Source: Candidatus Harrisonbacteria bacterium RIFCSPHIGHO2_02_FULL_40_20 (GTDB lineage Bacteria > Patescibacteriota > Minisyncoccia > UBA6257 > WO2-44-18). From it: 44,596 nt of DNA. The position numbers and the translations under genes were made by a program. How positions within the stretch are numbered: position 1 is the first letter of the stretch; each line of letters begins with the position of its first letter. The stretch lies in assembly GCA_001818675.1 (NCBI GenBank), contig MHJF01000011.1:1-44596 (forward strand), given 5' to 3'. Below, in pieces: positions 1 to 44,596 of the stretch. Below the pieces are notes generated by a model. The model was given only the letters and a program-made list of their open reading frames with translations, did no database searches and was not told the origin of the DNA.

Positions 1-72
1 TCGGAGTTTTATTAGTTTTGTTGTCTTTATGGCAGCTTGTCGGCAAAGAAGATAATTTGTCATAATGAGATT

Positions 73-312
73 ATGAAAAGCGTTAAAATTTATTCTACCC
101 CCACTTGCGTTTATTGTAAGATGGCAAAAGATTTTTTTCAGACCCACAATATTACTTATCAAGAATTTAATGTGGCAGAAAACGATCAAGCGAGAGATGA
201 AATGGTAGAGAAATCTCATCAGTTGGGTGTGCCGGTGATTGACATTGATGGAGAAATTTTAGTGGGGTTTAACCGTTCAGAATTGGAGCGGGTTTTAGGT
301 TTAACTAAGTAA
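73..312 (+). CDS. glutaredoxin-family protein
   Basis: MKSVKIYSTPTCVYCKMAKDFF with CxxC and VPVIDIDGEILVGF; ATG at 73 preferred over the TTG at 37. Confidence 0.88.
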   Translation: MKSVKIYSTPTCVYCKMAKDFFQTHNITYQEFNVAENDQARDEMVEKSHQLGVPVIDIDGEILVGFNRSELERVLGLTK

Positions 313-388
313 ATTTTAGATTTATGTACGATTTGATTATTATTGGCGGCCCGCCCAATTTTTGGGCGAGGCTCGCCCTACTTAATTT

Positions 389-1315
389 ATGATTTATGAT
401 TTAATTATCGTGGGTGGCGGTCCGGCTGCCGTGGCGGCGGGTGTTTATGCCGCAAGAAAAAAGTTAAAAATTTTAGTGATTGCTGGCAAAGATGGTTTTG
501 GCGGGCAATCTTTAGTTTCCGCGGATGTTCAGAATTGGATTGGCACTAAATCAGTTTCTGGCTTTGATTTGGGAAAAATGTTGGAGGAACATCTTCGATC
601 TCAAGATGAGGCGGAGGTTTTAGAAGATTTTGTAATGAAGGTTGAGAAAATGTCCGCGGGCTTTAGGGTACATACAGAGAATGCTAAAGCTTTGGAAACC
701 AAAACAGTTTTGGTGGCCAGTGGAAGCCGGAGGAAAAAATTGGGCGTTTCCGGGGAAAAAGAATTAGATGGCAGGGGAGTAGCCTATTGTTCTACTTGTG
801 ACGCGCCTTTGTTTAAAAATAAAATCGTTGCCGTTGTTGGCGGTGGCAATGCTGGCTTGGAGGCAGTTGTAGATCTTTTATCTTATGCCACTAAGATATA
901 TTTACTGGCGTCTGGAGATAAATTGAAGGGAGATCCTATCACGCAGGAGAAAATTGTTAAGTCTGGTAAAGTAGAAATCATTTTACAAGCAAAGACTTCG
1001 GAGATTTTAGGTGATAAATTTGTGTCCGGTCTTAAATATGATGATGGAATTTCAAAGATAGCAAAGGAATTGAAATTGGATGGAGTATTTGTAGAAATTG
1101 GTTCTGTTTCTAACACTGACTTTGTCAAAGATTTAGTACAAGTTAATAAATATGGCGAGATTATTGTTGATCATAAGACTCAGCGGACTTCTTTAGGGGG
1201 CATTTGGGCTGCCGGCGACGTCACCGATGTTGCCTATAAGCAAAACAATATTTCCGCTGGCGATGCTATAAAGGCGGTTCTGAATATTTACGATTATTTG
1301 AATAAGAATCTGTAA
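389..1315 (+). CDS. trxB: thioredoxin reductase (FAD/NAD-binding)
   Basis: GGGPAAVAAGVYAARK, CSTCDAPLF redox motif, VVGGGNAGLEA, GGIWAAGDV. Confidence 0.92.
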   Translation: MIYDLIIVGGGPAAVAAGVYAARKKLKILVIAGKDGFGGQSLVSADVQNWIGTKSVSGFDLGKMLEEHLRSQDEAEVLEDFVMKVEKMSAGFRVHTENAKALETKTVLVASGSRRKKLGVSGEKELDGRGVAYCSTCDAPLFKNKIVAVVGGGNAGLEAVVDLLSYATKIYLLASGDKLKGDPITQEKIVKSGKVEIILQAKTSEILGDKFVSGLKYDDGISKIAKELKLDGVFVEIGSVSNTDFVKDLVQVNKYGEIIVDHKTQRTSLGGIWAAGDVTDVAYKQNNISAGDAIKAVLNIYDYLNKNL

Positions 1316-1390
1316 GATTTTAGGCGCGGAATTGGATAGGCGTAGTTTTGACGAATAGAATTAATTTTCTTAAAATTGAATACATCTTTT

Positions 1391-2854
1391 ATGTACGGCC
1401 TAAATAATTGGTTCATAGTTTTGATTGGTGTGGTTATCGCGGTTTTTGGGGCATATGTTGTTCCCACGGATTTTTTGGGTTTGTCTAATTTAGAAGGTGG
1501 CGTTTTGGGTGAAGGAGAATTAGCGGCAGTGATTGATATTGCGAATCCCGATATTTTAGAAGAAGAAGTCGATTTATCTTCTGTTATATCTGATGAAATT
1601 GTTAAAGAAGAAATTGAAAGCGTTGTAGAAATTAAAGAAGAGCTGGCAGAGTCACCAGTTTTACTGGAAACAATTTTAGGGCCGGTTAAGGTAGAAACAG
1701 TTGTTCCGTCTGTAACAGAACTAATTATATCTTTTTGTCTTTTTAATGTTGCTGGCACGCCCAGCCATAAAGATTTAATTATTAATGAGATTGCTTGGAT
1801 GGGCTCTGTAAATAGCGCGAATGACGAATGGATTGAGTTGAAAAATATTTCCGGTCAAGAATTGGATTTATCCGGCTGGCAATTGGTGGATTTGGGCGAG
1901 CAAATTAAAATTCAGCTGGATGGCAAACTTCCGGCTGGCGGATTGTATCTATTAGAGAGAACTGATGATAATTCTTTGCCTTTGGCAGTGGCGGATAAAA
2001 TTTATACTGGCGCTTTAGGTAATGTTGGTGAGGGTTTACGTTTATTTGCTCCGCAATGTGTTTTAGTTGATGAGGTGATGGCGGCGCCGGATTGGCCCGG
2101 AGGCGATTCTTTATACAAAAGAACAGCTGAGAGGACTGCCGCGTTATTATGGCAATTTTCTAGTGAGACTGGCGGGACTCCAAAATTAGAGAATAGCGCT
2201 GGGTTTGTTTTACCTGTTGTAGAAGAGAATAACAGCTCATATCCAACCCCCCCAGATAATCAGGAGCAACCGTTACCTGAGAATAATCAAAATAATCCCG
2301 CGCCCGCAACTAGCAATGTTACCCATATTTTAATCAGCGAAGTTTTATTTGATGTCGAGGGTTCAGATACCGGGAAAGAATTTATTGAGATTTATAATCC
2401 TACGAATCAGGCCGCGGATATTTCTAGCTGGTCTATCCAACATCTTTCCGGCAGCGGCAGTTTAACTAAGAAAAATTTTGAAGCTGGTGATAATATCGCG
2501 CCTAAAAGTTTCTTTTTGATTTGGCTGGGCAGTAATTCGCAAGCAGATATGACGTGGTCTAGCGGCAGTTTAAATAACACCAGCGCCACCATTTATTTGG
2601 TTGATAATCAGGATTTAGTTTCAACCACTACTACGCTAGTTGTGGTTGATACGGTGAATTATGATATTGCCGCTCTTTCCGGGTTTGTTGCCGGTCAGAG
2701 CTTAGAGCGAGAAACTTATTCGGGCAGCTGTGTTTCCGCGCAAGGCAGCAGTGAATATCTTGGTAATGGCTGTGATACCGATAGCGCGTCGGATTTTGAA
2801 TTGCGGGCTATTCCTAATCCACAGAACGCACAAAGTTTGCCAGAGCCGCGTTAA
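1391..2854 (+). CDS. exported protein with two lamin-tail-like domains
   Basis: N-terminal TM segment; two LIINEI..DEWIELKN / ILISEVLF..EFIEIYNP repeats typical of LTD; start 1376 or 1391. Confidence 0.75.
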   Translation: MYGLNNWFIVLIGVVIAVFGAYVVPTDFLGLSNLEGGVLGEGELAAVIDIANPDILEEEVDLSSVISDEIVKEEIESVVEIKEELAESPVLLETILGPVKVETVVPSVTELIISFCLFNVAGTPSHKDLIINEIAWMGSVNSANDEWIELKNISGQELDLSGWQLVDLGEQIKIQLDGKLPAGGLYLLERTDDNSLPLAVADKIYTGALGNVGEGLRLFAPQCVLVDEVMAAPDWPGGDSLYKRTAERTAALLWQFSSETGGTPKLENSAGFVLPVVEENNSSYPTPPDNQEQPLPENNQNNPAPATSNVTHILISEVLFDVEGSDTGKEFIEIYNPTNQAADISSWSIQHLSGSGSLTKKNFEAGDNIAPKSFFLIWLGSNSQADMTWSSGSLNNTSATIYLVDNQDLVSTTTTLVVVDTVNYDIAALSGFVAGQSLERETYSGSCVSAQGSSEYLGNGCDTDSASDFELRAIPNPQNAQSLPEPR

Positions 2855-2895
2855 TCTTTGATTTGTGATTTGGTGGTATAATATAATTATAAAAA

Positions 2896-5800
2896 ATGCG
2901 TAATAAAGCGTTTCTGAAGATTGTTATTTTAACAGCTTTGTTAACAGCTCCATTTTTTGTTTTCATCCTAAGTCCGCTTGAGGGATTCGCTCAAACGGAA
3001 CAGCTGACCGTTGAAGCTCTGCAAAAACAAATTCAGCAGCTTTTAAACCAAATTCAGGATTTACAAAAACAAGTTGTTAATCTGGAGTTGGAATTGGGTG
3101 TTCAGGAAACCGCGCCCGCCGCTGATACGGCCGCACCCGCTGTTTCTCCATCTTCTTTGCCTATTTTTTTGCGTTCCCTATCTCTTGGTTCAAGGGGAGA
3201 TGACGTGAGAGAATTACAAAAATATTTGGCGCAGGATAAAGCAATTTATCCCGATGGTTTAATTACTGGCTATTTTGGCCCGTTAACCCAGCAAGCGATT
3301 CAAAAATTTCAAAAAAAATATGAAATTGTCAGCTCCGGAACTCCGGAAACTACCGGTTACGGTATTATTGGGCCAAAAACTATTGCTAAGTTTAAAGAAT
3401 TTGTCGAACAAGGATCAGCTGCCACTCCGGCAATACCAGCCACTCCCGCGGTGCCAGGAGTAATTCCGGCTATACCGGCTACTTCAGCAGTACCACCTAG
3501 TTTATCCACTACGACACTCCCAGTAACTATTGTTCCGCCGGTTACTCCGCCGGTTGCGATATCATCTACCACCACCCCTCCAACTGTTACGCCGCCCATA
3601 GTTGAATCTCCAATTTCGCCTACCACGGTTTCTAATCAAGCTGTTCCCGCCTGGGTTCGTTTATTCGGTTCATCTAACTCTTATGGCATAACGATTGATG
3701 GTTTAAATAATATTTATATTGTCGGGGACGCTTCTAGTATGTTGGATGGGCAGATTAATTCGGGTGGCGATGATGCTTTTATTGCTAAATATGACGGCGA
3801 TGGCAATAAGGCTTGGACTCGACTGGCGGGCAGCGTTTATGGCGATTACTTCAAGTCGGCGGCCGTGGATAATTCTAATAACATTTATGCTGTTGGTTTG
3901 ACTTATAAATCTGTTGATGGACAAACTCATTTTGGAAATACCGATGCCTTAATCATTAAATACGATGCCAGCGGCAGTAAACTTTGGACTCGGCAGTTTG
4001 GCGCTTCGCTTAATGACCAACTTTATGGCGCGTCCATTGATGGATCCGGCAATATTTACGCCGCTGGGCTTACGGACACCGCCCTTGATAATCAAACCAA
4101 TGCGGGATTAATGGATGCGTTGTTAGTTAAATATAACAACAGCGGCAGTAAGCTTTGGACCCGACTTTTAGGAGGCTACAGTTATGATAGAGCCGTTGGT
4201 AGTATTGGCGTTGATAGTTCCGGCAATGTTTATATAGCCGGCTGGACGCGTGAAGCTTTAAGCGGCCAAATTGCCAGCGGGTCGGATGATGCTTTTATCG
4301 CTAAATATGACAGTAGTGGTCAGCCGTTGTGGATTAAGCAATGGGGATCAAGTGGCAACGATAATGCGTTTGCTTTAGCTATCAAAGGAAGCAATATTTA
4401 TGTTGTTGGACAGACTAATGGTTCTATAGATTTTCAATCAAGACAAGGCGAGTATGACGCATTTATTTCTCAATATGATTTGAGTGGTAACAGGATTTGG
4501 AGTCGGCAGTTTGGTAGTTCTAATTTTGATAGCGCTAAAGCAGTGGCGATTGATAGTAATGGCAATGCTTATGTCGCGGGAGAAATTGGAGGGGTTTTAG
4601 ATGACCAAACCAATGCCGGAGGGACTGACGCATTTGTAGTTAAATATGACAGTGCTGGGAATAGGATTTGGACTAAATTATACGGTGTAGCCGGATCTGA
4701 CACAGCTAATGGAGTAGCGGTGGATGGCGCCAGCAATGTTTATATCACTGGGAAAACAGTTGGCGGGAATGTTTTTCTAGCAAAATATCCGCAGGTGGAA
4801 ACCGTTGCGGTTGCACCCACGACTACAGTTACGACTACTACAACTCAAACTGCGCCGACAACCACCACGACAACGACTGTCACTACCGGTACCGACACAA
4901 CTCCGCCAATTGTTTCTTTATCCGGATTAAGCGCCACGGTGTCTTATTCCGGCATTAACCCTTTTAATATTACTAGTTCAGACAATGTGGGAGTAATAGG
5001 GATTCAGGTGAAGAAGAACGGCAGTAATTTTGGATCGGAAATTGTAGCCACCAGCACGGCGTCTTTGCCGAGCATCTATGAAATTTCTTGGGATACCACC
5101 AACGAATCTAACGGCTCATATGTTTTTTCAGCAGTTGTGCGAGACGCAGCGGGTAATGTAACCACCGTTTATGCTAATACCGTGACTTTGAATAAAACCT
5201 CTAGCACAACCACATCTTCTACCGCTACCACTGCCACGGATATAATGCCGCCGGTAATTTCTTCAGTAAGTACAATGGATCCGGCCGCTAACAGCGCCAC
5301 CATTATTTGGTTGACTAATGAAGCGGCGGATTCGCAAGTGGAGTATGGTTTGACAACTTCTTATGGAAATTCAACAACAATAAATACTACTTTAAAAACC
5401 GGACAATCTATAGGTTTAACAGGTTTAACATCGGGTAGCACTTACCATTACCGTGTTAAATCTAAAGACGCGTTTGGAAATTTAGCGACGAGTGGCGATT
5501 ATACCTTTATTACTTTATCAGATAGTACTATTCCGTTGCCGCCATCTGGACTGACATTAACATTAGGAAGCAATAGGACAGTTAGTTTGAGCTGGACAAT
5601 ACGCACCTATACGACCTATCAAAAGATTTTGCGGCGCGTTGCCGGCACAACAGCGTATACTCAATTAGTCGAACTTAATGCTTATGAGTATACTTACAGC
5701 GATACTTCTTTACCCTTTTCATCAACAGAAACCACTTATGAATATGCGGTACAAGAATGTTCCTCTGCCGGTTGTTCGTCAAATGCCACCCAGACTATAG

Positions 5801-6537
5801 TTGTGCCAGCTAATACAGTTTCCACTACTGACATCACTCCTCCGGTAATTTCTAATATTCAGGTAACAAATATAACTGCATCAAGCGCAACTGTCACCTG
5901 GACTACTAATGAAGCTTCAAACAGTATCATCAAGTATGAAACAAACTACGCACTTTTATTTCCACAAAGAACAGACGTAGCGGATTTAGTTATTAATCAC
6001 AGTGTGAATCTTAGCGGTTTGACTGCTGGAACAGCTTATTATTACTATGTTCTTTCTATAGATGCTAGCAACAATCATGTCTATAGCGATAATAGAACAT
6101 TTACAACTCTTGCTGCCGCCAGCACTTCCACTGCTACATGCTCCAATTTAACATTTGGACTATCTTCAACATTTAGTGGACCAATAGATAATAAAACCAC
6201 CTACATACTTGGCGAGAACGGCTATGTGACCTATAGTTGCCCTTCAACGGTTTATGTGTGCATGAGAATAATCAATCCCTCTGGGGTAGTAACAAATATT
6301 GGCTGTCACACCGCAACATCCGGTATAGATGGTTTTGGCACTTATTCGGTAGGAAATCATACCGCTCGCGCATGTTATGGCGCTACGGGCACTACGGATT
6401 GCCCGACAATTGCCGCATCTCTACCGTTTACGGTCATTGCTGCATCTGCTAGTAGCGCTGAACAAAGTAGTTTAGCCTTACTGTTGAATATTTTATTTCA
6501 AAAATTGAAGGCGCTTCAGGAATTATTGGGACAATAA
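2896..6537 (+). CDS. large secreted surface protein: coiled coil, peptidoglycan-binding-like domain, SBBP-type repeats, Ig/Fn3-like domains
   Basis: Signal peptide; LSLGSRGDDVRELQKYLAQD..GYFGPLTQQAIQKFQKKY; repeated W(T/I)R.FGSS..D.A.A.D..GN.Y.AG; Thr-rich linkers; Fn3-like segments. Confidence 0.8.
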   Translation: MRNKAFLKIVILTALLTAPFFVFILSPLEGFAQTEQLTVEALQKQIQQLLNQIQDLQKQVVNLELELGVQETAPAADTAAPAVSPSSLPIFLRSLSLGSRGDDVRELQKYLAQDKAIYPDGLITGYFGPLTQQAIQKFQKKYEIVSSGTPETTGYGIIGPKTIAKFKEFVEQGSAATPAIPATPAVPGVIPAIPATSAVPPSLSTTTLPVTIVPPVTPPVAISSTTTPPTVTPPIVESPISPTTVSNQAVPAWVRLFGSSNSYGITIDGLNNIYIVGDASSMLDGQINSGGDDAFIAKYDGDGNKAWTRLAGSVYGDYFKSAAVDNSNNIYAVGLTYKSVDGQTHFGNTDALIIKYDASGSKLWTRQFGASLNDQLYGASIDGSGNIYAAGLTDTALDNQTNAGLMDALLVKYNNSGSKLWTRLLGGYSYDRAVGSIGVDSSGNVYIAGWTREALSGQIASGSDDAFIAKYDSSGQPLWIKQWGSSGNDNAFALAIKGSNIYVVGQTNGSIDFQSRQGEYDAFISQYDLSGNRIWSRQFGSSNFDSAKAVAIDSNGNAYVAGEIGGVLDDQTNAGGTDAFVVKYDSAGNRIWTKLYGVAGSDTANGVAVDGASNVYITGKTVGGNVFLAKYPQVETVAVAPTTTVTTTTTQTAPTTTTTTTVTTGTDTTPPIVSLSGLSATVSYSGINPFNITSSDNVGVIGIQVKKNGSNFGSEIVATSTASLPSIYEISWDTTNESNGSYVFSAVVRDAAGNVTTVYANTVTLNKTSSTTTSSTATTATDIMPPVISSVSTMDPAANSATIIWLTNEAADSQVEYGLTTSYGNSTTINTTLKTGQSIGLTGLTSGSTYHYRVKSKDAFGNLATSGDYTFITLSDSTIPLPPSGLTLTLGSNRTVSLSWTIRTYTTYQKILRRVAGTTAYTQLVELNAYEYTYSDTSLPFSSTETTYEYAVQECSSAGCSSNATQTIVVPANTVSTTDITPPVISNIQVTNITASSATVTWTTNEASNSIIKYETNYALLFPQRTDVADLVINHSVNLSGLTAGTAYYYYVLSIDASNNHVYSDNRTFTTLAAASTSTATCSNLTFGLSSTFSGPIDNKTTYILGENGYVTYSCPSTVYVCMRIINPSGVVTNIGCHTATSGIDGFGTYSVGNHTARACYGATGTTDCPTIAASLPFTVIAASASSAEQSSLALLLNILFQKLKALQELLGQ

Positions 6538-6558
6538 CTTTTAAGCCTCGTGTGGGAT

Positions 6559-7050
6559 TTACTGACACACCCATTTACAGCTTGTGGATGGCGGCGGAGT
6601 TTTTGACTCTTGAATAGAGTAGGGCGGTTCCTCCGGATTTTTTTCTTCCGGAGCCAGAATTTCCGCGGTTTTTTTGATTATTGCGGTGGTTACTTTATTG
6701 ATCGGGCTTTGTTCTTCATTGGCGTCTTTTATTTTTTCCACGATTTTTTCTATGTTTTCAATTTGTTGGATAATTTCTTTAGTTGAAGGAAGCTGATCAA
6801 GGTTTTTTTCGGAAACTGATTTTTTAAGCTCGGCAATATTGTTTTCTAGCTTAGAGATCAGCGTTTCTCTTCGTTCTGCGGGCGTGTGGATTATCGGGTC
6901 TATGGCTTTCTCAATTTTATTTTCAATCGTGTCCGGAACTATAAAAGATAAAAGCGCTAAAGCTTTTTCTTTGATTCCGACAGGCAGGAAATTAATAACA
7001 ATAATAACTCCGACAGCGACGACGAAGAGTTTAATAAGAATGCTCAACAT
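6559..7050 (-). CDS. hypothetical membrane-anchored protein
   Basis: ORF with N-terminal TM helix; similar in layout to the adjacent 7053..7331 ORF. Confidence 0.6.
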   Translation of the reverse strand: MLSILIKLFVVAVGVIIVINFLPVGIKEKALALLSFIVPDTIENKIEKAIDPIIHTPAERRETLISKLENNIAELKKSVSEKNLDQLPSTKEIIQQIENIEKIVEKIKDANEEQSPINKVTTAIIKKTAEILAPEEKNPEEPPYSIQESKTPPPSTSCKWVCQ

Positions 7051-7052
7051 TA

Positions 7053-7331
7053 CTATTTTTGAATTGAGGTTTTAAGTTCGGAAAGTATTCTTTGGGATTC
7101 CGAAATAATGTTTTTTACGGTTGGATCAGAGCTTACTTTATCTTGAAGGTTTTTGAGGTTAGACTCTAGTTGGTTAACTAATTCGGTTTTGGAATCCGAT
7201 GGTTTGGCTACGATGTTTTCTACGGTATCTAAAATTGTTCTGGTTAAGCCATTGGGCAGGAAGTATAAAATAACCAAGACAATGATGGCGAAAATCGCTA
7301 TATTAATAAGTAATCGAATGAGTTTGAACAT
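7053..7331 (-). CDS. hypothetical membrane-anchored protein
   Basis: ORF with N-terminal TM helix, upstream of and adjacent to 6559..7050. Confidence 0.6.
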   Translation of the reverse strand: MFKLIRLLINIAIFAIIVLVILYFLPNGLTRTILDTVENIVAKPSDSKTELVNQLESNLKNLQDKVSSDPTVKNIISESQRILSELKTSIQK

Positions 7332-7365
7332 GCTTTCATTATATCATATTCATTTTCTTGGAATT

Positions 7366-7393
7366 AAAAACCCAGCTTCAAAGGCCGGGTTTT
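7366..7393 (-). terminator. Rho-independent terminator
   Basis: AAAACCCGGCCTTTGAAGCTGGGTTTTT on the minus strand, downstream of 7412..7627. Confidence 0.65.
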
Positions 7394-7411
7394 ATAATTA
7401 ACTATTAGTTT

Positions 7412-7627
7412 CTATTGTTTTATTGGAGAAAGATTTAATTGGACAAGCAAAAATTCGATGTCTTCAATAGCGTGAAGGTATAGTGCGGAGACGGCTTCAT
7501 TTTCTTCGGGATGAAAATCGAAATAATTGTTTTCATGTTCGCGATAGTTCCGGATCCGTTTTTGGATCGCCGCGATTCTAGCGCGCGTTTTTTTCGGCGA
7601 CTTCTGAATAAAGTCGGCTCGCAACAT
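7412..7627 (-). CDS. small hypothetical protein with strong Shine-Dalgarno
   Basis: CAGGAGGTGTTTATG on the minus strand; own promoter and terminator. Confidence 0.65.
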   Translation of the reverse strand: MLRADFIQKSPKKTRARIAAIQKRIRNYREHENNYFDFHPEENEAVSALYLHAIEDIEFLLVQLNLSPIKQ

Positions 7628-7662
7628 AAACACCTCCTGAATTTGTTTAAGTACCGGTATCT

Positions 7663-7691
7663 ATTGTATATTTTATCTTAAGCTTTGTCAA
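7663..7691 (-). promoter_or_regulatory. sigma70-type promoter
   Basis: Minus strand TTGACA - 17 nt - TACAAT upstream of 7412..7627. Confidence 0.65.
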
Positions 7692-7694
7692 ATT

Positions 7695-8255
7695 ATGATT
7701 ATTATTCTTCATAATATTAGGAGCTTATATAATGTGGGTTCAATTTTTCGGACTGCCGATGCGGCGGGCCCTGTTAGAAATAGCCCACTCCAAAGGCCCT
7801 CCTGGCGCGCTAGCGCGGGCGTAATTTCTAACGGGGCGGGCATAGAGAAATTATATTTATGCGGAATTACTCCAACTCCGATAGATAGGTTTGGGAAATT
7901 GCGACCGCAACTTGGAAAAGTTTCTTTAGGCGCGGAAAAAAGTGTTGCCTGGGAATATTGCAAGTCCATAGCGGCCTTAATTAAAAAATTAAAAAATCCG
8001 TCAGTAGGCGGAGGTTATAAAATTCTGGCAGTTGAGCAGTCTAAAAAATCTATTCCTTATTATAAAGTGGCCCTTCGACAAGTTCAGGGCAAAAATAAGC
8101 TGGCGCTTATTTTTGGCAATGAAGTTCGCGGTTTGCCGCCGTCAGTTTTGAAATTAGCAGACAAGATTTTGGAAATTCCAATGAGGGGCAAAAAGGAATC
8201 ATTGAATGTGGGTGTAGCATTTGGGATAGTGGCATTTCGTTTGCTTTATCCATAA
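7695..8255 (+). CDS. TrmH/SpoU-family RNA methyltransferase with in-frame repeat insertions
   Basis: HNIRSLYNVGSIFRTADAAG...LALIFGNEVRGLPPSVL..ILEIPMRGKKESLNVGVAFGIVAF. Confidence 0.88.
   Translation: MIIILHNIRSLYNVGSIFRTADAAGPVRNSPLQRPSWRASAGVISNGAGIEKLYLCGITPTPIDRFGKLRPQLGKVSLGAEKSVAWEYCKSIAALIKKLKNPSVGGGYKILAVEQSKKSIPYYKVALRQVQGKNKLALIFGNEVRGLPPSVLKLADKILEIPMRGKKESLNVGVAFGIVAFRLLYP
7763..7841 (+). repeat. palindromic element inserted in frame in the spoU-type gene
   Basis: GCCCTGTTAGAAAT ... ATTTCTAACGGGGC inverted repeat; GGCGGGC direct repeat at 7763 and 7835. Confidence 0.8.
8070..8090. repeat. GCCCTTCGACAAGTTCAGGGC palindrome within CDS
   Basis: Same family as 10688..10708. Confidence 0.7.
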
Positions 8256-8320
8256 ATTCTTTTCAGAAAACAATTTATTTTCCTCAATTTAAAAGTAAAG
8301 ATTTGGTGTATAATTAAATA

Positions 8321-8776
8321 ATGAAAAGATTTTTTGTTGTTGTTGGGCTTTTTGTCATATTTTTGATTGTTTCTGTTTTGTTTGTATCAGTAAGAGAAAC
8401 AAAAGAAGGGTTAACGGTTAGTAAGGTTAAGATTGGTTTAGCGGCTTTTGATGTGGAGGTGGCAGATACCGCTTTTTTGCAGACTAAGGGGCTTTCGGGC
8501 CGAGAATCATTGCCTAAAAATTACGGCATGCTTTTTATTTTTGATGACTTACAGAAACGCAGTTTTTGGATGAAAGATGTCCAATTTCCATTGGATTTTG
8601 TTTGGATAAGAGATAACAAGGTTGTTGGCATGGTTTATGGGGCAGAACCGGAAGTAGGCGATAATTTAACTATCTATGAATCTCCGGAGCTGGTGGATAT
8701 GGTTTTGGAAGTGAATGCCGGAGAGCTCACTAATTATGGGATTAAGATAGGAGACGCCGTTATTATAAATTTTTAA
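8321..8776 (+). CDS. DUF192 family protein
   Basis: TKGLSGRESLPKNYGMLFIFDDLQKRSFWMKDVQFPLDFVWI. Confidence 0.88.
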   Translation: MKRFFVVVGLFVIFLIVSVLFVSVRETKEGLTVSKVKIGLAAFDVEVADTAFLQTKGLSGRESLPKNYGMLFIFDDLQKRSFWMKDVQFPLDFVWIRDNKVVGMVYGAEPEVGDNLTIYESPELVDMVLEVNAGELTNYGIKIGDAVIINF

Positions 8777-8798
8777 TTATTAGTATAATAAAGTTATT

Positions 8799-9839
8799 AT
8801 GGCAAAAATAGCAATCAATGGTTTTGGGAGGATCGGCCGATTATTTTTTCGGCAGGCTTTTGGTAAAAAAGGTTTAGAGATAGCGGCGATTAATGATTTG
8901 GGCGACATTGAAAATCTGGCGTATCTATTAAAATATGATTCGGTTTATCGGACTTATGATAAAGAAGTGAAATTTAAGCGCGATGCGGGTGGCGTTGGCG
9001 GAGAGCTGATAGTGGATGGAAAGAGCATTAAAGTTATTCAGGAGAAAGAGTTGGGGAAATTGCCGTGGAAGGAGATGAAAATTGATGTGGCAATAGAAGC
9101 AACGGGCGCTTTTGAATCTTTTGAAAAATCAGCGCCGCATGTAATTTCGGCAGGAGCCAAGAGGGTGGTGATTTCCGCTCCGGCGAAAGACGCAGAGGGC
9201 GTGGCTGGCGGACGGACTATTCTTTTGGGAGTGAACGAAGATCAATTTAAAACCTGTAAAGTTTCCTCTAATGGTTCTTGCACCACTAATGCTACTGCTC
9301 CGGTGGCGGCTATTATGCACGAAGCCCTTGGCATTCAAAAAGCTTTCTTAGCCTCTACCCATGGTTATACCGCCACTCAAAATTTAGTGGATGGGCCGAC
9401 CAGAGGAAAAGATTTTCGCCGCGGGCGCGCGGCGGCAGTGAATATCGCTCCGTCTTTTACCGGAGCGGCAATTTCTGTTACTCGGGGTATTCCGGAATTA
9501 GCAGGAAAGTTTGATGGTATTGCTTTGCGCGTTCCGATTGTTACGGGTTCTTTGGCGGATTTTACTTTTTTAACTAAGAAAAGAACTTCGGTTGAGGAAG
9601 TGAATGAAATTTTTAAGAAAGCGGCAAAATCCGCGCGTTGGAAAGGAATTTTGGGAGTAACGGAAGATCAATTGGTTTCTTCCGATATCATTGGCATGGA
9701 TTACGCCGCGATGGTGGATCTTCAATATACGAAAGTTGTTGATGGCGATTTAGTAAAAGTTCTGGCTTGGTATGACAATGAGTGGAGTTATGTTACTACG
9801 CTTGTTCAGCACGTAATGAAAGCGGCGGAAAATTTGTGA
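8799..9839 (+). CDS. gap: glyceraldehyde-3-phosphate dehydrogenase
   Basis: INGFGRIGRLFFRQ, SNGSCTTNATAP active site, WYDNEWSYVTTLV. Confidence 0.95.
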   Translation: MAKIAINGFGRIGRLFFRQAFGKKGLEIAAINDLGDIENLAYLLKYDSVYRTYDKEVKFKRDAGGVGGELIVDGKSIKVIQEKELGKLPWKEMKIDVAIEATGAFESFEKSAPHVISAGAKRVVISAPAKDAEGVAGGRTILLGVNEDQFKTCKVSSNGSCTTNATAPVAAIMHEALGIQKAFLASTHGYTATQNLVDGPTRGKDFRRGRAAAVNIAPSFTGAAISVTRGIPELAGKFDGIALRVPIVTGSLADFTFLTKKRTSVEEVNEIFKKAAKSARWKGILGVTEDQLVSSDIIGMDYAAMVDLQYTKVVDGDLVKVLAWYDNEWSYVTTLVQHVMKAAENL

Positions 9840-9985
9840 AGCCGCACATTATTATTTATTATCTTACTCTTTTTGGAGTTGCGGCGGTGGTTGCGGCGAG
9901 TTTTATAAATTTGGGCAAGGCGTTAGAGAACCAGTATTTAGCCGTAGAGCAGGCAAGGCGATTGGAAATTGAGTCCTCTAGGTAG
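9836..9985 (+). CDS. small single-TM hypothetical protein (GTG start overlapping the gap stop)
   Basis: VKPHIIIYYLTLFGVAAVVAASFINLGKALENQYLAVEQARRLEIESSR; overlaps the preceding stop. Confidence 0.4.
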   Translation: MKPHIIIYYLTLFGVAAVVAASFINLGKALENQYLAVEQARRLEIESSR

Positions 9986-9999
9986 TGTAAACTTGACTT

Positions 10000-10023
10000 A
10001 AAGATTATCTTAAGATAATCTTT
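10000..10023. promoter_or_regulatory. 24-bp perfect palindrome, probable toxin-antitoxin operator
   Basis: AAAGATTATCTTAAGATAATCTTT, 4 bp before the antitoxin ATG; TTGACT at 9993. Confidence 0.65.
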
Positions 10024-10027
10024 AATT

Positions 10028-10282
10028 ATGACTAAAATAGCTGGACTAAAAGAGTTGCGGGAAAATACCGAATCTTATATCAAATCCATTCAAAAGGGAG
10101 ATTCTTTTGTGATCGTTAGGCGATCTAAGCCTGTATTTAAAATAACCCCGATTAGCGAAGAAGACGAAATCTGGGAAGATGTTGTGGATTTTACGAAAAT
10201 CAAGAAAGGCGGCCTTCCGTTGAAGGAGGCGCTTGTTAAGGTTCATTCATGGACAAGTTCGAAAAAGCATTCAAAAAGTTAA
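10028..10282 (+). CDS. type II antitoxin, Phd/YefM-like
   Basis: GLKELRENTESYIKSIQKGDSFVIVRRSKPVFKITPI; overlaps the toxin ORF. Confidence 0.8.
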   Translation: MTKIAGLKELRENTESYIKSIQKGDSFVIVRRSKPVFKITPISEEDEIWEDVVDFTKIKKGGLPLKEALVKVHSWTSSKKHSKS

Positions 10283-10491
10283 TTGTTCAAGAACAGCGTC
10301 AGTTAAAAGAAATCCTAGCCCAGTTAGAAGCTGGGTTTTTTAAAAATCTGGATATTAAGAAATTGAAGGGAACGGAGGATATTTTTCGAGTCCGTAAAGG
10401 TAATTTGAGGATTATTTATCAAAAAAGAGATGGCGAAGTATTTTTACTTAAGTTGAGCCGCCGTTCGGAGAAAACTTATCGGAACTTGTGA
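10249..10491 (+). CDS. type II toxin, RelE/ParE-like
   Basis: FKNLDIKKLKGTEDIFRVRKGNLRIIYQKRDGEVFLLKLSRRSEKTYR. Confidence 0.82.
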   Translation: MDKFEKAFKKLIVQEQRQLKEILAQLEAGFFKNLDIKKLKGTEDIFRVRKGNLRIIYQKRDGEVFLLKLSRRSEKTYRNL

Positions 10492-10506
10492 TACAATAAG
10501 CCCATA

Positions 10507-10974
10507 ATGATTATATATTTAGCCACAGACCATGCGGGGTTTGAATTAAAAGAAAAAGTTAAGGATTGGCTTGTTAAAAATGGTTATGAAGTTAAAGACT
10601 TCGGTTCTTTTCAGTTAGATGAAAAAGATGATTATCCGGATTTTGTGAAAAAGGCGGCGGAAGCTGTGAGTGAATGCGAAAAAGGTAGCCCTTCGACAGG
10701 CTCAGGGCAAAAATGCCGTGCCGTCATTTTTGGCGGAAGCGGGCAGGGCGAGGCAATGGTGGCTAATAGATATAAAGGAGTGCGAGCCGCGGTTGTGTAT
10801 AAATATGACGAAGACATTATTAAGCTTTCGCGGGAACATAATGATGCGAATATTTTATCTTTAGGCGCGCGGTTTATCAAAGAAAAAGACGCGTTAAAAG
10901 CAGTAAAGTTATGGTTAGAAACGCCATTTTCCGGAGATGAGAGGCATATTCGAAGAATTTTGAAGATAGATTAG
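10507..10974 (+). CDS. rpiB: ribose-5-phosphate isomerase B, with in-frame repeat insertion
   Basis: YLATDHAGFELKEKVKDWL, DYPDFVKKAAEAV, GSGQGEAMVANRYKGVRAA, SREHNDANILSLGARF. Confidence 0.92.
   Translation: MIIYLATDHAGFELKEKVKDWLVKNGYEVKDFGSFQLDEKDDYPDFVKKAAEAVSECEKGSPSTGSGQKCRAVIFGGSGQGEAMVANRYKGVRAAVVYKYDEDIIKLSREHNDANILSLGARFIKEKDALKAVKLWLETPFSGDERHIRRILKID
10688..10708. repeat. GCCCTTCGACAGGCTCAGGGC palindrome within rpiB
   Basis: Encodes the extra SPSTGSGQ peptide; second copy of the 8070 family. Confidence 0.7.
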
Positions 10975-10986
10975 AGTTTGCGGCTA

Positions 10987-11016
10987 AAACATAAATTTTT
11001 TAAGAAATTTATGTTT
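10987..11016. repeat. 12-bp perfect stem hairpin
   Basis: AAACATAAATTT...AAATTTATGTTT after rpiB. Confidence 0.5.
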
Positions 11017-11051
11017 GCCCGAACAATCGTTCCTGATTGTTTTAGGGAGAA

Positions 11052-11078
11052 TTGACAAATTTTAGTTTTTTATATAAT
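11052..11078 (+). promoter_or_regulatory. promoter of orphan gene
   Basis: TTGACA and TATAAT, spacer 15 nt (TAATAT at 17 nt is an alternative). Confidence 0.55.
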
Positions 11079-11164
11079 ATATATTTAGTTTTTTAAATCT
11101 GGCGAGTCGAGCTTCAGCTAGTGGCTGAAGTTAGGCGAGCCGCAAAATAAAGGAGGTGACCCAA

Positions 11165-11773
11165 ATGGGGAACCTAATCAAGGAGACGCCGTACTCTGAA
11201 ATTACGGCAACGCTGGAGGCGCTTCAGGCTTTGGGTGTGGAGCGGCGGCATTTTGAGGCAGTCAGAAAAGATCCAACGTTAGCTTCATCAGTGGCACAGG
11301 CGATTATCGCCGGATATATTTTGGCAGACCCGATAAAAGCGATTTTCCCCACCTCCGTAGACTACTCCAAGTCTCTAGCCCAGATGATCAAATCTTGTAA
11401 TTTAAATTGGGTTAACCCCAACATCACCGAAGCTCACTTTCCCAAAGGGAAAGCTGGAGGTAAAGCAGAGTTCAACCTCGAATTCTTTCACCCCAACAAA
11501 GTGATGTCTTCCGATCAAATCTTGATCGAGATGAAGAATCGAAAACTCCGACCTGCCGAGCTTCCAATGGGTCTCGCTTTTGCAGAAAAATACCCCGAAG
11601 AACAGAGAAAGGGTCCCATAGTGATTTTTGGTTCTATGTGGCGGGGCTGGCGTGCCCATCGGCTCGTTCCGTATCTTTACAGTATTTCCGGCAGGCGTTA
11701 TCTGCGTCTGTATTGGTTTGAGGATGGCTGGGATGTGGGCTATTGGTTTCTTGCAGTGCGCGAGCCTGCCTGA
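11165..11773 (+). CDS. orphan conserved-looking protein of unknown function
   Basis: AAAGGAGGTGACCCAAATG; own promoter, hairpin leader and terminator; Trp/Arg-rich C-terminus GSMWRGWRAHRLVPYLYSISGRRYLRLYWFEDGWDVGYWFLAVRE. Confidence 0.7.
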   Translation: MGNLIKETPYSEITATLEALQALGVERRHFEAVRKDPTLASSVAQAIIAGYILADPIKAIFPTSVDYSKSLAQMIKSCNLNWVNPNITEAHFPKGKAGGKAEFNLEFFHPNKVMSSDQILIEMKNRKLRPAELPMGLAFAEKYPEEQRKGPIVIFGSMWRGWRAHRLVPYLYSISGRRYLRLYWFEDGWDVGYWFLAVREPA

Positions 11774-11784
11774 CGGTAGGCAGG
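11765..11784. repeat. CCTGCCTGACGGTAGGCAGG palindrome containing the TGA stop of the preceding gene
   Basis: 7-bp arms; resembles the CCTGCCTGCCGGCAGGCAGG palindromes at 17140 and 25899. Confidence 0.6.
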
Positions 11785-11813
11785 GTCTAGTCCAGTGGAC
11801 TGTTGGAAAAGTT

Positions 11814-11850
11814 AAGCCCGCAAGATGAAGATCTTGCGGGCTGTTTTTTA
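11814..11850 (+). terminator. Rho-independent terminator
   Basis: AGCCCGCAAGATGAAGATCTTGCGGGCTGTTTTTT. Confidence 0.85.
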
Positions 11851-11910
11851 AATGATGAATTTCAAAAAGAACATTACTGTGTCGTTATGTTGGAGCGGAA
11901 GAATAGATAG

Positions 11911-11944
11911 ATCCAAGTGCTATCCTATAGGATAGCACTTGGAT
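11911..11944. repeat. 34-bp perfect palindrome
   Basis: ATCCAAGTGCTATCCTATAGGATAGCACTTGGAT; core repeated at 21089. Confidence 0.8.
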
Positions 11945-12021
11945 ATGCGAAGTTTTTATTATAAAGGAATTTTAGGTCTTAGTCCGGTAAGATGTCTCTC
12001 TAAGATGTTATACTTAATGAA

Positions 12022-12675
12022 ATGCAAATAATCCCAGCAATTAACACAAAAAATTTTAAAGAAGCGAAAAAACAGATAGAAATTGCGTCGCAAGTTGTGC
12101 CCGCTGGCGGAGTAATCCACATTGACGTCACGGATGGTAAATTTACTTCTAATATCACTTGGGGTGATCCACAAGAATTACAAGAACTGCTGACTAGTTA
12201 TAAATTATTGATTGCTAATTTTGAAATTCATTTAATGGTGAATAATCCTGAAGAGGTGATTGAAGATTGGGCAAAAACCAGATTATTCGGAAGAATTATT
12301 GTGCATTTAGAATCAATGAAAGATTCGGAGTATATTTTGAGTCGTTGCCGAAAATATGGGTCGGAACCGGTATTGGCGATTAATCCGACTACGGATGTGA
12401 AAAAATTAGAACCTTATTTAGATAAATTTCCGGCTTTTCAGATTTTGGCTGTTACGCCGGGTTTGGCAGGGCAAAAGTTTAATGTCGAAGTTATTCACAA
12501 AATCAAGTTTTTAAAGAAAGCGGCGCCGGGTGTTAAAATAGAAGTAGATGGCGGAATCAACTTAGAGACTGCTAAATTATGTAAGGAGGCAGGAGCGGAT
12601 ATAGTAGTGTCAGCGTCTTATATATTAAATAGCGATAATCCGAAGGAGGCATATGCTAAGTTAAGCGGGATTTAA
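12022..12675 (+). CDS. rpe: ribulose-phosphate 3-epimerase
   Basis: IPAINTKNF, HIDVTDGKF, FEIHLMVNNPEE, VDGGINLETAKLCKEAGADIVVSASYI. Confidence 0.88.
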   Translation: MQIIPAINTKNFKEAKKQIEIASQVVPAGGVIHIDVTDGKFTSNITWGDPQELQELLTSYKLLIANFEIHLMVNNPEEVIEDWAKTRLFGRIIVHLESMKDSEYILSRCRKYGSEPVLAINPTTDVKKLEPYLDKFPAFQILAVTPGLAGQKFNVEVIHKIKFLKKAAPGVKIEVDGGINLETAKLCKEAGADIVVSASYILNSDNPKEAYAKLSGI

Positions 12676-12790
12676 GTCAAAATTCAAAAGGTAAAATGCA
12701 AAAGTTCAATTCAAAATTCAAAAGCTTAATTGTGTTAATTTTTAATTTTAACTTGTAATTTTGACTTTTGATTTTTGAGTTTTGAATTTT
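12676..12790. repeat. AT-rich imperfect inverted repeat
   Basis: GTCAAAATTCAAAAG... and ...TTTTGACTTTTGATTTTTGAGTTTTGAATTTT. Confidence 0.5.
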
Positions 12791-13654
12791 ATGATTGATC
12801 CTATTCACGATAAAAAACTTAAGTATTTAGAAGAACTGGCGAATAAAGTTCGTCAGTCTATTATTGAGATGCTGGTAGAGGCGGGTTCGGGACACTCGGC
12901 TGGGCCGTTGGGAATGGCGGATATTTTTACGGCTTTATATTTTCATGTTTTAAAGCATAATCCGAAAAAACCAGATTGGCCGGATCGGGATCGTTTAGTT
13001 TTATCCAACGGCCATATTTGTCCGGTGCGATATGCAGCTATGGCTCACGCGGGATATTTTCCTTTGGCAGAACTAAAAACTTTGCGGAAAATCAATTCCC
13101 GTTTGCAGGGGCATCCCCATAGAACAGCTTTGCCCGGAGTGGAAACCACTTCTGGCCCTTTGGGTTCGGGGCTTTCACAAGCCGTGGGTATGGCGTTGGC
13201 GGCGAAGATGGATAAAAAGAAATATCAAACTTATTGTATTGTCTCGGATGGGGAGCATGATTCCGGCAATACTTGGGAGGCAGTAATGTTCGCCGCTAAA
13301 TACAGATTGAATAATCTGACCGCGATTATGGATCGGAACAATATCCAAATAGACGGGTATACGGAGGATATTATGCCCTTAGAATCTTTGCGCAAGAAAT
13401 ATGAATCTTTTAACTGGCATGTTTTAGAAATTGACGGACATAGCATTGAGCAGTTTGTGGACGCGGTGAATGAAGCGCATGCTATTTATGAAGCGCCGAC
13501 TATGATTATTGCCCATACGATTCCGGGCAAAGGCGTAAGTTTTATGGAGCGGGATTATTTGTGGCATGGCAAACCGCCGACTAAAGAACAGGCCGAGGCG
13601 GCTTTAAAAGAACTGCGGACATTGCAGGAAAAAATACAAAGTAAGCATAAATGA
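12791..13654 (+). CDS. transketolase N-terminal section
   Basis: GSGHSAGPLGMADIFTALYF, GPLGSGLSQAVGMALAAKM, VSDGEHDSGNTWEAVMFAAKY. Confidence 0.92.
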   Translation: MIDPIHDKKLKYLEELANKVRQSIIEMLVEAGSGHSAGPLGMADIFTALYFHVLKHNPKKPDWPDRDRLVLSNGHICPVRYAAMAHAGYFPLAELKTLRKINSRLQGHPHRTALPGVETTSGPLGSGLSQAVGMALAAKMDKKKYQTYCIVSDGEHDSGNTWEAVMFAAKYRLNNLTAIMDRNNIQIDGYTEDIMPLESLRKKYESFNWHVLEIDGHSIEQFVDAVNEAHAIYEAPTMIIAHTIPGKGVSFMERDYLWHGKPPTKEQAEAALKELRTLQEKIQSKHK

Positions 13655-14649
13655 TTAATTCGGACGCAAAATTAAATTCTAAAATTTTTGATGCTGATGT
13701 TGAACAACGCGCCACTCGCGAGGGTTATGGAGAGGGTTTGCTTATTGCCGGCGCGGAAAATCCGAATGTGGTGGTGTTGAGCGCTGACCTTACCGAGTCC
13801 ACGCGAGCAGAAGCTTTTTCTAAAAAGTTTCCCGACCGATTTTTTGAAATGGGAGTAGCGGAACAAAATATGGCGGCGGTTGCGGCTGGCTTAGGCGTTT
13901 CCGGAAAAATCCCTTTTATTTCTTCTTATTCTACTTTTTCTCCGGGAAGAAATTGGGAGCAGATCAGAACTACCATTTGTTATAACGATTCTAATGTGAA
14001 AATTGCCGCGCATCATGCCGGATTAATGACTGGCCCGGATGGCGCCACTCATCAAAATAATGAAGATATTGCGATTATGCGGGTTTTGCCGAATATGCGG
14101 GTTTTTGTTCCCTGCGATGCGCTGGAAGCAAAAAAAGCGACGATTGCCGCAGCCAAAATTACCGGGCCGGTTTTCATCCGTTTTAGCCGTGAAAAAAGCC
14201 CTATTATAACAACTGAAGAAACGTCGTTTGTTCCCGGGAAATCAATTTTGGTTTGGAAGTCGGTTAAGCCGCAGGTTGCAATCATTGCTTGCGGATTTTT
14301 GCTTCATAATGCTTTAAAAGCGGCCGCCGAATTAGAAAAAGAAAAAATTTATTCTTTGGTTATCAATATGTCGACCATTAAGCCATTGGATGAAAAGGCG
14401 GTTGTGGATGCGGCGAAAAAATGCGGAGCAGTGGTGACAGTAGAAGAGCATCAGATTTATGGCGGGCTTGGCGGAGCAGTGGCGGAAGTTTTAGCAAGAA
14501 AATATCCTGCGCCTATGGAATTTATTGGCTTGCAGAATACTTTTGGCGAATCCGGCGCGCCAAAGGATTTGGTGGAAAAATATGGCATGGGAGTCAAGGA
14601 TATTAAAGAAGCGGTAGAAAAAGTTTTAAAGAGAAAGAGTACGGAATAA
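13651..14649 (+). CDS. transketolase C-terminal section
   Basis: LSADLTEST, RFFEMGVAEQNMAAVAAGLGVSGKIPFISSYSTF; 4-nt ATGA overlap with the N-terminal section. Confidence 0.92.
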   Translation: MINSDAKLNSKIFDADVEQRATREGYGEGLLIAGAENPNVVVLSADLTESTRAEAFSKKFPDRFFEMGVAEQNMAAVAAGLGVSGKIPFISSYSTFSPGRNWEQIRTTICYNDSNVKIAAHHAGLMTGPDGATHQNNEDIAIMRVLPNMRVFVPCDALEAKKATIAAAKITGPVFIRFSREKSPIITTEETSFVPGKSILVWKSVKPQVAIIACGFLLHNALKAAAELEKEKIYSLVINMSTIKPLDEKAVVDAAKKCGAVVTVEEHQIYGGLGGAVAEVLARKYPAPMEFIGLQNTFGESGAPKDLVEKYGMGVKDIKEAVEKVLKRKSTE

Positions 14650-14724
14650 ATAAAACTATTTTTCGCTTTGTATTGCGGTGCGAGTTTTTTGTTAGTAAAA
14701 ACGGATGTGGTAAAATTGATAGTA

Positions 14725-15750
14725 ATGAAAGATATAATCGCTATTGGTTCAGCCACTAGAGATAATTTTTTGGAGTCGGATTATCAGATGATTGATTGGC
14801 CGGATACGCCTTCAAAAAAGGCCTTGGTTTTTCCCTTTGCGGAAAAGATTGGCGTTAAAAAGTTTTATTCTACTATTGGTGGAAATTCGGCTAATGCTAG
14901 CGTAACTTTTGCTAGGCAAGGTTTTAAAACTGCGTGTTTCGCGAAATTAGGCAAAGATCTAGCGGGGAAAGAATTGATTAGTTATCTTAAAAAAGAGGGC
15001 GTGGCTACTAAATTGGCGGTTTATTCCGACGAGAAGCCGACGGCTTACTCTGTTTTATTATTAAGCGGCGGCGAACGGACAATTTTGGGATACCATGGCG
15101 CCTCTGATACCGTAGTTTTAGAAGATTTTAATTTGAAAAAATTAAAAAGTCGTTGGTGGTATTTGTCTTTAGCCGGAGAATCTGACAAGGTTTATCCAGA
15201 TTTAATAAAATTTGCCCGCGAAAATAAAATTAAAGTCGCTTTTAATCCTAGCGGCCATCACATTAAGCATCGTCGCCAGGAGATTTTAGATTCTTTAAAG
15301 GATTTATCTTTTTTGGTTTTAAATGATGGCGAGGCTGCCGAGTTAGTCGGAATATCTTTTGAGAAAGAAAAAGAAGTTTTTAAAAAATTGGATAATTTGA
15401 TGCCGGGTATTGTGGCGGTTACTAAGGGTCCTGCCGGGGTGGCGGTTTCTGACGGAAAAAATATTTATCACGCCGGAGTTTTTAAGGAAAAAATTATCGC
15501 TGATAGAACAGGAGCTGGAGATTCCTTCGGTTCTGGTTTTGTGGCCGGATTAATGAATTTTGAACTAAGCACTAAGAACTTAGAACTTAGAACAGAAGCA
15601 ATTCAATACGCCATCCGTTTGGCAACTGCTAATGCTACTTCTGTTGTAGAGCATATCGGCGCCACCGAAGGAATTTTGACGAGAGAGCAGTTTGAGCAAG
15701 ATCCAAGATGGAAAGATTTAAATATACAGGTGGAAAGTTTATCCCGCTAG
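14725..15750 (+). CDS. PfkB-family carbohydrate kinase
   Basis: IGGNSANASVTFARQGF.., DRTGAGDSFGSGFVAGLM; ATG at 14725. Confidence 0.9.
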   Translation: MKDIIAIGSATRDNFLESDYQMIDWPDTPSKKALVFPFAEKIGVKKFYSTIGGNSANASVTFARQGFKTACFAKLGKDLAGKELISYLKKEGVATKLAVYSDEKPTAYSVLLLSGGERTILGYHGASDTVVLEDFNLKKLKSRWWYLSLAGESDKVYPDLIKFARENKIKVAFNPSGHHIKHRRQEILDSLKDLSFLVLNDGEAAELVGISFEKEKEVFKKLDNLMPGIVAVTKGPAGVAVSDGKNIYHAGVFKEKIIADRTGAGDSFGSGFVAGLMNFELSTKNLELRTEAIQYAIRLATANATSVVEHIGATEGILTREQFEQDPRWKDLNIQVESLSR

Positions 15751-15862
15751 AGACAATTAAACTTTAATTATGTATTTAATGAATAAACAACTAGCGTTAG
15801 TCGACGTTAAGCAATCAAGATGCGGATGCGCTTTTTTAAGCGCATCCTGTCTCTAACGGGAT
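15741..15862. repeat. palindromic junction element, copy 1
   Basis: ATCCCGCTAGAGACA ... TGTCTCTAACGGGAT terminal inverted repeats (1 mismatch), subterminal hairpin GGATGCGCTT-TTTT-AAGCGCATCC. Confidence 0.85.
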
Positions 15863-17129
15863 GAATGGGTACGCAGAACATATCGCTAAAATTTTACGGA
15901 CTGATAAGCATGAGATAGAAAATTTAGAACGCGGATTAGAAAAAGCTACCGGTAAAGTCGGGCTTTTAAAAATGATTGTAGAAACTGATGAAGAATTGTT
16001 GAGCGATAGATTAAGCATTCTTGGTTTGTCGCGCTCATCCTCCGCGGTTGAGGTTTATGACGCTTTAATTAGTAAAATTGAGGCGGATGATTTGGCGCTT
16101 TTAAAATATATAGGATTAGAACGAAAAGATACTGCTGCCGCCGCTCAAAAAACCGTAGATTTTGTGAAGAGAATCCATCCGCCTTTTATGGGGTACTTTT
16201 TAAAAAAAGAAAAAGCGAAACAATTTTTGATTGCCGAACCGCCTAAGAGAGTTTTAGCGGCTTTGGGTTATAAGTATGTGGAGGAAATGCTGCAAAAAGA
16301 AGATTTATTGGAGGTTTACAGCGCTTTAAGATTTTTAGAGGGAGGCGAATGGCTGAATAATGTTTTTTTTAAACAGTATGAAACTTTGCACACGGATGAT
16401 TTTGAAGAACGGCAAATTGAAGTACGGGCCTTGCATCCCAAATGGGCGGCGGCAGCGGAAAAATTTGTCGCTAAAAAATATCATAACGTCAGTCATTTGA
16501 AAGAGCTGGGCGTGATTTTTGTCATTCCGGTTTTTTTGGGGATTTCGGGAGAGACTTTGCGGGTAGTCAGTTTGTTATTGCATTATCTCAACGAAGTTCA
16601 ATTTTATTCGGGGCTTTTTCAAGATTTTAGAAAAGACAATGTTTCTTTTTCGGACAAAGTGATTTCTTTATTAAGGGGCGACGTGATTGAGCATCGCCTT
16701 CCGGAACAGCTAATGGAGGCGGCGCGCCCCAGATTTTTAGTGATCCAGCGTTATCTGGCTAAGGATGATGAAAATGATTGGCGGCTGATTGAGCCACATA
16801 TAAATCCGGAAGCGATTCATTGGCAGAAAGCGGAAGATGAGATTGTTCGGGTTAATGAAAAAATTCTTGATTTTAAAAACGGATTGGAATTTTGGCGGGA
16901 CCTTGGTTCCGTTGGCGGATTTTTTAAGAGTGAAATTGGCAATGATATTCTAGTAAGCTTCAATCTGGTGGATACAGTAATGGCATTGGTAAAAAGAAAA
17001 GAATTAATCAAGTATCTTTATCATCATCAAGAGGCGATGTGGAATAAAATTTTTGCCTATTACTTTGGCATGGGAAAGCTAGAAGAGATGAGTCGGAAGC
17101 ATATTTTGAAGGGATGGTTTGAGGTATAA
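15861..17129 (+). CDS. hypothetical protein, 422 aa
   Basis: Long ORF, no family recognised; ATG lies in the repeat terminus. Confidence 0.75.
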   Translation: MNGYAEHIAKILRTDKHEIENLERGLEKATGKVGLLKMIVETDEELLSDRLSILGLSRSSSAVEVYDALISKIEADDLALLKYIGLERKDTAAAAQKTVDFVKRIHPPFMGYFLKKEKAKQFLIAEPPKRVLAALGYKYVEEMLQKEDLLEVYSALRFLEGGEWLNNVFFKQYETLHTDDFEERQIEVRALHPKWAAAAEKFVAKKYHNVSHLKELGVIFVIPVFLGISGETLRVVSLLLHYLNEVQFYSGLFQDFRKDNVSFSDKVISLLRGDVIEHRLPEQLMEAARPRFLVIQRYLAKDDENDWRLIEPHINPEAIHWQKAEDEIVRVNEKILDFKNGLEFWRDLGSVGGFFKSEIGNDILVSFNLVDTVMALVKRKELIKYLYHHQEAMWNKIFAYYFGMGKLEEMSRKHILKGWFEV

Positions 17130-17139
17130 TAATCGCAAA

Positions 17140-17159
17140 CCTGCCTGCCGGCAGGCAGG
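17140..17159. repeat. CCTGCCTGCCGGCAGGCAGG palindrome nested in a TAATCGC..AATAATGC unit
   Basis: 20-bp perfect palindrome between the -10-like TATAAT and the fba ATG. Confidence 0.8.
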
Positions 17160-17177
17160 AATAATGCAAATCTTATT

Positions 17178-18041
17178 ATGACTTTGAAACAAATAATTGA
17201 AGATGCGGAACAGCGCGGCATTGCGTTGGGGCATTTTAATATCTCGGAATTTGTTGCTTTAAAAGCTATTTTAGAGGGCGCTAGCCAATTAAATGTTCCT
17301 ATTATAATTGGGGTTTCCGAGGGCGAGCGAGAATTTATTGGCATTAAGGAGACAGTAGCCTTAGTGAGGGCTTTCCGTGAAGAGTATTCGGTGCCGATAT
17401 TTTTAAATGCTGATCACACTCATTCTTTAGAGGCGGTAGAGGAAGTTGCTAAAGCTGGCTTTGACGCAGTTCTTTTTGACGCGAGTAAAGAGCCATTAGA
17501 GAAAAACATTAAATTAACTAAAGAAGCGGTATTGCGGGCTAAGATTTTAAATCCGAATATTTTAGTGGAAGGAGAAATTGGATACATTGGCGCTTCTTCC
17601 AAGATTTTACAAGAATTACCCAAAGATATTTCTTTAGAGGAAAAAGATTTGCCGACGGCTGAAGAAGTGGCAGAGTTTGTTCAAAAAACCAAGGTAGATT
17701 TATTAGCGCCGGCAGTAGGTAATATTCATGGCATTTTGGCGAATATTCCCAATCCCCGTTTGAATATAAAAAAGGTTCGGGAAATGAAGCAGGCAGCCAA
17801 AATTCCCTTAGTTTTGCATGGCGGTTCGGGCATTGCTGATGACGATTTTAGAGTTGCTATTAAAGCGGGTATTTCCACTATTCATATTAATACTGAAATT
17901 AGAGTGGCATGGCGTAAGGGAGTAGAAATGGGATTAAAGCGGAATCGCGACGAGGTAGCGCCTTATAAGATTCTTTCGTCGGCCTTGGAGGGCATCAAAG
18001 AGATTGTTTTGAATAGATTAAGAATTTTTAATGGTTTGTAG
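17178..18041 (+). CDS. fba: class II fructose-bisphosphate aldolase
   Basis: GHFNISEFVALKAILEGA, FLNADHTHSLE, VEGEIGYIG, LHGGSGIADDDFRVAIKAGISTIHINTEIR. Confidence 0.93.
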   Translation: MTLKQIIEDAEQRGIALGHFNISEFVALKAILEGASQLNVPIIIGVSEGEREFIGIKETVALVRAFREEYSVPIFLNADHTHSLEAVEEVAKAGFDAVLFDASKEPLEKNIKLTKEAVLRAKILNPNILVEGEIGYIGASSKILQELPKDISLEEKDLPTAEEVAEFVQKTKVDLLAPAVGNIHGILANIPNPRLNIKKVREMKQAAKIPLVLHGGSGIADDDFRVAIKAGISTIHINTEIRVAWRKGVEMGLKRNRDEVAPYKILSSALEGIKEIVLNRLRIFNGL

Positions 18042-18053
18042 ATTCTTTACTTA

Positions 18054-18095
18054 ATTCGCATTATTTGCTAACATTCGCATTATTAGCGATTACTC
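18054..18095. repeat. two tandem ATTCGCATTATT(A/T)GC units
   Basis: ATTCGCATTATTTGCTAACATTCGCATTATTAGCGATTACTC. Confidence 0.6.
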
Positions 18096-18098
18096 TAT

Positions 18099-18806
18099 AT
18101 GGAATTAATTGCGCAAAAAAGAGAAATTTTTGGACGCGCCGTAAAGCCGTTACGCGCCAAGGGTTTTGTACCGGCAGAACTTTACGGCAGGGGGCTGGAG
18201 AATTTGCATTTAGCGGTGTCCAAGAAAGAATTGTCAAAAGTTTTTAAACAAGCCGGTGAAAACGGGATGGTTACTCTTTTGGTGGATCAAGAGAAGCGCC
18301 CGGTATTAATTCATGATTTGCAATTGGATCCCGTTACTGATGAGGCTTTAAGCGTAGATTTTTATCAGGTCCGTTTGGATGAAAAAATCAAAATTAAAGT
18401 TCCTGTGGAATTTATTGGCGTCGCTTCGGCGGTCAAGGACAAGAGCGGAATTTTAGTAAAAGCCGTTCAGGAAGTTGAAGTGGAAGCGTTGCCAGCCGAC
18501 ATTCCTCATTCCATTCCAGTAAATTTGGAATCTTTAATCGATATAGGAAAAAGCATTCGATTAAAAGATTTAGCTATTCAAGGAGATTTTAAGTTTTTAA
18601 TTGAACCAGAAACCGTTTTGGCCACTATTACCGCGCCGGTTACTGAAGAAAAAGAAGCCGAGTTGGCGCAAGCCGTGGATCTTTCTACTGTTAAGGTAGA
18701 AAGCGAAGAGAAGAAAGCGGACAGAGACGCTAAAAAAGCAGAGGAAGGCGTTGCAAAAACTCCAGCTGCCGAAACTCCTGCAAAACCCGCTAAGCCCGCA
18801 AAGTAG
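18099..18806 (+). CDS. rplY: 50S ribosomal protein L25/CTC form
   Basis: AQKREIFGRAVKPLRAKGFVPAELYGRGLENLHLAVSKKE..DFYQVRLDEKIKIKVPVEFIG. Confidence 0.9.
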   Translation: MELIAQKREIFGRAVKPLRAKGFVPAELYGRGLENLHLAVSKKELSKVFKQAGENGMVTLLVDQEKRPVLIHDLQLDPVTDEALSVDFYQVRLDEKIKIKVPVEFIGVASAVKDKSGILVKAVQEVEVEALPADIPHSIPVNLESLIDIGKSIRLKDLAIQGDFKFLIEPETVLATITAPVTEEKEAELAQAVDLSTVKVESEEKKADRDAKKAEEGVAKTPAAETPAKPAKPAK

Positions 18807-18819
18807 GTATAATATTATT

Positions 18820-20160
18820 ATGCGTCTTTTGGACGTAAGCAAAGTAAAAGGAGCCATCCTATTGGCGGTATTTTTATGTTATTTTATTTTTGGTTTAGCG
18901 CCAATCTTAGCTGTTCAAAATCAAGCAGAAAGAGTGGAATTAGAAAAACAGTTGGCTGATTTAGAAAAACAAATAGCCGATAACGAAACTCTCATTGATG
19001 CCTATAAAAAACAGGGAAAAAATCTTACCCAAGAGATTGGCGTTCTGAATGCCAAAGTTAGTAAGCTTAATTTGCAAATTAAATCTATTACTTTAACTCT
19101 ATCCCGTTTAGACGCGGAGATAACGGATAATAAAAAAGAAATAAAAACTACCGAAGAGAATATCGAACTTAATAGGCAAGCGCTAGCTTCTTCTTTAAGA
19201 AGCGTTTATGAAAATGACCACGTTACTTTAATAGCGGTATTACTGCAAAGCCGCCAAATTTCTGATTTTTTTGGAGGATTCAATAATTTAATGGCGGTGC
19301 AAGATAATTTGCTGGTCGCGGTTAATAAGATTACTAATTTACGCGATAAATTATTGGAAGAGACTGAAGCGTTAGCGCTTAAAAGAAAAGACCAGATAGC
19401 TTTGAAAGCATATCAGGATAGCCAGAAGACTACCCTTTTAAGCACTAAGGGCGAGAAGGATGCCTTGCTCAATATTACTAAGGGGCAAGAATCGCGTTAT
19501 CAAGAATTATTAAAATCTAATAAGAAAACTGCTTCGCAAATTCGTAGCCGGTTATTTGAATTATTGGGTGGCGGCAGCCTTTCGTTTGAACAAGCGTATG
19601 AATTTGCTAAATTCGCCGAGCAGGCTACTGGCGTGAGGGCGGCTTTGATCTTGTCAGTTTTGGAAAGAGAATCTTTATTGGGCCAAAATGTCGGGCGATG
19701 CAATTACAAGACTGCGATGTCGCCTGGAGTGCCGCCGAAACCGGGGAAGCGTGATGACATTTCTTTATTTTTGGCTTTAACCGCTCAACTGGGAATTAAT
19801 CCGGAAACGATCACGGTTTCTTGCGCAAATAGTGATGGCGCTTATGGTGGCGCTATGGGCCCGGCGCAATTTATTCCATCAACCTGGAATTTATATAAGA
19901 ATCGGGTTTCAGAAATTACCGGCAACAATCCGGCTTCGCCGTGGAATAACGGGGACGCTTTTATGGCAACGGGTTTGTATTTAAAGGACGCCTCTAAAGG
20001 ATGCGATGCTATTTATAGCCGGCAAACAGATATTGAGCGTTGCGCGGCGGCGAAATATTATGCGGGCGGCCGTTGGCGAAATCATCTTTGGGGATATGGA
20101 GACCGAGTGGCTACGAGAGCGAATCAGTTGCAGGCTGATATAGATATACTTAATAGCTAG
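18820..20160 (+). CDS. secreted peptidoglycan hydrolase: coiled coil plus lytic transglycosylase-like domain
   Basis: Signal peptide, EELQ-type coiled coil, GAYGGAMGPAQFIPSTW..NNGDAFMATGLYL; ATG 6 nt after TATAAT. Confidence 0.8.
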   Translation: MRLLDVSKVKGAILLAVFLCYFIFGLAPILAVQNQAERVELEKQLADLEKQIADNETLIDAYKKQGKNLTQEIGVLNAKVSKLNLQIKSITLTLSRLDAEITDNKKEIKTTEENIELNRQALASSLRSVYENDHVTLIAVLLQSRQISDFFGGFNNLMAVQDNLLVAVNKITNLRDKLLEETEALALKRKDQIALKAYQDSQKTTLLSTKGEKDALLNITKGQESRYQELLKSNKKTASQIRSRLFELLGGGSLSFEQAYEFAKFAEQATGVRAALILSVLERESLLGQNVGRCNYKTAMSPGVPPKPGKRDDISLFLALTAQLGINPETITVSCANSDGAYGGAMGPAQFIPSTWNLYKNRVSEITGNNPASPWNNGDAFMATGLYLKDASKGCDAIYSRQTDIERCAAAKYYAGGRWRNHLWGYGDRVATRANQLQADIDILNS

Positions 20161-20226
20161 ATTTTTCTAGATAATTTTTGTATTATAATAAGCGGTTCAT
20201 TTATTTTTAAAAAAGGGAGGCGGAAG

Positions 20227-20475
20227 ATGGCAAAGATTATTGAAGAGGGTTATCACGGCAAAGAGCCGCTAGTTTATTGGTGGATTGGACGGCGCTGTTC
20301 TTGCGAATGTCGTTGTATTTTTGAACTAGAAAAAAAGGATGAATTGGTTAAAATTCCTAGAAATAATGTTAAGGTTGGCCTTTTTATTTTTGAAGCAAAA
20401 TGTCCTAAGTGTGGTCGGTCTGTTGAGGTTTGGTTTGATTTTGACGACTCGAAAAACTTGAAAGGAATGAGCTAA
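20227..20475 (+). CDS. hypothetical small protein with Cys motifs
   Basis: AAAGGGAGGCGGAAGATG; CSCECRC and CPKC. Confidence 0.6.
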   Translation: MAKIIEEGYHGKEPLVYWWIGRRCSCECRCIFELEKKDELVKIPRNNVKVGLFIFEAKCPKCGRSVEVWFDFDDSKNLKGMS

Positions 20476-20987
20476 TGATAATTCCCTGGAGCATTTTGGA
20501 GAAAGTTGAAAAGATTTTACAAAGAGATGCGGCAGAAGATGAAAGAGAGCGTAAAGCAAAATTGACGGAAAAGCGAAGATGGGAAGAGGTTGATCAATTG
20601 CGAAAGAGAAAGAATAAAGAACTATTAGTTTATGCGCAGAAAGCGGTTACTTGGCTGAAAGATTTTTACGATAGCAGGGAAGGAAAAAAAATTCTGAAAT
20701 TAAACTATGAGGTGAATTTTTTCAATGCTTCGTTTTGGGGCGGTTTTCCGGCTCCCGGTAGTGAAATGACGACGTTTGCAACTATTTATATGTCTGAAAG
20801 CGGCCGGGTTTATTATGGAGAGCGCTATAAAGGTTTTCCTAAGAAGTCGTTATTGTTGGGTTCTTTGAAAACGAAAATGAATCCGAATGCCTTGGTAAAG
20901 AGATTGCATCCTGAATACCTTAAGCTTTTTGTTCAATCGTTAGAGAATGGAAAGGTTTGGCAATATCTTGAATGGTCTTTGAGGTGA
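20475..20987 (+). CDS. hypothetical protein
   Basis: TAATG overlap with the preceding gene. Confidence 0.6.
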   Translation: MIIPWSILEKVEKILQRDAAEDERERKAKLTEKRRWEEVDQLRKRKNKELLVYAQKAVTWLKDFYDSREGKKILKLNYEVNFFNASFWGGFPAPGSEMTTFATIYMSESGRVYYGERYKGFPKKSLLLGSLKTKMNPNALVKRLHPEYLKLFVQSLENGKVWQYLEWSLR

Positions 20988-21007
20988 TCGTGAATCTCCC
21001 CTCAATT

Positions 21008-21037
21008 AAAATTCCGACTAGTGTCGGAATTTTTTAA
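21008..21037 (+). terminator. Rho-independent terminator
   Basis: AAAATTCCGACTAGTGTCGGAATTTTTT. Confidence 0.75.
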
Positions 21038-21088
21038 TATAAGCATAATATTATGGGCGTGAATCTATAGATATTGTTAAATTCTAGC

Positions 21089-21106
21089 GCTATCCTATAG
21101 GATAGC
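21089..21106. repeat. GCTATCCTATAGGATAGC palindrome
   Basis: 18-bp perfect palindrome identical to the core of 11911..11944. Confidence 0.75.
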
Positions 21107-21131
21107 ACCGCATAAGTGAATCTTGAGATAT

Positions 21132-21162
21132 AAAAATACCACGGGCACCCGTGATATTTTTA
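21132..21162 (-). terminator. terminator of the RF1 gene
   Basis: AAAAATA-C-CACGGG-CA-CCCGTG-A-TATTTTT. Confidence 0.6.
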
Positions 21163-21909
21163 CTTATTAATTTTCTTTAAAAGAATATCCAGATCGCCGT
21201 CTAAGATTTTTTCTATGCCGTGAACTTTAACGTTAAATCGGTGGTCGGTAATGCGGTCATCCGGAAAGTTATAGGTACGGATTTTTTCCGAGCGATCGCC
21301 GGAACCAATTTGCTGCCGGCGTTCGGCAGTAAGCTGTCCCAGCTGTTCAGCGCGCTGGAGCTCGTATATTTTGGCGCGGAGAATAGACATCGCCGCTTCT
21401 TTATTGGCGCTTTGTGAGCGTTCGGCTCGGGAAAATACCGAGATGCCAGTGGGTTTATGGACAATTCGTACCGCGGTTTCCACTTTGTTGACGTTTTGAC
21501 CGCCCGGGCCGCCGCCGCGTTGGAAAGTGATTTCTAAATCGCCTTGGTTGATTTGGAGTTCTTTATCTTCAACTTCTGGCAGTATTGCGACAGTGGCAGT
21601 GGAGGTGTGCACTCTGCCGGCTTTTTCGGTTTTTGGCACTCTTTGAATTCGGTGAACGCCAGATTCGTTTTTCAAGGCATCATAGACATTTTGTCCTGAT
21701 CCGCCAGCTGACGGAGAAGAATTACCCATAATTTTCCCAATAAAAGTTTTATATCCGCCGATAGTGCCTTGACTAGAATCAACAGTAGAAAAACCCCAGC
21801 CTTTATTGGCGGAATATCGTTGGTACATCCTTACTAGATCGCCGGCAAAAATAGCGGCTTCATCGCCACCAGTACCAGCGCGAATCTCAATAATAATTTT
21901 ATTAGTCAT
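21160..21909 (-). CDS. peptide chain release factor 1-like protein lacking the N-terminal domain
   Basis: [86 protein letters not shown]. Confidence 0.9.
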
Positions 21910-21914
21910 AATAT

Positions 21915-21994
21915 TTAGCGACTAGTCATTAGCCATTAGTGATTAGTATAACTCTCTATGAAAATAAATAACTAGTGGCTAACCACTAGTTATT
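21915..21994. repeat. TAGTGGCTA-family repeat, copy 1
   Basis: TAGCGACTAGTCATTAGCCATTAGTG...AATAACTAGTGG-CTAA-CCACTAGTTATT. Confidence 0.65.
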
Positions 21995-21999
21995 TACGA

Positions 22000-22254
22000 T
22001 TACTTTTTATTTTTCTTCACTCGGACTTTGGCAGTTTTTTTTGGAACTTCCGAGGCTTTAGCGCGGCGGGCTTTGAAGCGCTCAACTTTTCCGGCCGTAT
22101 CAATCATCTTTTCTTTGCCAGTGTAAAAAGGATGGCAGTTATGGCAAATTTCCACCTGGATTTCCGGCTTAGTGGCGCCGACAACAAATTTATTGCCGCA
22201 AGCGCAGTGGGCTTCCGCTTTATCGTAGTATTTTGGATGGATATCTTTTTTCAT
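22000..22254 (-). CDS. rpmE: 50S ribosomal protein L31, zinc-binding form
   Basis: [60 protein letters not shown]. Confidence 0.93.
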
Positions 22255-22314
22255 AATTTTCAATCATAGCATTAAAAGTTTCTAAAAGGCAAATTTAAGA
22301 CTTGATATTGGCTC

Positions 22315-22344
22315 TTGACTTATTTTCAGCATTCTTTTTATAAT
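22315..22344 (+). promoter_or_regulatory. sigma70-type promoter
   Basis: TTGACT - 18 nt - TATAAT. Confidence 0.6.
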
Positions 22345-22394
22345 ATTATTTGGTAGATTAGTTTGAAAATTCTATAACCCCAAAGGAGGGCTAT

Positions 22395-22970
22395 ATGAAG
22401 AAGATGTCGATGGCTGCGGTTGGACTATTAGCTGGCGTGATGATGACGGGTTGTAGCGTGTTAGATACGAAGTCTGTTAAGCCGGGTCTTTTTGGTGATG
22501 ATGCGGTAAAGATGATGGCGGCATTTGACACCCTAGAGGCGGGCAAGACCACCAATGAGCAGTGGATGACCACTGGGTTTGATCTTTCTAAAGCGAAGAA
22601 TTTTACTGTTTCTCCGGGACCGATGGCGTTGAGGAAAATCCTTGGTGAAGAGGTTTTCCAGTCTACTTATGGATGGTATTCGGCTAAGGGTAAGGTTGAT
22701 GAGCTTTTGGCTGACCTTGCTCCCTATAGCATGGTTGAGATTCCCTTTAAGGTTACAACTAAAAAGGAGAGCCGTTTCTATATTTCTACCAAGTATGAGT
22801 TTACCGAGGGTGATGGAACTGTTTTAACTTTTGTGTTTAAAAATGGCGTTCTGGTTTATAAAGCTCCGTCTCCGCAGAAGTTTAGCGAAGATCATAGTAA
22901 TAGCGCGTTTGCGCAGGGACTTTTTCCTTGGTTGAAGATTGTCAAGGACGTTAAAGGCGTAGTTGAGTGA
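22395..22970 (+). CDS. lipoprotein of unknown function
   Basis: AAAGGAGGGCTATATG; signal peptide with lipobox MMTGCS. Confidence 0.7.
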   Translation: MKKMSMAAVGLLAGVMMTGCSVLDTKSVKPGLFGDDAVKMMAAFDTLEAGKTTNEQWMTTGFDLSKAKNFTVSPGPMALRKILGEEVFQSTYGWYSAKGKVDELLADLAPYSMVEIPFKVTTKKESRFYISTKYEFTEGDGTVLTFVFKNGVLVYKAPSPQKFSEDHSNSAFAQGLFPWLKIVKDVKGVVE

Positions 22971-22979
22971 AGTTTTTAA

Positions 22980-23022
22980 CCCCCTTCTTTTCACACGAAA
23001 GTGTAAAAGAAGGGGGTTTTAT
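22980..23022 (+). terminator. strong Rho-independent terminator
   Basis: CCCCCTTCTTTTCACACGAAAGTGTAAAAGAAGGGGGTTTT. Confidence 0.88.
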
Positions 23023-23116
23023 ATTATTAATCGTGTTATTGACGCCTGAGATTTTTTCGCTTATTGTTATTTCTAGATAATTAGTTCTTTTATTTCTGTG
23101 AAAAAGGAGGTAGAGG

Positions 23117-23782
23117 ATGAAAGTTATAAGCAGATTGGTTGGGTTATCGCTGTTTTTATTGATACCGATTGGTTGCGTGTCTCGAGATTTTAAAAGCGTG
23201 AAAACGGGAATTTTAAATGACGACCCTAACGCATTATTGGCGGTTGGTTCCAAGATTGAATTAGGCGTGACAAGCAGGGCAGATTTGGAAGCGCAGGGTT
23301 TTAATTTTTCGGCGCCTAACGTTCAGTTTATCAAAGGCAAGGACGCGTTCCGATATTTATTGTCAAAGAAATTTTTTAAAACAGTTCGATTTTTAGGCGG
23401 AGTGTTAGTGGAAAAACCGATTGATGGCGTTTTGGAATCTTTGGAAAATTATCAGCTTTATTTGATTCTCAATAAAGAGGTTTTAAAAGTAAAAGATAAA
23501 ATTTATCTTTCTACCAAAAATGAATGGCTGGAAATGAATGAGCTCCTTTTTATTCTTATGTTTAAAGACGACAAGGTTGTTTATTATGGCTGGGGACAGA
23601 GCCGTGTGAATCGGTTGGCAACTCAGTATAGCTTTCTTGGTGGAATTTTGAGGTTCAGTTTGGCGGATCCCGATGAGACGTTTGATGAGTTAACGGACCC
23701 CAATCGTAAAGATGAGGATGGTCTGGGGCTAGGTTCGCTTTTCAAGAAGTCAGACGAAAAAGATGAAAAAGATAAGGATTAA
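23117..23782 (+). CDS. lipoprotein paralogous to 22395..22970
   Basis: AAAGGAGGTAGAGGATG; lipobox IPIGC; shared KSVK.G(L/I)..DD, GF(D/N)(L/F)S, RF/KIY(I/L)STK(Y/N)E motifs. Confidence 0.7.
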   Translation: MKVISRLVGLSLFLLIPIGCVSRDFKSVKTGILNDDPNALLAVGSKIELGVTSRADLEAQGFNFSAPNVQFIKGKDAFRYLLSKKFFKTVRFLGGVLVEKPIDGVLESLENYQLYLILNKEVLKVKDKIYLSTKNEWLEMNELLFILMFKDDKVVYYGWGQSRVNRLATQYSFLGGILRFSLADPDETFDELTDPNRKDEDGLGLGSLFKKSDEKDEKDKD

Positions 23783-23786
23783 AATT

Positions 23787-23816
23787 ACCCCCCTTGACCA
23801 ATCGGTCAAGGGGGCT
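23787..23816 (+). terminator. Rho-independent terminator
   Basis: CCCCCTTGACCAATCGGTCAAGGGGG; weak T tail. Confidence 0.7.
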
Positions 23817-24052
23817 TATAATAAATTTCACAATGGAATAGAATCGGTAAGTTTAAAAATTTATTTCTGTAATTTATCCGGCCGGTTGTTTGTCGCTAGA
23901 AGCGATGAATAACGGGCCGGATATGTTATTGATAGGAATTAGTTGTATGGATTGCACGTTGATAATTAAATATAAAAACTTATTTTTGAAAATAAGTTTT
24001 ACGCAACAAGTAATAAGTAAGGTTCCCACACATAAATTATGTATGGGATAAA

Positions 24053-24077
24053 TTAGAAAATTTTGTAGTTGTCCCAA
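24053..24077 (+). other. 5' arm of the pre-16S processing stem
   Basis: TTAGAAAATTTTGTAGTTGTCCCAA pairs with 25861..25885 over 25 bp, two G-U. Confidence 0.75.
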
Positions 24078-24087
24078 TTTATTTTTT

Positions 24088-24155
24088 AGTAATTGGCGAC
24101 TAGTGACTAGCGACTAGAATTTCTAGTGGCTAAACCCTAGTGGCTAGTGGCTAAA
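24088..24155. repeat. TAGTGGCTA-family repeat, copy 2, in the 16S leader
   Basis: GGCGACTAGTGACTAGCGACTAG...CTAGTGGCTAAACCCTAGTGGCTAGTGGCTAA. Confidence 0.65.
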
Positions 24156-24160
24156 TTATT

Positions 24161-25760
<1,600 letters not shown>

Positions 25761-25860
25761 CATTTAATATCGATAATTTATAAATTTATTTTATGAATTT
25801 GGAAAAAGGTTTTGGCCGAGGAGCCTTAAGTCTCGGTTCGGTTGCCTAAAGCAACTGTAG

Positions 25861-25885
25861 TTGGGGCAACTACAAAGTTTTCTAA
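25861..25885 (+). other. 3' arm of the pre-16S processing stem
   Basis: TTGGGGCAACTACAAAGTTTTCTAA, complement of 24053..24077. Confidence 0.75.
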
Positions 25886-25927
25886 GAGTAATCGCTAACC
25901 TGCCGGCAGGCAGGAATAATGCGAATT
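25885..25927. repeat. AGAGTAATCGCTAA[CCTGCCGGCAGGCAGG]AATAATGCGAAT unit
   Basis: Same unit as 17129 and 29996, with nested palindrome. Confidence 0.7.
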
Positions 25928-25956
25928 GGTGTTTATTTTGTTACAATTTAATTGTA

Positions 25957-26343
25957 ATGGCTGGGCAAGCAAAAACCGTTTTAATTGTCGAAGACGATGT
26001 TTTTTTGATGGCGCTTTTAAAAAATCGCATGGAAAGCGAAGGCTTTTCGATTTTAGCGGCTAAAGATGGTGAAGAGGCTATTAAGGTCCTCAAGGACATC
26101 AAACCGGACATAATCCTTTTAGATATTATTTTGCCTGGTAAATCGGGATTTGAAGTTTTAGAAGAAATGCAATCTGATCCGCAAATTCAGAATTCACCCG
26201 TAATGATTATTTCTAATTTGGGCCAGGATATGGATATTGATCGTGGGAGAGATCTTGGAGCTTTAGAATATTTTGTGAAAGCTCGGAGTTCAATGGACGA
26301 TGTTATAGTGAAAGTTAGTAATTTCTTAAAAAATAAAAAATAG
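25957..26343 (+). CDS. CheY-like response regulator receiver protein
   Basis: KTVLIVEDDVFLMALLKNRMESEGF..DIILLDIILPGKSGFEVLEEM. Confidence 0.92.
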   Translation: MAGQAKTVLIVEDDVFLMALLKNRMESEGFSILAAKDGEEAIKVLKDIKPDIILLDIILPGKSGFEVLEEMQSDPQIQNSPVMIISNLGQDMDIDRGRDLGALEYFVKARSSMDDVIVKVSNFLKNKK

Positions 26344-26393
26344 TTATCCCCAGCCACCTTTTTATTTCTTATAAGGCTGTTATAATACTTTAT

Positions 26394-26975
26394 ATGAACA
26401 ATCAATATCAAAAAAAGGGATTTACCCTTGTTGAGTTATTAATAGTTATTGGCATTTTGGCTGTTTTAGCAACGGCAACAGTTTTGGTTTTAAATCCAGC
26501 CGAGCTTTTTCGCCAAGCACGCGATACTAAGAGAATTAACGATCTTGAAGCATTAAGGAGCGCAGTAAGTTTATATCTTTCCACTGTTTCTAGCCCGGAT
26601 ATGGATGCAGCCGGCAGCTGCGCCGCTAATTATTGGGGTAGCGTTGCCGGAGCCGCGGAAAACTTTACTGGCTCTCCTGCTCAACATGCTAATGTTGCTA
26701 CTGCGATTGATGGCACTGGCTGGTTACCTATTGATTTTACTCAAATTCCGGGCGGATCTCCGCTTAGTTCGTTGCCAACTGACCCATTAAATCCTGATAC
26801 TGCTACTCAAGCTTATACTTATCGTTGTGATAACACTGCTAAGACTTTTGAACTCAATGCGAATATGGAAAGCACCAGATATGCCCAAGGCGGCAGTGAT
26901 GATGTAGAATCAACAGACGGTGGAGATCAAGTTGGCATTTATGAAGGTGGCAATGATCCAGGACTGAATCTCTAA
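26394..26975 (+). CDS. type IV pilin / type II secretion pseudopilin
   Basis: KKGFTLVELLIVIGILAVLATATVLVLNP; ATG 7 nt after TATAAT. Confidence 0.9.
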   Translation: MNNQYQKKGFTLVELLIVIGILAVLATATVLVLNPAELFRQARDTKRINDLEALRSAVSLYLSTVSSPDMDAAGSCAANYWGSVAGAAENFTGSPAQHANVATAIDGTGWLPIDFTQIPGGSPLSSLPTDPLNPDTATQAYTYRCDNTAKTFELNANMESTRYAQGGSDDVESTDGGDQVGIYEGGNDPGLNL

Positions 26976-27008
26976 GCCGTGAATTGAGAATAAAGAATTA
27001 TGAATTAA

Positions 27009-27032
27009 GGAGCGAGGAACGCTCCTTTTTTC
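27009..27032 (+). terminator. Rho-independent terminator after the pilin gene
   Basis: GGAGCG-AGGAA-CGCTCC-TTTTTTT. Confidence 0.75.
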
Positions 27033-27052
27033 TTTCGTTGTATAATTAAGTT

Positions 27053-28771
27053 ATGCTTCAGATCCCTAATGAAAAATTAAAGGATTTTTTAGTGGGCCGG
27101 GGAACGGTTACCGCGGAGGATTTTGATTTAGCTATTCAAGAGGCGGAGAGGCAGGGGCAAGCGCTTTCTAATATATTAATTACTCGTAATTTAATAGCGC
27201 TGGATGATTTTAATAAATTATTGGCTGATTATTTTGGGGTGGAGTTAGCGGATTTAGCCAAACGAAAAATTGATGAAGAAATTTTGCGTTTATTGCCGGA
27301 AGAGTTGGCTAGGCAAAAGCGGGCTATTGTTTTTAGTCGAGAGGCTGACGGCAGTTTAAATGTGGCGATGGAAGATCCTAGTGATCTTCCGACGATTGAA
27401 TTTCTTTCGCGATACTTAAACGCCCAGCTGCGTTTATTTTTAGCCTCGAGCGAGGATCTAAATCGGGGCTTTGTTTATTACGGGCGGAAGTTGGCTTATG
27501 ATTTTAAGAAAATTATTGAAGAAAATATTCAGGCGACTTTAAAGAGTCGGGCTTACGGAAAAGAAGAAAAAGAAGCGGCTTTGGAGCTACCCATCGTTTC
27601 CATTGTTGATAATCTTTTATCTTATGCTATGGCTAGCCGGGCGTCGGATATTCATATTGAAATCTTGGATGAGGAAATTTTAGTGCGTTTTAGAATTGAT
27701 GGCGTACTCCATGAAATCGTCAGAATTCCTAAAGAAGTCCATGCTTCTATTACGGCGCGTCTGAAGCTTCTATCGGGCTTGAAGCTGGATGAACATGGCA
27801 AGCCGCAAGACGGCCGTTTTCGTTATAAAATGTCTGGCGATCTTATGGATGTTCGGGTAGCGGTGATGCCCACTTATTATGGAGAAAAAGTTGAAATGCG
27901 TTTATTGTCCGCGGCTCAGCGCGCCCCTTCTTTAGATGAATTAGGATTTTTGGCGGATCACAAAGAAATAATTTTAAGAAACATTAAAAAAACTTACGGG
28001 ATGGTTTTGGTATGCGGCCCTACTGGCGCTGGTAAAACCACCACCTTATACGCGCTGATTAATATTTTAAATAGGCCTGAGGTTAATATTGCTACCATTG
28101 AAGATCCAATTGAATACGATATTAAATATATCAATCAAACTCAGATTAATCCTCAAGCCGGAGTTACTTTTGCGGATGGATTAAGGGCGTTGCTCCGGCA
28201 AGACCCGAATATTATTTTGGTCGGAGAAATTAGAGATGGAGAAACTGCTGATGTTGCTGTGCAGGCCGCGTTGACCGGCCATTTAGTAATTTCCAGCTTG
28301 CACACCAATGACGCTCCTACGGCTGTGCCGCGGCTGGTAGATATGAAAATACCACCATTTTTAGTGGCGGCGGTGTTAAACGCGATTTCTTCGCAAAGAT
28401 TGGTAAGAAAGTTATGTCAGGATTGTAAGAAAGAATATAAACCGGACGCAGCATTAGTAGGAAATATTAGGGAAAAATTTAAAGAAATTGGGTTGGATGA
28501 AATAAAATTTAAAGCCCCCCGGATTTTATATGGGCCGCAGGGCTGTGATTCTTGCAATCATAGCGGTTATAAAGGAAGATTAGGTATTTTTGAAGTTATT
28601 GATGTTACCGATGATGTGAGGCGAGCCATCGTGAAGCCGGATTTTACTTTAGATTATTTAAAAGAAGTAATCCGCAAGCAGGGTGTTATGACTATGTTTG
28701 AAGATGGCCTAAGAAAGGTTGAGGGAGGGTTAACCAGCTTAGAAGAGGTGTTGAGAGTGCTTGGAGAATAA
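27053..28771 (+). CDS. pilB: type IV pilus assembly ATPase (GspE/PilB)
   Basis: GPTGAGKTTTLYALINIL, IEDPIEY, LRALLRQDPNIILVGEIRDGETADVAVQAALTGHLVISSLHTND. Confidence 0.95.
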   Translation: MLQIPNEKLKDFLVGRGTVTAEDFDLAIQEAERQGQALSNILITRNLIALDDFNKLLADYFGVELADLAKRKIDEEILRLLPEELARQKRAIVFSREADGSLNVAMEDPSDLPTIEFLSRYLNAQLRLFLASSEDLNRGFVYYGRKLAYDFKKIIEENIQATLKSRAYGKEEKEAALELPIVSIVDNLLSYAMASRASDIHIEILDEEILVRFRIDGVLHEIVRIPKEVHASITARLKLLSGLKLDEHGKPQDGRFRYKMSGDLMDVRVAVMPTYYGEKVEMRLLSAAQRAPSLDELGFLADHKEIILRNIKKTYGMVLVCGPTGAGKTTTLYALINILNRPEVNIATIEDPIEYDIKYINQTQINPQAGVTFADGLRALLRQDPNIILVGEIRDGETADVAVQAALTGHLVISSLHTNDAPTAVPRLVDMKIPPFLVAAVLNAISSQRLVRKLCQDCKKEYKPDAALVGNIREKFKEIGLDEIKFKAPRILYGPQGCDSCNHSGYKGRLGIFEVIDVTDDVRRAIVKPDFTLDYLKEVIRKQGVMTMFEDGLRKVEGGLTSLEEVLRVLGE

Positions 28772-28788
28772 ATTTTAAAAAAATTGGC

Positions 28789-29997
28789 ATGCGTTTTAAA
28801 TATACAGCTTCGCAATTAGATGGAAAATTAGTTGAAGGAGAAATAGAGTCTCAGTCTACTACGGAGATATTGGTTTTTTTAGGCAGAAAAGGATTAAGGC
28901 CGGTATCGATTACACCGCTGAAGGGCATTAAAACAGGCAAGAAGCTAGTATTTTTTGGACAAAGTGTTTCGGTTACTGATAAAGTTTTTTTAACTAAGTA
29001 TATTTCTTTAATGTTGAGCGTGGGAACAGATTTGTTGCGCGCGATTGATATTTTGGTGAAAGATTTTAATAAGCCGGTTTTGAGGGGCTTATTGCAGGAG
29101 ATTAAGAGTTCTTTAGAAAAAGGCCAGCCTTTTTACGCTACCTTTGAAAAATATCCTAAATATTTCTCTCCAGTTTTTGTTAATTTAGTGAAAGCTGGCG
29201 AGGCATCAGGCAATTTAGAAATAGTTTTTCAGGATTTGAGCATTTCTTTACAGAGAGATAAGGAATTGCAAACTAAAATCCGATCCGCTTTATTTTATCC
29301 CGCCTTGCTGTTTGCTTTGTCGATTGTAATTTTAGTTTTTTTGGTAACATTTGCCATACCAAAGATCGCTGAAGTTTTTGGTTCTTCTGGGGTGCAGCCG
29401 CCGTTATTTTCTAGAGTAGTTTTTGTGGTAGGCTTATTTTTAAACCAATATATTTGGTTCATTTTGGGAGGATTGGCGGTTTTAATAGTGGCGGCATTGC
29501 TTTTCTTTCGCAGCGTGTCTGGCTACCGAGTTTTAAACTATTTATTTAATATAGTTCCGGTGGTAGGAGCGGTTTCAAAAAAAATTGCTCTCCAGCGTTT
29601 TGCAGGCACTTTGAGCATTCTTATGCGTTCCGGTTTGCCCATCATTAAGGCTTTAGAGATTACTGCCGATACTTTAAACCATCATGATTTAAGCAAGGCG
29701 CTCAAACGAATTGCTAATGAAGGAATTTCTAAGGGTTTAACTTTGGGTGAGGCTTTTAGAAGAGAAGCAGCTTTTCCAGCCGTGGTTTCTAATTTAGTGG
29801 CTATTTCGGAAAAGGCAGGGCATTTAGATGGAATTCTCAAAACTCTTAGTGATTTTTATGATTCGGAGATAGATTCGTCTTTAAAGGTTTTAGTTTCGTT
29901 TTTAGAGCCCGCTCTGCTTTTGATGATTGGCGTAGTGGTTGGATTAATAGCGCTTTCTATTATTGTTCCAATTTATCAGTTGGTGGGACAGTTTTAA
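28789..29997 (+). CDS. pilC: type IV pilus inner membrane protein (GspF/PilC)
   Basis: T2SF-type domain repeats, FLTKYISLMLSVGTDLLRAIDIL..LQRFAGTLSILMRSGLPIIKALEI. Confidence 0.93.
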   Translation: MRFKYTASQLDGKLVEGEIESQSTTEILVFLGRKGLRPVSITPLKGIKTGKKLVFFGQSVSVTDKVFLTKYISLMLSVGTDLLRAIDILVKDFNKPVLRGLLQEIKSSLEKGQPFYATFEKYPKYFSPVFVNLVKAGEASGNLEIVFQDLSISLQRDKELQTKIRSALFYPALLFALSIVILVFLVTFAIPKIAEVFGSSGVQPPLFSRVVFVVGLFLNQYIWFILGGLAVLIVAALLFFRSVSGYRVLNYLFNIVPVVGAVSKKIALQRFAGTLSILMRSGLPIIKALEITADTLNHHDLSKALKRIANEGISKGLTLGEAFRREAAFPAVVSNLVAISEKAGHLDGILKTLSDFYDSEIDSSLKVLVSFLEPALLLMIGVVVGLIALSIIVPIYQLVGQF

Positions 29998-30021
29998 GAG
30001 TAATCGCGAATAATGCTAATG
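29996..30021. repeat. AGAGTAATCGCGAATAATGCTAAT, unit without nested palindrome
   Basis: Compare 25885..25927; prepilin start codon lies inside. Confidence 0.65.
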
Positions 30022-30495
30022 ACAGCAAATAATGCTAATAAATTTAATCGAGGGCTGACTTTAATTGAGATTTTGATTTCTATAGCGATTATTGCCCTTT
30101 TGGGCACCACGGTTTTATTGAGTTTTTCAGGATATCGGCAGCGCCAGGTTTTAGAATCATCGGCGCGGTCTTTGGCAGCTACCTTGCGAGATGCTAATAA
30201 GAAGGCTGTTAATCAGGATCAGGGCAAGGAGTGGGGCGTGCATTTTGAGCGGGCAATCAGCGGTCGCGATTTTTACGCTGTTTTTAATGGGCCGGTTTAT
30301 TTAACCCCGGTTCAACTTGTTTATTTGCCTCCCACTTTACGCTTTATTGATCCAGCTAGCGGATTCAAAGAAATAATTTTTGAAAAATTAACCGGATTGC
30401 CTTCTTTGGCCACCAATATTGTTGTTGCCTTAACTAGCAATGTTGCGATTTTCCAAACGATTATTGTTGATGGGGTGGGGAAAATACAATACTAA
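30013..30495 (+). CDS. prepilin-type protein
   Basis: NRGLTLIEILISIAIIALLGTTVLLSF. Confidence 0.85.
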   Translation: MLMTANNANKFNRGLTLIEILISIAIIALLGTTVLLSFSGYRQRQVLESSARSLAATLRDANKKAVNQDQGKEWGVHFERAISGRDFYAVFNGPVYLTPVQLVYLPPTLRFIDPASGFKEIIFEKLTGLPSLATNIVVALTSNVAIFQTIIVDGVGKIQY

Positions 30496-30502
30496 ATTTA
30501 AA

Positions 30503-31318
30503 ATGCAAAATTTTGGTGTTGCTGACGCGACAAATTTTAAAAATAAAAAGGGGCAGAGTTTAATAGAGCTTCTCTTAGCGATTGCTTTAGGATCAATGTT
30601 TATTAGTTCCGCTGTCGGGGTTTTAGTAGTGTCGTTGAGATCTGGTTCGCAGAATAAATCAATGCAAATCGCCTCTTTGTTGACGCAGGAGCTTTTAGAT
30701 AAGACAAAAGTTTTTGCTGAACAGAGATGGCTTAATGTTTATAATCTTACTAAGAGCCAACCTTATTATTTAAATTTTGTCGGAGGAACTTTTGTGGCTG
30801 TGGCTGGCATAGAGTTAATTGCGTTGGACGGCATTCAGTATAGCCGGAATTTTACAGTTGCTAACTATTTGCGAAGCGGGGCAGATGATTCTTCAACGCA
30901 AATAGTTAGGGTTACAGTTTCGTGGCAACAAGGAGCTGATGTGGCTAATATAACGCGATCCCAATATGTGGCAAGAATTCGAAATTTAGTCTGGCGTAGC
31001 AGTTCTCCGGGCAGCGGGAATGAATCTCCGGTTTTTGATACTGGCGTTAATGGGGGCGCGGCTTGGAATACCATAATGTGGCAGGGAAGTGGCGGCAGTG
31101 TTGGATTTAGAATTGCCACTTCTAATTCTTTGGCTGGGTCGTGGAATTATTTTGGGCCTGGCGGAAATCCTGCGACTTATTATCAGCCAGCTGGTTCGAA
31201 TATTCAGGCTTTAATAACGGCAGTGGATCATAATAATAAACGTTACGCGCGTTATCGCCCGTATTATCTTTCTGGCAGTCCCAGTGTCAACGAAGTGATT
31301 ATGAATTATAGCCCATGA
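30503..31318 (+). CDS. prepilin-type protein
   Basis: KKGQSLIELLLAIALGSMFISSAVGVLVV. Confidence 0.8.
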   Translation: MQNFGVADATNFKNKKGQSLIELLLAIALGSMFISSAVGVLVVSLRSGSQNKSMQIASLLTQELLDKTKVFAEQRWLNVYNLTKSQPYYLNFVGGTFVAVAGIELIALDGIQYSRNFTVANYLRSGADDSSTQIVRVTVSWQQGADVANITRSQYVARIRNLVWRSSSPGSGNESPVFDTGVNGGAAWNTIMWQGSGGSVGFRIATSNSLAGSWNYFGPGGNPATYYQPAGSNIQALITAVDHNNKRYARYRPYYLSGSPSVNEVIMNYSP

Positions 31319-31893
31319 GAAAAATAATTTTTGATCGATCTAAACTAACACCTTCGAAGAAACGCGGTTCTCCGACTCCAGCGGTCGGAGCCCGCTCAGT
31401 CCTCGGCGCAATTTTGCGACCAAGCAAATTGCGCCTCCGGATGCTCTTCTCAGGAATTAGTTTAGATCAAAAGATGGGTTGGAGAAGGGGTGTCTCTTCT
31501 TTGCCCCTAATTTTAATTTTGGGCGGCTTGATTACTACTATGGCCTTGGGTGCAACGCTTTTAGTCTTTCTAGTCAATAATGCTAATCTAGGAGAGAGGG
31601 CTTCGGCCGAAGCTTTGGCAATCGCCCGTTCTGGCATTGACGACGGTATTTTGCAGGTTTTACGCAATAAAAATTGTCCAGATGCTTCCTGCTTGGCTTC
31701 TTATGAAGTGAGTTTAGATAATCGAACAGCCGCAGTGACTATTTGTAAAGATTTTTGCGATGGCATAGGCAAGCACACCATCATTTCTATTGCCCAAGTT
31801 TTGACTAACCACAAAAAGATCAAAGCAATTTTAGAGACGGATCCGATAACGGGGGAAGTCTTAATTGAATCAATTGCCGATATGCCTCTTTAA
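31315..31893 (+). CDS. pilus-assembly-like membrane protein with N-terminal repeat insertion
   Basis: RRGVSSLPLILILGGLITTMALGATLLVFL in pilus operon context. Confidence 0.65.
   Translation: MRKIIFDRSKLTPSKKRGSPTPAVGARSVLGAILRPSKLRLRMLFSGISLDQKMGWRRGVSSLPLILILGGLITTMALGATLLVFLVNNANLGERASAEALAIARSGIDDGILQVLRNKNCPDASCLASYEVSLDNRTAAVTICKDFCDGIGKHTIISIAQVLTNHKKIKAILETDPITGEVLIESIADMPL
31329..31472. repeat. palindromic element in frame in 31315..31893
   Basis: TTTTGATCGATCTAAACTAA ... TTAGTTTAGATCAAAA, internal hairpins. Confidence 0.7.
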
Positions 31894-31896
31894 GTT

Positions 31897-33390
31897 ATGA
31901 AAGGTAAGTCTATTTTTAAAAAAATTGTTAAATTTTTAAATCCTATTCCGGATATCGGCGGTCTTGAAATTAGCGATACTGCAATTCGGTTTATTGATTT
32001 GACTCATGGAAAGATTTTGCGGGCGGCGGTTAATTTATCTCCTGGAGTTATAACGGGGGGAGAAGTTAAAAATCGTTCGGCTTTGGTGGCGGCTTTAAAA
32101 AATTTACGGCGAGATTTAGGCATCCCGGAGAAAAGCATATTGAACGTAATTGTCACGGCGGCTTCCCCGCGAATTTATACGCAAATTTTTAGCGTGCCTC
32201 TTGGTATTCGGGATTCCAATTTAAATGAGGCTATTAAGTTGAATTTAGAAATGATCTCTCCTTTTGATATTCGGGAGGCTTATTATGACGCCCAGCCTTT
32301 GAAAGAAACGCCGTCGGGACAGGCCAGTTTTCTAGGAGCTTTTGCCAGCGCGCCCTTAGTGGATCAGTTTGTCGCCGCGCTGGAAGAAGCGGATTCTAAT
32401 GTTATTGCTTTCGAGTTTCCAGCTTTTTCTTTAGGCCGTTTGATTAAACAATTGAGCGAAGTAGATTTTTTTGGCTCCCATATTTTAACGGATGTTTCCG
32501 CGGAAGGTTTGCATTTTTTGATCTTAGTAAAAGGGGAACTCTATTTTAGTCATTTCTTGTCTTGGCGAGAAGTGCAATCTTCTCGGCCGAGCATTGCTTT
32601 AGAGGATATGATGGACGTAGTCATTAGAGAAATAAAACGGCTGGTGAGTTTTTATAATAATCGCATTAATAGGCCGTTAGACACCATTGTGTTGTCTTCT
32701 CCTAAGCCGATTCCAGAATTAGAATCTATGATTAGGAATAATTTTCCTTTGAAGTTGCAAATACCTTCTTTGGATGCTTTCCCTGAGCTTTCTTCTGCTT
32801 GGTTCCCCGCTTTGGGAGCGGCTTTGCGCGCTTTAGTTCCTAGATCAGAAGATACTTTCATTAGCTTAATGGCGGTAGGCACCGAGGAGCGATATTTTCA
32901 AAACCGGGCCGTGCATTTTATCAGTTCTTGGCGGAATATAGGTGTCGCGGTTTTTGGATTTTTGTTGGTAGTTTTTTGGGGAATGAATATGGTTTTGGCG
33001 CAGTCGGAAAAGTCGGCCGCTAAAGAGCTATCGAACAATTTATCCAAGCCGGATTTTCAGGAAGTTGATCAACTGCAGAAACAGGCGCAGGAATTTAATC
33101 GATTAGTTGCTTCGGCTTTATTTTTAAAGAGCGCGATTAGCCCACTTTCTCCATTAATGAATAGATTAAATATTTTAAGCGGTCAGAGCGTTTCTTTGGA
33201 AAGAGTCTATTTAGACCCCAATAAAAAAATTACCATTAATGGCAAGACAGCCAGCGAAGCGGAGGCAATTAATTTTAAAAATAGGCTTTTGAAAGATTCT
33301 AATTTAGATAAGGTTGTTCTGCCTCTTTCTTCTTTTCAGCCGGGCCCCAATAACACGGTATTATTTAGCGTTAATTTTGAATGGAAATAA
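31897..33390 (+). CDS. pilM: type IV pilus assembly protein PilM-like (with fused PilN-like C-terminus)
   Basis: IGGLEISDTAIRFIDL.., ILTDVSAEGLHFLILVKGELYFSHFL; TM then coiled coil and PilN-like tail. Confidence 0.82.
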   Translation: MKGKSIFKKIVKFLNPIPDIGGLEISDTAIRFIDLTHGKILRAAVNLSPGVITGGEVKNRSALVAALKNLRRDLGIPEKSILNVIVTAASPRIYTQIFSVPLGIRDSNLNEAIKLNLEMISPFDIREAYYDAQPLKETPSGQASFLGAFASAPLVDQFVAALEEADSNVIAFEFPAFSLGRLIKQLSEVDFFGSHILTDVSAEGLHFLILVKGELYFSHFLSWREVQSSRPSIALEDMMDVVIREIKRLVSFYNNRINRPLDTIVLSSPKPIPELESMIRNNFPLKLQIPSLDAFPELSSAWFPALGAALRALVPRSEDTFISLMAVGTEERYFQNRAVHFISSWRNIGVAVFGFLLVVFWGMNMVLAQSEKSAAKELSNNLSKPDFQEVDQLQKQAQEFNRLVASALFLKSAISPLSPLMNRLNILSGQSVSLERVYLDPNKKITINGKTASEAEAINFKNRLLKDSNLDKVVLPLSSFQPGPNNTVLFSVNFEWK

Positions 33391-33617
33391 TTATTCAAAC
33401 ATTAGGCTGGATTGGCGCGGCGCTTATCGTTGTCGCTTATTTTTTAGTATCTCGCCAGTATTTATCCAGCCAGAGCAGGATTTATCAATTTTTTAATTTA
33501 TTGGGCGCTATGGGTGTGGGCGTCAATGTTTTTTATCAAGAGGCTTGGCCCGCGGTAGCTTTACAGATTGTTTGGGGCGTTATAGCGATTGTTTCTCTTA
33601 TACGGCCAAAGAATTAA
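33381..33617 (+). CDS. small membrane protein, CBU_0592-like
   Basis: TLGWIGAALIVVAYFLVSRQYLSSQSRIYQFFNLLGAMGVGVNVFYQEAWPAVALQIVW. Confidence 0.7.
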   Translation: MEIIIQTLGWIGAALIVVAYFLVSRQYLSSQSRIYQFFNLLGAMGVGVNVFYQEAWPAVALQIVWGVIAIVSLIRPKN

Positions 33618-33622
33618 AAGTA

Positions 33623-33664
33623 AAACCCCTCCTTTTACACTTTCGTGTGAAAAGGAGGGGTTTA
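33623..33664. terminator. bidirectional terminator
   Basis: AAACCCCTCCTTTTACACTTTCGTGTGAAAAGGAGGGGTTT between convergent genes. Confidence 0.85.
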
Positions 33665-33668
33665 TTGA

Positions 33669-33920
33669 TTATTTAAAGGGCGGTTTCTTTTTAAGGAGGG
33701 TTTCTTGCAGAATTTTATAAATATGAGGATGTTGGTTGCGCAAATGATCTACGGCTACAAGAGTGATTCTTTCCGCGGTTTTGAAATCACCATTATCTAG
33801 AAAAAGGATGATGTTTTGGATGATTGGACTCTCATCGTCACTGCTTCCTTTTAATAGGTCTTCTAGTTTATTAGCTAATTCAATCATTTGACCGCGGGCA
33901 GTGCGGGTGTGGAAATTCAT
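33669..33920 (-). CDS. hypothetical small protein
   Basis: AAAAGGAGTGGTAAATG on the minus strand. Confidence 0.6.
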   Translation of the reverse strand: MNFHTRTARGQMIELANKLEDLLKGSSDDESPIIQNIILFLDNGDFKTAERITLVAVDHLRNQHPHIYKILQETLLKKKPPFK

Positions 33921-34077
33921 TTACCACTCCTTTTCATATAAAATGAGCAGATTGAATCTTATAATAACAAAGAATATTTAATTTTGCCAGGTAGTAGAAA
34001 CTTGACAAACTATCAATAATAATATATTTTATTGATTGGTACTTTCAGAACGTAGTTTTAGTTCAAGGAGGTGGCTA

Positions 34078-34356
34078 ATGCCCGAGTGTTTGAATGCTTA
34101 TATCTTTACTCGCCGTCTTGGGCTAATGGATGGCCATGGGCCGGTAATTGTTGCGGCTAGAGATTTAGCTGATGCGGAACAATATTATCGTGATGCTGTT
34201 CGCGAAAAACATAAGGCTTTGTTAAAGGAATGCGGCCAGGAACAAAATTTTTCTCGTCAGGGCGCAGATTCCCTGGCGGAAGAAGATTTGCGTCTTATGG
34301 AAGTCAAAGAAGTTCCGATTGTTTCAGGAGCCTTCCTTCTTAATGAAGGAATGTAA
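34078..34356 (+). CDS. hypothetical protein
   Basis: CAAGGAGGTGGCTAATG; TTGACA at 34002. Confidence 0.6.
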   Translation: MPECLNAYIFTRRLGLMDGHGPVIVAARDLADAEQYYRDAVREKHKALLKECGQEQNFSRQGADSLAEEDLRLMEVKEVPIVSGAFLLNEGM

Positions 34357-34370
34357 GAAAGGAGAATAGA

Positions 34371-34520
34371 ATGTTAACCTTCGTTGTTTTTTCCGGTTTT
34401 CTCTTTTTGGTCTTTGCATTATGTGACATACACACCGAACTTAAAAAAATCGTCGCTATTTTAAGTATTTTTGATTTACGGACAGAAAAAATAGAGAAGG
34501 ATAAACAAAAAGAGGATTAA
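34371..34520 (+). CDS. small membrane protein, 49 aa, not in the ORF track
   Basis: GAAAGGAGAATAGAATG; MLTFVVFSGFLFLVFALCDIHTELKKIVAILSIFDLRTEKIEKDKQKED. Confidence 0.55.
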   Translation: MLTFVVFSGFLFLVFALCDIHTELKKIVAILSIFDLRTEKIEKDKQKED

Positions 34521-34530
34521 GAGTAAATTG

Positions 34531-34556
34531 AAATCCGGCACTAAGCCGGATTTTTA
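34531..34556. terminator. terminator
   Basis: AAATCCGGCACTAAGCCGGATTTTT. Confidence 0.7.
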
Positions 34557-35069
34557 ATTTGGTTGTTTTAGTTTTTCAATAATCTCTAAAAGGTTTTTTT
34601 TTAATATTTTTTTATTCTCGGCAGTGATTTTTTTTAAAACAAACTCCTCGGCTTTTTGGCGCACTGTTTTTGTAGTTGGCCGGATGCCGATGCGCAATCT
34701 CCAAAAATTATTGGTCTTTAAGGCGGCTTGGATGCTTTCTATGCCGTGGTGGCCGGCAGCGCTATGGCCCGGTTCAGTAAATTTATATTTTCCAATTTCA
34801 AGGTCGCTATCGTCTTGGACAATTAGTAATGCTTCTGGCTTGATATTGTATTTATTTAACGCTTGAGCAACAAAGCGGCCGGATTCGTTCATGTATGTAT
34901 TGCTAGCCAATAGGGTATAGGGTAGAGAGTATAGGTTTTGATCTTTAAGATATTTTATAAAAATTAGGCCAACATTATGGTAAGTGTTCCTATATTTTTT
35001 TTCTGGATTGCCGAGGCCGATGATGAGTTTCGGGTTAAGGGTTAAGGGTTTAGGATGAAGGGTTGCCAT
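34554..35069 (-). CDS. pth: peptidyl-tRNA hydrolase, short form
   Basis: LIIGLGNPEKKYRNTYHNVGL, TYMNESG, VQDDSDLEIG, SAAGHHGIESI, WRLRIGI. Confidence 0.88.
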   Translation of the reverse strand: MATLHPKPLTLNPKLIIGLGNPEKKYRNTYHNVGLIFIKYLKDQNLYSLPYTLLASNTYMNESGRFVAQALNKYNIKPEALLIVQDDSDLEIGKYKFTEPGHSAAGHHGIESIQAALKTNNFWRLRIGIRPTTKTVRQKAEEFVLKKITAENKKILKKNLLEIIEKLKQPN

Positions 35070-35151
35070 TGATTGTATTTTAATATAATTTCACAATATT
35101 TTCTATTTTACTTGAACATATTTTATTCACGTTTTATACTAGACTACATAT

Positions 35152-35676
35152 ATGAAAAATTTTTGGCTTGCTGCTAGAGAAATTATTGAAGTAGTGGTCA
35201 TTGCTCTAGTAACGGTTTTTATTATTCGCAGTTTTTTAGTCCAGCCATTTTTAGTCAATGGAGCGAGCATGGAGCCTAATTTTGAGGATGGCAATTATCT
35301 TTTAGTAGATGAAATTTCTTATCGTTTTGCCGCGCCGCGGAGGGGAGAGGTGGTGGTATTTCGTTATCCTAATGATCGATCCGTTTTTTTTATCAAAAGG
35401 CTCGTTGGTTTGCCCGGAGAAAGATTAGTGATTAGAGACGGAAAGATTTATATTGAAGGGAAAGAATTAAGCGAAGAGTACTTGGGCCCAACGCCCCATA
35501 CAGAGGGTAAGATTTCGGTCAATTTGGGGAAAGACGAATATTTTGTTTTAGGCGATAACCGTTCTTATAGCTTTGATTCTCGTAATTGGGGGCCGATTCA
35601 AAGGGAGGATATTATTGGAGTAGCCAGAATTCGAGTATTCCCGTTTAACGCTATGAATGTTTTTAGCTACGAATAG
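35152..35676 (+). CDS. lepB: signal peptidase I
   Basis: QPFLVNGASMEPNFEDGNYLLVDE, IKRLVGLPGERL, GDNRSYSFDSRNWGPI. Confidence 0.93.
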   Translation: MKNFWLAAREIIEVVVIALVTVFIIRSFLVQPFLVNGASMEPNFEDGNYLLVDEISYRFAAPRRGEVVVFRYPNDRSVFFIKRLVGLPGERLVIRDGKIYIEGKELSEEYLGPTPHTEGKISVNLGKDEYFVLGDNRSYSFDSRNWGPIQREDIIGVARIRVFPFNAMNVFSYE

Positions 35677-35684
35677 AGTTTATG

Positions 35685-35821
35685 CCCGGTGCTACAACTT
35701 TGATGGTGTTTTCAGCAGAAAACACAAAAGTATCTGTCCCGGACAAAGACTTATAAATAATCTATATTTATTAAAACAATCAAGGTTGAATCTAAATTTA
35801 TGTCAAAGTTGTAGCACCGGG
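35685..35821. repeat. 137-bp palindrome-ended element between lepB and hisS
   Basis: CCCGGTGCTACAACTTTGA ... TCAAAGTTGTAGCACCGGG, 19-bp perfect TIR, flanked by TATG on both sides. Confidence 0.85.
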
Positions 35822-35822
35822 T

Positions 35823-37103
35823 ATGAAAAAATCTAAAAATAAAAATCTTATTAATAGTCCAAAAGGAATGCATGATATTCTTCCGCAGGATCAGCCGATT
35901 TGGGAAAAAATGCGCAAAGTGGCTAAGGACATTTCCGATTCTTATAATTTTTCACGAATCGATACTCCCATCGTTGAGTATGCGTCTCTTTATGAGAGGC
36001 CGTTGGGGGCGGGCAGCGATGTAGTGGAAAAACAAATGTTTATTTTAAATACTAAAGGAGGGGATGGGCTGGCGTTGCGTCCGGAGGGCACCGCGGGAGT
36101 GTCTCGGGCTTATCTTCAGCATGGCTTAAGCCATTTGGCCCAGCCGTTGAAGCTATATTATGAAGGCCCGATGTTCCGTTATGAGCATCCGCAAGCTGGG
36201 CGTTTTCGCCAATTTTATCAATCCGGGTTTGAAATTATTGGATCGGAAGGCGATGCGGTTTATGATGTTCAGGTTATTTTAGCTTGCGTTCGTCTATTAG
36301 AAACTTTGAAAATTAAAAATTTGTCTATTGAGGTCAATACTATTGGGTGTAGAACTTGCCGGCCAAATTATCGGAGAAAACTTTTGGAATATTATAAGGG
36401 CAAAGAAAAGAAAATTTGCGCTGATTGCCAGAGGAGATTAAAAAATAATCCTTTGCGGGTTTTGGATTGTAAGGAAGATATATGTCAGCCTTTTATTAAA
36501 GAGGCGCCGATTATGTTGGAGAATTTATGCGTTTTTTGCAACAAGCATTTTAAAGCGGTTTTAGACCATTTGGAGGAGTTGGCGCTGCCTTATAGGTTAA
36601 ATAATCATTTGGTTCGGGGTTTTGATTATTATAATCGGACCGTTTTTGAAATTTTTACCGAAGGCTTTGCTCCAGCTTTAGCGGCGGGCGGCCGGTATGA
36701 TTATTTAATGGAAATGATTGGCGGTCGGGCAACGCCGGCGGTAGGCGGCGCTATTGGCCTAGACAGGTTAGTGGAGATTATTAAGTCTCACGAAATTAAT
36801 CTTATTGCTAAGAAAAAACCAAAAATATTTTTAGTTCATATTGGCGATGAGGCGAGAAAAAAGGCCTTAACTATCGTAGAGTCTTTATTATTGGCGGGCA
36901 TTGATGTTTATGAGTCTTTAGGTAAAGATTCTTTAAGGGCGCAATTGAAAATTGCCGATAAAATAGCATCGCCGTTGGCGTTAATTTTTGGGCAGCAGGA
37001 AGTTTTTGAGCAAACGATTATTATTCGGGACATGAAGACTGGCGCTCAGGAAACTGTTCCGTTGGTCAAGATCGCTAATGTTCTTAAGAAAAGATTGAAG
37101 TAG
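35823..37103 (+). CDS. hisS: histidyl-tRNA synthetase
   Basis: GMHDILPQDQPIWEKM, LRPEGTAGVSRAYLQHGL, MFRYEHPQAGRFRQFYQSGFEIIG, VRGFDYYNRTVFEI. Confidence 0.95.
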   Translation: MKKSKNKNLINSPKGMHDILPQDQPIWEKMRKVAKDISDSYNFSRIDTPIVEYASLYERPLGAGSDVVEKQMFILNTKGGDGLALRPEGTAGVSRAYLQHGLSHLAQPLKLYYEGPMFRYEHPQAGRFRQFYQSGFEIIGSEGDAVYDVQVILACVRLLETLKIKNLSIEVNTIGCRTCRPNYRRKLLEYYKGKEKKICADCQRRLKNNPLRVLDCKEDICQPFIKEAPIMLENLCVFCNKHFKAVLDHLEELALPYRLNNHLVRGFDYYNRTVFEIFTEGFAPALAAGGRYDYLMEMIGGRATPAVGGAIGLDRLVEIIKSHEINLIAKKKPKIFLVHIGDEARKKALTIVESLLLAGIDVYESLGKDSLRAQLKIADKIASPLALIFGQQEVFEQTIIIRDMKTGAQETVPLVKIANVLKKRLK

Positions 37104-37107
37104 CGCA

Positions 37108-37440
37108 ATGTATTCTTGTTTATTTTGTAAAATAGCCAATAAGCAAATTTCATCGGAAATTGTTTTTGAAAATGACAGCCTTCTGGCTTTTAAAGACATA
37201 CGGCCTTCGGCTCCGGTGCATTATTTGATAGTGCCTAAAGAGCATATTCAATCCATTGCTCATTTAAAAGATAATCACCGCGGCGTACTTTCTGATTTGG
37301 TTTTTTCTGCTAAAGCTCTAGCTTTGAAATTAGGATTGGGGGGTTATAAATTAGTTTTTAATGTCGGGCGTGAAGGCGGCCAAATCATTGACCATTTGCA
37401 TCTTCATTTGCTGGGCGGTTGGACAAATAATGAGAAATGA
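37108..37440 (+). CDS. HIT family protein
   Basis: CLFCKIANKQISSEIVFEND, YLIVPKEHIQSI, IIDHLHLHLLGG. Confidence 0.92.
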   Translation: MYSCLFCKIANKQISSEIVFENDSLLAFKDIRPSAPVHYLIVPKEHIQSIAHLKDNHRGVLSDLVFSAKALALKLGLGGYKLVFNVGREGGQIIDHLHLHLLGGWTNNEK

Positions 37441-37457
37441 GATAATATATTTTAAAT

Positions 37458-37679
37458 ATGCCTATCGAAGTTCGTAAAAAGGAAAATGAAAGTCCAAGTT
37501 ATCTTATTAATCGCTTTACCAAAAAGATGCAGCAAAGCGGTGTTTTGCGTGAAGTAAAAAATAGGCGTTTTTATAAACGCACTGTTAATAAAAGCCGCAG
37601 AAGGGTGAAGGCTTTGCATCGCGAAGAAAAAAAGAAAGAATTTTTGAAAGCCAAGAAATTAGGAATCACTTTAAGTTAA
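37458..37679 (+). CDS. rpsU: 30S ribosomal protein S21
   Basis: IEVRKKENESPSYLINRFTKKMQQSGVLREVKNRRFYK. Confidence 0.9.
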   Translation: MPIEVRKKENESPSYLINRFTKKMQQSGVLREVKNRRFYKRTVNKSRRRVKALHREEKKKEFLKAKKLGITLS

Positions 37680-37768
37680 TATTTAATCTCTGACATTTAA
37701 CATTGTGACCGACTAGCAGACATATTATAGTTAGGTGTCAATTGTTAGGTGTTCATTGTTAAAAAACT

Positions 37769-38233
37769 ATGTTGAAGCAACGAGTTCTCAGCGACATTAA
37801 AGATGCTATGAAGTCAGGCGACCAAAATAAGGTCGGGGTTTTGCGTTTAGTAAGTTCGGCTATTAAAAATAAAGAGATTGAAATGAAACCTAAACTTGGA
37901 GATTCAGAAATGCCAGAAGATATGGTTTTAGCGGTTATAATGATGGAAGCAAAAAAACGAAAAGAAGCAATAGAAATCTTTAAACAAGGCGGGCGTAATG
38001 ATTTGGCAGAAAAAGAGCAGATGGAATTGGCAATTATTCAAGGTTATTTGCCCCAGCAATTGAGCAAGGAAGAAGTAGAAAAGGAAATTGAAAAGATTTT
38101 AGGAGACAATCTTTTAGCTGGTAATTTTGGATTAGCGATGAAAGAGGTAATGAAATCTTTGAAGGGGAAGGCCGACGGATCTTTGGTCGGGGAGATTTTA
38201 AAGAAAAAATTTAGCAGCAACGAATCCCGTTAG
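37769..38233 (+). CDS. GatB/YqeY domain protein
   Basis: LSDIKDAMKSGDQNKVGVLRLVSSAIKNKEIE..LAEKEQMELAIIQGYLPQQLS. Confidence 0.9.
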   Translation: MLKQRVLSDIKDAMKSGDQNKVGVLRLVSSAIKNKEIEMKPKLGDSEMPEDMVLAVIMMEAKKRKEAIEIFKQGGRNDLAEKEQMELAIIQGYLPQQLSKEEVEKEIEKILGDNLLAGNFGLAMKEVMKSLKGKADGSLVGEILKKKFSSNESR

Positions 38234-38342
38234 AGGCAACTCAAATATATTATTTTTTTTGGATATACTTTTATTAAAAAATATTTTTATTAAAAAAACG
38301 GTCATATTACGGTCGCCTCTGGCGACCTGCCTCTAACGGGAT
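38224..38342. repeat. palindromic junction element, copy 2
   Basis: ATCCCGTTAGAGGCA ... TGCCTCTAACGGGAT perfect 15-bp TIR, subterminal hairpin GGTCGCC-TCT-GGCGACC. Confidence 0.88.
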
Positions 38343-38754
38343 GAATAGAGTTGTCGTCTTATCATTAAAGAAAAAATTTAAAAAGCTGGAATTTAAAATT
38401 CAGACCCTAGGTAGAGAATTATTGAAAGCGGAAAAGAAAGACGGATTTTATTTTGAAGTTTATTTGGTAGATAGGGCTTTTATGAATAAAAATGTATTGG
38501 CTTTTCCTGCCCCGCGTTTTTTTAACAGACCGGATATTAAACAAAAAAATCTCGGAGAAATTTATCTAAACCCGGACTATATAAGAAATGAGAAATTAGA
38601 AATTAGAAATAAAGAATTGAATTTTGATAAAAAGTTGCGATACTTGCTTATTCACGGATTTTTGCACCTTTTGGGCTATGGCCACAAGAAGAAGGGTGAT
38701 ACAATTATTATGCAAAGAAAGGAAGCTAAGCTTCTTTCTAAATTCAGGAATTAA
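38341..38754 (+). CDS. ybeY: endoribonuclease YbeY
   Basis: YLLIHGFLHLLGYGHKKKGDTIIMQRKE. Confidence 0.88.
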   Translation: MNRVVVLSLKKKFKKLEFKIQTLGRELLKAEKKDGFYFEVYLVDRAFMNKNVLAFPAPRFFNRPDIKQKNLGEIYLNPDYIRNEKLEIRNKELNFDKKLRYLLIHGFLHLLGYGHKKKGDTIIMQRKEAKLLSKFRN

Positions 38755-38755
38755 T

Positions 38756-39982
38756 ATGAGCAATTACATTGTTGGTCTAGATATAGGTTCACAAAATATT
38801 AAAGCGGCAGTAGCGGAATTAAGAAAGGACGGCAAGCCTTATTTGATTAGGGTTTTTAAATCTCCTTCCGAAGGAATAAGAAAAGGAACAATAGCGGAGG
38901 TGGGAGAAGCCACGCGTTCTATTTCCCATGTTCTTTCCGAGGTAAAAAAGATTTCTAAGAGCGCTATTAAAAATATTTATCTTGGCGTAGGCAGCCATGA
39001 TTCCAAGGTTTTGTTTTCTAAGGGGGTGGCAGCAGTTTCGCGGGCTAATTCAGAAATCTATAAAGACGATATAGATCGAGTTATTGAAGCATCGCGCGCC
39101 ATCAAAGATATTAATAATCGGATGATGCTTCATCTTATTACCCAAGAATTTATAGTAGATGGAGTTGGCGATATTAGAGATCCTATTGGTATGATTGGCA
39201 ACAGGCTGGAGGTTAATAGTTTAATTATTGATGCTTTTGAGCCTGCTATTAAAAATATAACTCGTTGTGTGGAAATTGCCGGAGGCGATGTTGCAGGATT
39301 GATTTTTAGCCCTTTGGCTTCAAGCCGGTCTGTACTGACCAAGAATCAAAAAGAATTAGGGGTTGTCTTGATTGACATTGGTTTCGGTAAAACTTCTATA
39401 TCGGTTTATGAAGAAAATAAGCTTTTGCATACCGCTATTTTTCCTGTAGGCTCTGGCAATGTTACTAATGATTTAGCTATTGGAGTGAAAAGTTCTATTG
39501 TGGCGGCGGAAATGATTAAATTTTCTTTTGGTTCAGCTTTAGCTAAGGATGTGCCGAGCAGGGAAATGATTGATTTTAAAAAAATAGATCCCGCGGCTCG
39601 AGGCACTGTTTCTCGAAGATTTATAGCAGAGATTATAGAAATGCGACTTGCTGAAATATTTGAATTTGTTAATAATGAATTGAAAAGAATAGGAAGGAGC
39701 GGGCAATTGCCCGCAGGAGCCGTCTTGGTAGGGGCTGGCGCGAAGATACCCGCGATTGTAGATTTAGCCAAGCAGGAGTTGGGTTTATCAGTCCAGGTTG
39801 GCGTTCCAGATGTTAGCGGTTTTAATCTTGGAGCGGAGCTAAGCGTCCAAATCGAAGATCCAGAATTTGCTTGTGTTGTTGGTTTGGTGGGGATGGGATT
39901 AGATAAAACCGAGGTGCCAGCTGGCCAATCTTTTCTGCCAAGAAATTTTTTCAGGAATTTATTAAAATATTTTATGCCTTAG
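38756..39982 (+). CDS. ftsA: cell division protein FtsA
   Basis: NYIVGLDIGSQNIKAAVAEL, GVVLIDIGFGKTSISVYE, upstream of ftsZ. Confidence 0.93.
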   Translation: MSNYIVGLDIGSQNIKAAVAELRKDGKPYLIRVFKSPSEGIRKGTIAEVGEATRSISHVLSEVKKISKSAIKNIYLGVGSHDSKVLFSKGVAAVSRANSEIYKDDIDRVIEASRAIKDINNRMMLHLITQEFIVDGVGDIRDPIGMIGNRLEVNSLIIDAFEPAIKNITRCVEIAGGDVAGLIFSPLASSRSVLTKNQKELGVVLIDIGFGKTSISVYEENKLLHTAIFPVGSGNVTNDLAIGVKSSIVAAEMIKFSFGSALAKDVPSREMIDFKKIDPAARGTVSRRFIAEIIEMRLAEIFEFVNNELKRIGRSGQLPAGAVLVGAGAKIPAIVDLAKQELGLSVQVGVPDVSGFNLGAELSVQIEDPEFACVVGLVGMGLDKTEVPAGQSFLPRNFFRNLLKYFMP

Positions 39983-39994
39983 GGCTGAACTATC

Positions 39995-41194
39995 ATGAGT
40001 TCTAAAAAAGAAAATATTATTAAGTCTGTAAAACCGAATCTTGATTATTCCGCCAAAATTAAAGTAGTTGGCGTTGGAGGCGGAGGCGGTAATGCCGTTT
40101 CCCGAATGAGCGACGAATTTAATTTGCGGAATGTTGATTTTATTGCCATTAATACTGATAGTCAGGATTTAGATGAGTGCGGAGTGAAACAGAAAATTTA
40201 TGTTGGGAAAAACCTTACTCGGGGTTTGGGCACTGGGATGAATCCAGAGTTAGGCCGGCAAGCAGTTGAAGAAAGCCGGTCGGAAATTACCGAAGCCTTA
40301 AAAGGCGCGGATTTGGTTTTTATTACTGCTGGCCTTGGCGGCGGCAGTGGTTCGGGCGGATCGCCGGGAGTTGCAGAGGTTGCCAGAGAGGTCGGCGCCT
40401 TGACCGTTGGTGTAGTTACTAAGCCCTTTGCTTTTGAGGGGGCGCAACGAGCTAGGATTGCTAATGAAGCTTTAGCGAAATTAAAAGAGAAAGTAGACGC
40501 GTTAATTGTTATACCGAACGATCGGATTTTTAGCGTTATTCAAAAAGACACCCCGATTATAAAGGCTTTTGAATATATAGATGATATTTTAAAAAATGCG
40601 GTTCAGGGAGTAGCGGAAATGATTGCTGAACCAGGCATTATTAATGTAGATTTTGCTGATGTGAAGGCGATTATGCAGAACGCGGGATCCGCTTTGGTGG
40701 GTATCGGAGTGGCGACTGGCCAAGATCGGGCTATGGCGGCAGTGGCGCAAGCTATTAATTCCCCGCTTTTAGAAACTTCTATCGAAGGGGCGAAAGGAGT
40801 ATTGTTTGCCGTTACCGGAACTAAGAACTTAAAAATGTCGGAAATTAATGACGTGGCTAAGATTATTAGCGAGTCGGTTGATCCAGCCGCCAAAATTATT
40901 TTCGGAGCTTATTATGACCGTAATCTTGCCAAAGAACAGATCAAGGTTACTTTAGTTGCTACTGGTTTTAACGGTACTTCTTTGAAGGGCGATGTTAGCT
41001 CTTCTTTTTCTGATTTATTTTCGTCTCCGCCTGCTATGTCTACGATTTCTGTTCCTATGCCATCGGTAAGAGAGTCCCAAAATGAAGAAAAAGATAGTAA
41101 ATCATCGGATAAAATTAATGGCGATAAGCATAATAAGAAAAGCAGTTCCGAAGTTTGGGATATACCGGCGTTTTTAAGGAAAAAGAGAAAGTAG
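39995..41194 (+). CDS. ftsZ: cell division protein FtsZ
   Basis: AKIKVVGVGGGGGNAVSRM, FIAINTDSQDL, AGLGGGSGSGGSPGVAEVA, IIGV-like GTSLKGD. Confidence 0.94.
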   Translation: MSSKKENIIKSVKPNLDYSAKIKVVGVGGGGGNAVSRMSDEFNLRNVDFIAINTDSQDLDECGVKQKIYVGKNLTRGLGTGMNPELGRQAVEESRSEITEALKGADLVFITAGLGGGSGSGGSPGVAEVAREVGALTVGVVTKPFAFEGAQRARIANEALAKLKEKVDALIVIPNDRIFSVIQKDTPIIKAFEYIDDILKNAVQGVAEMIAEPGIINVDFADVKAIMQNAGSALVGIGVATGQDRAMAAVAQAINSPLLETSIEGAKGVLFAVTGTKNLKMSEINDVAKIISESVDPAAKIIFGAYYDRNLAKEQIKVTLVATGFNGTSLKGDVSSSFSDLFSSPPAMSTISVPMPSVRESQNEEKDSKSSDKINGDKHNKKSSSEVWDIPAFLRKKRK

Positions 41195-41203
41195 TTAGAA
41201 AAC

Positions 41204-41262
41204 AAAAACCCCCGCCCTCTAAGCACGTATTCTATGCACAGAGGGCGGGGGTTTTTGTTTTC
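41204..41262. terminator. bidirectional terminator with about 21-bp stem
   Basis: AAAACAAAAACCCCCGCCCTCT ... AGAGGGCGGGGGTTTTTGTTTT between convergent genes. Confidence 0.9.
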
Positions 41263-41270
41263 TCAGGCGT

Positions 41271-41957
41271 TTATCCTTGATGTCCAGTTTCTTCTCTCAA
41301 GCGATTCACCAAATAGGAAGCATATTCTTTGCCGCCAAGGCCGAAAGCTAATCCTCCGGCAATGGCAAGCATAGCAATTAATCCGGTAATCAAAGTATTG
41401 ATTACGCTAACTGCGATTCCAAGCTGGAGAAGAGAGGTGAGCAAACCGAATACGAATACTGACCACCAGGTCAGAGCGCCCAAAGCCTTAGCTGCATGCA
41501 ACCTAGCGCTTAATACTGAAGCTATAACCAAACCCTTTAAGAATTTGGCCGCAACTAAACTTACTAGCATTATCAAGATTGCCACAAACACGTTGGGAAT
41601 ATAATTTAAGACATCTTGAATGAATAAAGATAGGGCAGAGAATTTCAGGATATCGGAAGCTGCCAGTAAAAATACCAATACTACGAACCAATAAACAATC
41701 CGACCGACAAAATGGCCGAAATTTAAAGTAATATTGGCCCTATGAAGATAGGCATCAACACCGAGGTTTTTTAAAAGATTATCTAATTTTAAGTAGAACA
41801 AGACTCTTTCTACAATTCTTTCTAAAACCGCGGCAACGATTAAGCCTATGATTAAAGTGGCTAAAGCACCCAGTAGGCGTGGTAAAAGACCGACAAATCT
41901 GGACCATAGATCTTGTAAGGATACTGCGACTACATCAACCCAATTTTGAATAACCAT
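41271..41957 (-). CDS. membrane protein, mechanosensitive-channel / conserved TM helix type
   Basis: ALATLIIGLIVAAVLERIVERVLFYLKLDNLLKNLG; multiple TM helices. Confidence 0.72.
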   Translation of the reverse strand: MVIQNWVDVVAVSLQDLWSRFVGLLPRLLGALATLIIGLIVAAVLERIVERVLFYLKLDNLLKNLGVDAYLHRANITLNFGHFVGRIVYWFVVLVFLLAASDILKFSALSLFIQDVLNYIPNVFVAILIMLVSLVAAKFLKGLVIASVLSARLHAAKALGALTWWSVFVFGLLTSLLQLGIAVSVINTLITGLIAMLAIAGGLAFGLGGKEYASYLVNRLREETGHQG

Positions 41958-42108
41958 ATATTTTCTTTATTTTTCGACCTTTTCCAAGCACATAACATTT
42001 ACGTGCTCTAAACTCTCTATAAGTTATTATAACAGTTTGTGTTATTTGGCCTGTGGATAAAATACAGGCAGAATGGCGTTTTTTGAATTTTTATGCTAGA
42101 ATAAAATT

Positions 42109-43251
42109 ATGAAAAAACTCTTGATTTTGCCGGTTTTTGGTTTAGTTTTTTTGTTTTTTAGCCCAGTTGTAGCTGAAGAAAATTCTCAATTGAATAAATC
42201 CACGCCTGTTATTGAAAATCCCGGAGTTTTGCCAACTAACCCATTTTATTTTTTAAAAGAGTGGCGTCGAGGGATCACAAGGTTTTTTACTACTAATCCT
42301 GTTGCTAGGGTGGAATTAGAGTTAAAAATCGTTAACGAAAAAGCCGCAGAAGTTGTGAAGGTCCAGGAAGCATTGCCGGAAAATACGGAAGCAATTTCCG
42401 AGGCGCTGGAAAATTATCGTTTATCTCAAGAAAGGCTGCAATCGCGCTTAGAAGCGCTCAAAGAAACTTCTAAGAATCCGAATTTGGCTAAATTATTGGG
42501 CAAATTGGCGGAGAGGGTGGTGCGCCACGAAAAACTTTTTAGCGATCTAGCCGAGAAGTTTTCCGAAAACACCGAACTTTCAACTTTAGTTAACGAAGTA
42601 AGAGGAAAGATTTCCGAATTAGTTGGCGTGGCCGCCCAGAAAGATGAGTCGGATAACTTTAATATTCGGATGAAGGAAGTTTCGTCTCAAATCGTTTTGG
42701 AAGAAACCCTAGAAAGGGCTTTGGCATCTTTGCGGGCGCAGATTGATGGCTATGAACAATTGGTTCCAGAAAAAAATTGGACTAAAGAAAATAATCCGAA
42801 AATTTACGAACTTTTAGAAAATGCCAGATATCATTTGCGTTTAGCCAACAGCGCCCTTTCTAAAAAAGATTTCGTGGAAACTAAAACGCATATTGGGCAT
42901 ATTCAAGGTTTTTTAGAAAAATTATCCAGGTTGATTAATCAGGATCCTTTATGCGGTCAAATTCAGTGTTTGCGTTATGATCCGGTTTGCGGTAAAGATG
43001 GCAAAACTTATTCTTGCGGCGAAGCGGATGCGCAATCCTGCGGCGTTTCGATTGCTTATGAGGGAGAATGCGCCAAAGAAGAGCCTGTTGCTTGCATAAC
43101 TCTTTACGCGCCGGTTTGTGGCATAAACGGCAAGACTTATTCTAATGATTGCGTGGCTGGGTCGGCCGGCATTGAAATTAAATATCAAGGGGAATGCGGT
43201 GCGGTTAAGACGGGTGGGGAGGCCCCTATTCTATTAACTCCTATTTATTAA
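42109..43251 (+). CDS. secreted protein: DUF5667-like helical region plus two Kazal-type domains
   Basis: NPGVLPTNPFYFLKEWRRGITRFFT; CLRYDPVCGKDGKTYSCGEADAQSCGVSIAYEGEC and CITLYAPVCGINGKTYSNDCVAGSAGIEIKYQGEC. Confidence 0.82.
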   Translation: MKKLLILPVFGLVFLFFSPVVAEENSQLNKSTPVIENPGVLPTNPFYFLKEWRRGITRFFTTNPVARVELELKIVNEKAAEVVKVQEALPENTEAISEALENYRLSQERLQSRLEALKETSKNPNLAKLLGKLAERVVRHEKLFSDLAEKFSENTELSTLVNEVRGKISELVGVAAQKDESDNFNIRMKEVSSQIVLEETLERALASLRAQIDGYEQLVPEKNWTKENNPKIYELLENARYHLRLANSALSKKDFVETKTHIGHIQGFLEKLSRLINQDPLCGQIQCLRYDPVCGKDGKTYSCGEADAQSCGVSIAYEGECAKEEPVACITLYAPVCGINGKTYSNDCVAGSAGIEIKYQGECGAVKTGGEAPILLTPIY

Positions 43252-43254
43252 AAT

Positions 43255-43977
43255 ATGCCTTCAAAAATAGTAGAAGTGAAAAATTTAAATGTTATTTTTG
43301 GCCAACATCAAGTTTTGGATGATTTGAGTTTCGATGTAAATAAGGGTGAAGTTTTGGCGATTATTGGCCCTAACGGAGCGGGTAAGACAGTTTTGTTTCA
43401 TGCGTTGATTGGTTTATCGCGCCCAACTTCCGGTGTTATTAATTGGAAGTCCAATGTGAAAATTGGTTATGTGCCGCAAAGATTCGACATTGAAGTTGAT
43501 TTACCATTGACCACCCGAGAGTTTTTTTATTTAAAAGGCGGCGATGTAACCGATAAAAAAATTAAGGAATTTTTGGATTTAGTTGGCATAGACCACGAGG
43601 CGCTTAATAAGGGCATTAGTCAGCTTTCAGTTGGCCAACGGCAAAGAGTTTTAGTGGCTTGGGCAGTAATGAACGAACCGGAGATTTTGCTTTTTGATGA
43701 GCCAACCGCGGATATTGATATTCGCGGCCAGCAGTCTATTTATCATTTGTTGCATAAAATTCAAGACCAAATTGGTTTTGCCGTTATTTTAATTTCTCAC
43801 GATTTAAGCGTGGTTTATAAATATGCGGACCAGGTTTTATGCTTAAATAGCAAAAGAGTCTGTATGGGTCCGCCTCGGGAGGTTTTAAGCGCCGAACAAT
43901 TATTGGAGCTTTATGGAGGTGAACAGACTTTTTATAAGCATTTGGAAAAGAGTTTTCACGAAGATCACCATGCCTGA
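43255..43977 (+). CDS. metal (Zn/Mn-type) ABC transporter ATP-binding protein
   Basis: IGPNGAGKTVLFHALIGL, LSVGQRQRVLVAWAVMNEPEILLFDEPTADID. Confidence 0.9.
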   Translation: MPSKIVEVKNLNVIFGQHQVLDDLSFDVNKGEVLAIIGPNGAGKTVLFHALIGLSRPTSGVINWKSNVKIGYVPQRFDIEVDLPLTTREFFYLKGGDVTDKKIKEFLDLVGIDHEALNKGISQLSVGQRQRVLVAWAVMNEPEILLFDEPTADIDIRGQQSIYHLLHKIQDQIGFAVILISHDLSVVYKYADQVLCLNSKRVCMGPPREVLSAEQLLELYGGEQTFYKHLEKSFHEDHHA

Positions 43978-44596
43978 TATTTATCCGCCTTTATTAGTTG
44001 CGATTTTTGTTTCGGCAAGCGCTGGTTTGTTGGGGGCTTTTGCAATCTTGAAAAAAATGGCTTTAGTGGGAGATGCCCTTACTCATGTGGCTTTGCCGGG
44101 CATGGCCTTGGGTTTGTTGTTTAATTTCAGCCCATTTTTAGGAGCGTTGGCATTTTTAGTTTTTGCGATTTTTGGGATTTGGCTTATGGAACGTTACAGC
44201 AAGCTTTCTACGGAAACTTTAGTGGGAATTTTTTTCTCCGCTAGTTTAGCGTTGGGCGTATTGATTACTCCCGACCATGAATTAGTAGAAGCATTGTTCG
44301 GTAATATTATTTCATTGACTTGGGCGGAAGCCATAATTTCCGCTGTAATGGCTTTGATTTTGATATTGATTATTTTAATTTTGCGAAGACAATTAGCTCT
44401 TAATATGGTTTCTTCGGAATTAGCGCAGTCTGCCGGCATTAATAATTCTCGGTTAAATTTAATTTATCTTTTGATTTTTGCGTTAGCAGTGGCTTTGGGA
44501 ATTAGATTTGTTGGGGCAGTATTAATGGGTTCATTGGTAATAATTCCAGCGGCGGCAGCGAGAAATATTGCTAGCAGTTTTAATATGTTTTTAGGA
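43970..44596 (+). CDS. metal ABC transporter permease (ABC-3 type), truncated by window end
   Basis: Open frame from ATG 43970: GLLGAFAILKKMALVGDALTHVALPGMALGLLF..VGAVLMGSLVIIPAAAARN. Confidence 0.88.
   Translation, partial: MPDIYPPLLVAIFVSASAGLLGAFAILKKMALVGDALTHVALPGMALGLLFNFSPFLGALAFLVFAIFGIWLMERYSKLSTETLVGIFFSASLALGVLITPDHELVEALFGNIISLTWAEAIISAVMALILILIILILRRQLALNMVSSELAQSAGINNSRLNLIYLLIFALAVALGIRFVGAVLMGSLVIIPAAAARNIASSFNMFLG

What the first reader, a model, noticed from the sequence alone, without database searches (positions are those of the whole stretch)
25740..25775. 16S rRNA 3' end has no anti-Shine-Dalgarno sequence
Sequence: the 3' end reads GTAACAAGGCACGCGTAGCGGAAGCTGTGCGTGGATTATTTACATTTAATATC. 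The canonical bacterial end is ...TGGATCACCTCCTTT. No CCTCC occurs between 25750 and the processing-stem arm at 25861. Yet many genes in the window have near-perfect GGAGG sites, so the ribosome made from this gene could not pair with them. Possibilities: another rRNA copy carries the anti-SD; the 3' tail is added or spliced in trans; or the genome has abandoned SD pairing and GGAGG serves something else. The rest of the 16S looks intact.
Basis: partly seen in the sequence, partly recalled or inferred. Interest (0 to 1): 0.78.

Follow-up and report, generated by a model that had tools for sequence, protein, structure and literature searches.

The report
Bacterial ribosome without its mRNA-pairing tail
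This tiny uncultured bacterium, like a large share of its relatives, has lost the stretch of ribosomal RNA that normally pairs with the start signal on messenger RNAs, yet a minority of its genes still carry that start signal, so the two halves of a textbook mechanism have come apart.

Summary
The single 16S gene of this 667-kb Patescibacteria (Parcubacteria-type) genome is full length, but helix 45 is followed by GGATTATTTACATTT instead of GGATCACCTCCTTT. There is no CCTCC from 25700 to 25900 or anywhere in the 16S.

It is not an assembly error. None of the readable 16S ends in the same order has CCTCC, including two single-contig genomes with one 16S each. In a class sample, 54 genomes have lost it, 28 keep a remnant (e.g. 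CATCTCC) and 46 are canonical. No second 16S, conserved stand-alone CCTCC RNA or substitute tail-mRNA pairing was found.

Most likely the lineage drifted to initiation without the anti-SD. A leaderless signature (TATAAT about 6 nt before ATG) is stronger in genomes that lost it (p=1e-5), and Era, the protein that reads GAUCACCUCC, is absent class-wide.

The surprise is that strong Shine-Dalgarno sites at canonical spacing persist before about 8-10% of genes, and their enrichment is the same with or without an anti-SD (p=0.85). In this genome these genes are narrowly distributed, so the sites probably travel with accessory genes. Use by some other receptor is not excluded. Anti-SD loss is known elsewhere; its scale here and the retained SDs appear new.

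The parts
24158..25764 (+). 16S rRNA gene, full length, without anti-Shine-Dalgarno
   Evidence: Rfam RF00177, 1408 bits, model 1-1533; only 16S in the genome
25728..25751 (+). helix 45, intact stem with GGAA loop
   Evidence: sequence; same helix in relatives
25752..25775 (+). 16S 3' tail GATTATTTACATTTAATATCGATA in place of GATCACCTCC
   Evidence: relatives have GGATCAWTTAAACT-type tails
25809..25843 (+). conserved hairpin in the pre-16S trailer (GTTTTGGCCGAGGAGCCTTAAGTCTCGGTTCGGTT)
   Evidence: found in 14 of about 28 order members; 4 of 7 stem pairs change on both sides, covariation above all shuffles; not in Rfam
24053..24077 (+). 5' arm of the 16S processing stem
   Evidence: 25-nt inverted repeat, 92% complementary to 25861-25885
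25861..25885 (+). 3' arm of the 16S processing stem
25957..26343 (+). response regulator gene next to the 16S; a similar gene follows the 16S in several relatives, so the locus is native
   Evidence: PF00072 4.6e-21; downstream sequence of L002, L003, L019
37458..37679 (+). bS21 (rpsU), the ribosomal protein that normally contacts the anti-SD; no SD in front, TATA-like box close to ATG
   Evidence: PF01165 32.4 bits; leader sequence
11165..11773 (+). gene with strong SD AAAGGAGGTGACCCAA-ATG; leader and start conserved in G003
20227..20475 (+). gene with strong SD AAAAGGGAGGCGGAAG-ATG
22395..22970 (+). lipoprotein-like gene with SD AAAGGAGGGCTAT-ATG
23117..23782 (+). lipoprotein-like gene just upstream of the 16S, SD AAAAAGGAGGTAGAGG-ATG
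34078..34356 (+). gene with SD CAAGGAGGTGGCTA-ATG

Best explanation
[quoted passage not shown] Shown: the tail is missing, the rest of the 16S is kept, there is no second 16S, and nothing found replaces the tail pairing. Inferred mechanism: most genes start translation without mRNA-rRNA pairing, on leaderless mRNAs whose -10 box lies directly before the AUG and probably by coupling inside operons. With Era, the assembly factor that reads GAUCACCUCC, gone from the class and few genes depending on SD pairing, the tail drifted to AU-rich sequence. The SDs that persist on roughly a tenth of genes are most likely carried by horizontally acquired or lineage-specific genes with leadered mRNAs and are not read by pairing with this 16S.
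For: Single full-length 16S, no CCTCC. All readable ends in the order lack it, including the single-contig genomes G038 and G056. In the class: 54 lost, 28 remnant, 46 canonical, while most of the phylum outside it is canonical or near-canonical. Tail forms are graded (CCTCC, CATCTCC, CATTTCC, AATTC, ATTTAAA). Leaderless signature TATAAT-N5-7-ATG against reversed control: ratio 2.51 lost, 2.12 remnant, 1.49 canonical; lost vs canonical p=1e-5. TATAAT peaks at -12 in G003 and is enriched right before starts in G000; it is shifted upstream in SD genes. Era TIGR00436: 0 of 188 class genomes over the cut-off; PMC12641178 likewise says Paceibacteria mostly lack era. Upstream regions do not pair with the genome's own tail above shuffled sequence. 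SD genes: 25 of 35 have no homolog in 16 partial relatives, against 112 of 400 other genes, p=8e-7; slightly atypical codon use.
Against: If the SDs were only relics or passengers one would expect fewer or weaker ones where the anti-SD is gone, but enrichment is equal and the sites in G000 and G003 are mostly strong. A few homologous gene pairs at 25-53% protein identity have an SD in both genomes. A two-hairpin leader restricted to G000 and G003 ends in GGGAG at SD distance from a start codon in about 23 copies. bS21 is retained. No RNA data exist for the true 16S 3' end.
Confidence: 0.72

Rival explanations
1. GGAGG is still a working initiation signal in these aSD-less cells, read by something other than the 16S tail (a ribosomal or accessory protein, or an unknown RNA).
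For: SD enrichment is independent of aSD status (lost 2576 near vs 1378 at wrong spacing; canonical 2357 vs 1295; p=0.85). Sharp canonical spacing -12 to -9 in both G000 and G003. SD kept in several homologous pairs. Family-restricted leader with SD at its edge. bS21 kept.
Against: No receptor identified; no conserved stand-alone CCTCC RNA. SD genes are narrowly distributed and slightly atypical, as expected for imports. GGG of the leader is also needed for its own stem.
Confidence: 0.2
2. The mature 16S does carry an anti-SD, supplied after transcription (3' addition, trans-splicing or a separate rRNA piece).
For: Would explain persisting SDs; CPR rRNA genes are often interrupted by introns (PMC12641178), and many fragmented 16S matches occur in the order.
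Against: No candidate piece conserved between G000 and G003 in 86% and about 62% of their genomes. Graded decay states across the class look like drift. 3' tails differ freely between families.
Confidence: 0.05
3. Assembly or binning error, or an unassembled second 16S with a normal end.
For: rRNA contigs are often misbinned; a few class genomes show two 16S ends (G242).
Against: 44.6-kb contig with native neighbours; the same state in dozens of independent genomes, including single-contig ones; 16S-response regulator neighbourhood recurs; only one 16S in this genome.
Confidence: 0.02

Closest known systems
Bacteria without a CCUCCU anti-SD (128 organisms; Amin et al. 2018, PMC6107228; Bacteroidetes such as Chryseobacterium, Blattabacterium, Mycoplasma, Carsonella)
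   Same: 16S tail after helix 45 lacks CCUCCU; otherwise normal 16S; loss is clustered in clades
   Different: There, genomes without anti-SD generally lack SD motifs too (PMC6107228). Here strong SDs persist at the same level as in relatives with anti-SD. The passages I read list no Patescibacteria among the affected clades
Bacteroidia ribosomes with sequestered anti-SD (PMC9976891)
   Same: SD pairing largely unused; bS21 present
   Different: Bacteroidia keep the anti-SD and hide it in a bS21/bS18/bS6 pocket; here the sequence itself is gone
Mammalian mitochondrial small rRNA (noted in PMC10582724)
   Same: No anti-SD after helix 45; mostly leaderless mRNAs (the latter from general knowledge)
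   Different: Organelle with a dozen mRNAs; ERAL1 kept there, Era absent here
Reduced ribosome biogenesis in CPR bacteria (PMC12641178)
   Same: Same class (if Paceibacteria), lacks era; that paper notes that the 16S 3' terminus was often not fully annotated
   Different: A term search of that paper found no mention of Shine-Dalgarno or anti-SD

Membership tests
16S rRNA genes lacking a functional anti-SD | No CCUCC within about 20 nt after helix 45 | tested here: met
   none in 25700-25900
16S rRNA genes lacking a functional anti-SD | Helix 45 and the rest of the 16S intact, so not a truncated or degraded gene | tested here: met
   full-length Rfam match 1408 bits; helix 45 stem perfect
16S rRNA genes lacking a functional anti-SD | No other 16S copy with anti-SD in the genome | tested here: met
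   one match in G000 (genome 96% complete); one each in the single-contig aSD-less G038 and G056
16S rRNA genes lacking a functional anti-SD | Mature RNA ends as encoded | not testable with these tools
   needs RNA 3'-end mapping
Organisms that have abandoned SD-led initiation (as in PMC6107228) | SD motif not enriched before genes | tested here: not met
   59 AGGAGG-N4-8-ATG vs 7 reversed control and 16 at wrong spacing; about 35 of 435 called genes
Organisms with an alternative SD/anti-SD pair | Upstream regions pair with the actual 16S tail better than shuffled sequence | tested here: not met
   own-tail duplex energy -2.24 vs shuffled -2.61 in G000; G003, G028, G009, G038 also show no real gain
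Leaderless-mRNA-rich bacteria | -10 box about 6 nt before many start codons | tested here: met
   TATAAT 46 vs 8.5 expected within 20 nt upstream in G000; 53 vs 18 control for TATAAT-N5-7-ATG
Leaderless-mRNA-rich bacteria | Transcripts start at the AUG | not testable with these tools
   no transcriptome

The most novel reading that the evidence does not exclude
In these Patescibacteria the Shine-Dalgarno signal outlived its rRNA partner: GGAGG at canonical spacing is kept by selection and recognised by aSD-less ribosomes through a receptor other than the 16S tail, used alongside leaderless initiation.
Probability: 0.2. Interest if true: 0.9.

Novelty: new variant of a known kind. Interest (0 to 1): 0.66.

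Why it matters
The anti-SD is one of the most conserved stretches of bacterial rRNA. A class in which it is present, half-eroded or gone in sister families is a natural series for asking what the pairing is for, what must change before it can be lost, and whether start sites can be chosen without it. The finding that SD enrichment does not follow anti-SD loss contradicts the simple co-loss reported for other bacteria and makes 'what do SDs do without an anti-SD?' testable. It also matters in practice: gene finders that assume SD/anti-SD pairing may set starts wrongly in this group, and rRNA annotation may cut or overrun the 16S end.

Tried and rejected
Second 16S copy: none. Misassembly: same state in dozens of genomes. 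Foreign contigs supplying the SD genes: they lie on about 20 contigs with uniform GC and tetranucleotide make-up. Trans-acting anti-SD RNA: CCTCC/GGAGG conserved in aligned intergenic sequence fell in tRNAs, terminators, SD leaders or short repeats tied to SD leaders. New tail-mRNA pairing: not above shuffled. Co-loss of bS21: present in this window and scattered regardless of aSD. Era loss as the discriminator between canonical and lost genomes: Era is missing from both, so at most a permissive background. Leader element from a foreign donor: in 85,462 GTDB genomes only the G003 record hit. First gene-caller controls in 100-kb samples were too small to rank genomes by SD use, so whole-genome pattern counts were used.

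Full report
The finding. The window is contig C11 (44,596 bases) of a 667-kb, 35-contig genome estimated 96% complete. Its 16S gene covers the whole bacterial SSU model at 24158-25764. Helix 45 is perfect, with compensatory pairs and the GGAA loop, but the sequence after it is GGATTATTTACATTTAATATC. CCTCC is absent from 25700-25900 and from the 16S.

Not an error. The gene has its own processing stem (24053-24077 with 25861-25885) and is followed by a response regulator gene, as in several relatives. Only one 16S exists in the genome. About 27 further readable 16S ends of the same order all lack CCTCC; typical tails are GGATCAATTAAACT, GGATCATTTAAATT and GGAACAATTAAACT. Two of these genomes are single contigs with a single 16S (G038, G056). 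One relative, G003, corresponds to the public record Parcubacteria group bacterium Gr01-1014_3, which places the lineage among Parcubacteria (GTDB Paceibacteria by inference).

How far it goes. Outside the class most sampled Patescibacteria keep CACCTCC, and some families have eroded forms. Inside the class I classified 128 genomes by the letters after helix 45: 54 lost, 28 with a remnant such as CATCTCC or TTTCTCC, 46 canonical. The graded series suggests repeated erosion, though no tree was made. Some canonical ends in mixed lineages may be misbinned rRNA contigs: G242 has both types, and G476 has a helix 45 unlike that of its genus mate G386.

What replaced it. Base composition before starts shows no SD in most genes, but a TATAAT box directly before the start (46 genes vs 8.5 expected in G000; peak at -12 in G003). 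This is the mark of leaderless mRNAs. Counted over the class, TATAAT-N5-7-ATG exceeds its reversed control 2.51-fold in lost, 2.12-fold in remnant and 1.49-fold in canonical genomes (lost vs canonical p=1e-5). Genomes are related, so this p-value is optimistic. Upstream regions do not pair with the actual tail. Era is not found over its cut-off in any of 188 class genomes, canonical ones included, in line with PMC12641178; Era's known target is GAUCACCUCC (PMC10582724). bS21, which normally touches the anti-SD helix, is kept at 37458-37679.

The surprise. In G000 GGAG peaks at -12 to -9, and 35 of 435 called genes have AGGAG or GGAGG at SD distance; G003 has 33 of 368 with the same spacing. 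Genome-wide, AGGAGG-N4-8-ATG occurs 59 times in G000 against 7 for the reversed pattern and 16 for a frame-matched wrong spacing. Across the class the near/far ratio is the same in lost (2576/1378) and canonical (2357/1295) genomes, p=0.85; the reversed-pattern control gives the same answer, p=0.95. SD use in this class thus does not follow the anti-SD.

What the SD genes are. They include acyl-CoA dehydrogenase, 3-hydroxyacyl-CoA dehydrogenase, thiolase, acyl-CoA ligase, aldehyde and glutamate dehydrogenases, NadA and PrkA, and lipoprotein-like and unknown proteins in this window. They lie on many contigs of uniform composition, are mostly not operon-internal, have -10 boxes further upstream, are narrowly distributed (25 of 35 without homolog in 16 partial genomes vs 112 of 400; p=8e-7) and use slightly atypical codons. 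This fits genes that come and go by transfer and bring their SD along. Against a pure passenger view: the sites are strong, a few distant homologs keep them in both genomes, and a leader element restricted to G000 and G003 places GGGAG at SD distance in about 23 copies.

Verdict. Loss of the anti-SD is genuine and clade-wide (shown); its age is inferred from its spread over the order. Initiation mainly by leaderless mRNAs and coupling is inferred from sequence. The persisting SDs are most probably passengers of accessory genes, with a minority chance that they work through another receptor. Anti-SD loss is known in 128 organisms (PMC6107228), where SD motifs are generally lost too. I found no paper in the open library that reports it for Patescibacteria, but subscription papers, including Tsurumaki et al. 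2022 and Lim et al. 2012, could not be read.

Noticed in passing
window 25809-25843; L004-L028 downstream of 16S: A hairpin GTTGRYCGAGGAGCCnnAAGTCTCGRYC with covarying stem and conserved loop lies in the pre-16S trailer of 14 of about 28 order genomes; not in Rfam. Possibly a maturation signal that took over after the anti-SD hairpin was lost.
   Followed up: partly
L045, L058, L059, L060, L064, L065, L067, L070, L074, L077 (G000); L167, L169, L175, L179-L184 (G003): A structured leader GGCTAAA-[variable hairpin]-TCGCCCGATCAAA-loop-TTTGATTTAGGGAGG sits 3-8 nt before start codons of many different genes, only in these two genomes among those searched; CCC pairs with the GGG of the SD, like a candidate riboswitch or translational regulator. 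Not in Rfam.
   Followed up: partly
L041 2591-3238, L046 6569-6752, L049 6384-6563, L065 17271-17522, L076 2775-2942: Another recurrent element, ACGGTCGCCTnTGGCGACCTGTCTCTAACGGGATG, appears many times in G000 and in G003; its ATG may be a start codon, giving the enriched 6-mers CTCTAA and AACGGG before genes.
   Followed up: no
window 24084-24155 and 24367-24447: Arrays of TAGCGACTAG/CTAGTGGCTA repeats lie just upstream of the 16S and inside it as an insertion of about 90 nt; similar repeats are scattered in intergenic regions of G000 and G003.
   Followed up: no
window 11000-11164: Two hairpins and an SD precede a 202-aa gene (MGNLIKETPYSEI...) whose leader and start are 82% identical to a copy in G003; no Pfam family.
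   Followed up: partly
L064 7482-16185 and other contigs: This Parcubacteria-type genome carries a set of fatty-acid beta-oxidation genes (acyl-CoA dehydrogenase, 3HCDH/ECH, thiolases, acyl-CoA ligase), unexpected for such a reduced genome, nearly all with SDs.
   Followed up: partly
G242 contig C6 position 257 and C2 position 172180: Two 16S ends in one bin, one canonical and one without anti-SD: a likely misbinned rRNA contig, a caution for surveys of this kind.
   Followed up: no
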